Assembly (NCBI GenBank): GCA_023145375.1
Contig: JAGLDY010000051.1
Span: 1-64,000, forward strand
DNA length: 64,000 nucleotides
Source of the DNA: Candidatus Sabulitectum sp.
GTDB lineage: Bacteria > Fermentibacterota > Fermentibacteria > Fermentibacterales > JCC-6
Direction of reading: 5' to 3'
In this document: piece after piece, positions 1 to 64,000 of the stretch
Numbering within the stretch: the stretch's first letter is position 1
Layout: each line of letters opens with the position of its first letter
Program-made: the position numbers and the translations under genes
Notes under the pieces: model-generated
What the model was told of the DNA's origin: nothing
The model's input: only the letters and a program-made list of their open reading frames with translations
Databases searched by the model: none

Positions 1-17
1 AACTGGCAGGCGGAAGA

Positions 18-1283
18 ATGGTTCTGAAAAGAAGTAGAACTTTCAATCTGGGGCTTCCAGCTCTTGTAAGCCAGGGGTCTCTGGCTCTCTGGGGTGTAAT
101 TTCCATTCTCATTGCCAGGCAGCTTCCCGATGATGCCTATGCCGCCTATGCTCTTGCAAGATCCATCGAAATGTTTGCAGGCTTGTTCGGCGGCGGGTTT
201 GTGCTGCAGGCACTTCTGAAACTGGGCAGTGAGAGACAGAGCAGAGAAACATCCATCACCGCCAACACTGCAATGGTGGTCACCCTCGTCTTCAGCATCA
301 CAGTTTCCGCCGTTCTACTGCTTTTCGGCGGTTATCTCAATTCTTTTTATCCGGATATTCACCTGGAGGGCATCACCCCCATGATTGCCCTGGTTGTGAT
401 AACCGGCTCACTTGCCCACATTCCCCGAAACCTTCTTCTTACAAGGTTGAATACTGCGACAGTAATGCGGGCTGACCTTCTCTCATTTCTCATCCGCGGC
501 GGGATAGTGGGATGGCTGATCTACTCAGGTGCACTCACCGGTGCAGTGCAGGTGTTAAGAGCCACTGCCCTGGCCAACCTGGGAGCGTTTCTTCTTAACT
601 CATGGAGTGTACGGAACATTTTTGACCCTGCCGCCGGGGTTAACCGGAATGCGTTCAAGCGGGTCCTTAGATTTGCCGCATATTCTCTAGGCACAAGTCT
701 TGCAGGGTTTATCTACACAAGAACTGATATCCTCATGCTGGGAAAACTGGCTCCGCCTGAAGACGTGGCGGCATACAGCGCATCCCGCGCTCTAACATCA
801 ATGGTGGTGATGGTCTCCGCAGCTGCGAACATGGTTCTCATGCCTGCTGTTTCAAGGGACTGGACCAGCGGGTTGAAAAAGACTGTAGTGAAAAGGTCCA
901 TGAAGGCCATTGGTATTGTTCAGATGATCCAGTTGCCTGTTGTATTTGTTCTTATCGCTTTTCCCAAAGAGATAATTAACCTTGTCTATCGAGGAAAGTA
1001 CGCCGATCACTGGCCTATACTGGCAATTCTGGGTGGTCTTGCACTTGTAAGACCTTTTGGAAGCATCTTTTCCGCGGCAAGTGCAGCCATGAACAAACCG
1101 CAGTATTCCTTCTGGAGTGTTCTTATCTCCGCAGGGGTTAATGTCACACTGAACATCATTCTTATTCCCAAAATGGGCGGGATAGGAGCTGCATGGGCTA
1201 CTGTGGCTGCGGTAATATCCGGTGCTGCTGCTGTACTCATCCTCTCCATTGCACACTGGAGGCGGGAGATGGCAGCAGAGTGA
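18..1283 (+). CDS. Polysaccharide flippase (Wzx/MATE-like, oligosaccharide flippase family)
   Basis: 421-aa ORF with about 12 hydrophobic segments and the flippase-like pattern RTDILMLGKLAPPEDVAAYSASRAL. Confidence 0.85.
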   Translation: MVLKRSRTFNLGLPALVSQGSLALWGVISILIARQLPDDAYAAYALARSIEMFAGLFGGGFVLQALLKLGSERQSRETSITANTAMVVTLVFSITVSAVLLLFGGYLNSFYPDIHLEGITPMIALVVITGSLAHIPRNLLLTRLNTATVMRADLLSFLIRGGIVGWLIYSGALTGAVQVLRATALANLGAFLLNSWSVRNIFDPAAGVNRNAFKRVLRFAAYSLGTSLAGFIYTRTDILMLGKLAPPEDVAAYSASRALTSMVVMVSAAANMVLMPAVSRDWTSGLKKTVVKRSMKAIGIVQMIQLPVVFVLIAFPKEIINLVYRGKYADHWPILAILGGLALVRPFGSIFSAASAAMNKPQYSFWSVLISAGVNVTLNIILIPKMGGIGAAWATVAAVISGAAAVLILSIAHWRREMAAE

Positions 1284-1477
1284 CAATACATCACAGGGAA
1301 GTACGAAAGCCGTAGTTGACAATGAGCCTGATCGAGTCACCAGCTTGAGCATGCCATTGCAAGACACATTACTTATTAGCATGGAACCAATCTCCCCAAG
1401 ATGGGTATATATATACGGAGGCAGGCAAGAAAGTGCCTGCGCTTCATCCGGTTATTCCGGTCATACATCCCTCCTCG

Positions 1478-1508
1478 CCGGCGCGCTCAAACTACCTGGG
1501 CGCGCCGG
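1478..1508. repeat. GC-rich inverted repeat CCGGCGCGC...GCGCGCCGG (hairpin)
   Basis: Arms read directly in the intergenic region between the flippase and arsC-like genes. Confidence 0.6.
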
Positions 1509-1600
1509 TTCGGTTGTACAGGAAAATCTTTCTGACTTTTCTCACCGATTACAGGTATGTTTCCGGAACGCTCCCAAAAACGAATCAGCGAGGTTGGAAG

Positions 1601-2035
1601 ATGAGTGACAGAATAAAGGTTCTTTTTCTCTGCACCGGCAACTCCTGCAGAAGCCAGATGGCTGAAGGGCTATGTAAAAGCCTCAGAGGAGATCTGATCG
1701 AATCATACTCCGCAGGAATAGTAAAGCACGGGCTGAACCGGCTCGCTGTAAAAGTAATGCAGGAAATAGGTATTGATATTTCAAGGCATTTCAGTAAAAC
1801 TGTTGATGAACTTGACGAAAAGAACTATGACTATGTAGTCACCGTTTGCGACAATGCCCACGAGACCTGCCCGTATTTCCCTGCTAAGACCAGTATTATC
1901 CACAGGGGATTTGATGACCCTCCAAGGCTTGCAGAGAATGCCGCAACCGAAGAGGAAGCCCTTGCACACTACCGCAGGGTGATGGATGAGATCAGAGATT
2001 TTATTGCGCTGTTGCCCGGAGTGCTCGGGAGCTGA
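1601..2035 (+). CDS. arsC: Arsenate reductase / low-molecular-weight protein tyrosine phosphatase family (ArsC, thioredoxin-coupled type)
   Basis: VLFLCTGNSCRSQMAEG P-loop and downstream CDNAHETCP cysteine pair; internal ATG at 1601 fits better than the ORF-track start at 1433. Confidence 0.85.
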   Translation: MSDRIKVLFLCTGNSCRSQMAEGLCKSLRGDLIESYSAGIVKHGLNRLAVKVMQEIGIDISRHFSKTVDELDEKNYDYVVTVCDNAHETCPYFPAKTSIIHRGFDDPPRLAENAATEEEALAHYRRVMDEIRDFIALLPGVLGS

Positions 2036-2121
2036 TCAGATGAAGCCATCACATATCCATTCCAGTGTTTCTATAATACAGGCGTTGGATGCGGTGGTGA
2101 CTGTTATCTTCTGCTGATCAG

Positions 2122-3579
2122 ATGGGAGTGGATTTGTCAGAAAAGCACTGTTGTTTCATCGCAGTTCTTGTCCTTCTTATCACGGTAGTTGTTTGTTTCT
2201 ACAGCACCTTGCGAGCAGGTTTTGTTTCAGACGATTATTTTCTGATAAATAGAGTAGCCAGCGAAGGTTTCTATTCGGGGTGGGGGGGGAACGGCTCGGT
2301 ATTCTTTCGTCCTGCAACCACCCTCACATTTCTTTTTGATCACAGTATCTGGGGAACCAGCTCCGCAGGTTTTCATCTAACCAACCTGTTCTGGCATCTC
2401 TTTGCAGGCATTGGTTTGTTTCTACTTTACTTTTTAGTGATGAAACAGCTCCCAATTATAAAACCCTGTTTGTATGCTACACTCTCATCTGTTCTTTTTC
2501 TTGTTCTTGCTTCTCATTCCGAGTCCGTAGCATGGGTTTCCGGAAGAACAGATATTATTGCCACAGTACTGTGTATTGCATCTCTCTACTTTTTTTACAG
2601 ACAATTGAATAAGAAATCCATTCTTTTTTCCACTCTAGCGCTTTTACTGTTTCCAATAGGGTTGCTTGCAAAAGAAAGTGTGATAATAACACCGCTCCTG
2701 TGGGGGCTTTTTCTGGCTTATTCTTCCCCGTCACGTGGAGAGAACCTTCGCAGGAATCTTACTCTTATCGGTTTTTCTACTCTGATTGCGGTGGCCTATT
2801 TTAGTTTTCGGATCATACTTGGAGACGGTCTGGTATCGGGTATCAGGTATGGAGGATTTCTTGATCTTTCTCCAGCTGGTTTTGCTGAGAATCTGGTTCG
2901 GTACACCCTGAGGGTATTGCTACCACCGTTTCCTCCTGGTCTTAGAGGAGTTGTTACAGAGAATCCCATAATCGTCTTACTATTTTTTGTCTTGTTGGTT
3001 CTGCCTGTTTCCATTCTAGTGTACAGAAGGGCTGAACAAAAAAAGAAGAACCTTCTTTTTCTCATGACCGGTTGCTTCTTCGCATCCCTTCTTCCGGTGC
3101 TTGGTATGAAGGTTTCCCTTTTTGACACTCAATCGGAGAGATTTCTATATCTGCCTGGAGTGTTTGCATCAGGCTTCTTTACAGTTGCAATGATATCTCT
3201 TTTCAAGGAGAGCAAACTTGCTTTGATCCTTCTTATCTGTGTAATTTTCTTACAGGGAATTTTCCTGCATAGATCAAATGAGAACTGGGCTCATGCAGGC
3301 AGGTTATGCTCCACCATTGCGCAATCTGTTTCGGAACATGATGCAGACAGTGTTTACATTCTCGCAATTCCAGACAGTTATCGCGGAGCATATGTGTTCA
3401 GGAACGGTTTGAATGAAGCCGTTGCCATGCTCAAAGGAGGGGAGCCCGATTACATTGTGTTATACAAGATCAGTTCCTACGGTGACTCCCTCATCTCAGA
3501 AAATGTTAACCTGATCGATCTGGATGAAACGGAGCGAACAGTTATCACTTGTGTGGACGGAAGAATGCAGTCCATTTAG
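2122..3579 (+). CDS. Multi-pass membrane protein, probable GT-C type glycosyltransferase
   Basis: 485 aa, many TM segments, N-terminal loop FVSDDYFLINRV and SVAWVSGRTDIIATV typical of GT-C/TMTC-like proteins. Confidence 0.6.
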   Translation: MGVDLSEKHCCFIAVLVLLITVVVCFYSTLRAGFVSDDYFLINRVASEGFYSGWGGNGSVFFRPATTLTFLFDHSIWGTSSAGFHLTNLFWHLFAGIGLFLLYFLVMKQLPIIKPCLYATLSSVLFLVLASHSESVAWVSGRTDIIATVLCIASLYFFYRQLNKKSILFSTLALLLFPIGLLAKESVIITPLLWGLFLAYSSPSRGENLRRNLTLIGFSTLIAVAYFSFRIILGDGLVSGIRYGGFLDLSPAGFAENLVRYTLRVLLPPFPPGLRGVVTENPIIVLLFFVLLVLPVSILVYRRAEQKKKNLLFLMTGCFFASLLPVLGMKVSLFDTQSERFLYLPGVFASGFFTVAMISLFKESKLALILLICVIFLQGIFLHRSNENWAHAGRLCSTIAQSVSEHDADSVYILAIPDSYRGAYVFRNGLNEAVAMLKGGEPDYIVLYKISSYGDSLISENVNLIDLDETERTVITCVDGRMQSI

Positions 3580-3604
3580 TAGAAATCGATGGCGCATGTT
3601 GCTT

Positions 3605-4144
3605 CTATTTCAGGGTCCCGTCCATGATCTGATCTATTATTTCAGAAACTTCTTCTTTACTGAATATGAGTTTCCCTGCATTCTCTCTTGCGAAGTTATT
3701 CTCCACAAAGACGGACTTTTCGAAATCCCACTTCTCAGCGCTTTCGTTTTTCCGCTTTTCCGTGAGAGCATCTATGTGTCTCTCCACCAGCATTGCAAGA
3801 ATGCCTTTCTGGAAAAGATGGTATCGCAGGCGGTAGAGCCTGAAGTCTATGACCCCCAGCATGAAAAGAAGAACTCCCAGGATACCTGCTCCCCAGCCGC
3901 CGGCTTCCTTGTAAAGCATATTGGTATTCAGCTGGGCATCATACCTGCCATCCATATCCAACCTTCTGCTGTTGTATGCATCAGGGTGTTCATTCCGCAG
4001 ATGCTCTATGGTTTGATGTCCCATGCTCCGGCTTTCCTCGATAATAGTTTTGCTTGTTGAAGCGTCACTTATGAAGTAGGCAGCGACCATCAGAAGACCC
4101 GCCCCCAAAGCCAGAATAAAAATGAATGAGAGTTTTGAAGGCAT
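3605..4144 (-). CDS. Hypothetical membrane protein (two TM segments)
   Basis: 179-aa ORF with N-terminal and central hydrophobic helices; overlaps a less convincing + strand ORF. Confidence 0.6.
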   Translation of the reverse strand: MPSKLSFIFILALGAGLLMVAAYFISDASTSKTIIEESRSMGHQTIEHLRNEHPDAYNSRRLDMDGRYDAQLNTNMLYKEAGGWGAGILGVLLFMLGVIDFRLYRLRYHLFQKGILAMLVERHIDALTEKRKNESAEKWDFEKSVFVENNFARENAGKLIFSKEEVSEIIDQIMDGTLK

Positions 4145-4295
4145 GAAGCATCCGTCCTTTCGTTTGCGAAGGCCTGTATTTCATATCTTATTACGAAAAG
4201 GAGCCATCTGTCAATGACTGATATGTGTTACCTGTGTATGGCTGTTAACAGTAATGATCCTGTATAATCAGAGCAGACATAATGAATGGAGAAGT

Positions 4296-5459
4296 ATGAG
4301 CAGAGGTCTTTACATTGCAGGAGCCGGTAAGGACGCCGGGAAAACAACCCTTTCTCTGGGGCTGCTGGAGGAATTCAGGAAAGTACTTCCGGACGGGGTC
4401 GCATTCACAAAACCTCTGGGGCAGAAGACTACACTGGTTGAGGGTGAACAGGTCGGACAGGATTCATGGCTTGTGGACAGTGCTCTGGATATGGGTCTTT
4501 CACTGGACAATTCCGCACCATTTACCACTTCCAGAGGAGCAGCTTCCCGGTTCATAAAACTGGGAGAACCCTCTGATCTTCCCGGCAGGGTACGCCGGGC
4601 TTACAAGACGCTGAGCCGTAAGGGCAGGATGGTTGTTGTAGAGGGGACAGGGCATCCCGGTGTGGGGTGTGTGTTCGACATGTCCAATGCACGGGTTGCA
4701 AAGATACTGGGCACTCCTGTGATCCTTGTCCTGGATGGTGGGATAGGTTCCACTATCGACAGATTCAGTCTTTGTGCCTCCATGTTCCATGAGCAGGATG
4801 TTCAGGTACTGGGGGTTGTGATAAACAGGATCATCCCCGGGAAGGTGGACTCGGTGAAGGATCTTCTGGGCAAGTGGTTCGGTGAGAGGAATATTCCTGT
4901 TTTCGGCTACATCCCCTACGAAGACAGTATTGCAAGGCCTTCCCTGGGATTGATACAGAAGGCTCTTGGAGCAGAGGCCGTAGTGAAGATAAAGAACAGT
5001 ACGCCTGTTGCAGGACACCTGACAGCTTTCGGGTCTGCAGAGGAGGTGCTTCGTCAGGTTGGTAAGAATCCCCGGCGGTCACTGCTTGTTGATCACACCC
5101 GACCTGATATCCTTGACGCCCTGGTGGTTTCCAGGATCTCTGGAGAAAAGGGACCTGGAGCGGTGATAGTATGCGGTGGTGAACCTGATCCCCGAAGAGT
5201 GGAGGCTTTCAAAGCTACAGAGATCCCTTTGTATGTAACTTCTCAGGATCTCGAACAGTCTGCAGGCAAACTCTCACAGAAGATCTTCAAAGTTGAGCCC
5301 CACGAGGAAGAAAAGATCAGAAGGATAGTAGAGCTGGTTGCAACCCATGTTGATACAGATTCAATACTTTCTTATCTCTCCGGTGAACAGTCAGAAGATC
5401 ACCGTCCCAAGAAACCAGGGCGTTTCAAGAGATTCCTTCGCAGGATCTTCAAAGGGTAA
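4296..5459 (+). CDS. AAA_26/BioD-like P-loop protein with C-terminal DRTGG-like domain (like the Pta N-terminal region)
   Basis: GAGKDAGKTTLSLGLLEEF P-loop, VVVEGTGHPGVG; ATG at 4296 within the ORF starting at 4254. Confidence 0.7.
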   Translation: MSRGLYIAGAGKDAGKTTLSLGLLEEFRKVLPDGVAFTKPLGQKTTLVEGEQVGQDSWLVDSALDMGLSLDNSAPFTTSRGAASRFIKLGEPSDLPGRVRRAYKTLSRKGRMVVVEGTGHPGVGCVFDMSNARVAKILGTPVILVLDGGIGSTIDRFSLCASMFHEQDVQVLGVVINRIIPGKVDSVKDLLGKWFGERNIPVFGYIPYEDSIARPSLGLIQKALGAEAVVKIKNSTPVAGHLTAFGSAEEVLRQVGKNPRRSLLVDHTRPDILDALVVSRISGEKGPGAVIVCGGEPDPRRVEAFKATEIPLYVTSQDLEQSAGKLSQKIFKVEPHEEEKIRRIVELVATHVDTDSILSYLSGEQSEDHRPKKPGRFKRFLRRIFKG

Positions 5460-5467
5460 CTGCAGCT

Positions 5468-6685
5468 ATGCTGGGACGATTCAGCCTGTACGGGTTTCTG
5501 AAGAACCAGAAATACTACGAGCCGTTCCTCTTACTTGTCTTTCTTGAGAAGGGGCTGTCCTTTTTTCAGATAGGTCTGTTGATAGCCTTCCGGGAATTTG
5601 CCGTAACACTCATGGAGATACCCAGCGGGGCTCTTGCTGATTCTCACGGAAGAAGACTCTGCATGGCAGGCTCCATGGCCGGATACATTGTCTCTTTTGT
5701 TGTCTTCGGTTTTTCATCGTCTTTTCTTCTACTGTTCATTGCCATGTTCTTCTTTGCTGCAGGGGATGCGTTCAGAACAGGTACTCACAAAGCCATGATA
5801 TTCAAATGGCTGGAGAACCAGGGCAGACTGGGAGAAAAAACAAAGGTTTACGGGATAACCAGATCCTGGTCAAAAACAGGTACTGCCCTGTCAAGTATCA
5901 TTGCTGCTGCTCTCGTCTGGCGAACGGGAACATTCTCAACAGTCTTTCTTTTCTGCATACCCCCTTATCTGATCAACCTTGTGAACCTGCTCACATATCC
6001 GAAAGATCTCGAGGGAGAAGAGCGTGGAGGCAAGTCACTTCGAGAGACCCTGGGGATGATGAAAGCATCAGTGGTTGAAGCTGTTAAATTCAGACCACTG
6101 AGGAATCTCATGGTGGAGACAATGGGATTTCAGGGGATGCACAAAGTCACCGGTGACTACATACAGCCTGTGATAAGAACCATTGCGATATCCATTCCTC
6201 TTCTGGCCGGTCTCCAGGGAGACAGGGGTTCTGCCACACTCGCCGGTGGTGTGTACTTCGTACTTGCAGTGCTCGGGATATTCGGTTCACGATTCTCCCA
6301 CAGACTGGTGGCAAAAGCAGGGAGTGAGAGAAGAAGCGCCACGATACTCTGGTATGTTGACATTCTCTCCTACGCAGCTCTTATCCCTATGCTCATTGCA
6401 GGATGGTACATCGGTGCTGTGGTCGTCTTCGTAATTCTTGAACTGATACAGAATCTGTGGAGACCCATGCAGGTCAGCAGGTTTGACCATGTTTCCTCCA
6501 GTAACAGGAGAGCCACAGTGCTTTCCATTGAGTCGCAGTCAAAATCCCTTTCCGCCATGATATATGCCCCTGTTCTGGGGCTCCTGGTAGACAACTTTGG
6601 TCTGTGGACCCTGGGGGCTTTCGGAGTACTGGTTGCACTTGTCGTGATGATAATGAGGAACAGAGAGTTTCAAACCATACACTGA
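5468..6685 (+). CDS. MFS transporter
   Basis: 405 aa, multiple TMs, MEIPSGALADSHGRR loop 2-3 signature. Confidence 0.85.
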   Translation: MLGRFSLYGFLKNQKYYEPFLLLVFLEKGLSFFQIGLLIAFREFAVTLMEIPSGALADSHGRRLCMAGSMAGYIVSFVVFGFSSSFLLLFIAMFFFAAGDAFRTGTHKAMIFKWLENQGRLGEKTKVYGITRSWSKTGTALSSIIAAALVWRTGTFSTVFLFCIPPYLINLVNLLTYPKDLEGEERGGKSLRETLGMMKASVVEAVKFRPLRNLMVETMGFQGMHKVTGDYIQPVIRTIAISIPLLAGLQGDRGSATLAGGVYFVLAVLGIFGSRFSHRLVAKAGSERRSATILWYVDILSYAALIPMLIAGWYIGAVVVFVILELIQNLWRPMQVSRFDHVSSSNRRATVLSIESQSKSLSAMIYAPVLGLLVDNFGLWTLGAFGVLVALVVMIMRNREFQTIH

Positions 6686-6712
6686 AGGCAGTCTCGCGAG
6701 TATATTCAATGC

Positions 6713-8077
6713 ATGTTTGATATCTTTGAGAAAGCAGGCCACAGTCTTTTTCTGGTTGGCGGTGCAGTGCGTGACAGAATGCTGGGAGTTTCTCCCGGAG
6801 ACACTGACTACGCAACTGATGCCAGTCCGGGAGATGTGATCGAGATCCTTTCCGAAACAGGCATAAAGGTTATCCCCACCGGAGTCCGTTTTGGCACGGT
6901 TACTGCCATCGATCCTGAAACCCACGAGAAGGCGGAGATAACCACATTCCGTAATTCCGAGGTTTACCGCAGAGGTTCCAGATTTCCTTCCGTGGAATTC
7001 GGAGGTACTATCCAGGAAGATCTGATGCGCAGAGATTTCACAATAAATGCCATGGCAGTTAACTCCAGTGGTGAGCTCATCGACCCCTGTGGTGGAATGA
7101 AGGATCTTAACAAAGAGATCATTGATACACCGGGGGATCCTGATTCAGCATTTCTTGATGATCCACTAAGAATACTCAGGGCTTACCGGTTTGCAGCCAA
7201 GCTGGGTTTTTCCATTGCTGAACGGGTCAGGCAGTCAGCCAGAGTGTACTCGACAGAACTCTCAACGATCTCACCTGAACGGAAATACAAGGAATTTACC
7301 GGTATTCTTGCGGTTGAGGACGGCAGAAAAGCCGCTGAAACTCTTGCAATGATGAAACAGGACGGTGTTCTCTTGAAGGTGATCCCGGAACTTGAGGATC
7401 TCTTCGTTATCGACGGGCTTAAGCAGGGAAAGTACCACAACAGTGATGCATGGCATCATACTCTTGATGTGGTGGCAGAGGTTCCTCCTGTGGCCATTCT
7501 TCGCTGGGCGGCTCTGTTGCACGATTCAGCCAAGGGGCTTGTTCGCCAGGTGGATGAAAAAGGTGAGCCTCACTTTCACGGTCATGAGGTGCATGGGGAG
7601 ATAATTGTTAACTCTGTTACGGAAAGGCTTCGTTTTTCCAGAGCGGACAGGAAGGCTCTTTCCGTGCTGGTAAAGAACCACATGCGACCTGTCCTTTACA
7701 GTACAGAGTGGAAGAGCAGCGCTGTGAGAAGGCTCATGAGAGATGTAGGAGACCAGCTGGAAAACCTGTTTCTTCTCGCTGAGGCAGACATTAAGGCTCA
7801 CAAACCGGACTATGTAAAAAGATCACTTGAATCACTTCGTGAATTGCATGATCGTACCGAAGAACAGAGCAGGGGAAGAATACTTCCCGCAGACATGGGC
7901 CATAATCTTCAGGCAATTGGTTTTGAGGGACCGGTGATAGGTACCATCCTGCGAATGCTGGAGGACATGGCTGCCGACGGGGTATTGCCGGAGAACCCCA
8001 CAGTGGACCAGTGCTTTTCAGCTTTGTGGGATAGACAGTCCAGAATGCTTAAAGAATCAGAAAAGAAATCAGACTGA
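6713..8077 (+). CDS. cca: CCA tRNA nucleotidyltransferase / polyA polymerase family with HD domain
   Basis: LVGGAVRDRMLGVSPGDTDYATDA and RRDFTINAMAV motifs; HD motif LLHDSAKG. Confidence 0.92.
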   Translation: MFDIFEKAGHSLFLVGGAVRDRMLGVSPGDTDYATDASPGDVIEILSETGIKVIPTGVRFGTVTAIDPETHEKAEITTFRNSEVYRRGSRFPSVEFGGTIQEDLMRRDFTINAMAVNSSGELIDPCGGMKDLNKEIIDTPGDPDSAFLDDPLRILRAYRFAAKLGFSIAERVRQSARVYSTELSTISPERKYKEFTGILAVEDGRKAAETLAMMKQDGVLLKVIPELEDLFVIDGLKQGKYHNSDAWHHTLDVVAEVPPVAILRWAALLHDSAKGLVRQVDEKGEPHFHGHEVHGEIIVNSVTERLRFSRADRKALSVLVKNHMRPVLYSTEWKSSAVRRLMRDVGDQLENLFLLAEADIKAHKPDYVKRSLESLRELHDRTEEQSRGRILPADMGHNLQAIGFEGPVIGTILRMLEDMAADGVLPENPTVDQCFSALWDRQSRMLKESEKKSD

Positions 8078-9079
8078 GACTGAGTTTGTATTAGTTGTTA
8101 CAGGAGGGTCACATATTCTGCGGATGATCCGGTCAGGCAGTCGTCTGGATACCAGTAGCAACAGGAACATTACCACCCATGAGTAAAGCACTCTTCCCGG
8201 CAGGGCCGCCACGGCCCAGACACCCAGAGAACCCACCAGCATGGTGTCTTCTATCACTGCGTGGCAGATACTCATGAACGAGACAGATGCCAGTATCTGT
8301 CTTCTGGGGATGGTTCCTTTCCCTGCTTCCCGGATGATCATTCCTCCACCGTAGGAAATCCCAAGAACAAGACCTATTACTGTAATGGTAGAAGCCTCAT
8401 CTCCAATTCCCATGGGGGCGAAAACAGGTCTGAAAGCTTTCTTTAAAAGAGCCATAAATCCCAGTTTGTCAAGGATATCCATAAGGCCAAGCACCACAAG
8501 GATCACAAGAAAGATGGTTGCCATGCTTCTGATGGTCCCAATAAACCATTCCGTGAGTCCGGCACCCTGTTCTGCTGCGCTCCACAATACAGTCGGATCT
8601 CCCTGCAGTGTCCCTGTTATTCTGAAAATGTTTCCCAGTATGATCCCGAAGATCAGTCCGGTGATCAGTCTGAACGGGATCAGGAACCAGGGTTTCACTC
8701 CTGCTTTTGCTGCCACAGTTATTTCCACAGGCAGTGAGTGAGAAACCAGGAGCATACAGCAGAGAGTGGTTACCTGGGCTGTATTGAGTTGAAGAGGGTG
8801 TATCATTCCTGCTGTAAGGGCAAGCCCGCCGTACATGTTTGAGAGCATTCCGGTGACCCAGGCAAGCCCGGCTTCACCGGGAAGCCCTGCAAGTTCCATC
8901 ACCGGAGCAAAAACTTCAGCAATTGGACCGAAGATACCGGCAACTTCAAGGATCTTGACTGCTATCAGGGCAGGTATCATTACCTTGAACAGATCCAGGC
9001 AGACACCACCGGTTCTTTTGAGCAGTGCCCAGAACCACAAGGTTATTTGTTTAAACATGGTTGCTATTATAATGTCCAC
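8069..9079 (-). CDS. Nucleoside recognition (Gate) domain membrane protein, spore maturation SpmA/B-like
   Basis: 336-aa multi-TM protein with EVAGIFGPIAEVFAPVMELAGLPGEAGLAWVTGMLSNMYGG and a second Gate-like repeat. Confidence 0.75.
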   Translation of the reverse strand: MDIIIATMFKQITLWFWALLKRTGGVCLDLFKVMIPALIAVKILEVAGIFGPIAEVFAPVMELAGLPGEAGLAWVTGMLSNMYGGLALTAGMIHPLQLNTAQVTTLCCMLLVSHSLPVEITVAAKAGVKPWFLIPFRLITGLIFGIILGNIFRITGTLQGDPTVLWSAAEQGAGLTEWFIGTIRSMATIFLVILVVLGLMDILDKLGFMALLKKAFRPVFAPMGIGDEASTITVIGLVLGISYGGGMIIREAGKGTIPRRQILASVSFMSICHAVIEDTMLVGSLGVWAVAALPGRVLYSWVVMFLLLLVSRRLPDRIIRRICDPPVTTNTNSVSV

Positions 9080-9123
9080 AGACTGATACAGCCCTCTTTT
9101 TCGTTAACTTTGGGAGAAGAAAA

Positions 9124-10587
9124 GTGCAGACCGATCCGGTTAGTGCATCATCAGGGAATAGATCAGGGCATTTCCTCTTTGTTGATGTGCAGGCCGCAGG
9201 TTCTCCCGGGAAAGGTATTCTTCTTGAGGTTGCATGGAAAGAGGCAGGACTTGATGTCCACAGTTTCCTGGTAAGGAACACAGGAAGCGAAGGTATACCC
9301 TCCAGGGTAAAGCAGATAACCGGGATCTCTGATGAGGATGTGAATAGTACAGGAGCATTACAGCTGGAGGAACTGAGGAAGCTGTTTCCTGCTGCTGCCG
9401 GTCTTGGAGGCGAAGGTACTCCTCTTACTCTTATTGCTCACTATGCACCGTTTGAAAAGCGGTGGCTGGACTGGCTTACCGGTATGGATCTTGATATCGT
9501 CTGTACCAGGGAGCTGGCAAGGGAAAAAGTTCCCCAGCTTCTATCAGGAACATTGAGGGCTGTTGCAGGAGCTGCCGGTTATTCCCTTGGAGAGAAGAGG
9601 CGCGCTCTGGATCATGTCCTTGCCACAGAAGCGGTATTCCTGGCATTGGAGACAGGTTTCTCAAAGATCTCTGTTGCCCGGGAAGAGAGACTTTCTATTC
9701 CCAGCTGTCCAGGCATATACAGGTTCTTTGATCCCGACGACAATCTTCTGTATGTGGGGAAAGCGAAAAACCTCAGAAAGAGGGTTAACAGCCACTTTAC
9801 CGGAAAGCAGAAGGACAGGCACGGAGAACTTATTTCCCGCACCGGCAGGGTGACTTATGAGAAAACAGATACTGCTTTCCATGCGGCAGTTCTGGAGAGC
9901 AGACTGATCTATAAATTCTCCCCGCAGTACAACAGGATGGGAAGAGCAAGGGAAGAAAAATTCTTGTATATGTCAGGTGAAATGGACAGGGTGACAGCTC
10001 AACCCCTTGACTCCAGCTATTTCGGACCATTCTCAAGCGGGAGTCTAATAGAAGAATTTGCCCGACTGGTTTCGTTTATTAAAAGCAGGACAAATAATCC
10101 GACATTTGTTGAAAACCCAGGGCTGATAATGGATAAATCAGTGGTGCTTAAGGCCTTTGCACAGTGGCAGAAGAACCTGCGGGATTGTTCAGTTTTTCAC
10201 TATGGCTTGAAACTGCATACAGAGAGAAAAAGAAGAGAGAAAAGGGGCCTTGAAGAAAAGGCTGAACTCGCTGACGTAGAACAAGTTAAGCTGTATCTGG
10301 ATGGGCTGGTGGAAGCAGGCACTCTTCAATGCAGAAAGTCCGCAGTATACAGGTTGCTCCAGGGGTGCGAGATACGGTGGGAAAGTGCAAGTTGTGGAAG
10401 AGATGTGCATAAGTTTGTGGAAAACTCTCTAAACGGCCACTGGAGCCAGAGTAAACTGCAGACGATAAAAGTTATTCTGGCAGAGCTGAGAAGGGTTTAT
10501 CTGTCTGAAAGAGCTCCTGAGATCACAACCAGGTTTGGTACTGTAATAAAAGGAGAGGCTCTTGGGAATCTGCTGTCAGTGGTGTGA
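9124..10587 (+). CDS. DEDDh exonuclease-like domain fused to GIY-YIG endonuclease domain (UvrC/Cho-like)
   Basis: N-terminal FLFVDVQAAG...IPSRVKQITGISDEDV exonuclease-like fold; SCPGIYRFFDPDDNLLYVGKAKNLRKRVNSHF GIY-YIG motif; GTG start. Confidence 0.85.
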   Translation: MQTDPVSASSGNRSGHFLFVDVQAAGSPGKGILLEVAWKEAGLDVHSFLVRNTGSEGIPSRVKQITGISDEDVNSTGALQLEELRKLFPAAAGLGGEGTPLTLIAHYAPFEKRWLDWLTGMDLDIVCTRELAREKVPQLLSGTLRAVAGAAGYSLGEKRRALDHVLATEAVFLALETGFSKISVAREERLSIPSCPGIYRFFDPDDNLLYVGKAKNLRKRVNSHFTGKQKDRHGELISRTGRVTYEKTDTAFHAAVLESRLIYKFSPQYNRMGRAREEKFLYMSGEMDRVTAQPLDSSYFGPFSSGSLIEEFARLVSFIKSRTNNPTFVENPGLIMDKSVVLKAFAQWQKNLRDCSVFHYGLKLHTERKRREKRGLEEKAELADVEQVKLYLDGLVEAGTLQCRKSAVYRLLQGCEIRWESASCGRDVHKFVENSLNGHWSQSKLQTIKVILAELRRVYLSERAPEITTRFGTVIKGEALGNLLSVV

Positions 10588-10608
10588 TCGTCGCTGAAAA
10601 GTAACTCT

Positions 10609-11178
10609 TCAGCCGCCGGTTTCCCGGTGGCTCACATTTAAAAGGGCGGACATCAGTTTGTCGTGATAGCTGTTATTAAAGAACACGCTGCTTTCCATCT
10701 GCCCCTCCCTCTTAAAAACAAGTTTTCCGAGAAGTTTTACAGAAGAGGAGTTTTCCGGAACAACTGTGGTCTGGATCCTGTTCAGGTTAAGTTCCTGAAA
10801 GCCGAAGTTAAGGATACTCTTCAATGCTTCATTCATGAAGCCCGCCCCCTGATACTCTCTAAGAAGAGTAAAGCCTGTGCCTGCTTTTCCGTCCAGAAAA
10901 CTGAACTGCTCAAAACCTGCGGTACCTGCAAAATCTCCTGTATCCCTGATGAAAATTGACCAGATAAGATTGTAACCGTCACCGAACCCGTCTCTGCAGT
11001 CTTCAAGAATACCGGTGATGGCGTCCTCGCAGTCCAGAGGCGAACCCGTAAATCTCATTACCTCAGGGTCTGAATAGCAGAGGAAGAGCCCGGTTGAATC
11101 GTTCTGTGAAACCTGACGAAGGATCAGTCTTTCCGTATCAAGGGCAGGGAATTTATCAGGCCACGCAACAGAGCTCAT
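10609..11178 (-). CDS. GNAT N-acetyltransferase (RimJ/RimL-like)
   Basis: LDTERLILRQVSQND...GTGFTLLREYQGAGFMNEALKSIL...VVPENSSSVKLLGKLVFKREG. Confidence 0.85.
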   Translation of the reverse strand: MSSVAWPDKFPALDTERLILRQVSQNDSTGLFLCYSDPEVMRFTGSPLDCEDAITGILEDCRDGFGDGYNLIWSIFIRDTGDFAGTAGFEQFSFLDGKAGTGFTLLREYQGAGFMNEALKSILNFGFQELNLNRIQTTVVPENSSSVKLLGKLVFKREGQMESSVFFNNSYHDKLMSALLNVSHRETGG

Positions 11179-11202
11179 GTTCCTGTATTCTCCTGTTCCT
11201 TC

Positions 11203-13128
11203 TTACCGGGTGTCCCTGGTAATGACTGCAAAATTGTCCTGAATTCGGAATCTATCGCTCCGGATAAGTTCAGTACATACATCCACCACTCTGCCATCAA
11301 AAAGAGTATTCCTATTCGCGGCTAATTCCTCCAGAACTTCTTCCACGCTAAGAGCGCGGCGATAGGGGCGCAGGGATGACATGGCTTCAACAGCATCTGC
11401 AACGCACACTATCCGGGCTTCCAGCGATATCTCATCACCTTTAAGACTCTGAGGATATCCTGACCCGTCAAGGAACTCATGGTGCTGCAGGACTATATCC
11501 GCAATAGGCCATGGAAAATCGATGGTCTTAAGAATGTCATAACCGGTTCTTGGGTATGCCCGTATAACATTCAACTCTATCTCGCTTAGTTTCCCTGATC
11601 TGCTGAGGAATTCCTGGGGTATTCTGATCTTCCCGATATCGTGCACAATGGATGACAGATATACAGACTGGATCTTTTCCTCTGAAAGATCCATTTCCCG
11701 GGAGATGGCCCGGGCAAGTTCAGCAGTTTGCAGTTGATGGCCTATGGCGTAAGGGTCTCTCATCTCAATGATCTTTGAGATGGTAAAAACTGTAGCTTTG
11801 AAACTCTTCTCCAGTTGTTCGTAGCTTTCCGAAAGGCTGTTTCTAGCCTCTATCAAGGCTTTTTCTGCTTCTATTCGCTCGGAAATCTCAGCTTCCAGCC
11901 CCTGGTTCAGTATTGAGAGTTCGGCGGTTCGCTCCTGTACGATCTCTTCCAGGTGATCACGGTGCTCTTTCAGCTCAGCTTCCACTTTTCTTCGCTCAAC
12001 TATCTCTTCCTGAAGCTCAACATTTCTAAGTTGGCAGATCTCAGCTTCCTTTTGCCTCTTCTCCGTATCAAATCTCACCTGAAGGGAGGCAATTCGTTCT
12101 CTGCTCTGTGTGCTGAATAGTTCCTCTCTCTTCTCCAGGAAGTCTCTTGAAAAAGACAGTGCCTTTTGAAAATCCCCCCTGTCCTCAAAGAGGTCCGAAA
12201 GATACCCCAGGCCTGCGGCTTCCAGGTCTTTCGATCCTATCTCCCGGGAGAGGTTCAGGCCTTTCATTATCAATTCATCTGCTGATTCAAACTGGCCAAG
12301 TTTGATGTACATGGCTCCTGCGTTGATACAGGAAGCGGCAATTCCCCTGCGCTCAAGAAGTTTCTCTTTCTGGCTGAGAGCTTTCAGATAGTAGTCGAGC
12401 GCTTTTTCATAGTTTTCCTGTTTCTCGTACACTTTGCCGATGCTGCCGTAGGAGTTGCCGACACCCCTGACATTTCCTGTTTCCCCTCTCAATTTCAGAG
12501 CCTTTTCGTGTTGCTCCAGAGCCAGCACAAGATTGCCCATCTGTGTATGGATCATGCCTATATTGTTACAGCAACTGGAAATACCAAGTGAATCACCAAG
12601 ATCACTGTAAATGCTCATGGCCCGGTTATAGTCTTCCATTGCTTCAGCAAGGCGTTTCTGTTCTTTGTGGAGGTTGCCAATGTTGAGATGGGAGGAGGCA
12701 ATGCCTTTTCTGTCACCTATCTCTTTTTTGATACTCAGTGCTTTCAGGTAGTAGTTGAACGCTTCATCATAGTGACCCCGGTCAATATAGACATTCCCCA
12801 TGTTGTTGTAGGCTCTTGAGATATTTCGCTTGCTGTCCAGCTTTTCCCAAATCTCCAGCGAACTCTGGTGGCTTTCCAGGGCTTCGCTGTAGTCTCCATG
12901 AGCCCAGTACACGATACCCCGTGTATGATGGCTTTCGGCTATCTCGCTTTCCAGTCCAAGAGTCTGTGCAAGAGAAAGGGCTTCCTCTGCATGCTTTTCT
13001 GCATCCTCAAGGTCACTTCGGTACTCAATGACAGCCATCTGGTTGAGCAGCTTTATGATATCCCTGTCGCTGTCGGGAACAAGCCTTAGGTCCCTGAGTT
13101 CTTTCTTGAGGTCATGAATACTCTTCAC
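11203..13128 (-). CDS. TPR-repeat protein with coiled coil and C-terminal HD-GYP phosphohydrolase domain
   Basis: Repeated TPR units (YYLKALSIKKEIGDRKGIASSHLNIGNLH etc.) and HDIGKIRIPQEFLSRSGKLS...HHEFLDGSGYPQSLKGDEIS. Confidence 0.88.
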   Translation of the reverse strand: MKSIHDLKKELRDLRLVPDSDRDIIKLLNQMAVIEYRSDLEDAEKHAEEALSLAQTLGLESEIAESHHTRGIVYWAHGDYSEALESHQSSLEIWEKLDSKRNISRAYNNMGNVYIDRGHYDEAFNYYLKALSIKKEIGDRKGIASSHLNIGNLHKEQKRLAEAMEDYNRAMSIYSDLGDSLGISSCCNNIGMIHTQMGNLVLALEQHEKALKLRGETGNVRGVGNSYGSIGKVYEKQENYEKALDYYLKALSQKEKLLERRGIAASCINAGAMYIKLGQFESADELIMKGLNLSREIGSKDLEAAGLGYLSDLFEDRGDFQKALSFSRDFLEKREELFSTQSRERIASLQVRFDTEKRQKEAEICQLRNVELQEEIVERRKVEAELKEHRDHLEEIVQERTAELSILNQGLEAEISERIEAEKALIEARNSLSESYEQLEKSFKATVFTISKIIEMRDPYAIGHQLQTAELARAISREMDLSEEKIQSVYLSSIVHDIGKIRIPQEFLSRSGKLSEIELNVIRAYPRTGYDILKTIDFPWPIADIVLQHHEFLDGSGYPQSLKGDEISLEARIVCVADAVEAMSSLRPYRRALSVEEVLEELAANRNTLFDGRVVDVCTELIRSDRFRIQDNFAVITRDTR

Positions 13129-13225
13129 AGCACTGATCGCCTCACTTCAAAGTCTAAGCAGTAAATACTTACCCGGAGAGACAATACAGAGCACTGTGAT
13201 GCAGTGTCAATATGGAGAGATGCTG

Positions 13226-14419
13226 TCAGATGATCCCGGCTAAATTTGCCGATAGAATATCTGCCTGCTTTTCAGGGGAGTGGTTGGCAAGGACTTTTTC
13301 TCTTCCTGCCTTACCCAGGCGGTCTGCGATCTTTTTTCCGGAGAGCAGCATTGCCATCGCCTTTGACAGCTCCTCTGGAGATCCCGGTTCTACAAGGATC
13401 CCGCTTACCCCGTTCTCTATTAGTTCGGGTACACCGGAGATGCTGGTGGAGATACATGGTATTCCCATACCCATGGCTTCCATAAGAGCAACCGGGATAC
13501 CATCCATGTCTCCGTTCACGGCTTCAATACAGGGAAGAACAAACAGGGACGCTTCTGAAACAACCTTCAGCGTCTCCCCGGAGTTAAGCACACCTGTGAA
13601 CTCTACTGGAAGATCTTTGCTGTTCTCTCTGTATTCTTTCAGTTTTTCTCCGTCAAGGTCGGAGCCTATTACCACAAGCCTGCAGTCAATCTTCATTTGC
13701 TGGAGCAGGCGCATGGCTTCAATAAGTACGGGCACTCCCTTTTTTGGAACAAGCCCGCTTGCGGTGCAGACAGCCAGAGACTCTGGTGAAGAAGTTATTC
13801 TGCCGGGCAATCCGGTGGTGTCCAGCCCCAGTCGGGAAATGACTATTTTTTTCCGGTCTAATCCATATTCCATAAGGATATCCACATTGTACCGGGAGAT
13901 AGTAAAAACTCTGGAAGCATCGTTGAGAACCCTCCGCAGTCTTGTTTTACACCTTGGTACAAAAATATCTGTGGCGTGTGTGGTGACGGCATATGGGATC
14001 TGGAGGATTGAAGACATGATCCTTGCAATGTGAGCTTGATCCAGAGCGAAGTGAACATGTATCACATCAGGTTTCCATGACGGATCCATATTGTTCACAG
14101 CGCTGGAGGCAATAATGAAGTACCTGAGTTCTCCCTCTTTGAGTGCTTTTACAAGAGACCTGAAAAATCGAAGTGACTTTAAGAGAGGCATTACAAGTTG
14201 CCTCGCTGGACAGGTGAGATAGTTGAATCTCATGGTTTTCCGGATAACAGTCGAGTCGTTTCCAGGTTCGGTGGAAATGTTCTTCCAGAAATCAGCAGTC
14301 CTGTTGTTCTTCTTTTCCTCCGGGAGAAGAACTGAGACCTCATGTCCGCAGGTGGCCATGGTTTCGATCTCTCTTGTCACATAAGGGGGCATGAAGCCCA
14401 GCAGATAGAGGATCTTCAC
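13226..14419 (-). CDS. Glycosyltransferase family 4 protein
   Basis: HVHFALDQAHIARI, GLVPKKGVPVLIEAM, EAMGMGIPCISTSISGVPELIENGVSGILV. Confidence 0.87.
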   Translation of the reverse strand: MKILYLLGFMPPYVTREIETMATCGHEVSVLLPEEKKNNRTADFWKNISTEPGNDSTVIRKTMRFNYLTCPARQLVMPLLKSLRFFRSLVKALKEGELRYFIIASSAVNNMDPSWKPDVIHVHFALDQAHIARIMSSILQIPYAVTTHATDIFVPRCKTRLRRVLNDASRVFTISRYNVDILMEYGLDRKKIVISRLGLDTTGLPGRITSSPESLAVCTASGLVPKKGVPVLIEAMRLLQQMKIDCRLVVIGSDLDGEKLKEYRENSKDLPVEFTGVLNSGETLKVVSEASLFVLPCIEAVNGDMDGIPVALMEAMGMGIPCISTSISGVPELIENGVSGILVEPGSPEELSKAMAMLLSGKKIADRLGKAGREKVLANHSPEKQADILSANLAGII

Positions 14420-15681
14420 GGAGCTGCCATTCTGTCCAGGAACCGTGCCATCTTTCTTATTACATTTACCGCGGAGAATTTTTCCTCTATTCGTGCAACA
14501 TCAACCGGTACCCTGAGACCTGATGTCTTCCACTGATACTCAATATTCTCAAGCATTACCGCTATCTGCTCCACATCTGGATGAACCGTGTAGCCTCTTC
14601 CGGGATCTCTGATCCTTTCAGCCATAGCTCCCTCTGGAACAATACCCAGGATCGTTCTTCCCGACACCAGATACTCCGCAGTTTTGCTGGCATTTTTGTA
14701 GTGGCTGCCCTTCCTTGGATTGAGATACCCTATGAGAATGTCACAATCTCTCTGGAATTCCGGCACTTCACTCCATTTAAGGTGACCGTAATGGGTAACT
14801 CTGTTCTTAAGCGGTTCACTTTTCAACTTTGCCAGAGAAGAGGAATCTATACCCCCTGCCATTCGAACCCTCAGCAGTGATACGGGGTTTCTTTCGTAGA
14901 ACATTTTTAACCCCTCCAGCAGTTTTTCAGGAGAATGACTTGCAAAGAAGTTTCCCGTCCATCCTGCGGTAAGGTGTTCCTTATCGGATACAGGGGTATC
15001 AGCGATCTTGAGTCTTCTCGGGTCATAGGCATTCTCCGCTGAATGTGTTGGTGGGCAGATGTTCTCATACCTGTCTATGAAGTAGCCCGTGGAGGCTTCC
15101 GTCGTTGCGATTATTCCCCTTGCTTTGCGGACAACAGTTCTCTCCAGAAGAGATTCCACAAATCTGTTCAATCTGCTGGGCCACTCCACGTAGCTGTCCT
15201 CCAGCCAGAGGTCACCAAAGAAAGGAATGAACGGGAGAGCAGTTTCCTTTGCAGCGGACATCGCTATGAGGTGAAGGGAGTGATGGGGGCCGAATGATAC
15301 TATTGCATGGGGTTTTTCTTCTTCTATGATCGTTTTCAATACAGGAAGAACACTCCTCTTCCATGTAATTACCCTGTCGGGTATCAGAATGTAGTTGTGA
15401 GCCACAAACTTGATAAATCGTATCAGGGGGTTCTGGCTCGTGTTCTTAACGGAGTATCCTTCAATTTTCCTATTGCCGTGCTGAACCCGGATCACCTTAA
15501 GGGCCTCTGGCAATTCATCAAGAAGCGAAGGATCATTCTCCATACCCCGGGGATTCTTTGCGGTGACAACAATGACTTCCCAGTCATTCTCCGGCAGGTA
15601 TCTGCACATGTTCAGCACAACAGGAGTACCGCCTGATGAGAGAGGAGGGAAAGAATAGGCAAGAAGGATGAGTTTTTTCAT
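14416..15681 (-). CDS. Glycosyltransferase (GT4-like)
   Basis: LAYSFPPLSSGGTPVVLNMCRYLPENDWEVIVVTAKN; overlaps the downstream GT by 4 nt. Confidence 0.8.
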   Translation of the reverse strand: MKKLILLAYSFPPLSSGGTPVVLNMCRYLPENDWEVIVVTAKNPRGMENDPSLLDELPEALKVIRVQHGNRKIEGYSVKNTSQNPLIRFIKFVAHNYILIPDRVITWKRSVLPVLKTIIEEEKPHAIVSFGPHHSLHLIAMSAAKETALPFIPFFGDLWLEDSYVEWPSRLNRFVESLLERTVVRKARGIIATTEASTGYFIDRYENICPPTHSAENAYDPRRLKIADTPVSDKEHLTAGWTGNFFASHSPEKLLEGLKMFYERNPVSLLRVRMAGGIDSSSLAKLKSEPLKNRVTHYGHLKWSEVPEFQRDCDILIGYLNPRKGSHYKNASKTAEYLVSGRTILGIVPEGAMAERIRDPGRGYTVHPDVEQIAVMLENIEYQWKTSGLRVPVDVARIEEKFSAVNVIRKMARFLDRMAAP

Positions 15682-15683
15682 GA

Positions 15684-17114
15684 CTACCTCAGTTTCCTGT
15701 ACAAGTTTTTGAGAAGCTCGCTCTGCGGAGCCCAGTTGTACCGGTGAAGTGCAGCAGCTCTGCCGTTCTCCTGCATTCTCAGACGAAGAGATGGGTCTTT
15801 TGCAAGTTTCTCCACGGCGGAAGATATAGCTTCAGGTGATTCAGGATCAACAGTTATTCCGCTTTCAACCTCGTTCAGTACCCTCTTCAGTTCCGGGAAG
15901 TTACTGGAAATAATGGGAACTCCTGCCATCATGTATTCGTACAGTTTGTTGGGGAGAGAGTAGTAGTGATTAAGGCAGGTGTTTCTAAAGAGGATAAATC
16001 CAATGTCCGCATCCACTGTAATTTCCGGAAGCTCTTCCGAGGGAACCGGGGGAAGAAAGAACACCTTGTCTTTCAACTCCATCTCAACGGCCATCTTCTG
16101 GAGAGTACCGTTCCAGGAATCCATGCCGATGATGACGAATTTAACAGTGGGATCAGTGGTTAGCTTTGCTGCACGGAGAAGTTCCTCAAGACCTCTCTCC
16201 GGACAGACCACCCCCTGGTATAGGGCAATAATGGTGTCATTGTCAGCATTGATCAGAGTTCGCAGTCTCCCTTTCGCTGGAAGCTGGTCAAGTTTTTCAG
16301 GAGCATTTTCCACTATGGCAGGAATTTTCATTGAGGGGTACATCTGTTGCATTTTCCGCCCCCGCATGGGAGTTACAGCAATAACAGCATCTGCCACAGG
16401 GGCATACTTTTGCTCAATTCTTTTCAGCCTCAAACGGTTCAGCGGGTTGGTGGCAGTAAGATATCGTGAAGATTCAAGCCATAGTTCGTGGCTGTCGTAA
16501 ACGAGTTTGGCATTACGTTTTCCGGCGACGGAACCGCAGATCTCCAGTGTATCAAGATCGTTGGCATGATAAACATCAGCATTTACCTGCCATGCTGCCT
16601 TTCTCAGTCTTTTTTCCCAGGGGATGTCCCTCTGGAGATCGGCAATGAATCTTCGGAACCTGTTCTTTCTTATTGATCTGATCACACGGGCTTTGAGGGA
16701 AACATCCGAGTTCTCAGAGGCTTGAGCAACCCGGTTGCGAAGTGTTTCTTTAGCCTTTTTGAATACAGGAGGTCTCAGAATACGGACACCACTCGCCTCT
16801 TCTTCCTCTGAGGTTCCAGGTTCGGGCATGGCTATTACAGTTACCTGCCAGCCGTCTTCTGAGAGAGCGGTCATCTCTTTCTTTACACGGGCATCTGTGG
16901 AAAGACGGTTTTTTACCACCATGCAAACAGTACTCTTCGGCAAATTCCCTCCCTGTATGAATTGCATTACAGCCCGAACATAATTCTTAACGGGTTCCTT
17001 GCGCAGTGTGACTTTTATCAAATGCTTGGCTATACTCTGAGTTACTCTGGTGGTATTCTGGGAATAAGACGAAAGAGATGATTTGAAAATATCCTTTGTT
17101 ATGCTGGGGCTCAA
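15684..17114 (-). CDS. Glycosyltransferase family 4 protein (start uncertain; an internal ATG at about 16967 is an alternative)
   Basis: CMVVKNRLSTDARVKKEMTAL, LYQGVVCPERGLEELLRAA, NKLYEYMMAGVPIISSNFPELKRVL. Confidence 0.82.
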   Translation of the reverse strand: MSPSITKDIFKSSLSSYSQNTTRVTQSIAKHLIKVTLRKEPVKNYVRAVMQFIQGGNLPKSTVCMVVKNRLSTDARVKKEMTALSEDGWQVTVIAMPEPGTSEEEEASGVRILRPPVFKKAKETLRNRVAQASENSDVSLKARVIRSIRKNRFRRFIADLQRDIPWEKRLRKAAWQVNADVYHANDLDTLEICGSVAGKRNAKLVYDSHELWLESSRYLTATNPLNRLRLKRIEQKYAPVADAVIAVTPMRGRKMQQMYPSMKIPAIVENAPEKLDQLPAKGRLRTLINADNDTIIALYQGVVCPERGLEELLRAAKLTTDPTVKFVIIGMDSWNGTLQKMAVEMELKDKVFFLPPVPSEELPEITVDADIGFILFRNTCLNHYYSLPNKLYEYMMAGVPIISSNFPELKRVLNEVESGITVDPESPEAISSAVEKLAKDPSLRLRMQENGRAAALHRYNWAPQSELLKNLYRKLR

Positions 17115-18162
17115 AGACCACAGTACAGGTGGCTATCACTTCAATTTCAAAATGGTGGATGCTCTACGGAACGCAGGGCACGATATTGATATTGTACATT
17201 TTACAACAATACCTCAGAGGATCAGAGGTTCTCGTGCAGGTGGTTCGTTCTACATACTCAGACGGGTGTTGAAGTACAAGCCAGATCTGATAGTAATTAG
17301 TAAAAGTTATGTATTCATGATCCCTCTCAGGCTGCTCCTCTCTTTTCGAAAGTACCCGGTATTGTATCTGGACCACCTGGAGTGGCATGGAAGTACCGGT
17401 CTTATCCACCGGATAAGACGTTTATTTGTGTACTGGTTTCTTTCCAGCGGGAAGAGAGTATGGGTGAACAGTCGCAGTACTGCCACAGATGTGGTATCCC
17501 TTGGAATACCAGAGGAAAAGATATGTATTATTCCACCTGGTTTTCACAAGTTCGATCTTAACCCTGCGAACAGGAGATCAAAACCTGTAAAGATCCTTTC
17601 GGTAGGTACCATATGTCCCAGAAAGGACCAGCTTACTTTGGTGAAAGCCTGCGGTATGTTGGGAAACAGGGAATTCCAGCTGCTGATCCCAGGGGATGAA
17701 ACAACCCACAGGGATTATGTGGAGGCTGTTAGAAGGGAAGCAGACAGTGATCAACTTCGCGGTAAAGTTTCTTTCCCCGGCCACATCTCTCAGGATGATC
17801 TCCGGGATATGTATGATCAGAGTCACATACTTGCCAATTTGTCTCACTGGGAAGGATACGGGATAGCAGTGGCTGAAGCTTTGTGGGCAGGCCTTCCGGT
17901 TCTTGCTGCTGACGCAGGCTCCGTTCCCGAGCTTGTAACTCACGGAGAGAATGGTTTTTTAATACCGCCTGGAGACGTGGAAGGCTGTGCAGATCACTTG
18001 AAAAAATTGATTGATGATGATACACTGAGAGATAGAATGTCGGAAACTGCTCACAAAAGAGCTGAGAAGTATTTTACATGGTACGACACAGGAAGGGAGT
18101 TTGTTAAACTTGCAGAAGAAACTGCTGGTAGCAAAATTCGGCGGGACCAGCCTTACCAGTGA
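17083..18162 (+). CDS. Glycosyltransferase family 4 protein
   Basis: MKISFVMLGL, VGTICPRKDQLTLVKAC, EALWAGLPVLAADAGSVPELVTHGENGFLI. Confidence 0.87.
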   Translation: MKISFVMLGLKDHSTGGYHFNFKMVDALRNAGHDIDIVHFTTIPQRIRGSRAGGSFYILRRVLKYKPDLIVISKSYVFMIPLRLLLSFRKYPVLYLDHLEWHGSTGLIHRIRRLFVYWFLSSGKRVWVNSRSTATDVVSLGIPEEKICIIPPGFHKFDLNPANRRSKPVKILSVGTICPRKDQLTLVKACGMLGNREFQLLIPGDETTHRDYVEAVRREADSDQLRGKVSFPGHISQDDLRDMYDQSHILANLSHWEGYGIAVAEALWAGLPVLAADAGSVPELVTHGENGFLIPPGDVEGCADHLKKLIDDDTLRDRMSETAHKRAEKYFTWYDTGREFVKLAEETAGSKIRRDQPYQ

Positions 18163-19297
18163 AGAGGATCGCAATACTGCAGTAGATCATTGCAGAAGTC
18201 TTCTTCAGGAAGCAGAAAGACTGGTTGTAGTTGTTTCTGCAATGGGGCGCAGTGGTGACCCCTATGCAACAGATACCCTCCTGGACCTTGTCTCAACTGG
18301 ATCAAGCACTCAGGAGAAAGACAGGCTGATGGTGTGCGGAGAGGTCATAAGCGCTCTGGTCATGGCTTCAACTTTCAGGGATAACGGTATTACCGCTGAA
18401 GCACTCACCGGCTGGGAAGCTGGAATATCCACCGATGGCATATCGGGTAATGCACGGATCGTAAGCATTGATACTGCAAGGATCGAAGAATCTCTTTCCA
18501 GACACCGTGTGGTGGTTATTGCTGGTTTTCAGGGACTTGCTCCAATGGGTCATTTAAATACGCTGGGCAGAGGGGGTACCGATACTTCAGCGGTGGTTCT
18601 CGGTGTCGCCCTGAATGCAGATGAGGTTTTTCTCTACAAGACAGTTGATTCGGTTTACACTGCTGATCCGGAGAAAGTACCGTCCGCACAGGAGCTGAGT
18701 GTAATTTCCGCTGAGGATCTGAGACAGATGGCGTGGCAGGGTGCTAAAGTTGTCCACCCTAGAGCTGCGGAGGCCGCTCAGGCTTCCGATCTTTCGTTGA
18801 AGGTCAGGTCTTTTCACAGTGGCAGAGTTGTTACAGAGGTTGTATCGGAACCACTTGAGGATAACAGATATATAGTGGGTGTCGCAGCTGGACAGGTGGT
18901 AACTGGATTTACCGTTTCAGGCTCCGGGACGCCATCCTCATTCTTTGCTGCTCTTTTCAGAAAGATCGCAGACCGGGGAATATCCATGGACATGTTCAGT
19001 GTCTTTGGCTGTTCAACTGCATTTACCGTGCCTCTGGCATCTACCGGAGAGGTGAGGCAACTTCTTGATGGTATGGAGATCGTATACACAACAATCAGCC
19101 CATGTGTAAAGGTATCAATTGTGGGTGCCGGTATGCATGGTCTTCGCGGTGTTATGGCCAGATTCTGTGAAGCACTGGAGCGCGCAGAGATAGATGCTCT
19201 GCAAACTGTTGATTCTCATGCCACCATAAGTGCCCTGGTTCTTCTTGATCAGAGGGACATAGCTCTTCAGGAACTGCACAGGGAGTTTATTGAATGA
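18101..19297 (+). CDS. lysC: Aspartate kinase (TTG start, overlaps upstream GT)
   Basis: LLVAKFGGTSLTSEEDRNTAV, VIAGFQGLAPMGHLNTLGRGGTDTSAVVLG, ACT region at C-terminus. Confidence 0.9.
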   Translation: MLNLQKKLLVAKFGGTSLTSEEDRNTAVDHCRSLLQEAERLVVVVSAMGRSGDPYATDTLLDLVSTGSSTQEKDRLMVCGEVISALVMASTFRDNGITAEALTGWEAGISTDGISGNARIVSIDTARIEESLSRHRVVVIAGFQGLAPMGHLNTLGRGGTDTSAVVLGVALNADEVFLYKTVDSVYTADPEKVPSAQELSVISAEDLRQMAWQGAKVVHPRAAEAAQASDLSLKVRSFHSGRVVTEVVSEPLEDNRYIVGVAAGQVVTGFTVSGSGTPSSFFAALFRKIADRGISMDMFSVFGCSTAFTVPLASTGEVRQLLDGMEIVYTTISPCVKVSIVGAGMHGLRGVMARFCEALERAEIDALQTVDSHATISALVLLDQRDIALQELHREFIE

Positions 19298-20073
19298 GCC
19301 CACTGGAAGCCTCCATTCTAGCTGTTGTTCAGGGTCTTACAGAGTTTCTGCCTGTTTCCAGTTCCGGTCATCTTGCAATGGCATCAAATCTTCTATCTGT
19401 CCCTGAGGGCGGTCTGGCTTTTGATATCGTTCTTCACCTGGGGACCCTTGTTGCCGTGTTTGTCTTTTACTGGAAGGACATTGTCAGTCTGCTCCGGGGC
19501 ATCTTTCTCCGGGAAAGAAAAAGTCTGCTTCTTGGTCTTGCCCTGGTTGTGGGGACAATACCTGTCGCCATTGCGGGTTTTCTCTCCGGTGATCTGATCG
19601 AAGCTCTCCGAACAAACATGTTCTTTATTTCCTGCGCTCTGGCTTTTACAGGAACTATCCTTTTCTTTTCCGGAAAGATACCTGTGACTGCGGAGCCTGG
19701 TATTACCTTTAAAAGGGGAGTACTGGTGGGCCTTGCCCAGACCCTTGCTATCCTTCCCGGTGTTTCACGGTCTGGAACCACTATCTGCACCGGTCTTTTT
19801 GTGGGACTATCAAGAGAGGAAGCGGCTAGATTTTCGTTCCTTCTGGCCATTCCAGCTATTCTCGGAGCAGCGGTGAAGGAACTTCCATCAGCAAGCTGGG
19901 ATATCCCTGCCGGGAACATTCTTATTGGTTTCGCCGTATCTGCAGTGGTGGGGTTCGGCGCACTTTCCCTTCTTGTTAAGTTTGTCAAACAGGGTAAGCT
20001 TACCGGTTTCGCCTGGTACTGCTGGACCATAGCGCTGGCAGGTCTTGCATTTTCTTTGCAGGGAGCAGTGTGA
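19294..20073 (+). CDS. uppP: Undecaprenyl-diphosphatase
   Basis: AVVQGLTEFLPVSSSGHLAMASNLL and LPGVSRSGTTICTGLFVGLSREEAARFSFLLAIPAILGA. Confidence 0.95.
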   Translation: MSPLEASILAVVQGLTEFLPVSSSGHLAMASNLLSVPEGGLAFDIVLHLGTLVAVFVFYWKDIVSLLRGIFLRERKSLLLGLALVVGTIPVAIAGFLSGDLIEALRTNMFFISCALAFTGTILFFSGKIPVTAEPGITFKRGVLVGLAQTLAILPGVSRSGTTICTGLFVGLSREEAARFSFLLAIPAILGAAVKELPSASWDIPAGNILIGFAVSAVVGFGALSLLVKFVKQGKLTGFAWYCWTIALAGLAFSLQGAV

Positions 20074-20117
20074 ACAGAGTGGTCCGGTTGAGCCTGGGGT
20101 TTTGAAAGAGAGAAATT

Positions 20118-20540
20118 GTGTTAAGAGTGAGTATTGATAAGTTCATAACGGAATGTTCTGTGCTCAGACTGGGTATGATATCCCGGGGTGAACCTTACAT
20201 AGTTCCTCTGAACCATGTTTACGGAGATGGTACTGTGTACTTTCACTGCGCCAGAGAGGGCAGAAAGATAGATGCACTCCGAGCAGATCCGCAGGTGTGT
20301 CTTGAGTTTGATGTAATGCATGGGGTCAGCGTAGAAAAGCAGACAAGCTACTACACAAGTGTCATTGCCCGGGGTACTGCGCAGTTCGTTTCCGAGACGG
20401 ATGAAGCAAAGAGAATTCTGGAAATGATCTGCCTGAAGTATCTGGACAGCTCTCCAGTTATCACAGATGACATGGCTGAAGCAACAACCGTTGTTGCCGT
20501 ACGAATTGACAGTGTAACCGGCAGGGAGAAAAAAGGTTGA
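20118..20540 (+). CDS. Pyridoxamine 5'-phosphate oxidase family (FMN-binding split barrel) protein
   Basis: CSVLRLGMISRGEPYIVPLNHVYGDGTVYFHCAREGRKIDALRADPQVCLEFD. Confidence 0.88.
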   Translation: MLRVSIDKFITECSVLRLGMISRGEPYIVPLNHVYGDGTVYFHCAREGRKIDALRADPQVCLEFDVMHGVSVEKQTSYYTSVIARGTAQFVSETDEAKRILEMICLKYLDSSPVITDDMAEATTVVAVRIDSVTGREKKG

Positions 20541-23302
20541 TCTTCTTAATTGCGTTGTTGTCCGCGTGGCCTTCAGAGTGGTATCAGGCATACTCACTCC
20601 TGAACTGGGACAGTATGGAAATGATATCTTCCGGCTACAGTGACTCTGCTGTTGATCTTGCAGTGCAGGCTATTTCTCAGTTTGGAAGCGGGAAAGGGAA
20701 TCCTCTTGAAACTGCCGGGGACGCTGTGGCACTGGACAGTACAGATCACAGGACATGGACAGCACTTGCATTTGTTGGTATGGAACCTGATTCAGCCGTA
20801 ATGGACAGCTTGTTTTCCAAAGCCTTCAGTCTTGTTTCCGGGGTTGATCCTGTTCTCAGCGAGTCCTACGGGTACTGGTTGCTTACCATGGGAAACAGTG
20901 CAGATGCGGTGGTTCATTCAAATGCTTCCCTGGAGGCAGACTCTTCATTCGGCCCCGGTTGGCTCACTTTGTCAATGGCTCTCACTGATGAAGAGAGGAT
21001 AAGTGATGCTCTCGCGGTTTCCGAAGAAGGCGTCAGAAGATTGCCTGATTGTATTCCCCTCCTTTACCAGTATGGACAGGTTCTTGATCTATCCGGGGAT
21101 GCAGCTGGTGCCATAGCTGTCTACAGAGAAATAATACACCGTGACTCTACAATGATATCTGCTTATGCAGATCTCGGACTCCTCCTTGAGAGTGTAAAGA
21201 GGAACGGGGAAGCCATCAAGACATACAGGGAGGTTCTTCGGATCCGTCCGGAATACGGCTGGGCGTGGGGTCAGCTCGCATCCTGTATGCTGGAGGAAAG
21301 TCGACCGGAGCTTGCAGACAGTTTCTTTCAAAGATCCCTGGAGATCTCTCCGGATAACCCGTGGGCTCTCTACCAGCTTGCACGGTTAAGAACAGCTGCA
21401 GATCCTCAGTATGCCAGAGAACTGCTTGAATCGGCTGTTCAGCTGGATCCGGATTACCTCCAGGCCTGGCAGGAGCTTGCTTTTCTCTATGAGGCCGGGG
21501 AAAACCTCTCTCTTGCGGAATCTGCCCTGCAAAGGTGTATTGAACTGAACCCGGAACCCTGGTTGTATGGCGAGCTGGGCTGGATTCTTGAGAGTATGGG
21601 AAGGCATCCTGAAGCGGCTGAAGTTTACGAGACAAGTATTTCAGTGGATCCACAGTACCTCTACGGCTGGCAGCGCAGGGGGGGCATCTTCTCTATTGAA
21701 GGAGATAACATTTCTGCTGCCCGGTGGTACACTGAGGCTATCCTTGTTCTTGATGAAGAAGATGCCTGGATATGGGGAGAACTTGGTAATCTGGCTGTGG
21801 CGGAGGGTCTGGTGGATTCCGCGGAACACTGTTTTCTCACTGCTCTTGAACTGAACCCTGATTACTCTTCCATATGGCTTGATCTCGCAAGAATAGAACG
21901 GATAAATGGGGAGCTTTACCGGTCTCTATCTTCTCTTGGACAGTACCTGTCCCTGAGCAGTGATTCCGCAGTGGCAGCAGCGGAAAGAATACTGCTCCTG
22001 GAAAGTATGAATACAGGAGCCAACACGGATTCTCTTACAGTAGAGATGCTTGAGAAGTGGCCTGACGGCTGGATATCTGCCGGGTGGAGTGCTTTCGACG
22101 GCTCTTACTCTTCTCTTGCCCTTGAATTTGCACTCAGGGCATTCAGTTCTTCTCTGGAAACTCCATGGGAGCTTATCAATCTAGGTGAGTTGTTCGGGGC
22201 TCTTGATCTCCCGGAGAAGCAGAAGCAGTGTTACCAGCTTGCTTCCGAAAAGGAAACAGATGATCTTCATGTGCCCGTTCGCATAGCTGATTTCTACTAC
22301 CGAGTGGACATGCAGGAGGAAGCAATTGAGCTTCTTTCGGAGGCTTATGATTCTTATCAGTGGGATGAGACTCTTACCACTTCCCTTGCTGAGGCTTATC
22401 TTTTCAACAACCAGCTGAACAGTGCGGAAGAGCTTCTTCTGCAGGTCGTGGATAGAAACCCGCTCTCGGTCTATACTATTTGCTATCTTGGGCTTATTGA
22501 GGAGAATCGGGGAAATACCACAGGAGCTCTTGACAGATACCTGGAAGCGCTGCGGATAGAACCGGGGTACGCCTATGCGGAGAGCAGATTGAGATTTATC
22601 ACCAGCGACAGATATGACCCTGAGTTTCAGCGAAGGGAAGAAGAGCTGCTTCGCTGGAATGTCTGGGTGGATGTTTCTTCCACCGGAGGCAACATTGATG
22701 AGCAATACTATGGCGGTGGCGGAGGTTTCTCTGTAAACTACGGGGAGCGGGGGAGTTCTGTCTCCCTGGACCTCAGTGGCCGGTCTGAGATCAAAGAAGG
22801 TAAGGACATCCGCAAAACAGCCTGGGCCTCCCTTTCCGCGGAGCATTTCATTACAGAACATCTGTATGCAGGAGCCAGTTCCAGCTGGGACAGGCAGCCC
22901 ATCACAGTGCGTCCGTGGCAGGTGAGTTCGTATCTTGCCGCAGGGTGGAAAAGCTGGCCCGCTTCATGGATATGGATAGCTCCGGAAACAGGAGCCGGCC
23001 TGGTAAACACTAAATGGAGTACAGAGCAGGGAAGAGCCGACGAGTTGACAGCATACGCATCTTTCAGCACATGGGCATCAAGCCCGGTTTCATGGCTTCC
23101 ATCCCTATGGCTTTCAGGAAGTATTTATCTTCCACCGCAGAACACCGACAGAATTGTTGCCGACGCGGTTGGAGAACTTGAATTCGATCTCCCTGGTCGG
23201 ATCTCTCTGGTTTTAGGCACTTCTCTTGACTACACCCGCACGCCTGTGGTTGAAAGCTGGGAAAAGCTCGACTCAGAGGTGTACCTCAGACTGAGGTTCT
23301 AA
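20537..23302 (+). CDS. TPR-repeat protein with C-terminal outer-membrane beta-barrel-like region
   Basis: Many TPR units over about 700 aa; last about 220 aa alternate polar/hydrophobic strands and end in ...SEVYLRLRF (terminal Phe); TTG start. Confidence 0.75.
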   Translation: MIFLIALLSAWPSEWYQAYSLLNWDSMEMISSGYSDSAVDLAVQAISQFGSGKGNPLETAGDAVALDSTDHRTWTALAFVGMEPDSAVMDSLFSKAFSLVSGVDPVLSESYGYWLLTMGNSADAVVHSNASLEADSSFGPGWLTLSMALTDEERISDALAVSEEGVRRLPDCIPLLYQYGQVLDLSGDAAGAIAVYREIIHRDSTMISAYADLGLLLESVKRNGEAIKTYREVLRIRPEYGWAWGQLASCMLEESRPELADSFFQRSLEISPDNPWALYQLARLRTAADPQYARELLESAVQLDPDYLQAWQELAFLYEAGENLSLAESALQRCIELNPEPWLYGELGWILESMGRHPEAAEVYETSISVDPQYLYGWQRRGGIFSIEGDNISAARWYTEAILVLDEEDAWIWGELGNLAVAEGLVDSAEHCFLTALELNPDYSSIWLDLARIERINGELYRSLSSLGQYLSLSSDSAVAAAERILLLESMNTGANTDSLTVEMLEKWPDGWISAGWSAFDGSYSSLALEFALRAFSSSLETPWELINLGELFGALDLPEKQKQCYQLASEKETDDLHVPVRIADFYYRVDMQEEAIELLSEAYDSYQWDETLTTSLAEAYLFNNQLNSAEELLLQVVDRNPLSVYTICYLGLIEENRGNTTGALDRYLEALRIEPGYAYAESRLRFITSDRYDPEFQRREEELLRWNVWVDVSSTGGNIDEQYYGGGGGFSVNYGERGSSVSLDLSGRSEIKEGKDIRKTAWASLSAEHFITEHLYAGASSSWDRQPITVRPWQVSSYLAAGWKSWPASWIWIAPETGAGLVNTKWSTEQGRADELTAYASFSTWASSPVSWLPSLWLSGSIYLPPQNTDRIVADAVGELEFDLPGRISLVLGTSLDYTRTPVVESWEKLDSEVYLRLRF

Positions 23303-23351
23303 CCGCTTTTCATTTCATGTTGTTATTAGAAACTATTGACAGGAGGTAACC

Positions 23352-24485
23352 TTGAGTTTGTTTCTTGTTATTCTTTTAACTGGTCTTCTCCCTGATTTCA
23401 ATACCGTTTTGCCGGTTCAGTTTCATGCACCAGAAGGATGGCACCTGGACTGCACCAGCCTCGACTCCGCAGGAAGGATCATTGCCGGGTGCAGCAGATG
23501 GAACCCGGAGCTCCTCGAACATGAGGTTCTGTTGTTTATGGTGTGGGAATCGGTTGATACCGTTATGATTGATGACCAGAGGATAACCCGCCTGACATCA
23601 ATTTGTCCGGATTCACGGGGCGGTTACTTTGTAACCTTCCCGTCTGAATTCCGTAGTGACGAAGTCTTCGCTGCCAGGCTGAATGCTGACGGCTCACTGG
23701 ATTGGCTTGCAGATCAATTCGGGGATACGGAGGAAGGTCTCGACGGGTTAATCGCCTTTGCCGAAACCCCATATGGCGGATATGTGCTGGGTGGTAACCC
23801 CTATAACAGTGACGGAAACAAGAGTTTCTATATTGCAGTGATTGGTGAAGACGGCGTTCTCTTCTGGGAAGCTGAAGGTGAATTATATGCAGAGGTAAAT
23901 GCGGTTGCAGCCTATCCACAGGGTCTGATCCTGGCAGGGGAGAAGACTGGTTCAGAGCTGACTCAGGCATTTGCCTGGTGCTACAGCTATACAGGAGATC
24001 TGCTGTGGGAGCATGGCTACGATCTTGGAGGATTCTCTGAATTTGATTGTGTTGCTTCATTAACTGACGGTTATGTCTTTGGTGGTACTCACTGGCCAAT
24101 GGAAACGCCCCAGTGCGGATTGCTTATTCGTACCGACCTTCTGGGCAACGAGATGTGGAGAAAACTTATACCTCCTGAAGAAGGTTATCAACAGGTATAC
24201 ATCCTCTCAGTTCTCGGGAGGAATAACGGTTCGATCGTTGCAGCTGGATTTTCCGTCCGGGACAATGCTCCACGGAACACCAGCGATGCTATGGCGATTC
24301 TTCTAAGCAGCGATGGCATTGTGAGTGATTATGCTTTCTCCGGTAAACCAGAGCAGAACCATGAGGAGATCAACCGGATTTTCCAGGATCAGGATAACGC
24401 CCTGCGTTTTTATGGATGCTGCTATGGAGATGATTATGACGGGGTATACTATTTTGCTTTTCCGCCGGTATACCTTGATGAATGA
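23352..24485 (+). CDS. Secreted beta-propeller-like protein of unknown function
   Basis: N-terminal signal-like LFLVILLTGLLPDF; repeated propeller-like blades (RLNADGSLDW..., GEDGVLFWEAEG..., YSYTGDLLWEHGYD). Confidence 0.6.
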   Translation: MSLFLVILLTGLLPDFNTVLPVQFHAPEGWHLDCTSLDSAGRIIAGCSRWNPELLEHEVLLFMVWESVDTVMIDDQRITRLTSICPDSRGGYFVTFPSEFRSDEVFAARLNADGSLDWLADQFGDTEEGLDGLIAFAETPYGGYVLGGNPYNSDGNKSFYIAVIGEDGVLFWEAEGELYAEVNAVAAYPQGLILAGEKTGSELTQAFAWCYSYTGDLLWEHGYDLGGFSEFDCVASLTDGYVFGGTHWPMETPQCGLLIRTDLLGNEMWRKLIPPEEGYQQVYILSVLGRNNGSIVAAGFSVRDNAPRNTSDAMAILLSSDGIVSDYAFSGKPEQNHEEINRIFQDQDNALRFYGCCYGDDYDGVYYFAFPPVYLDE

Positions 24486-24584
24486 ACATCCGATTTTATT
24501 TTCAGAATTGCGATTTTAGCATAACTTGACTCTGAACTCCCAATGCGTTAGCAGATTGTAACACAACAATTCAGGAGGCATCAG

Positions 24585-27500
24585 ATGAAAAATGCATTTA
24601 TACCCTTGTTTTTTGTTTTGTTATCCGTTTCCTACGGCCAGACAGTTTTTGCACCAGTTACCGGTGAACTGCTGGAACACTGGAATAACACTTCCAGAAC
24701 TGCAAGGCCGATGGTTTATTATTTTGATACTGATAACCTTTCAAATGGCATCTACGAGGTTGTGATCACCGGTATTGAAGTTGAACCTGGCTTGCTTGAC
24801 ATGTTTCTGCTGGGGAAAACCCATGACAGTGAGATTCCTCTTCTTCTGGGCACCAGTGAATACAGAGGAAATTACAACTTCGCAAAATCAGATTCAAGAT
24901 ACAACGAAGAAGAAGATGAGATCAGTCTGTATTTTCAGATGCCGGGCAGTGCAAGCTACTATGCTGTCTGTTACCGGTGGGACATTGATTCCGGGTCGCT
25001 TGAGCTTCTGCGATACTTTTCCGGAGACCCGTCAATGGAAGCTCTGGAGAGAGCAGACAGCCTTATGACTCAGGGGAAAATTGCAGAGGCAATACGCGAG
25101 ATTGATGAAATGTTTTACCCGGGCAACTATTACGATTCCGATGAAATGTTCGTCCGCCTGCTAAGAAGCGTCAACCGGGCTGCAGGGGAAACTGGAGCTG
25201 CTGGCAATTTCGGGGAAGCCGTGAGTCTGTTCGGAGATCTTGCCGGTTTTCTTCATACAGACAGAGAATGGTTTACCGCTTTTTCAGACAGTCTGGACTA
25301 TGTGAATTGTGATTATTCGGAATACATGGGTCTGGGCGAGTATGCAATGATCATGAACGATTACGCATACTACCTTGAGCAGACAGGTGATCTTGACAAA
25401 TCACTGATCGTTCTAAGGAAAGTTCTTGATCTTAAACCGGAACGGATGGTTGCTCATCTCAACATTGCGGATGTTCTGTGGGCTCTTGGAGAATTTGTTG
25501 AAGCGCAGGAGCACTACGGTGTTTATACTGGTATGATGACAGACAGGGAACTGACCCATCAGATACCGGGCTATGTTCAGGAAAGATTGGCCGAAGATCC
25601 GCTGTCATTGGTTGATCCGGTAACGATCAGCATTCTTTCAGAGCACCTGTGTCCAATAGAAACAATGCGCTGGGATCCAATACTGATAGACGGATATCAG
25701 ATGTGGAGAGCAGCGGGATTCAGAGTGCAGCTGAACCGACATCTTCCACGAAATATGGTTTCGTTCAACGATGAGCTGTGGACGGTTGATATTGATGCTG
25801 ACGGATATCTGGAGTCCTGTGAGGAGGCTGTTTCCAGTAACAGTTTAATCATGACCACAGATGCATTGGACGGTTCCAGAGAAATGTCTCTGATAGCCTG
25901 TACTGAGCAGTCGGATACAGCATGGACATGTTCTCTTGAAAGAACAGACAGAGAAGGCTACTGGTCTCCCTGTGTTACAGAGCTTTCCGATGGCGGGTAT
26001 ATTGTCAGTAACTCGCCTGATGCCTTTGTTCCTTTTACAGAGATTCAGCGCATATCATCCGACGGAGAGGCTCTGTTTCACTACTCAATGAGTTCCATGT
26101 ATCTTCTGGACCTGCCTGAAGGCAGCGGTGAGATCTGGCCGCGCATCCAGTCCTTCAGAGAGACATCTGCCGGTAACATTCTTGCCTGCGGTAAAGTTCA
26201 GGAGTGGGTGACTGATCCGGATCTTTATTTTGTGTGTCTTCTTGATGGAGATACCGGTATTCCTTTGTGGAAAATTACCGGTGCCGGTCTTGGCGAGGCC
26301 ACAATTTACGATGTTGTTGAAACTTCATCGGGTATGATTGTTGCTGTTGGTGCAACAGCTGTGAGTTTTTTTCCTGAAGGTCAGTACTATTCAATGTGGG
26401 GTCGGACGCTGCCATTCATTGCTGTTATTGATGGAACAGGAGTTCTTCAGAAGACGATAGTGTTTGACCTGGGTCTCACAGATCTGTTTTCCAGTATTAT
26501 TGAGAAAGAATACTCAGAGAATGAATTTCTCATTGCCGGTTCAGATTCTTTATCAAACCAGATGGTGTTTCTCAGGGCGATAATTCCAACAGATATCGAA
26601 AGCTGGGAAAGAGGGTCAGACACACCTGTTTTACTGATCGATAGTGACGGTGATGAATACAGTCAGAATGAGTTCGGAGTATTCCCGCTGGCTGTTAATC
26701 GTCTGCCCTTCGGCAACGCTGGACCGGCAAGCGGCATGGAATTTGTAATCATACCTTCCGGAAGCTTCAACATGGGCGACCAGGGACAGCACCGTGTTAG
26801 TATTGATAGCTTTGAGCTTATGACCACCGAGGTTACACAGGGTATGTGGAAGGAGGTTATGAATGAGAACCACAACAGCGGAAGTGATTATGGTGTTGGG
26901 CCACTAAATCCCGTACACAATGTAACCTGGAATGAATGCCGGAATTTTATTGCTGAACTGAACAGAATTGACCCGAATTCAACCTACAGATTACCCAGTG
27001 AGTCAGAGTGGGAATATTCCTGCAGAGCTGGAACAACCACTGATTACTACTGGGGCAACACCACTGTATCCACAGTTGCAGAGACGTATTGCTGGCTGAG
27101 TGAGAACTCCGGTAACAGTACTCAACCGGTAAGGCTTCTTGAACCCAATCCGTGGGGCTTGTTTGATATGCTTGGAAATGTTTCCGAGTGGTGTGCCGAT
27201 GTGTACACAAGCGATCTGAACGATTGCCCTGCAGACGGCAGTGCGTTTGCGGGTTCAGGACACGGTCGTGTTTCGCGAGGCGGCAGCTTTTCCTTGACCG
27301 CCGTACGACCTGTTTCGACACGATCTTCCGGCAGCCCTGACTGCCATTATGTTTATACCGGGCTTCGAGTTGCAAGGGACGCAAGAAAAACTCCTGAGGA
27401 AGTTGTGACATTCTTTATGGATATGGTGTTTAGCAGCGATGGGGAAGATATTATCAGCGGTTTGTCCGAAGAAGAGCTTGCAGACTTCAATGCCGTTCTC

Positions 27501-27767
27501 CGTGTGATGAAGCTGGCTCCGGATGAAATGGCCGCAGAATTATCTTCCGGAGGAATTGAGATAACTGCTGAAGATATCGAAAATATGACAATTGATGAAT
27601 TCGTGATGGTTATGCTGGGCAGTGCGGAAATTGAGATTGGAGAAGCAACAATCAATGGGGAAACAGCTCTTGTACCAGTTACCATTGAAGGTGAGACGGA
27701 GGAAATTCAACTTGTTCTGGAAAACGGTCAGTGGGTTGTTGTTGATAATGGTACAGACCTGTTTTGA
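24585..27767 (+). CDS. Large secreted multidomain protein: TPR segment, propeller-like segment, SUMF1/FGE-sulfatase-type domain and C-terminal DUF4878-like tail
   Basis: Signal peptide MKNAFIPLFFVLLSVSYGQ; MEFVIIPSGSFNMGD...MTTEVTQGMWKEVM...YRLPSESEWEYSCRAGTTT...NPWGLFDMLGNVSEWCADVY...GRVSRGGSF. Confidence 0.82.
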   Translation: MKNAFIPLFFVLLSVSYGQTVFAPVTGELLEHWNNTSRTARPMVYYFDTDNLSNGIYEVVITGIEVEPGLLDMFLLGKTHDSEIPLLLGTSEYRGNYNFAKSDSRYNEEEDEISLYFQMPGSASYYAVCYRWDIDSGSLELLRYFSGDPSMEALERADSLMTQGKIAEAIREIDEMFYPGNYYDSDEMFVRLLRSVNRAAGETGAAGNFGEAVSLFGDLAGFLHTDREWFTAFSDSLDYVNCDYSEYMGLGEYAMIMNDYAYYLEQTGDLDKSLIVLRKVLDLKPERMVAHLNIADVLWALGEFVEAQEHYGVYTGMMTDRELTHQIPGYVQERLAEDPLSLVDPVTISILSEHLCPIETMRWDPILIDGYQMWRAAGFRVQLNRHLPRNMVSFNDELWTVDIDADGYLESCEEAVSSNSLIMTTDALDGSREMSLIACTEQSDTAWTCSLERTDREGYWSPCVTELSDGGYIVSNSPDAFVPFTEIQRISSDGEALFHYSMSSMYLLDLPEGSGEIWPRIQSFRETSAGNILACGKVQEWVTDPDLYFVCLLDGDTGIPLWKITGAGLGEATIYDVVETSSGMIVAVGATAVSFFPEGQYYSMWGRTLPFIAVIDGTGVLQKTIVFDLGLTDLFSSIIEKEYSENEFLIAGSDSLSNQMVFLRAIIPTDIESWERGSDTPVLLIDSDGDEYSQNEFGVFPLAVNRLPFGNAGPASGMEFVIIPSGSFNMGDQGQHRVSIDSFELMTTEVTQGMWKEVMNENHNSGSDYGVGPLNPVHNVTWNECRNFIAELNRIDPNSTYRLPSESEWEYSCRAGTTTDYYWGNTTVSTVAETYCWLSENSGNSTQPVRLLEPNPWGLFDMLGNVSEWCADVYTSDLNDCPADGSAFAGSGHGRVSRGGSFSLTAVRPVSTRSSGSPDCHYVYTGLRVARDARKTPEEVVTFFMDMVFSSDGEDIISGLSEEELADFNAVLRVMKLAPDEMAAELSSGGIEITAEDIENMTIDEFVMVMLGSAEIEIGEATINGETALVPVTIEGETEEIQLVLENGQWVVVDNGTDLF

Positions 27768-27798
27768 GCATCAGACAGTTTGAGGGGAGAAAACGGTA

Positions 27799-29016
27799 AT
27801 GCGCAGGAAATTATTATTTCTTTGTCTGTTCCCGTGCTTTTTTTCAGTCAGTACAGCATGGGCCCAGTATGCCTGTGATCCAGGAGAGCTTCCTGAATTG
27901 TCCGATGCATACCAGTTGGACATAATTACGATCAAGCCGGTTCCCGGAAGGGCCATGGTTCCCGGCATGGAGGTTGTGAGTGCAGGCGGAGCGGCTGCTC
28001 TTATGAGTGAACCCTCCTGGGAATCAGAGGAGCGCGGAGAGCTGAATGCACTGGTATCCAGGCGTATTCTGGGCGTTGCTGTGGATGAATCCGGTGATAT
28101 ATGGTACATGCTGAGAGGGAATGAACAGGCTTCCGGGAGAGTCTGGTGCAGAGGGAACTTACTTGTGCCGGACCCGAACCGGGCAAACAATGTGTCCTTT
28201 CTGGTCTGGCAGGCCTCCGAATGTGTTTCGAATGGTCAGATGAGCAAGGCACACAGGATCATAGAAAACACCGATGGAATTGGTATTATCTCCGAAGAGG
28301 GCGATGAGGTGTTGATTCTTATTTACAATCCAACTGATCCTGTAACAAGTGATCATGAAGAGATGTACTGGCAGCAGGATTGTATTTTCCTGTTTGCGGG
28401 AACACAGGGTTTCAGCTATGAAGTTATTTTTAACGAGGCCTGTGTTCACGAACTCAGCCCATCCGGAAAGTATTTTGCCGTGGGGGCGGACGGAACCGGA
28501 GTGTTCAGGGGCCCTGTGTTTGTGGTTGATACTGAAACCTGTGTGAAATACCTGTACGATATTCCAGGCACAGCTGTTGGAGCCACCTTTAACTGGTTTG
28601 ATGATGATTTTTTTATGATTCAGAGCGTTGGTCCATGGCCTGTGCTGGAAGACTGGTATCTTGGGAATCAGCCATGGATAAACTATTCATACATGACTGA
28701 GGCAGAGGGATCACCGAAAAATGTTGTTCTTATCCACGGGAACAAGGCATGGATGATACTGCCGGAAGACAGATACTACAACTATTGGATGAGCAATAAC
28801 TGCGGTGTTTACGGGAATGGCATTTATTTCCATGTAACGGCATCGCCCAATGTAATTCCGCCCCTGGCGGGAATTGAATCATTCAGCGATTTTTCCCAGT
28901 GGATTGATTCAACAGGAGGTCAGAGTGTGGCCTTTCCGCAGTTTGAGTTTCGTATTGATGTTGATATGCGGAACATGAGTGTGTCCTGTTCCCGGACACA
29001 CTCTCTGACCGAATGA
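27799..29016 (+). CDS. Secreted protein of unknown function
   Basis: N-terminal signal peptide MRRKLLFLCLFPCFFSVSTAWAQ; downstream of and co-oriented with the SUMF1 gene. Confidence 0.65.
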   Translation: MRRKLLFLCLFPCFFSVSTAWAQYACDPGELPELSDAYQLDIITIKPVPGRAMVPGMEVVSAGGAAALMSEPSWESEERGELNALVSRRILGVAVDESGDIWYMLRGNEQASGRVWCRGNLLVPDPNRANNVSFLVWQASECVSNGQMSKAHRIIENTDGIGIISEEGDEVLILIYNPTDPVTSDHEEMYWQQDCIFLFAGTQGFSYEVIFNEACVHELSPSGKYFAVGADGTGVFRGPVFVVDTETCVKYLYDIPGTAVGATFNWFDDDFFMIQSVGPWPVLEDWYLGNQPWINYSYMTEAEGSPKNVVLIHGNKAWMILPEDRYYNYWMSNNCGVYGNGIYFHVTASPNVIPPLAGIESFSDFSQWIDSTGGQSVAFPQFEFRIDVDMRNMSVSCSRTHSLTE

Positions 29017-29020
29017 ATTT

Positions 29021-30232
29021 CTACAGTGCAATCACTTTGACTGAATTCACAGTTCCTCTGATCGTTGAGGTTACGATCAGTACTCCTGTGGGAACATTCC
29101 CCAGGTGGAACTGCCGTGTTTCATTTTGAGCTATTACAGTTTCAGCAGTCCATACTGTTCTTCCCGACAGATCAATAGCACTGAGAGCAACGGTTCCACC
29201 TTCTGAACAGGTCACTGTAACTGATGGTGAGGGTGAGGGCGAGTCAACTACGCTCAGAATGTGACTGTGCAGAGGCGTATCAATTCCCGATTGGTCAAAG
29301 CCGATAACTTTTATCCTGTTGTCTCCAGTGCATACCACGAAGAGCCTTTCTCCGTCAGGGTGAACGGCGATATTTGCCGGGCCGCCGGAAATGGGGATAT
29401 CTCCTTTCCAGGTCAAATCGCTTGTTCCATATACGGTGACAGTGTTCTGCTCCGGGCAGACCCCGTACAGATAGGGTAAATCAGGTAGAACAACCATTTT
29501 ATCAGGAGCATCCTCAGGGCATGGTATTGTTCCATACACTGTAAGTGATGGAATATCCATGACTCCTATCAGGTTCCAGGAGCGGCAGGAGAGGAACAGC
29601 TTTGTGCCATCACCTGAAACAGTACAGCAGTAACTGTCCATGCCGCTGTTGAAATGCGTAAGAAACCCGGTGGAAGGGTTTATCACCGCTTCCTGCGAAC
29701 TGCCGTCATCCGCAGCAAACAGCATATCCTGCAAAGGAGTTACAGCAAGGGAGTTTATCTCTTCACCTGCCCAGAAACACTCCTCAACCATTTGAGCTTC
29801 TGTATCTATCACAGTGAGCATACCGGTTTCATGGGAAAGATAAATCGTATTTTCTTCAGAGCAGAGAACCATGTCTGTGGGTGAGGGCTGGACTGTAAAA
29901 GAGCTCTCCACTGTAAGCGTTGATGTGTTGATCACGTGTACCACATTGTTCTCCTGGTCAGCCACATAGAGATAGTCACCGGAAGCATCGCATTCCAGGG
30001 TAACCGGTTCCCCGTCAATTGCGACAAGCCCCGCCAGGGAGAAATCCGAGAAGCCGTTGATATCAATTGCAGTGGCGAACCCGAATTTTACAGCGACATA
30101 GGCCCTGCTGCCGTCAGGGGAGAGGCACACATCCGAAGGATTCTGACCCACCGAGACAGAACCCAGGAGTGTATCCGGGAACTGCGCCACTGCAATGGAA
30201 GCGATAATCAATACGAATGCTGGAAATTTCAT
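29021..30232 (-). CDS. Secreted YncE-like (YVTN) beta-propeller with C-terminal type IX-like sorting domain
   Basis: Blade repeats (SVGQNPSDVCLSPDGSRAYVAVKFG, GGPANIAVHPDGERLFVVCTGDNRIKV); C-terminus VALSAIDLSGRTVWTAE...FHLGNVPTGVLIVTSTIRGTVNSVKVIAL. Confidence 0.8.
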   Translation of the reverse strand: MKFPAFVLIIASIAVAQFPDTLLGSVSVGQNPSDVCLSPDGSRAYVAVKFGFATAIDINGFSDFSLAGLVAIDGEPVTLECDASGDYLYVADQENNVVHVINTSTLTVESSFTVQPSPTDMVLCSEENTIYLSHETGMLTVIDTEAQMVEECFWAGEEINSLAVTPLQDMLFAADDGSSQEAVINPSTGFLTHFNSGMDSYCCTVSGDGTKLFLSCRSWNLIGVMDIPSLTVYGTIPCPEDAPDKMVVLPDLPYLYGVCPEQNTVTVYGTSDLTWKGDIPISGGPANIAVHPDGERLFVVCTGDNRIKVIGFDQSGIDTPLHSHILSVVDSPSPSPSVTVTCSEGGTVALSAIDLSGRTVWTAETVIAQNETRQFHLGNVPTGVLIVTSTIRGTVNSVKVIAL

Positions 30233-30248
30233 CTTATTCTCCGTTAAT

Positions 30249-31532
30249 CTATCTGCGTAACAGTTCTGTTACCGGTGTGGCAAGTATTTTTCTGAAAAAG
30301 AACCAGGCTGATACAGTTGAAATAACAAGAACAAGACCAAGCCCTGCAGACAACCAGCCAACAGGGTAGACCGCCAGTGAGCTTACAGCCATTTTCAGCA
30401 CAGGAAGCAGATTCAGGAGCGTGGAACTTACAATGTACGATAGCCCGCAACCCAGCAGACCACCGAACACTGTGCTGAACAGAGACATGAAAAATATCTG
30501 GAAGGCGAAAATGTACACAAGTCTTTCCCGCCTGGTTCCCAGAGCCACCAGAACACCCAGTGCATAGGATCTGTTCTTAAGGTCTGCAACAAGAGTGTGT
30601 ATGGCACTGGCCACAGCGGAGAACAGGATAGCTGCCGCAAGAGCTCCCAGGGCTGCAGTTACAACCCCAACCAGGATCTCAGCCTTCTGAGCTATGCCCC
30701 GGCGGGTCTCTGCGGAAAGCCCCATTTCCTCTGCATACCGAACGATCTCCGGTACATCTTCGGCCTCGCTGGCAGTTACCATAAGGGCGCTGTATGTGTG
30801 CCTGTCATCCGGCAGGTATAGGGCGTTCACCTCTTCTACGAACTCGATTGGAACCGCCAGGGCAAAGAGTGCCATGTTTCTTGAAGTGCCCACGATCTCT
30901 GCTCTGATGTTTATGGGTGGAGACTGCAGTGAGGCTATGGAACTGCTGCCTACATTCACACGGACCTCGAGACCGATGACTCCTTCAGGGGTAAGACCCA
31001 TGAGTCCGTTGGATTCAGCGAAGCCTGCATTGTAGAGAATAAGAAGGTTCTCGCTGAGGATAATGGGAAGAGGTTTCATTGAGCTGTCTGCAAGTGTGTA
31101 GTTCCAGTCGATGTACTGAAGCATGGAATCCGGTACGAAAGCACTGGAGACACCCTCAAGGGTAATATCTGTGTAGTAATTCTGCCCTCCCAGGAGTCCT
31201 CTGAGGTATGCAGGAACATGGGCATAAACCTGTGGGTCTATCCTTTCCACCTGGGGCATTGCAGCAAGAGAATCCATTGTACTCTCAGTGATCTCAGTCC
31301 CTCCTCTTTCCGTCTGGAAGAAACCGGCCTGAACACCCATGGGTGTAATCCGGACCTGTTCCTCAGGAAGATCAGAGGAAAGGAATCTCTGGAGGATGTT
31401 GCCAACTCCAAGCCCTATGGAGATGAAGAAAACAAGAAGCAGAGAAGCAATGAGCAGCATACCCTGACTGAATACATAATCTTTCCAGTGACCGCGGTTC
31501 CAGAGGGAGATCGCTTTACGCATGTTTTTCAT
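30249..31532 (-). CDS. ABC transporter permease (FtsX/MacB-like)
   Basis: N-terminal TM, large periplasmic domain, three C-terminal TMs including AVASAIHTLVADLKNRSYALGVLVALGTRRERL; start placed at internal ATG 31532. Confidence 0.8.
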   Translation of the reverse strand: MKNMRKAISLWNRGHWKDYVFSQGMLLIASLLLVFFISIGLGVGNILQRFLSSDLPEEQVRITPMGVQAGFFQTERGGTEITESTMDSLAAMPQVERIDPQVYAHVPAYLRGLLGGQNYYTDITLEGVSSAFVPDSMLQYIDWNYTLADSSMKPLPIILSENLLILYNAGFAESNGLMGLTPEGVIGLEVRVNVGSSSIASLQSPPINIRAEIVGTSRNMALFALAVPIEFVEEVNALYLPDDRHTYSALMVTASEAEDVPEIVRYAEEMGLSAETRRGIAQKAEILVGVVTAALGALAAAILFSAVASAIHTLVADLKNRSYALGVLVALGTRRERLVYIFAFQIFFMSLFSTVFGGLLGCGLSYIVSSTLLNLLPVLKMAVSSLAVYPVGWLSAGLGLVLVISTVSAWFFFRKILATPVTELLRR

Positions 31533-32187
31533 GAAGAACTCCCTCTCTGAGTTCAAGAACTCTGTCTGCTCTGGAGAGTATCCTCTTTGAGTGGAGGACT
31601 GCAACTATGGCAAACCCTCTCTCCTTTCGCAGTGTGTCAAGCAGATCGAAGAGGTTTTCCTCGCTTTCCTCATCCAGGCTTGCTGTGGGCTCATCCGCCA
31701 TTAGAACCCTGGGGTTGTTCACCAGTGCTCTTGCGGAAGCCACCCTTTGTCTTTCGCCCCTGGAGAGGAATCGTGTTGGAGTGCTGTCGTTTCTGAGGCC
31801 GAGCCTTGAGATGATGGTTGCTGCATCATCTTTTACCGCTTCTGTGTCTGTTCCGCTGAAAACAGCTGGAAGAAGAACGTTGTCCAGAGCGTTGAGATTG
31901 GGAAGCAGGTGAAAGTCCTGGAAAATGAAACCCAGGAATTCCCTTCGGAGTTCCGCAAGTTCCGAAGATGATGCTTCCACCGCATTTACCCCGTTGATAA
32001 GCAACTCGCCTTCGAAAGTGGGGTCGAGAGCCCCAAGCACGCCAAGCAGTGTTGATTTGCCAACTCCACTTTTGCCGGTAACAGCCACAAATTCACCCTC
32101 CAATAAACTGAAATTTGTCCCGTTGAGTACTTTAAGGTTCTCGAAAGTCTTAATGATGGAGCCGGCGCTGATCAAAGATCTACTCAT
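31516..32187 (-). CDS. ABC transporter ATP-binding protein (LolD/MacB-like)
   Basis: GKSGVGKSTLLGVLGALDP Walker A, LSRGERQRVASARAL signature, VLMADEPTASLDEESE Walker B; internal ATG at 32187. Confidence 0.92.
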   Translation of the reverse strand: MSRSLISAGSIIKTFENLKVLNGTNFSLLEGEFVAVTGKSGVGKSTLLGVLGALDPTFEGELLINGVNAVEASSSELAELRREFLGFIFQDFHLLPNLNALDNVLLPAVFSGTDTEAVKDDAATIISRLGLRNDSTPTRFLSRGERQRVASARALVNNPRVLMADEPTASLDEESEENLFDLLDTLRKERGFAIVAVLHSKRILSRADRVLELREGVLHEKHA

Positions 32188-33044
32188 AGAACACCCCCCC
32201 CTACCAGCTGAAGTAGAAGAGTGAAGCAGCTGTCCGTGTTTATCTGTGTATCTGATATGGCGAGTTCTACCGAGGTTACTCCTCCATCCCGCCTGGCAAG
32301 GATCACTCCTGCATGAAGAGGTTCCCCGGTGTCCGCCTCCGGCCATGAAAGGGAGAGAGAAAGGGCAGCAGGCTTCACCGTCTCGGCTATATCCTTGTAG
32401 TCTGTCCACCAGGGTATCTGCCTCTCGAGAGGAAGAAGCGATACGAATCCGAAGAGATTCCCTGGAAAAAGAATGGTGATATGTCTGTCTTCAGGTATCA
32501 CCTCAAGAAGAGAAGCGTCTGCCTCGAGGGAATCATCCTTCTTCAGATCCAGCCAGTTGCCAAGTGTGATATGAGGAGCCGGACCTATGTAAACAGCGGT
32601 CCATCCGTCCTTTCCTGTTACTGAAGCTCTTGCATACCCGTGCTGGGATATCAGGTCTACCCTGTTTTCCTCCTGCATGGGGTCCAGGTCAAGAACCCTG
32701 GCGGCAAGGGCAGTTGCATACTCGGTGGAAGTGCTGCGTGAGAGAATAAGAAGCTGTGGTTCCAGTGTTGAAATATCCACACCAACAATGGAAATTCCCA
32801 GAGGACCCTTCTTAAGCAGGGAATCAGCAAGAACAAAACCGCTGAAGTGATCTCCCGCAAAGGATGTCAGCCCGGAATTCAAACCAGGCTCAATATGTAT
32901 GTGCAGCAGTGCTGTGCCTGGGACAAGGTGCAATTCAGGAACCGGATCTTTCCCGCCGCAACCGGAAAGCAGAATTGAACCCGTTAAGATGACTAAAAAA
33001 GTAAAAAGTACTATCTTTCTCATGTTTCCTGCAGCTCCGATCAC
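32184..33044 (-). CDS. Putative lipoprotein of unknown function
   Basis: Lipobox-like ILTGSILLSGCGGKD; overlaps the start codon of the ATPase gene (4 nt), suggesting co-transcription. Confidence 0.7.
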   Translation of the reverse strand: MIGAAGNMRKIVLFTFLVILTGSILLSGCGGKDPVPELHLVPGTALLHIHIEPGLNSGLTSFAGDHFSGFVLADSLLKKGPLGISIVGVDISTLEPQLLILSRSTSTEYATALAARVLDLDPMQEENRVDLISQHGYARASVTGKDGWTAVYIGPAPHITLGNWLDLKKDDSLEADASLLEVIPEDRHITILFPGNLFGFVSLLPLERQIPWWTDYKDIAETVKPAALSLSLSWPEADTGEPLHAGVILARRDGGVTSVELAISDTQINTDSCFTLLLQLVGGGVL

Positions 33045-33128
33045 AATTTTTGTTTTACAATATTCAGTATGAATTATGACTAAAAAATGTTCCTGTAAAC
33101 AGGTACATGGTTTTCACCGGTTTCAGCC

Positions 33129-33157
33129 TTGACGGTGTTTGCGTGTGATAGTATTAT
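33129..33157 (+). promoter_or_regulatory. Sigma70-like promoter for tRNA-tuf operon: TTGACG - 17 nt - TATTAT
   Basis: Consensus -35 (33129-33134) and -10 (33152-33157) with 17-nt spacing, about 11 nt before the first tRNA. Confidence 0.75.
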
Positions 33158-33168
33158 CGCTGTCCTGC

Positions 33169-33244
33169 GCTGGCGTAGCTCAATTGGTAGAGCAGCTGAT
33201 TTGTAATCAGCAGGTTGCGGGTTCAAGTCCCATCGCCAGCTCCA
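33169..33244 (+). tRNA. tRNA-Thr (anticodon TGT), CCA encoded
   Basis: Cloverleaf GCTGGCG...CGCCAGC-TCCA; anticodon loop TTTGTAA; GGTTCAAGTCC T-arm. Confidence 0.96.
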
Positions 33245-33287
33245 GGGGGAATAGAAAACGCGTAAAGCGTTGTTACATAAAGGATAT

Positions 33288-33373
33288 GGCGAGGTTCCCG
33301 AGTGGTCAAAGGGGGCAGACTGTAAATCTGTTGGCGGATGCCTTCGGTGGTTCAAATCCACCCCTCGCCACCA
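33288..33373 (+). tRNA. tRNA-Tyr (anticodon GTA), CCA encoded
   Basis: GGCGAGG...CCTCGCC-ACCA; anticodon loop CTGTAAA; long variable arm. Confidence 0.96.
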
Positions 33374-33382
33374 TGGTTCTGA

Positions 33383-33458
33383 GCGGGAGTAGCTCAGTTG
33401 GCAGAGCATCAGCCTTCCAAGCTGAGGGTCGCGAGTTCGAGGCTCGTCTCCCGCTCCA
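33383..33458 (+). tRNA. tRNA-Gly (anticodon TCC), CCA encoded
   Basis: GCGGGAG...CTCCCGC-TCCA; anticodon loop CTTCCAA. Confidence 0.96.
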
Positions 33459-33494
33459 GAACCGGTAGATGGAGTACAGCGACAGGTTTTGGGT

Positions 33495-33570
<76 letters not shown>

Positions 33571-33661
33571 CGAGGCCTTTGTGTGTGTATGTGGTGAAAG
33601 ATTGAGTTGAAGAGGATACCGGCGGATTGTCGCAAACCCTTACCGAGAGTAGGAGTAGCCC

Positions 33662-34858
33662 ATGGCTAAAGAAAAATTTGAGAGGACCAAGCCCCATGTG
33701 AATGTGGGTACCATTGGTCACATTGATCACGGTAAGACAACTCTTACCGCTGCGATCACAAAGTGCCTCGCAACGCAGAACGATGCTGTTCAGTTCGTTG
33801 CATTTGACCAGATCGATAATGCACCTGAAGAGAAAGCTCGCGGTATAACGATCGCCACTTCTCACCAGGAGTACCAGACAGAGAACAGGCACTATGCCCA
33901 TGTTGACTGTCCCGGTCATGCTGATTACATCAAGAACATGATCACAGGTGCCGCGCAGATGGATGGTGCCATTCTTGTTATAGGCGCCAACGATGGTGTT
34001 ATGGCTCAGACCAAAGAGCATGTTCTTCTGGCTCGCCAGGTGAATGTTCCCAGAATGGTTGTTTTCCTTAACAAGGTTGACATGGTTGATGATGATGAGC
34101 TTATCGAGCTCGTTGAGATGGAGGTCCAGGAGCTTCTTGAGAAGTACAAATTCGAAGAGGACAGTCCTATCATTCGCGGTTCTGCTCTCAAGGCTCTTAA
34201 CAGTTCAGGCCAGCCTGATGATCCTGATGCCAAGTGTATCTATGAGCTCATGGAAGCTGTCGACACCTGGATCCCAACCCCGGAACGCGATACAGACAAG
34301 CCTTTCCTTATGCCTGTTGAAGACGTGTTCTCGATCCCCGGTCGCGGTACTGTTGCCACCGGTCGTATTGAGCGAGGCGTTATTCACACTCAGGATAAGA
34401 TCGAGCTTGTGGGAGTCCGCGAGACTCGTCCCACGGTCTGCACCGGTGTTGAGATGTTCCGTAAGATCCTGGATGATGGTCAGGCCGGCGATAATGTTGG
34501 TCTTCTTCTCAGAGGTGTTGGCAAGGACGAGATCGAGCGTGGCCAGGTTATTGCCAAGCCCGGTTCCATCACTCCTCACACCAAGTTCGAGGGAGAGGTC
34601 TACATTCTCAGTCAGAAGGAAGGTGGCCGACACAAGCCATTCTTTAATGGCTACAGACCTCAGTTCTATCTCAGAACAACCGATGTTACAGGAGCGATCG
34701 GCCTGCCTGAGGGCGTGGAAATGATAATGCCTGGAGACAACGTGAAAATGACAGTTGAACTTATTACTCCCATCGCCATGGAAGAGGGTCTCCGTTTCGC
34801 TATACGCGAAGGTGGCCGTACCGTAGGCGCAGGAGTGGTTACAAAAATAATTAAGTAG
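33662..34858 (+). CDS. tuf: Elongation factor Tu
   Basis: [69 protein letters not shown]. Confidence 0.99.
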
Positions 34859-34867
34859 AGGTTAGCG

Positions 34868-35017
34868 GTGAGAATAATAGCAACACTTGCCTGCACTGAG
34901 TGCAAGCGCAGGAACTACACCACTACCAAGAACAAAAGGACCCATCCCGAGAGGATGGAGCTTAAGAAGTACTGTAGATTCTGCAGAAAGCATACTCTGC
35001 ACAGAGAAGGCAAGTAG
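34868..35017 (+). CDS. rpmG: 50S ribosomal protein L33 (zinc-binding type, GTG start)
   Basis: Translated by eye: [49 protein letters not shown]; absent from the supplied ORF track because it is short. Confidence 0.95.
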
Positions 35018-35048
35018 ACAGTACTGAACGGTTACGAAGAGCGGCCAA

Positions 35049-35124
35049 AGGGCAGTAGCACAATTGGCAGTGCATCGGACTCCAAATCCGAAGGTTGAGG
35101 GTTCAAGTCCTTCCTGCCCTGCCA
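35049..35124 (+). tRNA. tRNA-Trp (anticodon CCA), 3' CCA encoded
   Basis: AGGGCAG...CTGCCCT-GCCA; anticodon loop CTCCAAA; located between rpmG and secE. Confidence 0.96.
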
Positions 35125-35163
35125 GCCACTCTTTGAGACCAGCAATGAGGAAGGGGCGGGGAA

Positions 35164-35400
35164 ATGGCTGTAAAGACTGCTAGAAGCGGTAATCTGCTGA
35201 TCAGATTGTGGCAGATAGTCACAGTTTTTTTCGGAGAGGTAAAAGCCGAAATGATGAAGGTGGCATGGCCCAGTCGTGATGAAGCGATTTCCTCCACATG
35301 GGTTGTGATAGGTGCAGTTGTGGTTGTGGCGATCTGGATATTTGTAGTTGATAAGATCACTGCAATGACCATGGCCGGCCTTATTCGGCTTCTGGGCTGA
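35164..35400 (+). CDS. secE: Preprotein translocase subunit SecE
   Basis: FFGEVKAEMMKVAWPSRDEAISSTWVVIGAVVVVAIWIFVVDKI; syntenic with nusG. Confidence 0.96.
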   Translation: MAVKTARSGNLLIRLWQIVTVFFGEVKAEMMKVAWPSRDEAISSTWVVIGAVVVVAIWIFVVDKITAMTMAGLIRLLG

Positions 35401-35426
35401 GAAGAATCTTCAGAGAAAGGCGCACA

Positions 35427-36035
35427 ATGACCGTAGAACCATTGGAGAATACCGACAGTGAACAGGGCGAGGTTGAGGTTGCGGCTGAGTCTGAAGAAGA
35501 GAACAGGAATTATAAGTGGTACGTGGTTCATTCTTTTTCCGGTTATGAGCAGAGAGTTGCCAAATTTCTTGAAGGCCAGCTGCTTCTCAGGTATCCCGGT
35601 CGTATTGGCAAGACCCTGATACCCACAGAAGAGGTTACCCACCGGAAGAACGGTAAGGAATACACAAGGGAAAAGAAGCTCTATCCGGGTTACGTCTTTG
35701 TTCAACTGGAGATATCGGACGAGATCATCATGGATATTCGTGCAATGAGCAATGTCAGTGGATTCCCTCCAATGAACAGAGGAAAACCTGTACCGCTTAC
35801 CGTTACCGACATGAAGAGGATCCAGGATCAGACCGCTGGAACCAGCGATAAGAAGATCGTCCGCATCCAGTTCAAGGTTGGTCAGACTGTGAGAGTAACC
35901 GATGGACCGTTCAGAAACTTTACGGGAGTAGTGGAGACTATTAACGCTGAACGGGGCAAGGTTAGAATAATATTTACGATCTTCGGGCGGAAAGCACCGG
36001 TTGAGATCGATTACAAACAGGTCAGGATGATCTGA
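35427..36035 (+). CDS. nusG: Transcription termination/antitermination protein NusG
   Basis: KWYVVHSFSGYEQRVAKFL, KLYPGYVFVQLEI, VRVTDGPFRNFTGVVETINAERGKVRIIFTIFGRKAPVEIDYKQV. Confidence 0.98.
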   Translation: MTVEPLENTDSEQGEVEVAAESEEENRNYKWYVVHSFSGYEQRVAKFLEGQLLLRYPGRIGKTLIPTEEVTHRKNGKEYTREKKLYPGYVFVQLEISDEIIMDIRAMSNVSGFPPMNRGKPVPLTVTDMKRIQDQTAGTSDKKIVRIQFKVGQTVRVTDGPFRNFTGVVETINAERGKVRIIFTIFGRKAPVEIDYKQVRMI

Positions 36036-36082
36036 GGGTATACCGGAACCTTCAGGCAATATCGTAAAAACCCGGTAAACTA

Positions 36083-36114
36083 CTGCTCACCCCAGTAAGG
36101 GGAGGGGTAAGCAG
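36083..36114 (+). promoter_or_regulatory. Hairpin upstream of rplK (CTGCTCACCCC...GGGGTAAGCAG)
   Basis: Near-perfect 11-bp inverted arms (one mismatch) in the nusG-rplK spacer. Confidence 0.5.
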
Positions 36115-36129
36115 CAGAAAGGAGTAACC

Positions 36130-36558
36130 ATGGCCAAGAAAATCTTGGGCGTGGTAAAGCTTCAGCTCCCTGCAGGCAAGGCTACACCGGCACCACCGGT
36201 TGGCCCGGCTCTCGGCCAGTACGGTATAAATCTGGCCGGATTCTGTAAGGACTTCAACGCCCGAACCCAGGGTAAAGAAGGACTTATCGTTCCTGCGGTA
36301 GTAACTGTCTACAAAGACAGAAGCTTTACCTTCATACTCAAGTCCCCCCCTGCTTCAGTACTTCTGAAAAGGGCAGCTGGACTGGCGAAAGGATCTGCTG
36401 AACCCAACCGTGAAAAGGTCGGAACTGTCACAGTTGAACAGTGCAGAGAGATCGCCAAGCTGAAAATCAAGGACCTGAATGCAGCAAACGAGGAATCTGC
36501 TATCAGAATGATAGCCGGAACCGCGCGCAGCATGGGCCTGGAGGTGGTGGATGGCTAA
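36130..36558 (+). CDS. rplK: 50S ribosomal protein L11
   Basis: [37 protein letters not shown]. Confidence 0.99.
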
Positions 36559-37261
36559 AAGCAAGAGATTTGCGAAAGCCCGAGAAGCCGTTGACAGAGA
36601 AAAAAGCTACACTCTCGAGGAGACTGTAACGGTACTCAAAGAACTTGCAACGGCCAAGTTCAACGAGACGATCGAGGTTGCCTGTAATCTTGGGGTAGAC
36701 CCCAAGTACAGCGATCAGGTTGTTCGCGGTACCTGCATGCTTCCACACGGAACCGGTAAGGTTGTGCGAGTTCTCGCATTTGCAAGGGGAGACAAAGCAG
36801 AGGAAGCAAAAGCAGCAGGAGCAGATTTTATTGGAGATGAGGAAACCGCTAAAAAGATAGCAGGCGGCTGGCTCGATTTCGATGTGGTTATTGCTTCACC
36901 GGATATGATGGGTGTTGTGGGTAAGCTCGGCAGGGTTCTCGGACCCAGGGGGCTTATGCCTAATCCCAAGACTGGAACAGTTACCATGGAAGTGGGAACA
37001 GCAGTGAAGGATGCCAAGGCCGGAAAGATCAGCTTCAGAGTTGACAAGACCGGCAATGTTCACGTTCCTGTGGGGAAAGCAAGTTTTGAAGCTGATGCCC
37101 TCAGGGAAAACATTCTTACGTTTATGGAAAAGGTAATTCAGTTGAAACCTGCATCTGTAAAGGGACGTTATCTTAAGAACATGTCTGTTTCCTCAACCAT
37201 GGGCCCTGGCATCCGTGTGGATATCAATGATATCCGCGCGCTTCTCAGGCTTCTCAGGTAG
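36551..37261 (+). CDS. rplA: 50S ribosomal protein L1
   Basis: [43 protein letters not shown]. Confidence 0.99.
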
Positions 37262-37279
37262 AAAGGAGTTGCGACCAGA

Positions 37280-37810
37280 ATGAGTATTACCAGAAACGCG
37301 AAAGAAGTCGTAGTCTCCGATCTTAACGGTGGTATCGGGGAGTCGGGTTCAGTTGTACTGGCTGATTTTACAGGTATCAATGTTGAGGATATGACTGAAC
37401 TGCGCAGCCAGATGCGTGAAGCCGGAGTTGTTTTCACAGTTGTCAAGAACACTCTTCTCAAGCGTGCTTTTGAGGATATTGGAATAGAACCGGATGAGGA
37501 CATCTTTGGTCTTCTCAACGGTCCTACTGCCATTGCATACAGTGAAGATGAGGTTGCACCTGCAAGGATCATAAAGGCTTTTTCAAAAGCCCACAAAGGA
37601 TTGCTTGTGATAAAGGGTGGCTTCGTGTCCGGAAGATCCTTCGGTGTGGATGAGGTTATCAGCCTTGCTGATATGCCAAGTAAGGATGAACTTCTTGCTC
37701 GGGTGATCGGTTCTATGAACTCACCTCTGCAGGGTTTTGTAATGGTTACCAGCGGTGTTATCAGAAAGTTTCTTTATGCTGTTAATGCCATCGGCGAAAG
37801 CAAAGAATAA
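37280..37810 (+). CDS. rplJ: 50S ribosomal protein L10
   Basis: LRSQMREAGVVFTVVKNTLLKRAFED, LLNGPTAIAYSEDEVAPARII; synteny. Confidence 0.97.
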   Translation: MSITRNAKEVVVSDLNGGIGESGSVVLADFTGINVEDMTELRSQMREAGVVFTVVKNTLLKRAFEDIGIEPDEDIFGLLNGPTAIAYSEDEVAPARIIKAFSKAHKGLLVIKGGFVSGRSFGVDEVISLADMPSKDELLARVIGSMNSPLQGFVMVTSGVIRKFLYAVNAIGESKE

Positions 37811-37867
37811 CTTGAACAATAGCAACACGGAGTTCACAGGAACTCCGCGAAGTACGGAGGAAATGCA

Positions 37868-38245
37868 ATGAGTGAAGATAGAAAGGCCGCGGTCATCGAG
37901 GCTATTTCAAACATGACCGTCCTTGAGCTCGCTGAGCTTGTTAAGGAAATGGAAGACAAGTTCGGTGTGTCAGCGGCAGCACCAGCAGCAGCAGTTGCTG
38001 CAGCGGGTCCTGCGGGAGAAGCTGTTGAAGAGCAGAGCGAATTTGATGTTGTTCTTGAGAGTTTCGGTGCCAAGAAGATCGCCGTGATCAAAGTGGTCCG
38101 TGAGCTCACAGGTCTTGGTCTCAAAGAAGCCAAGGACCTTGTGGACAACGTACCGTCAAAGATCAAAGAGGGCGTAGAAAAGCCAGAGGCAGAAGAAGTA
38201 AAGAAGCAGCTTGAAGAGGCTGGCGGAAGCGCTGTCCTCAAATAG
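37868..38245 (+). CDS. rplL: 50S ribosomal protein L7/L12
   Basis: [66 protein letters not shown]. Confidence 0.98.
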
Positions 38246-38267
38246 ATAAGAAGTTACTTTTACAGTC

Positions 38268-38296
38268 GGCGGGAGGAGAGCGATTCTTTTCCCGCC
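38268..38296 (+). promoter_or_regulatory. Hairpin between rplL and rpoB (GGCGGGAGGAGA...TCTTTTCCCGCC), candidate attenuator
   Basis: 12-position stem allowing G-U pairs, read directly in the 165-nt rplL-rpoB spacer. Confidence 0.55.
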
Positions 38297-38410
38297 TTCA
38301 GGCCCTTATTTCGGACTCTTTGCCGTGTTATTAAAAGGTTGTGGTGATGGTGCGAGATTTGTGACATACCGCTAATTACAGCTGTTTGGGCACAGGAGCA
38401 GTATAGAGGA

Positions 38411-41400
38411 GTGGCAGTGAAAAAAACGAGACCTATGAGGAATTTTTCCCGGGTTAAGCCCGCGATCAGAGTTCCTGACTTACTGAGAGTGCAGAAGGAA
38501 TCGTTCGATAATTTTCTTCAGGCTGAAGTTAAGCCCGAGGAGAGGCTCCCCCAGGGGCTTCATAAGATATTAATAGACACTTTTCCCATTGAGAGTTCCA
38601 CTAAAGAATTTTCTCTGGAGTATGTTGGTTACGATATTGGTCGACCTAGACACTCAATACGCGAAGCTGTGGAGCGAGGCGTAACATATTCCGCACCTCT
38701 GAACGCTACAATGCGACTGGTTACAAGAGATCCCGAAACCCTTGTGATGAAAATGGCAGTGGATCAGGGCACATTCCTTGGTGAGCTTCCGCAGATGACA
38801 GAGAATGGCTCCTTCATTATCAATGGAGCCGAACGCGTTATAGTCAGCCAGCTGCACAGAAGCCCAGGCGTGTTCTTCGAAGAAAAGACACAGCAGAGAG
38901 GACGAAGGATCTGTACTGCAAGGGTTATCCCGCAGAAAGGTTCATGGCTTGATCTGACTCTGGACAGCAACGATATTATTTTTGCGAATATAGACAAGAA
39001 GCCAAAGCGCATACCGATCACAATGCTTTTAAGAGCCCTGGGCTTAAGCACGGAAACAGAGATACTGAGTTCTTTTTATCCGGTACAGGAAAAGGAACTT
39101 GCTTCTGTTCTCAAAAGACAGTCAAAAGTATCTGAGATAGTACACAAGTCCTTCGCTGAAGATATTGTTGATCCTGAGACCGGTGAACTTCTTGTCCGTT
39201 GCGATGAACCTGTGGAGAGCGTAGAGAAACTTGAAAAGCTGCTTGCAGCTGGGATCGTCAAGGCAAAATTCCTGGAACCCCGCAATGATCGTAACAGCAT
39301 AGACAGTATCCGCCGGACACTTGCAAAAGAAGAATCTGCACTCGGTGCAGGTATTGAGAAAAGTGAGGCCTCTGCCACCATGTGGATATATGAGGCACTG
39401 CGCGGAACCGATGCCCCTTCACTGGATCATGCCAGGAGTTACCTCAGATCCATGTTCTTTGACAGCAAGCGATACAGCTTAAGTGAAGTGGGTCGTTACA
39501 AGCTTAACGAGAGATTGAACATAAATACATCCATGGACAAGCTTACCCTTACAGTTCCTGATCTTGTCTCCATAGTTGATAATCTCATATGTCTCCGGGA
39601 GGGTACAAATGTCTCTGATGACATTGATCACCTTGGTAACAGAAGGGTTAAAACTGTTGGAGAACTTCTTGGGCAGGAATTTTCAAAGGGTCTTGCCAGG
39701 ATGGCTAGAACCATTAAAGACAGAATGGGACAGCAGGACAGAGAAAAGCTGAGACCACAGGATCTTGTTAACTCAAGAACTCTTTCAAGTGTGATAAACT
39801 CTTTCTTCGGACAGAGCCAGTTGTCTCAGTTCATGGAGCAGACGAATCCTCTTGCTGAGCTTACCCATAAGCGCAGAACAAGTGCTCTTGGCGAGGGTGG
39901 TCTTACCAGGGAAAGAGCTGGTTTCGACGTGAGAGATGTACACCATACCCATTACGGCCGTGTATGTCCTGTGGAAACCCCCGAGGGACCCAACATCGGT
40001 CTTATTACCACACTCTCAGTATACGCTTCCATAAACAGATTCGGTTTCCTGGAGACTCCGTACAGGCGGGTAATAAACGGCAAGATAACCAATGAGGTTT
40101 CTTTCCTCTCCGCCGATAAGGAAGACCGTACGATCGTGGCAGAAGCGGATTCTCCTGTGGATGACGATAACAGGTTGATCGGCCCTCTTGTCAGGGCGAG
40201 AAAAGCTGGAAGCTTCCCCATGGTCACTCCTGATGAAGTGGAGTACATTGATGTGAGCCCCATGCAGCTTGTGGGACTTTCTGCGGCTCTTATTCCGTTC
40301 CTTGAACATGATGATGCCAACAGGGCACTGATGGGTTCCAATATGCAGCGTCAGGCTGTACCTCTGCTTTTCACAGATGACCCGGTGGTTGGAACAGGAA
40401 TGGAAGAAATCGCAGCCCGGGACAGTGGTGCACTTGTGATAGCTGACAGGGCAGGCATTGTCACCCATGTTGATTCAGGCAGAGTTGTTATAAAAGCTGA
40501 CGGGGACGAGTATGACTTTGACAGAGAAGATGTGTACAACCTCAGAAAATTCGAGCGTTCGAATCAGGATACCTGTGTGAATCAGAAGCCTCTTGCATCC
40601 ATAGGAGATGTTGTTAAGAAGGGCGATATTCTCGCAGACGGCATGGCCACAAAGAATGGTAGACTGGCCATTGGTGTTAATGCGCTTGTGGCTTTCACCC
40701 CGTGGAACGGCTACAACTTTGAGGATGCCATTGTTGTGAGCGAGAGGGTGGTGAAGGATGATACCTTTACCTCTGTTCATATCGTTGAATTTGAAACTCA
40801 GTTTCGTGAGACAAAGCTTGGCCCTGAAGAGCTTACCTTTGACCTTCCCAACGCTACAGAGAAGCGTGACGCAATGCGCAACCTGAACGAGAACGGTATA
40901 GTCCGTATCGGTTCAAGGATCAGAGCCGGTGATATTCTTGTGGGTAAAGTCAGCCCCAAGGGTGAACAGGATCTCTCTCCTGAAGAGCGTCTCATCCGTG
41001 CAATTTTCGGAAAGAGAGCCAGTGATGTGAAGGACACCTCTCTGAAGGCTCCTGTGGGAATGTCCGGAATCGTCGTTGATGTGAAAGTTTACTCCCGCAG
41101 AGATGATACTGAGCGGGGAAGACGGGAGATAGAATCTCGTATAGATGCTATCCGTGAAGAACGGATCAACAGTGAAAAAAGGCTCTATGAAGACCGGAAT
41201 GCAATGCTGAGAGAGGTGTTGAACGGTCAGAAGGCAGCCACTTTTATAGATGGCGTTACCGGTGAACAGCTGATCTCGGAGGGGAGAAAGATCAATCTGA
41301 CTTTCCTTAAGAAGGTGGATTTTACAGATCTGGACTTCAACCGCCAGCTCGTTGAAGACCTTGTGGTTGATGACAGGGCGAGAAGGATACTTCGCAGCGC

Positions 41401-42229
41401 CGAGAACAAGCTGAAGGAGCTGAACGATAAATACGAGGATTATGAGGACAGGCTGCACCGTGGAGATGAGTTGAAGCCAGGGGTTACAAGGCTGGTAAAA
41501 GTCTATGTAGCCAAGCGCCGTAAACTTCGCATTGGTGATAAGATGGCTGGTCGCCACGGAAACAAGGGTGTGGTAAGTATCATTGTTCCTGAAGAGGATA
41601 TGCCTTATCTCCCTGACGGTACACCAGTTGACATCTGTCTTAACCCTCTGGGCGTACCCAGTAGAATGAACGTGGGTCAGATCATGGAAACGGGCCTTGG
41701 TATGGCTGCAGCTGATCTGGGCATAAACACAATAACCCCCGTATTTGACAGCGTAAGCAATGAAACAATAAGTGACCTTTTAGAGGAAGCAGGGCACAAC
41801 CGTGACGGTAAGACCGTTCTTTACGACGGACGAACCGGAGAGCCATTCGACCAGCGGGTAACCGTTGGCAGAATGTACATGTTGAAACTTGCACACCAGG
41901 TAGAGGACAAGATACATGCCAGGTCCACAGGACCTTACGCCATGGTTACGCAGCAGCCCCTGGGAGGAAAAGCCCAGAACGGTGGACAGAGGCTGGGTGA
42001 GATGGAAGTATGGGCCCTGGAAGCGTATGGAGCTTCACACTGTCTTCAGGAAATGCTCACTATCAAAAGTGATGATGTTGACGGGCGTACTGAAGCATAC
42101 AAGGCAATTGTCCATGGCAGGAATGTGGAAACCAGAGGAACGCCGGAGGCATTTAATGTTCTTCTCAGTGAAATGAGGAGTCTTGCTCTGGATGTGGAAC
42201 TAGACATGACAAATGAGAGGGAGAGGTAG
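38411..42229 (+). CDS. rpoB: DNA-directed RNA polymerase subunit beta
   Basis: 1272 aa; PVETPEGPNIGLITTLSVYA, GKVSPKGEQDLSPEERLIRAIFGKRASDVKDTSL, KMAGRHGNKGVVS. Confidence 0.99.
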   Translation: MAVKKTRPMRNFSRVKPAIRVPDLLRVQKESFDNFLQAEVKPEERLPQGLHKILIDTFPIESSTKEFSLEYVGYDIGRPRHSIREAVERGVTYSAPLNATMRLVTRDPETLVMKMAVDQGTFLGELPQMTENGSFIINGAERVIVSQLHRSPGVFFEEKTQQRGRRICTARVIPQKGSWLDLTLDSNDIIFANIDKKPKRIPITMLLRALGLSTETEILSSFYPVQEKELASVLKRQSKVSEIVHKSFAEDIVDPETGELLVRCDEPVESVEKLEKLLAAGIVKAKFLEPRNDRNSIDSIRRTLAKEESALGAGIEKSEASATMWIYEALRGTDAPSLDHARSYLRSMFFDSKRYSLSEVGRYKLNERLNINTSMDKLTLTVPDLVSIVDNLICLREGTNVSDDIDHLGNRRVKTVGELLGQEFSKGLARMARTIKDRMGQQDREKLRPQDLVNSRTLSSVINSFFGQSQLSQFMEQTNPLAELTHKRRTSALGEGGLTRERAGFDVRDVHHTHYGRVCPVETPEGPNIGLITTLSVYASINRFGFLETPYRRVINGKITNEVSFLSADKEDRTIVAEADSPVDDDNRLIGPLVRARKAGSFPMVTPDEVEYIDVSPMQLVGLSAALIPFLEHDDANRALMGSNMQRQAVPLLFTDDPVVGTGMEEIAARDSGALVIADRAGIVTHVDSGRVVIKADGDEYDFDREDVYNLRKFERSNQDTCVNQKPLASIGDVVKKGDILADGMATKNGRLAIGVNALVAFTPWNGYNFEDAIVVSERVVKDDTFTSVHIVEFETQFRETKLGPEELTFDLPNATEKRDAMRNLNENGIVRIGSRIRAGDILVGKVSPKGEQDLSPEERLIRAIFGKRASDVKDTSLKAPVGMSGIVVDVKVYSRRDDTERGRREIESRIDAIREERINSEKRLYEDRNAMLREVLNGQKAATFIDGVTGEQLISEGRKINLTFLKKVDFTDLDFNRQLVEDLVVDDRARRILRSAENKLKELNDKYEDYEDRLHRGDELKPGVTRLVKVYVAKRRKLRIGDKMAGRHGNKGVVSIIVPEEDMPYLPDGTPVDICLNPLGVPSRMNVGQIMETGLGMAAADLGINTITPVFDSVSNETISDLLEEAGHNRDGKTVLYDGRTGEPFDQRVTVGRMYMLKLAHQVEDKIHARSTGPYAMVTQQPLGGKAQNGGQRLGEMEVWALEAYGASHCLQEMLTIKSDDVDGRTEAYKAIVHGRNVETRGTPEAFNVLLSEMRSLALDVELDMTNERER

Positions 42230-42230
42230 A

Positions 42231-45200
42231 ATGCTTGATTCACATTCCCTGAGAGATGCCAATACATTTCCTGCAGATTTCTCAGGAATAAGGATCAGCC
42301 TTGCCTCCCCGGAGACCATCAAGGAATGGTCATACGGAGAAGTTACCAAGGCTGAAACCATAAACTACCGCAGTTACAAACCTGAGGCGGATGGTCTCTT
42401 TTGTGAAAAGATATTTGGTCCGGTGAAGGACTGGGAATGCAGTTGCGGAAGGTACAAGAAACCGCGTTACAGGGGCGTAAAGTGTGACCGCTGCGGAGTT
42501 GAGGTTACCCATTCACGAGTTAGAAGAAGCCGTATGGGTCACATCGAACTTGCAGTACCAGTTTCGCATATCTGGTATTTCAAAAGCCGCAAGATAAACA
42601 AGCTTCTTGACATTACCAACTTGAACCTGGAACGAGTTCTTTACTACGAATCCTACATTGTGATCACAAGTGAGCACCCGTCACTGAAGCCTGGAAGGGT
42701 TCTGGACGATGAGGATTACTACGCCGCAAGAGAAACCTACGGTGAGGATGCTTTTACCGTTGGTATGGGTGCGGAAGCAGTAACCAGTCTTCTTGCGGAA
42801 ATAGATCTTGATGAGCTTGCCGCCACCCTTCGTACAAGCATTGCAAATGAAACTACCCAGAGCAGACGGCAGAAGAACCTGAAGCGGCTTAAGGAAGTAG
42901 TTGCCTTTGAAAGCTCCAAGAATGATAACAAACCAGAGTGGATGATACTCAGGGTACTTCCTGTACTTCCTCCGGATCTCCGGCCTCTTGTACCTCTCGA
43001 GGGTGGAAGATTTGCCTCAAGCGATCTCAACGATCTTTACAGGCGTGTTATCAACAGAAACAACAGGCTTCTCAGGCTTCTGGATCTGCAGGCTCCTGAT
43101 GTTATTCTTCGCAATGAGAAGAGAATGCTTCAGGAAGCAGTTGATGCTGTCCTGGATAACGGAAGCAGAAGAAAACCTGTGAAAGGCGCAGGAATGCGGC
43201 CTCTCCGCAGCCTTTCTGATCTTTTGAAGGGCAAGCGGGGAAGATTCCGTCAGAATCTTCTTGGTAAGCGTGTTGATTACTCAGGTCGTTCAGTTATTGT
43301 TGTTGGGCCTGAGCTGAAAATGCACCAGTGCGGTCTTCCCAAGCTGATGGCTCTTGAGCTTTTCAAGCCTTTCGTAGTTGGCAGACTTGCCAGGTTGACC
43401 GGTGACAAGGTCAAGATGGCTCAGAAGCAGGTTGAGGATAAAGAGGAGATAGTCTGGGCCATACTGGAAGAGGTGATTGCAAATCATCCGGTTATGCTCA
43501 ACAGAGCTCCCACACTGCATCGACTTGGTATACAGGCATTTGAACCGGTTCTTGTGGAGGGGCTTGCCATCAGGCTTCATCCCCTTGCATGTGCCGCATT
43601 CAATGCGGATTTCGATGGTGATCAGATGGCTGTTCACGTACCGCTTTCTGCAGAGGCTCAGGTGGAAGCCCGCGTACTCATGCTTGGTAGTCGTAACATT
43701 CTTAAGCCTTCCAGCGGAGAACCTGTTGCCGCCCCCAGTCATGATATTGTTATAGGCGCATACTACATTACAAAACCACTGGCCAAGGACAAGGGTGAGG
43801 GCATGATGTTCGCATCCAAGGAAGAAGCTATTGGAGCCCTGGATGCAGGGAAGGTCAATCTTCATTCAAGGATAAAGATCCGTGGTATCAACAAGATAAA
43901 TGAGATAAACTCCAAGGGGGAAAGACGCCAGCCTAAGTACTGGAAAGATTACACAACCCCTGGTCAGGTTATCTTCAATTCAATAGTTCCCGAAGGTATG
44001 GGATACATTATGGCCAATGGCCTGACTGAATCTCATGCCAAGGTGTTTGGGAAGAAGGGTCTGAATCGCATGGTCTCCCGGTCTTTCAACGAACTTGGCG
44101 CTGTTAAAACCGCCGTTTTCCTTGATAACCTGAAGGACCTTGGATTCAAGTACAGTACCATCAGTGGTCTTACAGTTGGTATGAATGACATGATCATACC
44201 TGATGAAAAGAAGAAAATAGTCAGAGAGAGTGCAGAGAGGGTTGCTCAGATCGAGTTTGCCGCCCGTAAGGGTGAAATGACCGAGAGTGACAGATACAAT
44301 AAGATCATAGATGTGTGGTCCAAGGCAACCGAAGATGTCAAGAACGCAATGATGGAACAACTGAGTCATGACAATTATGGGTTCAACCCCATCTATCTCA
44401 TGGCCAACTCCGGTGCCAGGGGAAGTGTAGAGCAGGTTCGTCAGCTCGCAGGAATGCGAGGCCTCATGGCAAAGCCCAAGAAGAAGTTGTCCGGTGAGAT
44501 CGGTGAGACCATTGAAACACCTATTATCAGTTCTCTGAAAGAAGGTCTTTCTGTTATTGAGTACTCGATCTCCACGCATGGTTCCAGAAAAGGTCTTGCT
44601 GATACTGCTCTGAAAACTGCGGATGCAGGTTACCTTACCCGCAGGTTGGTGGATGTATGTCAGGATGTGGTAATAACATCAGACGACTGCGGCACTATCA
44701 GAGGCCGAGAGATAACTGCCCTTAAAGAGGGTGAAAAGATCATCGAGAAGCTCAGCGAGCGAATTGTGGGAAGAGTTACTGCAGAGGATGTCTACGACCC
44801 TGTGACAGACGAGATGATATGCGAGGCTGGAGCGGAGATAACACCCCAGCTTGCTTCATACATTGATTCCCGTTCCATAGAGTCAGTTAAGATACGCTCG
44901 GTACTCACCTGCGAAGCAGAACGCGGTCTGTGCGCCAAGTGCTACGGCTGGGACCTCAGTCGTAACAGAATGGTAACCCAAGGTGAAGCTGCCGGTGTTA
45001 TTGCAGCTCAGTCCATTGGTGAACCTGGCACTCAGCTTACTCTCCGAACCTTCCATACAGGTGGTGTTGCTTCCCGCGAAGCGCAGGACAACCAGGTAAA
45101 AGCAAGGCACTCAGGTAAGATCAGCTTCAGGAATATTCACCTGGTACAGGGTGTTGATGCCGAGGGTGAATCCAGTATCATTGCTTCAAGGAACGGGCAG

Positions 45201-47012
45201 ATCGATGTAGTAGGTGATGATGGGGAAGTTCTTTCCACCTATGAGATATCTCCTGGTGCTATCATGTTCATAACAGACGATCAGGAAGTTGAGAGGGATG
45301 AGTTGCTCTTTGTTGCTGAACCGTTCAGTAATCCCATTGTAAGTGAGCATTCCGGATCCATCCACTATGTGGATATTGAAGAGGATGTTACTCTGCAGGA
45401 GGATATCGACAGTGAACAGCACAGACAGATGATCATTGTGGAGGATAGAAGCCGCACGCTTCATCCTCATATTTTCATTCTTCCAGATTTCATGGTTGTT
45501 CTTTCAGGCCGCCCCAGACGCAGGGAAGAAGAACTGCATACCTTCAACGAACTGCTTGAAGAAGCGGAGACTGCAAATGGCAGAGTAGTATACACTTATC
45601 GTGATACTAATGCTGCTCGTCCCACTTCTCTTTACGATGATATTATTTCCGCTCATGCAAAGAGTTCTTCAGAGAGCTCCTTTCTCTCTCTTGACTGCAG
45701 GAGAGTAGGAACAGGCAGTTATGCCGCATTTGTAGAGATCGTTCAGCAGCTGGGTAAGATGACAGCGAAAAACAAGACTGACAAGAAAAGCTTTGCTCTT
45801 TTGAAAGAAGTTACTGCCCGTCTTGCCGATTCCAGCAGTCGAAAGAACGAAGTTCTTGAGGATGAGTTTATGGAGGTTTTGATCGACTACAGCCAGAAGC
45901 ATCCCTTCGTTATGGGTCTGGCCAGTCTTGACAAGGCCCACGCAGGCACTCGGCAGTTGGTGCTTCGACTGAGTGATATTGTTGCGAATTCCAGAATACT
46001 GGTTCTTGTGAGTTTCTTCCAGAAGGGCGGTTCCAGAAGTCACATTGTTGTTCGCGGGAAGCAGCGTCAGCTTGGTCAGGATCCTGTGGAACAGTTCATC
46101 AAGGATTATGTGCAAGGTATCTACCCCATCCCAAGTGGAGCAACGCTTCACGTGAGAGATGGTCACCTGATACGGACTGGAACACACATAGCAAGGATGG
46201 TGAAGAGAGCTGGAATGCAACGGGACATCACCGGCGGACTTCCCCGTGTCGACGAGCTTTTTGAAGCCAGACGACCCAGTGATGCCGCAGCTATTGCAGA
46301 AATCAGTGGAAAAATTACACTGAGTCCCATCAAAGCTGCAATGCGTACGGTGACCATCAGCGGTGACCAGGGGCAGGAAGCCAATATTAAAATACAGGCA
46401 ACCAAGCATATCAGGGTTCGTGAAGGTGATAATGTGGAAGCTGGAGACAAGCTTACCGACGGTCCCCTTGATCCCCATGACATTCTCCGGGTGATCGGGA
46501 CCGAGAGTGTAGAGGATTACCTTCTTAACGAGATTCAGGAGGTCTACAGACTTCAGGGTGTTAAGATCAACGATAAACACATCGGTATCGTCGTAAGACA
46601 GATGCTGGGTAAAGCTCGGGTGGAGAATGCAGGAGACACTCAGTTCCTTGAAGGAGCCAGGGTCAGCCGTCTCTCCCTGAACAAAGTAAACATGGAAATG
46701 ATGAAGCAGGGCAGACGCCCGGCATCCAGTGATGTAATGCTGCTTGGTATAACCAAGGCCTCACTGGCTACTAACAGCTTCCTCTCCGCAGCATCCTTCC
46801 AGGAAACCAATTCAGTTCTTTCCGACGCAGCCATAAACGGCAAGCTGGACAGACTGGTTGGTTTGAAGGAGAATGTCATTGTAGGACACCTTGTTCCTGC
46901 AGGAACCGGAGTGAAAGATTACCGAAGTCTTACCATTTCCATGAGCGATGGCTCTGAGTTGCCGATACCGGTACCAGAACCAGAGGTTGACGATAAGTTC
47001 ATTCATGTATAG
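42231..47012 (+). CDS. rpoC: DNA-directed RNA polymerase subunit beta'
   Basis: [24 protein letters not shown] zinc finger, [16 protein letters not shown] active site, [13 protein letters not shown] at 42231 preferred over ORF-track start 42213. Confidence 0.99.
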
Positions 47013-47076
47013 AGTTGCAGTCACTGTAACAGGAGAAATAGCAGCTCCCACGAGCTGACCCACGAAAGGAGAAAGT

Positions 47077-47448
47077 TTGCCCACCATCAATCAGCTGGTG
47101 CGAAAGGGACGCAAGAAGCCGACACAGAAAACAAAGGCTCCTGCTCTCACAGGCTGCCCGCAGAGAAAAGGAATTTGTACCCGCGTGTATACTTCCACCC
47201 CGAAGAAACCAAATTCGGCACTTCGTAAAGTTGCCCGAGTAAGGCTTCGTAACGGGTTTGAGATCACAGCTTACATTCCCGGCGAGGGACACAACCTTAA
47301 TGAGCACTCCGTTGTTCTTGTAAGGGGTGGCCGTGTTAAAGATCTTCCAGGCGTGCGTTATCACATCATTCGTGGTGTTGAGGACACGAGCGGTGTTGAA
47401 GGAAGAAAACAGAGCCGTTCCAAATACGGAACAAAACGGGAATCGTAG
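47077..47448 (+). CDS. rpsL: 30S ribosomal protein S12 (TTG start)
   Basis: [57 protein letters not shown]. Confidence 0.99.
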
Positions 47449-47465
47449 AGCGGGGAACACAAAAA

Positions 47466-47933
47466 ATGAGAAGAAACAGACCAAAACGCAGAGAAATTCT
47501 GCCTGACGTACGGTACGGCAATCTTGTTGTTGCCAAATTTATCAACAACATCATGCTGCAGGGTAAGAAGTCAATAGCTGAGGCTATTGTATACGGAGCA
47601 TTTGACATTATTTCCGAGAAAACAGGCCAGGACCCGGTATCTGTTTTCGGCAAAGCCATGAACAATGTTCGTCCTACTCTGAAGGTAAAGAGTCGCCGTG
47701 TTGGTGGATCCACGTACCAGATCCCTCTGGAAGTTCGTCCTGAAGAAAGGGATGCACTCGCCATGAGGTGGATCATCGGATTTTCCAGAAAGCGCAAAGG
47801 CAACACCATGAGAGAGCGCCTGGCTGCGGAGTTCATGGACGCTGCCCGGAACGAGGGTTCAAGCGTCAAGAAGAAAGAGGATACCCACAAGATGGCAGAT
47901 GCCAACAAGGCATTCGCCCACTACCGCTGGTAA
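47466..47933 (+). CDS. rpsG: 30S ribosomal protein S7
   Basis: [58 protein letters not shown]. Confidence 0.98.
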
Positions 47934-47956
47934 CCTCCGCTTCAGATACATAAAGA

Positions 47957-47986
47957 AATGGCCGCTCCCTCTCAGGGGCGGCCATT
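47957..47986. terminator. Terminator-like hairpin between convergent rpsG and BON/LysM gene
   Basis: AATGGCCGCTCCC-TCTCA-GGGGCGGCCATT inverted repeat in the convergent spacer. Confidence 0.65.
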
Positions 47987-48004
47987 CTGCTGTTATCGCA
48001 TCGG

Positions 48005-48433
48005 CTATTTTGGGATTCGGATCTTCTGTCCGGGGAATATCTTGTCTGCGTTTTTAATGACTTCCTTGTTGGCCTCAACAATTTTTGTGTATTTGCTGCC
48101 GTCACCGTAGTGCTTTTTTGCAACAGCCCACAGAGTATCCCCCGATTTGATCTCATAGTACTCCGTATTAATTCCGATTGGCAGTTTGCTCAGTACTTTG
48201 TTGATGATCTCACTGACACCCTTAACATTTCCTGCCATAAGGATGGCCTTCTCAACGGCTTCACTGTCGTCTGCTTTACCGGAAAGAGTAACAACACCGT
48301 TCTTAAAGGAGACAAGCAGATCAGAGATCCCGGGATTATCCTCCTCTATGTGTTCCTTTATCTTTTTCGGGGCATCTTCTTCCTTGTTGAAGAGATTCCT
48401 GCCCATGTCTGCTGCAAAATCAAAAAGTCCCAT
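48005..48433 (-). CDS. BON + LysM domain protein, homologous in layout to E. coli potassium-binding protein Kbp (YgaU)
   Basis: MGLFDFAADMGRNLF..., BON region VSFKNGVVTLSGKADDSEAVEKAILMAGNVKGVSEI, LysM YYEIKSGDTLWAVAKKHYGDGSKYTKIVEANKEVIKNADKIFPGQKIRIPK. Confidence 0.9.
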   Translation of the reverse strand: MGLFDFAADMGRNLFNKEEDAPKKIKEHIEEDNPGISDLLVSFKNGVVTLSGKADDSEAVEKAILMAGNVKGVSEIINKVLSKLPIGINTEYYEIKSGDTLWAVAKKHYGDGSKYTKIVEANKEVIKNADKIFPGQKIRIPK

Positions 48434-48458
48434 TTGTATCTCCTTTGTTTTGCTTTCT

Positions 48459-48986
48459 TTAGAAAAGTTTCTTCGCTATATCCAGAAGCCCTTCGGTAGA
48501 CGAATCGTCGGAATCTGATTTCAAAAGTGCCCCCAACAGCCCCCCTATATCCAGATTATTTCCAGAAGAGGGGGAACTCTCTTTGCTCATTACTCCCATG
48601 GCAACACTGGCAAGAACGGGAAGGATCTTCTTCAGTGTACTGCTGTCTACGCCAGTTTCTGCTGCCGCTTCCTCCGCCACATTGCGGCTGACCTCTTTGC
48701 TTCCCAGAATGTGACCGAGAATGGAATTGCCATCTGCTGTTGTGGCTGGATCTGAAATACTGTCAGGATCGTCGAGATAGTTCTGATGATTCCCGTTTGC
48801 CAGTGCGTTGATCAGTGACTCAAGACCGGCTTTGTCAGAAGTGTTTTTCTGTATTCCCTGTGAAAGCGCGGGGATCAGACTGCGGACAGCACTTTCAGCG
48901 AGACCAGAGGGCAAACCGAACTTGCTTGATATCTGCCCTACGATGTTTCTTCCCTGTGAGGCAAGGATTGAATTTAAGAGACCCAT
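48459..48986 (-). CDS. DUF937 (YidB-like) family protein
   Basis: MGLLNSILASQGRNIVGQISSKFGLPSGLAESAVRSLIPALSQGIQKN; start at internal ATG 48986. Confidence 0.8.
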   Translation of the reverse strand: MGLLNSILASQGRNIVGQISSKFGLPSGLAESAVRSLIPALSQGIQKNTSDKAGLESLINALANGNHQNYLDDPDSISDPATTADGNSILGHILGSKEVSRNVAEEAAAETGVDSSTLKKILPVLASVAMGVMSKESSPSSGNNLDIGGLLGALLKSDSDDSSTEGLLDIAKKLF

Positions 48987-49075
48987 GATTCCTCCTTTTG
49001 TTTGACCGTGCAACATTGTGAATTTCTGAGCACAGGTCAAGATAGAATGTATATAATTCAGGATGAATTGCAGGT

Positions 49076-49375
49076 GTGCTGGACGGTAAGAGGATTGTTG
49101 CTACAAAGATACCCAAGAGCGGAAATCTCAGGAATTGGCTTAGAGAGACGGACCCGGATGAAAGAAGAAAGATGTACTGTCACTGCCCGCGGGTTGATCA
49201 AGTTGTCAGCCGGGGTATAGATATGCCTGTGGAGTACTGTCCGTGCGGTGCAGGCTTTTACCGGGACATCCGGAAACAATTACAGAGTCACCTGTGAGAG
49301 TCGAAGTTATTGGATCTGTATTTGCCGGTGATGATCTCTGCCGCATCGCCATTTATCCCCTTCTCCTCAAAGGTT
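49076..49375 (+). pseudogene. Probable frameshifted and truncated remnant of a Cys-rich protein (CHCPRVDQV...VEYCPCGAGFYRDIR // [28 protein letters not shown])
   Basis: First frame ends at 49297; an adjacent frame encodes a coherent continuation ([28 protein letters not shown]); one missing base near CGGAAAC would join them. Confidence 0.55.
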
Positions 49376-49445
49376 GACATCTGCCTACTTCTTGATAAAT
49401 TGCAGCTTCAGGATTTGTATTCAGCGACATGAGGGGGAGACTGGA

Positions 49446-51500
49446 ATGGGCGCGCCCAGCAATACGAGAAACATCGGCATATTTGCACACATAGATGCAG
49501 GAAAAACCACTGTAACAGAGAGAATTCTTTTCTACACCGGTCGCACCCACAGGATGGGTGATGTTGATCATGGCACTGCTGTCATGGACTGGATGCCCCA
49601 GGAGCGGGAGCGGGGTATCACTATCGTTTCTGCTGCCACCACCTGTGAATGGAACAAAACAAGAATTAACATCATTGATACTCCCGGTCATGTTGATTTC
49701 ACAGCGGAGGTTGAGCGTTCCCTCAGGGTACTGGATGGAGGGGTTGGTGTTTTCTGCGCTGTGGGGGGAGTTGAACCCCAGACGGAAACGGTCTGGCGAC
49801 AGGCTCAACGGTACTCTGTACCTGCTCTGGCTTTCGTGAACAAACTTGACAGACAGGGAGCAGATTTTCACCGTGTCCTCCAGATGATGAAGGACATTCT
49901 GGGAGAGACACCTCTACCGGTGATGCTTCCAGTGGGAGAGGGAAGCAACTTCAAGGGTGTTATAGACATCCTTGAGCAGAAAGCTCTTTACTTCGATATG
50001 GAATCACTGGGCTCAAAGTTCAGTGTGAAGGAAATACCGGAGGATCTTCAGGATGAAGCTGCAGAGGCTCTTGAGAAGATAAAGGAGACAGTTGCTGAAC
50101 TTGATGACGGAGCTATGGAGAGGTATTTCGCCGGAGAGCTGGGTAAGGAAGAGATAAATTCACTTCTCAGGAAAGGCACCATAGCAGGTCTGTTTATTCC
50201 CGTTCTCTGCGGTGCTGCCCTGCGGAATGTGGGAGTACAAAGGCTTCTTGATGCCATTGTTGACTGGCTGCCTGCTCCGGAAGAGCTTCCATCAGTTACA
50301 GGCATCAAACCCAACGGTAAAGAGGAAATCCGGGAAAGATCTGACAGTGAGCCCTTTACTGCCCTGGTTTTCAAGATACAGACAGACGCCCACCTTGGCC
50401 GACTTGCGTATCTCAGGGTCTATTCAGGAACAGCCAGGGACGGACAGTCAGTCTACAACAACAGAACCGGAAAAAAAGAAAGACTTACCAGGCTCGTGAT
50501 GATGCACGCAGACAAGAGAATTCATCTTGATAATATCTCCGAGGGTGACATAGCAGCAGCTGGCATGAAGAATGCAGCCACTGGAGATACCCTTACCGTT
50601 CTGGGCAGACCTCTTACCCTGGAAACAATACATTTCGTGGATCCTGTGATGGAAATGGCAATTGAATCAGTAGGAGCAGGCGATGAAAAGAAGCTGGAGG
50701 ATGCTCTGAAAGACATGACCAGTGAAGATCCCAGCCTGAAAGTTGGAGTTGACAGAGAGACTGGCCAGACCTTGATCCGCGGCATGGGAGAACTGCATCT
50801 GGAAATAGTTGTGGACAGAATGAAACGGGAGAAGAAACTGGATGTTCGCACCGGGAGACCTCAGGTTTCTTACAGGGAAAGCGTTTCTTCCGTTGGAAGT
50901 GGCGAGGAGACTTTCGAGAGGCTTATCGCAGGGAAGGGTAACTTCGGGAATGCAGTAATTGAAGTCAGACCGATGGAGAAAGGTATAAGATTCACATCTG
51001 CAACAGACTCTCTTTCAAGACAGTTTCTGGATGCGGTTAAAAGCGGCATAATGGGATCGGTGAGTGCCGGCGTTCTTGCAGGTTATCCACTGGATGGAGT
51101 TGAGATAATTCTTAAAGGTGCCAGGATGCATGAAACTGATTCAACGGAGATTGGGTACAGCTCTTCAGCAGCTATTGCCCTTAGAAAAGCTCTCCGAAAA
51201 GCCTCCCCAGTTATCAGAGAACCGATAATGAAAGTTGATATTGTCACCCCTGCAGATTATATGGGCGATGTTATCGGTGATGTTAACGCCAGGCGGGGAA
51301 CTGTGGTTTCCATAGACCAGAGAGGGGAAGCGCAGGCTATCCTGGCAAACATCCCCCTTTCAGAACTTTTTGGTTACACAAGTTCATTGCGAAGTCTCTC
51401 GCAGGGTCGGGCAGGTTACACCATGCAGTTCAATAATTATGCACTGGTACCGCCGAATGTTCAGAAGAAACTGCTTGACAAAATGGGCATCACTTTTTAA
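49446..51500 (+). CDS. fusA: Elongation factor G
   Basis: [83 protein letters not shown] at 49446. Confidence 0.97.
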
Positions 51501-51527
51501 GCACATTTCGAAATTGAAGTTTAGTGA

Positions 51528-52172
51528 TTAACCGGGATAGATAGTCTTTATCTCTTTTACTCTCTCTCTGATTCTGCGCTGAGGTGCAATCACTATTCTG
51601 CACTGAGGGTCGCCCATGGCTTTACACGTAATCTCTTTCGCCTCCAGCTGCACACCGAAAGATTCAGTACACCAGCCTGCTGAGTATCCTACTGTGAAGA
51701 AGTCAACAGGAGTATCGGAAATGAGCCCAGCTTTCAGATGGGCATCTGCCTCGTAGGAATTGCCCTGGTCATAGACAAGCAAAAAATTCTCATCTGTTGT
51801 TGGTGTGGTTTCCGGAAGTATGGTTACATTGGCATAACCGTTGAGGGCAAAAGAAGTGGGTCCCATGGCGAGTTTCAAGATGGTATCTTCAGTTCCGGTT
51901 TTCTCAAAGTAGTACCTGGCGTCAGCAGCTCCTGCTGCTTTACCTATCTGGTATATAACCACTCCCGCGCTTGATCCCAGAACTGAAGTAAGTTGATCTT
52001 TCAGTGCTATGGCCATTGATTCGCCGCGGTATAGAACAAATCTTTCGGAAGATATCGTGATTTTACCCTCATCAGGTCTCCTTTCAAAGTTTTCAAAGAT
52101 AGGAGTAAGCATGTTTTCAGCCATTTCAAACAGAGGGGCAAACGCATCCGGACACTTTACATATTTGGGCAT
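51528..52172 (-). CDS. Stand-alone V4R-domain protein (paralog 1)
   Basis: VGYSAGWCTESFGVQLEAKEITCKAMGDPQCRIVIAP V4R signature; ATG at 52172, 214 aa. Confidence 0.82.
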   Translation of the reverse strand: MPKYVKCPDAFAPLFEMAENMLTPIFENFERRPDEGKITISSERFVLYRGESMAIALKDQLTSVLGSSAGVVIYQIGKAAGAADARYYFEKTGTEDTILKLAMGPTSFALNGYANVTILPETTPTTDENFLLVYDQGNSYEADAHLKAGLISDTPVDFFTVGYSAGWCTESFGVQLEAKEITCKAMGDPQCRIVIAPQRRIRERVKEIKTIYPG

Positions 52173-52300
52173 GACAATTCCTTTCAAAAGAGCAACAGAC
52201 ACCTCAACTATTAACAAGCAGGCGAAACAGCAACAATCAATAGGGATAACAGATTGTATTGCAGAAATATAATGCATTTGTTAGCTATTTTTCTATTTAT

Positions 52301-52309
52301 ATTCAGAAT
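52301..52309 (+). repeat. Left target-site duplication ATTCAGAAT
   Basis: Identical to 53635-53643 immediately outside the inverted repeats. Confidence 0.85.
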
Positions 52310-53634
52310 CACTAGTGTCCCAACGTTGAAGAAAGTCAACTCCGTAATATATGGTTTGATATGCAGATAGAGGAATAGAAGATGGGTAACGACTTGAAAC
52401 GCCTTATACAGGCATATTGCTTCTTCATACTAGAATGGAGAAAGCATGTATTCAGGCCGATTCGTCTTCTCTCAAGTAATGGATCATCTTCCTTACAAGT
52501 CATTTGCGCGTATTGTAAACAAGTACTCTGGAGATTACAAAATCCAGCATTTCTCCTGCAAGAGCCAGTTTTACTGTATGGCTTTCGGTCAGCTGACCTA
52601 CAGAAACAGTCTCAGAGATATCATTATGTGTCTGAACGCCAATCAAAACAAACTCTATCACATGGGAATCCGTGGAACTATTTCTCGCAACAACCTTTCC
52701 AACGCGAATATGAACAGAGACTGGCGCATCTACGCAGAGCTGGCTCAAGTACTCATCAGTACAGCAAGGAAACTTTATGCTGATGAGAAATTCAGCGATC
52801 AGATCAACGAACCAGTATATGCACTTGATTCTACAACGATCTCCATGTCATTATCTCTTTTCCCATGGGCAGAATTTCGAAAATCACGCGGAGGAATCAA
52901 GTTGCATACGCTTCTTGAGTTGCCCAGCTCCATTCCCACTTTCATTGATATCACAGCTGCAAAGCCTCATGATGTCAATATTCTTGACAGGATTATCCTT
53001 GAGCCAGGTGCTTACTATGTCATGGATATGGGCTATATGGACTTCACCAGATTGTTTCGAATTACACAGAGTGGAGCTTTCTTCGTTACCCGTGCCAAAC
53101 GGAATGTACTCCTCAAGCGAAGATATTCTCTGCCCAGGGATAAGTCCCAAAGGGACATTCTTTCAGATCAAATCGTTTTTGCTGAGAAGGAAAGCAGTTA
53201 TGCGAAGTATCCAGCAGTTCTTAGGAGGATACGGTATAGAGATCCCGAGGAGGGAAATGTGTATTTGTTTCTGACTAACAATTTTGATTTGGAAGCATCA
53301 ACAATCGCGACACTCTATAAAGGACGCTGGCAGGTCGAGTTGTTTTTCAAATGGATCAAGCAGCATCTCCGAATACAGACATTCTTTGGTCACAGCCTAA
53401 ATGCCGTGAAGACACAGATATGGATTGGCGTCTCGGTTTATGTGCTTGTTTCAATAATACGCAAAAGACTGAATTTGGAGAATTTATCTCTCTACAATAT
53501 TCTACAGGTATTAAGCGTGTCTCCATTTTGTTATGATGGGTTGCAGCAACTATTTACCGATGACCGGCTTCAGGAGAGTGAATATAATAACCCTAACCAG
53601 TTGTCCCTGTTTGACTTATGATGGGACACTAGTG
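52310..53634 (+). mobile_element. IS4-family type insertion sequence, 1325 bp, apparently intact
   Basis: Terminal inverted repeats CACTAGTGTCCCA (52310-52322) / TGGGACACTAGTG (53622-53634), 9-bp direct repeats ATTCAGAAT on both sides, single full-length transposase. Confidence 0.92.
52446..53621 (+). CDS. IS4-type DDE transposase with DUF4372-like N-terminus
   Basis: SGRFVFSQVMDHLPYKSFARIVNKYSGDYKIQHFSCKSQFYCMAFGQLTYRNSLRDI; ALDSTTI (D), YYVMDMGYMDF (D), YKGRWQVELFFKWIKQHL (Y-R-E-K). Confidence 0.93.
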   Translation: MYSGRFVFSQVMDHLPYKSFARIVNKYSGDYKIQHFSCKSQFYCMAFGQLTYRNSLRDIIMCLNANQNKLYHMGIRGTISRNNLSNANMNRDWRIYAELAQVLISTARKLYADEKFSDQINEPVYALDSTTISMSLSLFPWAEFRKSRGGIKLHTLLELPSSIPTFIDITAAKPHDVNILDRIILEPGAYYVMDMGYMDFTRLFRITQSGAFFVTRAKRNVLLKRRYSLPRDKSQRDILSDQIVFAEKESSYAKYPAVLRRIRYRDPEEGNVYLFLTNNFDLEASTIATLYKGRWQVELFFKWIKQHLRIQTFFGHSLNAVKTQIWIGVSVYVLVSIIRKRLNLENLSLYNILQVLSVSPFCYDGLQQLFTDDRLQESEYNNPNQLSLFDL

Positions 53635-53643
53635 ATTCAGAAT
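53635..53643 (+). repeat. Right target-site duplication ATTCAGAAT
   Basis: Direct repeat matching 52301-52309. Confidence 0.85.
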
Positions 53644-53871
53644 ATAGAATATGTTGTCAATCTGCGCAAGATAACCGACGGAGAACAGGATTCAGCACAA
53701 ATATTCAGGCGTGAAGCGATATGTGGCTATTTGTATTGAATTGGCAGTCCGGTTCGTATCAGGTCGTCTCAAAACAGTCATCGAATTGATAGAATAGAAC
53801 TCTTTTATTCGGGAATTGATTTATACTGAGAGCAACTGTCTTAGCAGTTCTGTAGACGGTGCTGGCGGAAA

Positions 53872-53900
53872 AACCGGCTCCCCTTCAAGAGGAGCCGGTT
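53872..53900 (-). terminator. Rho-independent terminator for V4R paralog 2
   Basis: AACCGGCTCC...GGAGCCGGTT stem followed on the minus strand by a T-run (GGTTTTT). Confidence 0.85.
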
Positions 53901-53923
53901 ATTGGGCAGCAATCTGAGTTTAC

Positions 53924-54568
53924 TTATTTTTCGTACAGGGCTTTCATTTCCTTAACACGCTCTCTTAAGCGATGACTTGGTGCCATTACAAATCTGCACT
54001 GAGGATCTCCCATGGCCTTGCAGAAGATCTCTTTCGCCTCAAGTTTCAGTTCGAAAGCCTCGGAACACCAACCTGCAGAGTACCCTGCGTTCAGGTAATC
54101 AACAGGTACTGTAGTGGCTATACCCTTTTTGATATGAGCTTCCGCTTCGTAGGAATTTGGGTGGTCGTATACAAGGAGGAAGTTTTCATTAGGAGCTGGT
54201 GTACTTTCAGGCAGAATGGTGACATTGGCATAACCGCCAAGGGCGAATGAGACTGGTCCCATTGCCAGTCTCTGATCCGGATCCTGGACACCTGTTTTTT
54301 CAAAGTAGTATCTTGCGTCTGCAGCTCCGGTGGCTTTTCCTATCTGGTAGATAACCACTCCGGCGCCTGGCCCCAGAACGGAGGTGAGTTGCTGTTTCAT
54401 TGCGATCGCCATGGATTCTGCCCTGTATATTACATATCTCTCTGATGCAACGGTGATACTGCCCTTCTCGGGATTTCTGCTGAAATCTTCAAAAAAGGGC
54501 GAGATCACTTTTTCAGCGGCTTCAAACAAGGGAGAGAAGGCCGGGGGGCAGTTGACATATTCAGCCAT
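53924..54568 (-). CDS. Stand-alone V4R-domain protein (paralog 2)
   Basis: Same length and closely similar to 51528-52172 (SMAIAMKQQLTSVLGPGAGVVIYQIGKATGAADARYYFEKTG; AGYSAGWCSEAFELKLEAKEIFCKAMGDPQCRFVMAPSHRLRERVKEMKALY). Confidence 0.82.
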   Translation of the reverse strand: MAEYVNCPPAFSPLFEAAEKVISPFFEDFSRNPEKGSITVASERYVIYRAESMAIAMKQQLTSVLGPGAGVVIYQIGKATGAADARYYFEKTGVQDPDQRLAMGPVSFALGGYANVTILPESTPAPNENFLLVYDHPNSYEAEAHIKKGIATTVPVDYLNAGYSAGWCSEAFELKLEAKEIFCKAMGDPQCRFVMAPSHRLRERVKEMKALYEK

Positions 54569-54851
54569 AAGTTTCCTTTCCAGAATGTGTAGGTTTTTAT
54601 TCTCCAAGCAATATACAGATTTATCTGCAAAAGTATCAACACCGGGATCACCTTCGTGAAGGTTACCGGGAGACTTGTACAGGATATGGGATGCACCATT
54701 CACTGAGTCTATCGTTTTCCTCGATACTGTAGCCGGTGAGACTGCGGGAGTTGTTGTTGGGAAAACACAATCAGGGGTCTTTCTCCTTCTGTGTGATAGT
54801 CTGCAGGCTGGCTGAATGCTGGTGAATCTATAGTTACTTTCTTCGGGGTAG

Positions 54852-54877
54852 CACAATTGACTGCGATTGTGTATAAT
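54852..54877 (+). promoter_or_regulatory. Inverted repeat CACAAT-N8-ATTGTG abutting a TATAAT box, upstream of rpsJ
   Basis: Arms 54852-54857 and 54866-54871; TATAAT at 54872-54877; no clear -35 at standard spacing. Confidence 0.4.
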
Positions 54878-55028
54878 AGCCATCCCTGTGGGCTTCTATG
54901 GGTCCAGCAGGTGCAATAGAGTATCAGGTGTTTGTGTGGAAGCCTGTGTGCTGTAGGCAGATGGGTTTCTCGCGACAGTTTATGTCTGGCGGGATTTCCC
55001 GCTGGTAGTTGTTTGTTAAGGAGTTGCA

Positions 55029-55334
55029 TTGAACGAGAACAGATTGAGGATCAGACTCAGGGCATATGATCATCGTCTTCTTGACAGGTCGTCCACAGAC
55101 ATAGTGCGGGGTGTTGTCAACACCGGTGCTCGTGTTGCCGGACCGATACCCCTGCCAACAAGGCGTTCGGTTATTACTGTTCTGAGAAGCCCTCATGTGA
55201 ACAAGAAGTCACGTGAGCAGTTTGAGATCAGGGTTCATTCTCGACTTATCGAGATAATGGATCCAAATGAGCAGACCACGGAAGCACTCAGGAAATTGGA
55301 TGTTCCTGCTGGTGTTGATGTGGAGATCAAGTAG
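55029..55334 (+). CDS. rpsJ: 30S ribosomal protein S10 (TTG start)
   Basis: [71 protein letters not shown]. Confidence 0.98.
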
Positions 55335-55356
55335 TAATTAGTTCCATTCCTTACTG

Positions 55357-55460
55357 ACCCGGTTGTTCCGGGTTAAGAGGAAAAACCGCACTGGCGGACG
55401 AGGACGGTCGATCCTCCTGGCGGCAAAACAGAAACGCTTGTCCCCCCGTTCCATGGGGAC
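55357..55460 (+). promoter_or_regulatory. Three consecutive small hairpins in the rpsJ-rplC spacer, candidate r-protein leader RNA
   Basis: ACCCGG-TTGTT-CCGGGT (55357-55373), GAGGA-CGGTCGA-TCCTC (55400-55416), GTCCCC-CCGTTCCAT-GGGGAC (55440-55460). Confidence 0.45.
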
Positions 55461-55480
55461 TTCAGCGATGGGAAGTGGTT

Positions 55481-56116
55481 ATGAGCGGAATAATGGCTCG
55501 TAAATTAGGTATGACCCGTGTCTTCGCGGAAGACGGTCGTGTAATACCTGTTACGGTGCTTGAAGCTGCCCCCAACCCGGTGGTGCAGGTAAAGACCCCC
55601 CGGACCGACGGATACTCCGCGGTTCAGGTGGGATACTGGCCAAAGAAGGAGAGCAGGCTCAATAAGCCCCTCAAGGGTCACCTTGACAAGGCTGGAGTTT
55701 CCTCTGTTTCAAGACTTGTTGAATTCCCGGCTTCCGGAGCTGAGGTCAAAACCGGTGATTTTTTCACGGTTTCGATGTTTGTTCCAGGAGAGAAGGTAAA
55801 TGTTACAGGTCTCACCAAGGGTAAGGGTTTCCAGGGTGTTGTTAAACGCCACGGATTCTCGGGTGGTGATGATACGCACGGTTGTCATGCCAAGCGTATC
55901 CCCGGTTCAATTGGCCAGTGTGCCACTCCGGGAAGAGTATGGAAGAACAAGAAGATGCCCGGTCAGACCGGAAATACCAGAACAACGGTGAAGAACCTCG
56001 AGGTTATTCAGATCGATGTTGAAAAGAACCTTCTGGTTATTAAGGGTGCTGTACCCGGTGCTAGGAACGGCTACCTCATGGTGAGGAAGCAGATTCGCAA
56101 GGGAGGTGAGAGCTGA
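55481..56116 (+). CDS. rplC: 50S ribosomal protein L3 (GTG at 55475 is an alternative start)
   Basis: GIMARKLGMTRVFAEDGRVIPVTVLEA, TKGKGFQGVVKRHGFSGGDDTHG. Confidence 0.98.
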   Translation: MSGIMARKLGMTRVFAEDGRVIPVTVLEAAPNPVVQVKTPRTDGYSAVQVGYWPKKESRLNKPLKGHLDKAGVSSVSRLVEFPASGAEVKTGDFFTVSMFVPGEKVNVTGLTKGKGFQGVVKRHGFSGGDDTHGCHAKRIPGSIGQCATPGRVWKNKKMPGQTGNTRTTVKNLEVIQIDVEKNLLVIKGAVPGARNGYLMVRKQIRKGGES

Positions 56117-56736
56117 TGGCAGAGGCCAGAATTTACACCATGAATGGTGAAGAGGTAGGCGCCGTAAAGCTCCCCGATGATCTCTTTGCAATGGGTGTTT
56201 CCACCCATGTTCTCTGGGAAGTTGTTCGGGCAGAACAGAACAACAAGCGTCAGGGAAATGCTTCCGCGCTCACCAGAGCAGAGGTTAGAGGCAGTGGTAG
56301 AAAGCCATGGAGACAGAAGGGTACAGGCCACGCCCGTGCTGGTTCTTTCAAGAGCCCCATCTGGCGTAGCGGTGGTGTTGCCCACGGTCCAAGACCAAGG
56401 TATTTCAATATGAAGATCAACCGCAAGGTTCGCCGCAAAGCCCTTGCAGGTATTCTCAGTGAAAGGCTTTCAGAGGGCAACCTCAGAGTTATCCGTGATC
56501 TTTCTGTTGAAGGAAAGACCAGTGAAGTAAGAAAAATGCTTGGCGGAAACGGACTCACAGGCAAGAAGGCTGTGATCCTTACCAACGGTGACAACATGGT
56601 TGCCAGAGCCGCCGGAAACATCCCCGGAGTATTGGCAGTGGCAGCAAGCCATGTACCTGTAGCCACCCTGGTTAATTCAGAGGTTGTGCTGGTTGCCGAG
56701 AATGCTCTGGAACAGCTGAAGGCGAGGGTGATCTAA
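56116..56736 (+). CDS. rplD: 50S ribosomal protein L4
   Basis: QGNASALTRAEVRGSGRKPWRQKGTGHARAGSFKSPIWRSGGVAHGPRPR. Confidence 0.98.
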   Translation: MAEARIYTMNGEEVGAVKLPDDLFAMGVSTHVLWEVVRAEQNNKRQGNASALTRAEVRGSGRKPWRQKGTGHARAGSFKSPIWRSGGVAHGPRPRYFNMKINRKVRRKALAGILSERLSEGNLRVIRDLSVEGKTSEVRKMLGGNGLTGKKAVILTNGDNMVARAAGNIPGVLAVAASHVPVATLVNSEVVLVAENALEQLKARVI

Positions 56737-57023
56737 TGAACCCGCGTCAGATAATTCTGGAACCCATCGTAACAGAGAAATCCACAATTGCACGGGAGTT
56801 GTACAACAAGTACAGCTTCAAGGTGATCCCCAGTGCTACTAAGCCTCAGATCGCAAATGCAATCGAGACGATCTTCGAAGTTAAGGTGCTGAAAGTACAC
56901 ACGATAAACATGGACGGCAAGGTCAAGAGACTTGGCCGTAACCTAGGTCGCAGATCAGCCTGGAAAAAGGCTATCGTTACCCTCGCCGAGGGTGACTCTG
57001 TAGACTTCTTTGAGGGGGTGTGA
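56736..57023 (+). CDS. rplW: 50S ribosomal protein L23
   Basis: [54 protein letters not shown]. Confidence 0.97.
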
Positions 57024-57868
57024 TCATGGGACTTAAAAGATGGAAACCCATGACTCCCGGTACCCGGTTCAAGGTTTCTCCAGGCTTTGAAGAGATAACC
57101 CGTGATCACGGTGAGAAGTCACTGATGACTCCTCTTAAGAAGACCGCTGGCAGAAACAGCAACGGTCGTATCACCGCCAGGCATCGCGGGGGCGGTCACA
57201 AGAAAATGTACCGTGCCATCGATTTCAAACGCAACAAGATCGGGATCCCAGGAAGAGTTGCAACGATTGAATACGATCCAAACCGCTCTGCAAGAATTGC
57301 ACTTGTGGTTTATGCTGATGGTGAGAAGCGTTACATCCTTGCACCTGCAGGACTTACCGTGGACAGTCAGATCATGTCAGGCCCTGATGCTGCTCCCGAG
57401 GTCGGTAATCACCTTCCAATGGAGAAGATCCCACTGGGTACAATGATCCATAATGTTGAGCTCAAGCCAGGCAAGGGTGGCCAGATGGCCCGAAGTGCCG
57501 GGACTTCAGTTCAGCTCATGGCCCGTGAGGGCAAATACGCCATGCTTAAACTTCCCTCCAGAGAGATGCGCAGAATACCGGTAAATTGCGCAGCTACCAT
57601 CGGGACAGTGGGAAACATGGAGCACAACCTGATTGTGCCGGGAAAAGCAGGAGCCAGTCGCTGGCGCGGTCGCAGACCACACGTTCGTGGTGTAGCTATG
57701 AACCCTGTCGATCATCCCATGGGTGGAGGAGAGGGTAAAACAAGTGGAGGACGCCATCCTTGTTCTCCATGGGGACAGCTGGCCAAGGGACTCCGCACCC
57801 GTAAGAACAAGAAACAGTCCGATAAGTTGATATCAAGACGCAGACCAACCGGTAAGAGGAGGAAGTAG
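57020..57868 (+). CDS. rplB: 50S ribosomal protein L2 (start 57020 GTG or 57026 ATG)
   Basis: [60 protein letters not shown]. Confidence 0.98.
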
Positions 57869-57870
57869 TT

Positions 57871-58146
57871 ATGGCCCGTTCACTGAAGAAAGGCCCATAC
57901 ATCGATGCGAACCTCCAGAAGAAGGTTAATGTCCAGAAGGAATCAGGAGACAAAAGGGTGATACAGACCTGGGCTCGCAGGTCGGATATCCCACCTGATT
58001 TTGTAGGACACACCTTTGCCGTGCATAACGGCAGGAAATTCGTACCGGTGTTTGTGGTTGAGAACATGGTTGGGCACAAGCTCGGTGAGTTTGCTCCCAC
58101 AAGAACCTTCCGCGGTCATCGCGAGAAGAAGACAGTCACCACCTAA
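57871..58146 (+). CDS. rpsS: 30S ribosomal protein S19
   Basis: [49 protein letters not shown]. Confidence 0.98.
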
Positions 58147-58157
58147 GGAGGGGGAGC

Positions 58158-58517
58158 ATGGAAGCCGTTGCAAAGGCAAGATTTGTTAAAGTCCCCCCGA
58201 GGAAGGCTCGTGCAGTAGCTGACCTTGTAAGAGGTAAGTCTGTTAATCAGGCTCTGGCTATTCTTTTGACCGTTCCCAAGAACGCTTCAAAGATCGTCAG
58301 CCGCATACTTGATTCCGCTGTAGCGAATGCAGTTGTCAAGGCGGAAGGTGCCAAGCTGGATATCGATGACCTGGTGATCAATGTGATAACAGTTGATGAA
58401 GGCCCCACCACAATGCGCTGGAGACCCAGGGCTCGTGGCAGGGCAACCAAAATTCGCCATCGGACAAGCCATATACTGGTTAGAGTCGCCGACGGCGCCG
58501 AACCTGGAGAGGAGTAA
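58158..58517 (+). CDS. rplV: 50S ribosomal protein L22
   Basis: ARFVKVPPRKARAVADLVRGKSVNQALAILLTVPK, RWRPRARGRATKIRHRTSHILV. Confidence 0.97.
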   Translation: MEAVAKARFVKVPPRKARAVADLVRGKSVNQALAILLTVPKNASKIVSRILDSAVANAVVKAEGAKLDIDDLVINVITVDEGPTTMRWRPRARGRATKIRHRTSHILVRVADGAEPGEE

Positions 58518-58521
58518 TCGT

Positions 58522-59169
58522 TTGGGTCAGAAAACCAATCCGATCGGTCTCAGGCTCGGTATAAGCCGGAGCTGGGATTCGAACTGGTTTGCCAGAGGAA
58601 GAGATTTTGCCAGATTCATTGAGGAAGATGATCGTATTAGAAAGTACGTTCATAAAAGTCTTGAGAGAGCTCAGCTTTCCAGGATCCTCATTGAGCGTAA
58701 GCCTCAGGAAGTACAGGTTGTTATTAGTACTGCCCGTCCCGGACTTGTTATCGGGACCCGTGGGAGTACCATCGACAGTCTTACCAGTGAGCTTAAGCAC
58801 CTGACGCAAAAAACAGTTAAGATCAAAGTCAATCAGGTGGAAAAACCTGAAACTGACGCTATGCTTGTGGCAGACAGTGTAGCCAGGCAGCTGGAAAACA
58901 GAGTCAGTGTTAGAAGAGCAATGAAGAGAACCATTTCCGATTCAATGCGCGCCGGGGCACTGGGTATTAAGATTACCTGTTCCGGTCGTCTTGGAGGCGC
59001 AGAGATGTCCAGGGTAAACACTTACCATGAGGGAAGAGTTCCCCTGCACACTCTCAGAGCGGACATTGATTTCGCCAAGGGCGTTGCCCGTACCACATAC
59101 GGTGTGATCGGCGTTAAGGTGTGGATCTACAAAGGCGAGGTACATGAAGTACCTGTCGCTGGATTCTAA
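58522..59169 (+). CDS. rpsC: 30S ribosomal protein S3 (TTG start)
   Basis: (M)GQKTNPIGLRLGISRSWDSNWFARG; TTG at 58522 fits the conserved N-terminus better than the ORF-track start 58393. Confidence 0.97.
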   Translation: MGQKTNPIGLRLGISRSWDSNWFARGRDFARFIEEDDRIRKYVHKSLERAQLSRILIERKPQEVQVVISTARPGLVIGTRGSTIDSLTSELKHLTQKTVKIKVNQVEKPETDAMLVADSVARQLENRVSVRRAMKRTISDSMRAGALGIKITCSGRLGGAEMSRVNTYHEGRVPLHTLRADIDFAKGVARTTYGVIGVKVWIYKGEVHEVPVAGF

Positions 59170-59192
59170 GAGAGCGGTGATATAGAATGTTA

Positions 59193-59612
59193 ATGCCGAA
59201 AAGAACAAAGTTTCGTAAGCATCACCGGGGTCGTATGCGCGGCCGCGCCAAGGGCGGAGACACTGTTGCCTTTGGTGAATTTGGTCTGCAGGCTACAGAA
59301 GCCAGCTGGATAACCAGTGCTCAGATCGAATCCGCTCGTATTGCTTTGACGCGACATGTCCGCCGTGGAGGAAAAGTGTGGATCAGGCTCTTTCCTGATA
59401 AACCTGTTACCTCTACTCCAGCGGAAACAAGAATGGGTAAAGGTAAAGGAGCAGTTGATTTCTGGGTTGCAGTAGTTAAGCCCGGAAGAGTGATGTTCGA
59501 GATCGAAGGCGTTCCGCTGGATGTTGCCAGGGAAGCCATGAGACTTGCAGGTCACAAACTTCCTCTTAAAACGAGGTTTGTTGCCAGGGACAAGGAGGTT
59601 ATTCAGCGATGA
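59193..59612 (+). CDS. rplP: 50S ribosomal protein L16
   Basis: [34 protein letters not shown]. Confidence 0.98.
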
Positions 59613-59824
59613 AAGCACACGATCTCCGGTCCATGAGTCTTGAGGAACTTCGGGAGCAGGTGCGTGATATGCGTACAGAGGTTTTTAACCTCAGGTTTCG
59701 CAAAGCTGCTCAGCAGCTGGAGAATCCACTGAAGATCCGTGATGCCAAGAGAGGCCTTGCCAGAGCTCTGACCATGATACGCGAGAGAGAGCTTGGCCTG
59801 ATCGCGGACGAGGAAGGGAGTTAA
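59609..59824 (+). CDS. rpmC: 50S ribosomal protein L29
   Basis: [56 protein letters not shown]. Confidence 0.96.
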
Positions 59825-59826
59825 CG

Positions 59827-60090
59827 GTGGCAGAAGCAACGAAGACAAACAGGAGGGTACTCCGAGGAGTGGTTGTTTCAGACAAGATGGATAAGACCAT
59901 TGTCGTGGAAGTCACTACTCTCAGGGCGCATCCTGTTTACAAGAAGAGATTTAGAACAAGTAAAAAATACTATGTCCACGATGAGCAGAATCAGTGTGGA
60001 GCTGGAGATGTGGTTACCATTTCGGAAACCCGCCCTACTTCAAGACTTAAGCGCTGGCGTCTGCTTGAAATCGTGGAGAAGGCACTTTAG
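59827..60090 (+). CDS. rpsQ: 30S ribosomal protein S17
   Basis: [74 protein letters not shown]. Confidence 0.98.
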
Positions 60091-60102
60091 GAGGACTATA
60101 GG

Positions 60103-60468
60103 ATGATCCAGGTGGAATCCAGACTCAAGGTGGCCGATAACTCCGGCGCCCGCGAGGTTCTCTGTATCAAGGTACTCGGCGGCACGAGACGCCGTTACGC
60201 CAGAATTGGCGACGTCATTGTAATAACAGTGAAGGAAGCTATTCCAGGTGGTACCGTGAAAAAAAGTGAAGTTCGCAGGGCCGTTGTGGTCCGCACCAGA
60301 AAAGAGCTCAGCAGGTCTGACGGTACCATCGTTCGTTTCGACGACAATGCAGCCGTTATTCTTGATGAGGCAGGACAGCCCGTCGCCACTCGCATCTTCG
60401 GCCCTGTTGGCCGTGAACTCCGTCAGCGTTTCATGAAGATCGTTTCGCTGGCTCCGGAGGTGATCTAG
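60103..60468 (+). CDS. rplN: 50S ribosomal protein L14
   Basis: [50 protein letters not shown]. Confidence 0.98.
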
Positions 60469-60786
60469 ATGCATGTGAAGAAAGGTGATAAGGTAAAGGT
60501 TCTGTCGGGAAACGAGAGGGGAAAAGACGGGAAGATACTTAAGGTATTTCCCGGTACCCAGAGGGCAATTGTCGAAGGTCTGAACATGATCAAAAGACAC
60601 ACCCGACCTTCTCAGAGAAATCAGCAGGGTGGCATAATCGAGCGTGAGGCTCCGATACATGTATCGAACCTCAGATTGATTTGTCCGGGATGCGGCAAAG
60701 CCACAGGAATCAGCCGTACCCGCGATGCCGAAGGCCGTCTCAGGCGTGTTTGCAAAGCCTGCGGCGAAACTATTGCGGTGGGTTAG
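60469..60786 (+). CDS. rplX: 50S ribosomal protein L24 (with C-terminal CxxC/CxxC motif)
   Basis: MHVKKGDKVKVLSGNERGKDGKILKVFPGTQRAIVEGLNMIKRHTRPSQRNQQGGIIEREAPIHVSNL...CPGC...CKAC. Confidence 0.98.
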   Translation: MHVKKGDKVKVLSGNERGKDGKILKVFPGTQRAIVEGLNMIKRHTRPSQRNQQGGIIEREAPIHVSNLRLICPGCGKATGISRTRDAEGRLRRVCKACGETIAVG

Positions 60787-60793
60787 GGGGCCG

Positions 60794-61372
60794 ATGATGA
60801 AAAACAAGGAAATGCCCAGACTGAAGAAGATCTACCGAGAAGAGATCAGGAAGAAAATGCAGGAGAGGTTTGACTATACCAATCAAATGCAGATTCCCGG
60901 ATTTACCAAGGTAGTTCTTAACATGGGTCTTGGCAAAGAAGCTATGGATAATGCCAACAACGTTACCAATGCACAGGGCCAGATGGAAGCCATCTCCGGC
61001 CAGAAGTGTGTTGTTGCTAACGCAAGGGTTTCCATAGCCGGTTTCAGACTTCGCGAGGGAATGCCTATCGGCGTGTTCACCACTCTCAGAGGTGACCGGA
61101 TGTGGGAATTTCTTGACAGGTTGATAAACTTTTCCATACCGCGGGTGCGAGACTTCAGAGGTCTTTCCCCCAAATCGTTTGACGGCAGGGGAAACTACAA
61201 CTTCGGTATCGAAGAGCAGGCGATCTTCCCTGAGATCGATGTTGACAAGATCGATAAATTCAGGGGAATGAACATAACCATAGTTACCAACGCCAAGACG
61301 GACGAGGAAGGCTTTGAACTATTGAAGTCTCTTGGAATGCCTTTCCGCCAGAGCGGCAGAGGAGGTATGTAA
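60794..61372 (+). CDS. rplE: 50S ribosomal protein L5
   Basis: [59 protein letters not shown] at 60794. Confidence 0.98.
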
Positions 61373-61557
61373 TGGCAAAAAAAGGCCTGATCGAGAAATG
61401 TAAGAGAACACCGAAGTTCGCAGTTAGGAAATACAACAGGTGCTCACTGTGCGGAAGACCCAGGGGCTACCTTAGAAAGTTCGGCATCTGCCGCATTTGT
61501 TTCCGGGACATGGCCAATCGCGGCCTGATCCCGGGCGTGCGCAAGGCAAGCTGGTAG
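61372..61557 (+). CDS. rpsN: 30S ribosomal protein S14 type Z (zinc-binding)
   Basis: [38 protein letters not shown]. Confidence 0.98.
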
Positions 61558-61567
61558 GGAGAAAAAT

Positions 61568-61963
61568 ATGTCAATGACAGATCCTATCGCTGATATGCTG
61601 ACCCGCATCAGGAATGCTTCTGCTGCCGGACACAAGATGGTCGATTTACCGGCCTCTAAGATGAAGGCAAGCATTGCTAGGGTACTCTACAACCATGGAT
61701 ACATCCGTGGTTTCAGGAGAATGGAAGACAACAAGCAGGGAATGCTGAGAGTTTATCTGTCCTATCGTAACGGGCAGTCTCTCATTCTCGGGCTTAAACG
61801 GATTTCCAAACCTGGATGCAGGGTTTATGCAGGCGTAAATGAGATCAAAAGAGTAATGGGCGGACGCGGTTTAGCTGTTCTCACCACACCTCGTGGTGTT
61901 ATCACAGACGCTGAAGCAAGAAAACACAAAATCGGCGGCGAAGTGCTGCTTCACGTCTGGTAG
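61568..61963 (+). CDS. rpsH: 30S ribosomal protein S8
   Basis: MTDPIADMLTRIRNASAAGH, GRGLAVLTTPRGVITDAEARKHKIGGEVLLHVW. Confidence 0.98.
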   Translation: MSMTDPIADMLTRIRNASAAGHKMVDLPASKMKASIARVLYNHGYIRGFRRMEDNKQGMLRVYLSYRNGQSLILGLKRISKPGCRVYAGVNEIKRVMGGRGLAVLTTPRGVITDAEARKHKIGGEVLLHVW

Positions 61964-61972
61964 GGAGGAAAA

Positions 61973-62518
61973 ATGTCAAGAATAGGCAGACTTCCCATCC
62001 CGCTTGATGGCGTAGAAGTAAAGATCGCTAAGGGTATTGTCTCTGTGAAGGGAAAGCGTGGAGAGGGCAGTTATCCTCTTCCTGAAGGAATTACAGCCAA
62101 AGTGGAAGGCGCATTTCTTCATGTTGGAAGAGCAGATGACAGCCAGGATCAGCGCAGACTCCACGGAGTAACCCGTGCTGAGGTAAACAACAGAGTGCTT
62201 GGTGTTTCAAAAGGACATTCACGCACGCTCATAGTTCAGGGTAAAGGTTACAGTGCAGAGGTTAAGCCAAAGGCTATCGATATGCAGATCGGCTTCAGTC
62301 ACCGGGTGGTGGCTGCTATTCCCGATGGATTGACAGTCGAGGTTAAACCAGGCCAGAACACCTTTTCTCTAATAATTACAGGTAACGACAAGCATCTTGT
62401 GGGTGCATTTGCATCTACTCTTTACAAGCTGCGCAAGGTGGAACCTTACAACCTTATAGGTTTCCGCTACAGCGACCAGCAGGTAAAGCGCAAGGCTGCC
62501 AAGTCGGTAGTCACTTAG
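61973..62518 (+). CDS. rplF: 50S ribosomal protein L6
   Basis: MSRIGRLPIPLDGVEVKI, GYSAEVKPKAIDMQIGFSHRV, KVEPYNLIGFRYSDQQVKRKAAKS. Confidence 0.98.
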   Translation: MSRIGRLPIPLDGVEVKIAKGIVSVKGKRGEGSYPLPEGITAKVEGAFLHVGRADDSQDQRRLHGVTRAEVNNRVLGVSKGHSRTLIVQGKGYSAEVKPKAIDMQIGFSHRVVAAIPDGLTVEVKPGQNTFSLIITGNDKHLVGAFASTLYKLRKVEPYNLIGFRYSDQQVKRKAAKSVVT

Positions 62519-62535
62519 AAAGGGGAGGTGTAGTA

Positions 62536-62898
62536 ATGGCAAAATTGACTAGAAGAGAAAGCCTCTCCCGCAGACACAGGCGTCTCAGAAAGAAAATTTC
62601 TGGTACCTCTGACCGTCCCAGACTCTTCGTTAGAAGATCTCTGAGACACATGGTTGCCTGCCTGATTGATGATGTTGAGGGAAAAACCCTTCTTGCTCTT
62701 ACCACGGATTCCAAAGAGTTCAGGGCATCTGCCAGCGGCTCAAAGACAGAGATGGCTGAAGCACTTGGTACTAAACTTGCCGAACTGGCAAAGGAAAAGG
62801 GAATCAACACCGTGGTGTTTGACAGAGGTGGACATCCCTATCACGGCAGAGTGAAAGCTCTGGCGGAGAAGGCCCGCGAATGCGGACTGGAATTCTAG
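62536..62898 (+). CDS. rplR: 50S ribosomal protein L18
   Basis: [63 protein letters not shown]. Confidence 0.98.
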
Positions 62899-62908
62899 GG
62901 GGACACTG

Positions 62909-63511
62909 ATGGAAAAAAAGACTGAAAGAAACGACAGGAACCCCAGAGGCGGAAGGAATTCGAAGGATTCCAGAAGCAAAAAGGGGCAGAAAAAAGAACG
63001 CAGACCTTCTGCTATTGAAGAAGCAGGTCTTGTTGACAGACTGATAACGGTTAACCGGTGTGCAAAAGTCACCAAAGGTGGAAGAACCTTTGGGTTCAAT
63101 GCCATCGTAGCTGTTGGCGATCAGAATGGCAGAGTTGGCATTGGTCTGGGCAAGGCCACAGAGCTTCCTGAATCCATCAGGAAAGCCACGGAGAATGCCC
63201 AGAAGACAATGATCAAGGTGCCGCTTGTTGATAACCGTACTCTTCCTCATCTTATCATTGGCAACTACGGTGCCGGCAAGGTTTTATTGAGACCTGCCAG
63301 CCCGGGTACCGGTGTTATAGCTGGAAGTGCTGTGCGCGCGATTATGGAATGCGCCGGCGTGAAGGATGTGCTCACTAAAGCACAGGGATCAAACAACCCC
63401 CATAATGTTACAAAAGCAACAATGGCCGGTTTGAAAGATCTTATAACCATTGATCACGTCAGCTCCGTCAGGCGAAAGATTGTCGCTGAAAGGAGCAAGG
63501 CTAATGGCTGA
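62909..63511 (+). CDS. rpsE: 30S ribosomal protein S5
   Basis: [53 protein letters not shown]. Confidence 0.98.
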
Positions 63512-63695
63512 GAAAAAGCTCCGTGTGACTAAAGTGAGGAGTGCTATCGGTAGAGAGAGCTCACAGAAGAGAACTCTGGAAGCTCTGGGCCTTGGCAAGA
63601 TGAATTCTTCCAAGGTGCACACCGATACACCTCAGATCCGTGGAATGATCTTCAAGGTAAAGCATCTTCTTAAAGTGGAGGAGGTGGACGCATGA
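63504..63695 (+). CDS. rpmD: 50S ribosomal protein L30
   Basis: [60 protein letters not shown] at 63504. Confidence 0.96.
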
Positions 63696-64000
63696 GAAGG
63701 CTCCAGCATCTTCGTCCCGTACAGGGCGCAAAGAAAAACCGCAAGCGCAGAGGTTGCGGTATTGGAACCGGGAACGGCGGAACTGCCGGAAAAGGTCACA
63801 AAGGACAGAAAGCAAGAGCTACCGTTCATCCCTGGTTCGAGGGTGGGCAGATGCCCCTCCAGCGTCGTATGACTCACAAGGGCTTCAGTAATGCCCGTCA
63901 CGCGATCAAATATCAGGTTGTGAATATCAGCATGCTTAACCGGTTCGATAAAGACTCGGTAGTGACTCCTATTGTACTGAAAGAGGCTGGTCTCATCTCT
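63692..64000 (+). CDS. rplO: 50S ribosomal protein L15 (partial, runs off window end)
   Basis: [67 protein letters not shown]; overlaps rpmD by 4 nt. Confidence 0.96.

Follow-up and report, generated by a model that had tools for sequence, protein, structure and literature searches.

The window analysed here, a stretch of 64,000 nucleotides from Candidatus Sabulitectum sp., carries two V4R-domain genes, which we call V4R-A and V4R-B, between fusA (elongation factor G) and rpsJ (ribosomal protein S10), and this position raises the question of what kind of protein these genes encode, how they came to lie there, and whether their function has anything to do with the ribosome. A preliminary description of this DNA had reported two paralogous minus-strand genes for proteins of 214 aa, separated by an insertion element, and their coordinates, strand, and lengths proved correct (Table 1), the two products being identical at 145 of 212 positions (68%) in an ungapped comparison. 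Longer mechanical open reading frames extend upstream (249 and 319 aa); as the homology begins at MPKYV/MAEYV, the start codons of V4R-A/V4R-B were placed there, while that of fusA was fixed from homologues of 684 aa.

Table 1. Features of the fusA–rpsJ region, with positions counted from the first nucleotide of the window.
Feature	Position	Strand	Remarks
fusA (elongation factor G)	49446..51500	plus	neighbour on the left; convergent with V4R-A; full-length matches of 85-89% identity among Sabulitectum relatives
V4R-A	51528..52172	minus	214 aa, XylR_N + V4R; second, faster-evolving copy
9-bp flanking duplication, left copy ATTCAGAAT	52301..52309		from the sequence and a repeat search
IS4-family insertion element	52310..53634	plus	inverted repeats CACTAGTGTCCCA / TGGGACACTAGTG, at 52310-52322 / 53622-53634, intact
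IS4-family transposase	52446..53621	plus	391 aa, DUF4372 + DDE_Tnp_1; Pfam 1e-29 each; NCBIfam NF033592 4e-77
9-bp flanking duplication, right copy ATTCAGAAT	53635..53643		from the sequence
Intrinsic-terminator hairpin, then U-run	53872..53900	minus	downstream of V4R-B; -24.7 kcal/mol, z = -4.2
V4R-B	53924..54568	minus	214 aa, XylR_N + V4R; copy conserved genus-wide
Sigma-70-type promoter-like site of V4R-B	54610..54639	minus	TTGATA-18-TATATT; 10/12 consensus match
rpsJ (S10) operon promoter-like and leader region	54845..55028	plus	conserved; independent of fusA
rpsJ (ribosomal protein S10)	55029..55334	plus	neighbour on the right; divergent from V4R-B; matches of 96-99% identity among Sabulitectum genomes

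The C-terminal half of both proteins matched the V4R profile (PF02830) with 29-30 bits in the protein search (E 1.1e-6 and 5.1e-7), slightly below the Pfam cut-off of 31 bits, and with 31.6 and 32.6 bits, both above that cut-off, in the search at the DNA level. The preliminary description was accordingly right in naming the V4R domain, but overlooked the N-terminal half, over which XylR_N (PF06505) scored 36 and 32.5 bits (E 6e-9 and 7e-8; cut-off, 23 bits). The two domains span nearly the full length of either protein, and the frames stop after the sensor, the AAA+ and DNA-binding domains of the XylR/NtrC-type sigma-54 activators being absent, so that the stand-alone architecture originally described was borne out. 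To judge from their sequences, then, V4R-A and V4R-B are complete XylR_N-V4R proteins, representing the sensory module of MopR, PoxR, and DmpR devoid of an output domain. No further V4R match besides these two was present in the draft genome of the window (145 contigs), nor were relatives found in the viral collection; the closest relatives of V4R-B in named assemblies belong to Candidatus Sabulitectum and to other Fermentibacteraceae.

That a V4R domain should form a whole protein had been presented as an anomaly, which characterization we cannot maintain: the domain is documented to occur "either by itself or fused" and to signal "in cis or trans" (PMC2253512), frames of stand-alone size bearing XylR_N (about 200-256 aa, the domains having been scanned for part of them) occur in about five genomes outside the phylum, and stand-alone XylR_N-V4R proteins are encoded on Rhodococcus plasmids as well. 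V4R-A and V4R-B belong, in consequence, to an already known kind of protein. Among the relatives, the same module was found fused to GGDEF (G022, G035) and to STAS (G135), and frames of 530-640 aa, the length of XylR/NtrC-type activators, were also present, which fusions and frames support a sensory role of the module.

With the sigma-54 activators of phenol catabolism MopR, PoxR, and DmpR, the window proteins have in common the two-domain module, over a length of about 180 aa, and also three of the four zinc ligands and several hydrophobic pocket positions, and those activators were their top matches in sequence and in fold; the window proteins differ, however, in lacking the AAA+ and HTH output and the phenol-binding His/Trp pair, and in having Asp for one zinc Cys and Cys for the Ser/Thr of the pocket gate. 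PoxR and MopR sensor domains were the only solved relatives with an E below 0.01. An AlphaFold2 model from a shallow alignment was weak (mean pLDDT 57), its C-terminal half, mostly under 50, being unreliable; the top Foldseek matches of this low-confidence model, at a TM of about 0.4, were MopR, PoxR, and DmpR, and, the poor quality of the model notwithstanding, only the MopR and PoxR sensor domains had an E below 0.001. A MopR-like fold may hence be proposed with due reserve. Closer in architecture is the Rhodococcus plasmid "4-vinyl reductase" (e.g., WP_012687242.1), a whole protein of 223 aa composed of XylR_N and V4R, 31% identical, and having, as aligned by eye, a Phe at the phenol-binding His position; unlike the window genes, its gene shares a 4-bp overlap with the end of a GntR/FCD regulator gene and sits in an aromatic-catabolism cluster beside aromatic-ring dioxygenase genes, and the protein has an Ala where ours have Cys168. 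MsvR, the methanogen V4R redox regulator with conserved cysteines in that domain (PMC3729527), resembles the window proteins in those cysteines, but possesses an HTH that they lack and gave a nonsignificant match (E = 0.057), the score for its equivalog NF053755 being 13 bits against a cut-off of 220. The BchJ and Bet3-TRAPP-type proteins likewise are stand-alone, single-module members of the V4R superfamily (PMC2253512), whereas the window proteins contain an additional XylR_N half and matched BchJ without significance (E = 0.16; equivalog TIGR02019, 11.8 bits against a cut-off of 74.3).

The residues themselves suggest what the module may still do. In MopR zinc is bound by three Cys and one Glu, C155/E178/C181/C189 (PMC7264223, PMC10715001), which positions map to D157/E180/C183/C191 of the window proteins. 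E180, C183, and C191 were invariant in 20 homologues; at the fourth position, nearly all of the Sabulitectum/Aegiribacteria clade has Asp157 and the more distant members have Cys, for which reason the simplest reading is a Cys-to-Asp change on the Sabulitectum/Aegiribacteria branch. The four-ligand site of MopR and DmpR is therefore conserved in three of its positions, with Asp157 as the fourth. Asp is able to ligate zinc; its presence in place of the Cys could also entail a weak or absent zinc binding. The preliminary description had noted conserved cysteines, which are indeed there; these cysteines fit a structural zinc site (PMC7264223) rather than a demonstrated redox switch. Within the pocket, the pair H106 and W134, which in MopR anchors the phenol hydroxyl (PMC10715001), is replaced by F108 and by H136 in V4R-B or Q136 in V4R-A (and also in G006), so that the His106 + Trp134 signature of the phenol sensors MopR, PoxR, DmpR, and PheR is missing. 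The gate residue S166 of MopR becomes C168, a Cys shared by nearly all the Fermentibacterota members and by G048, while P105, Y163, and L101 keep the pocket largely hydrophobic. V4R-A retains D157, C168, E180, C183, and C191, and consequently all the metal-site residues.

The insertion element said to split the pair is indeed an intact IS4-family element, bounded by its inverted repeats and a 9-bp duplication; it lies between V4R-A and V4R-B, disrupts neither gene, and is the one full copy in the assembly, the rest of the genome containing just a 322-bp fragment with 74% similarity. An operon of V4R-B and V4R-A is unlikely, a strong terminator following V4R-B in the window, in G001, and in G020; because of that hairpin the two genes probably constitute separate transcription units. 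Comparable stem-loops were found after the V4R genes G001_B, G005, G007, G010_B, and G020_B. The promoter-like site of V4R-B lies 42 nt upstream of the gene, and a TATATT occurs at a similar distance upstream of V4R in six of the eight Sabulitectum orthologues. On the other side, a near-identical core, GGGGTAGC(G/A)CAATTGAC...TATAATAGCC, precedes rpsJ in eight Sabulitectum genomes, with or without V4R; an Rfam search of positions 51400-55500, the rpsJ leader region included, gave no match up to E = 1. Since the rpsJ operon has a promoter-like core and leader of its own and V4R-B its own promoter-like site and terminator, the V4R genes lie between two transcription units rather than within an operon.

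That the pair does lie between fusA and rpsJ was confirmed by seven further assemblies of Sabulitectum (G001, G002, G005, G006, G007, G008, G010), in which V4R adjoins fusA, and by an eighth (G011), with a decayed copy at that place; this recurrence rules out an assembly join or artefact. The opposite orientation of fusA and V4R was likewise common to G000, G001, G002, G005-G008, and G010, with the decayed form in G011, and V4R adjoins rpsJ in G006, G007, and G010. The V4R of G003 and the hydrogenase genes beside it are on a contig of 3 kb that does not include fusA; G009 and G012 have no V4R and a small Met-rich gene at the junction; and G004, also without V4R, has a contig ending there. The junction in Sabulitectum accordingly holds either V4R, alone or together with a [NiFe]-hydrogenase island, or the small Met-rich gene, and the rpsG–fusA junction is variable too (LysM/BON, DUF937, DUF6144-like, nitroreductase-like, and lipoprotein-like genes). 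In the outgroup genomes G013, G015, G017, G020, G021, G023, G024, G028, and G039 fusA and rpsJ are separated by about 40-75 bp, and in G016 and G018 other material intervenes. The V4R genes of other genera are located elsewhere, orthologues outside the genus having no common neighbour, and the family is patchy (18 of 43 sampled Fermentibacterota genomes, that of the window included), so that its function is dispensable. The V4R contig of G020, which is 5.5 kb long and nests with G001, may represent Sabulitectum DNA assigned to the wrong bin; it was disregarded as evidence on Aegiribacteria, but was counted in the co-occurrence table. The fusA–rpsJ boundary is an uncommon, lineage-specific place at which Sabulitectum keeps varied extra genes.

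As to the history of the pair, the duplication that gave rise to V4R-A and V4R-B is not recent, to judge from the saturation of their synonymous sites and a pN of 0.20. The second copies fall in the tree on two distinct long branches, one for G000/G010 and the other for G001/G020, neither of which the tree places with certainty at depth, and fusA alone does not resolve the branching within the genus. The second copy of G010 is frameshifted and lacks its 5' part, that of G020 is cut by an IS4 relative, and G001_A has lost D157 and C168. The V4R-B orthologues, for their part, have a dN/dS of about 0.03-0.15 where dS is measurable, with near-saturated synonymous sites, and the V4R-B copies are, by that estimate, under purifying selection. 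We therefore had to consider whether V4R-A and V4R-B are neutral remnants of insertions at an intergenic site that tolerates them, having no maintained function: the patchy distribution, the changing cargo, and the damaged second copies just listed would agree with such a view, but the constraint on V4R-B and the invariance of its metal-site residues speak against it, making it very unlikely for the pair and, at most, valid for copy A.

With moderate confidence, we favour the following interpretation. V4R-B and its duplicate V4R-A would be stand-alone XylR_N-V4R sensors, V4R-B being probably a zinc-stabilized homodimer that binds a small hydrophobic molecule other than phenol in a pocket homologous to that of MopR, PoxR, and DmpR, and that relays the signal in trans, through protein–protein contact, to a partner with a gene of its own, most probably a regulator. 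V4R-B would have been gained in Sabulitectum at a fusA–rpsJ boundary that was also receiving other genes, and V4R-A would be a duplicate in slow turnover, which the IS4 element later separated from V4R-B. Signalling in trans is the best-supported mechanism for V4R-B because of the overlap with the GntR gene in Rhodococcus and the published statement that V4R may occur alone and act in trans (PMC2253512). Against the interpretation as a whole speak the monocistronic nature of V4R-B, the lack of a common neighbour among its orthologues outside the genus, the weak model, the Asp at the zinc site, and the patchiness of the family, the analysis having yielded neither a ligand nor a partner. A BchJ-like role, in which V4R-B would carry or chaperone some hydrophobic metabolite, would also agree with a stand-alone architecture devoid of an output domain, and BchJ itself, to which a weak match was obtained, is included in the V4R superfamily; we nevertheless consider that role improbable, for the best matches are XylR_N-type sensors, the module is joined in relatives to GGDEF or STAS or has a GntR gene as its companion, and a linked biosynthetic gene is absent. 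A regulation of the adjacent ribosomal operons, as implied by the preliminary description, could appeal to the location itself and to the divergence from rpsJ in the window and in G006, G007, and G010, but seems extremely unlikely: the junction varies, three congeners without V4R keep the same rpsJ leader core, the proteins have no DNA- or RNA-binding domain, the V4R genes of other genera are elsewhere, and the gene lies between two transcription units, at a junction whose changing cargo is absent from most of the sampled outgroups.

The remaining candidate for a function is the hydrogenase. All five Sabulitectum genomes with that enzyme (G001, G002, G003, G005, G011) carry its operon at this locus, in four of the five on the divergent side of V4R, and about 10 kb separate V4R from hypD in the outgroup G039. 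V4R is directly divergent from the operon in G001, G003, and G005, whereas in G002, where the island is large, hyp genes come first after V4R (hypF, hypD, hypE, hydX, hydS, hydL, ferredoxin protein, protease, hypA, hypB, then rpsJ), and the hydrogenase of G011 lies at a distance of about 4 kb. Hydrogenase within the genus implies V4R at the same locus (5/5), and V4R occurs without hydrogenase in five genomes (Fisher p = 0.23, in a small sample); across the 43 Fermentibacterota genomes, however, there was no association (10/18 versus 10/25, Fisher p = 0.37), hydrogenase without V4R occurring in 10 genomes and the reverse in 8, that of the window included. A homologous operon in G023 and G024, moreover, has no adjoining V4R, the V4R proteins have no DNA-binding domain, and the genome of the window, which lacks this hydrogenase, retains HypD along with a different, shorter small-subunit-like gene (182 aa) about 5 kb from HypD. 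Although a link between V4R and the hydrogenase is possible, it would seem unlikely that V4R-B serves the [NiFe] island as a dedicated regulator or accessory factor and was left behind in the genome of the window when that island was lost. A bolder and somewhat less probable version, which we regard as speculative, is that the altered pocket (Cys168 gate, His136, Asp157) senses a hydrophobic molecule of redox-active or electron-carrier-like nature and that V4R-B exerts control in trans over hydrogen metabolism, with the divergently encoded [NiFe] island as its original target. Two hydrogenase-associated proteins, HydX with its length of about 161 aa and the one fused to ferredoxin, which by eye had been suspected of being distant V4R relatives, were discarded at hhalign probabilities below 1%.

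Returning to the in-trans sensor that we favour, V4R-B would offer a genus-wide and strongly constrained example of a sensor module without an output domain, and its partner, if found, would allow a direct test of the old proposal that V4R domains signal in trans. The fusA–rpsJ boundary, near-contiguous in most of the sampled relatives, has turned into a cargo site in one lineage; therefore, gene order at a ribosomal locus is by itself no sign of a ribosomal function.

In Sabulitectum relatives a [NiFe]-hydrogenase locus—in G002 with hyp maturation genes included—is inserted between fusA and rpsJ, adjoining the V4R gene, and a homologous hydrogenase operon is found in Aegiribacteria at a genomic place other than the fusA-rpsJ junction. 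HydX, a protein of ca. 161 aa that matched no Pfam or NCBIfam profile, is encoded directly 5' of the hydrogenase small-subunit gene at every inspected site having both. The Aegiribacteria operon is preceded by genes that, as judged by eye, resemble those of roadblock/LC7 proteins, MglA-type GTPases and DUF4388 proteins, some of which types, by the same judgment, also occur near the V4R gene in the Sabulitectum relative G011 (L044).

The rpsG-fusA junction of the window (48005-49297) likewise holds extra genes, among them a short frame resembling a DUF6144-like protein of which intact versions occur in relatives. Two relatives, G012 and G009, have no V4R at the fusA-rpsJ junction, where a small Met-rich protein is encoded instead; that of G012 (99 aa) had no Pfam or NCBIfam match.

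Features at the fusA junctions and in related loci (L-numbers, loci in compared genomes, with positions within each)
Feature	Location	Remark
[NiFe]-hydrogenase locus beside V4R	L126 (G002:C92:85000-99500); L035 (G002:C92:99000-115000); also L031, L033, L034, L044	
HydX	L031:8138-8632	homologues in 20 genomes
Roadblock/LC7-, MglA-type GTPase-, DUF4388-like genes	L066:1534-5144; L068:2407-5970	by eye
LysM/BON gene	window 48005-48433	rpsG-fusA junction
DUF937 gene	window 48459-49040	rpsG-fusA junction
DUF6144-like short frame	window 49076-49297	rpsG-fusA junction
Met-rich protein gene	L061:4451-4750; L062 around 2900-3240	fusA-rpsJ junction
V4R-GGDEF fusion genes	L043:6658-7965; L045:6893-8185	

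In a neighbouring genus, two genomes encode kin of the stand-alone V4R proteins in which V4R is fused to GGDEF, one of 435 aa and the other of 430 aa. On contig WTBT01000002.1 (5524 bp; L030/L048), binned as Aegiribacteria, the V4R protein nests with that of Sabulitectum G001, its gene bears ATA where a start codon would be expected, and a second V4R copy is cut short by an IS4 element related to that of the window; the presence of this contig in that bin may reflect either mis-binning or a recent transfer.

Upstream of rpsJ, a promoter-like core plus a leader of ca. 150 nt (window 54845-55028), which region matched no Rfam family, is conserved in 8 Sabulitectum genomes, and we consider it a candidate S10-operon leader.
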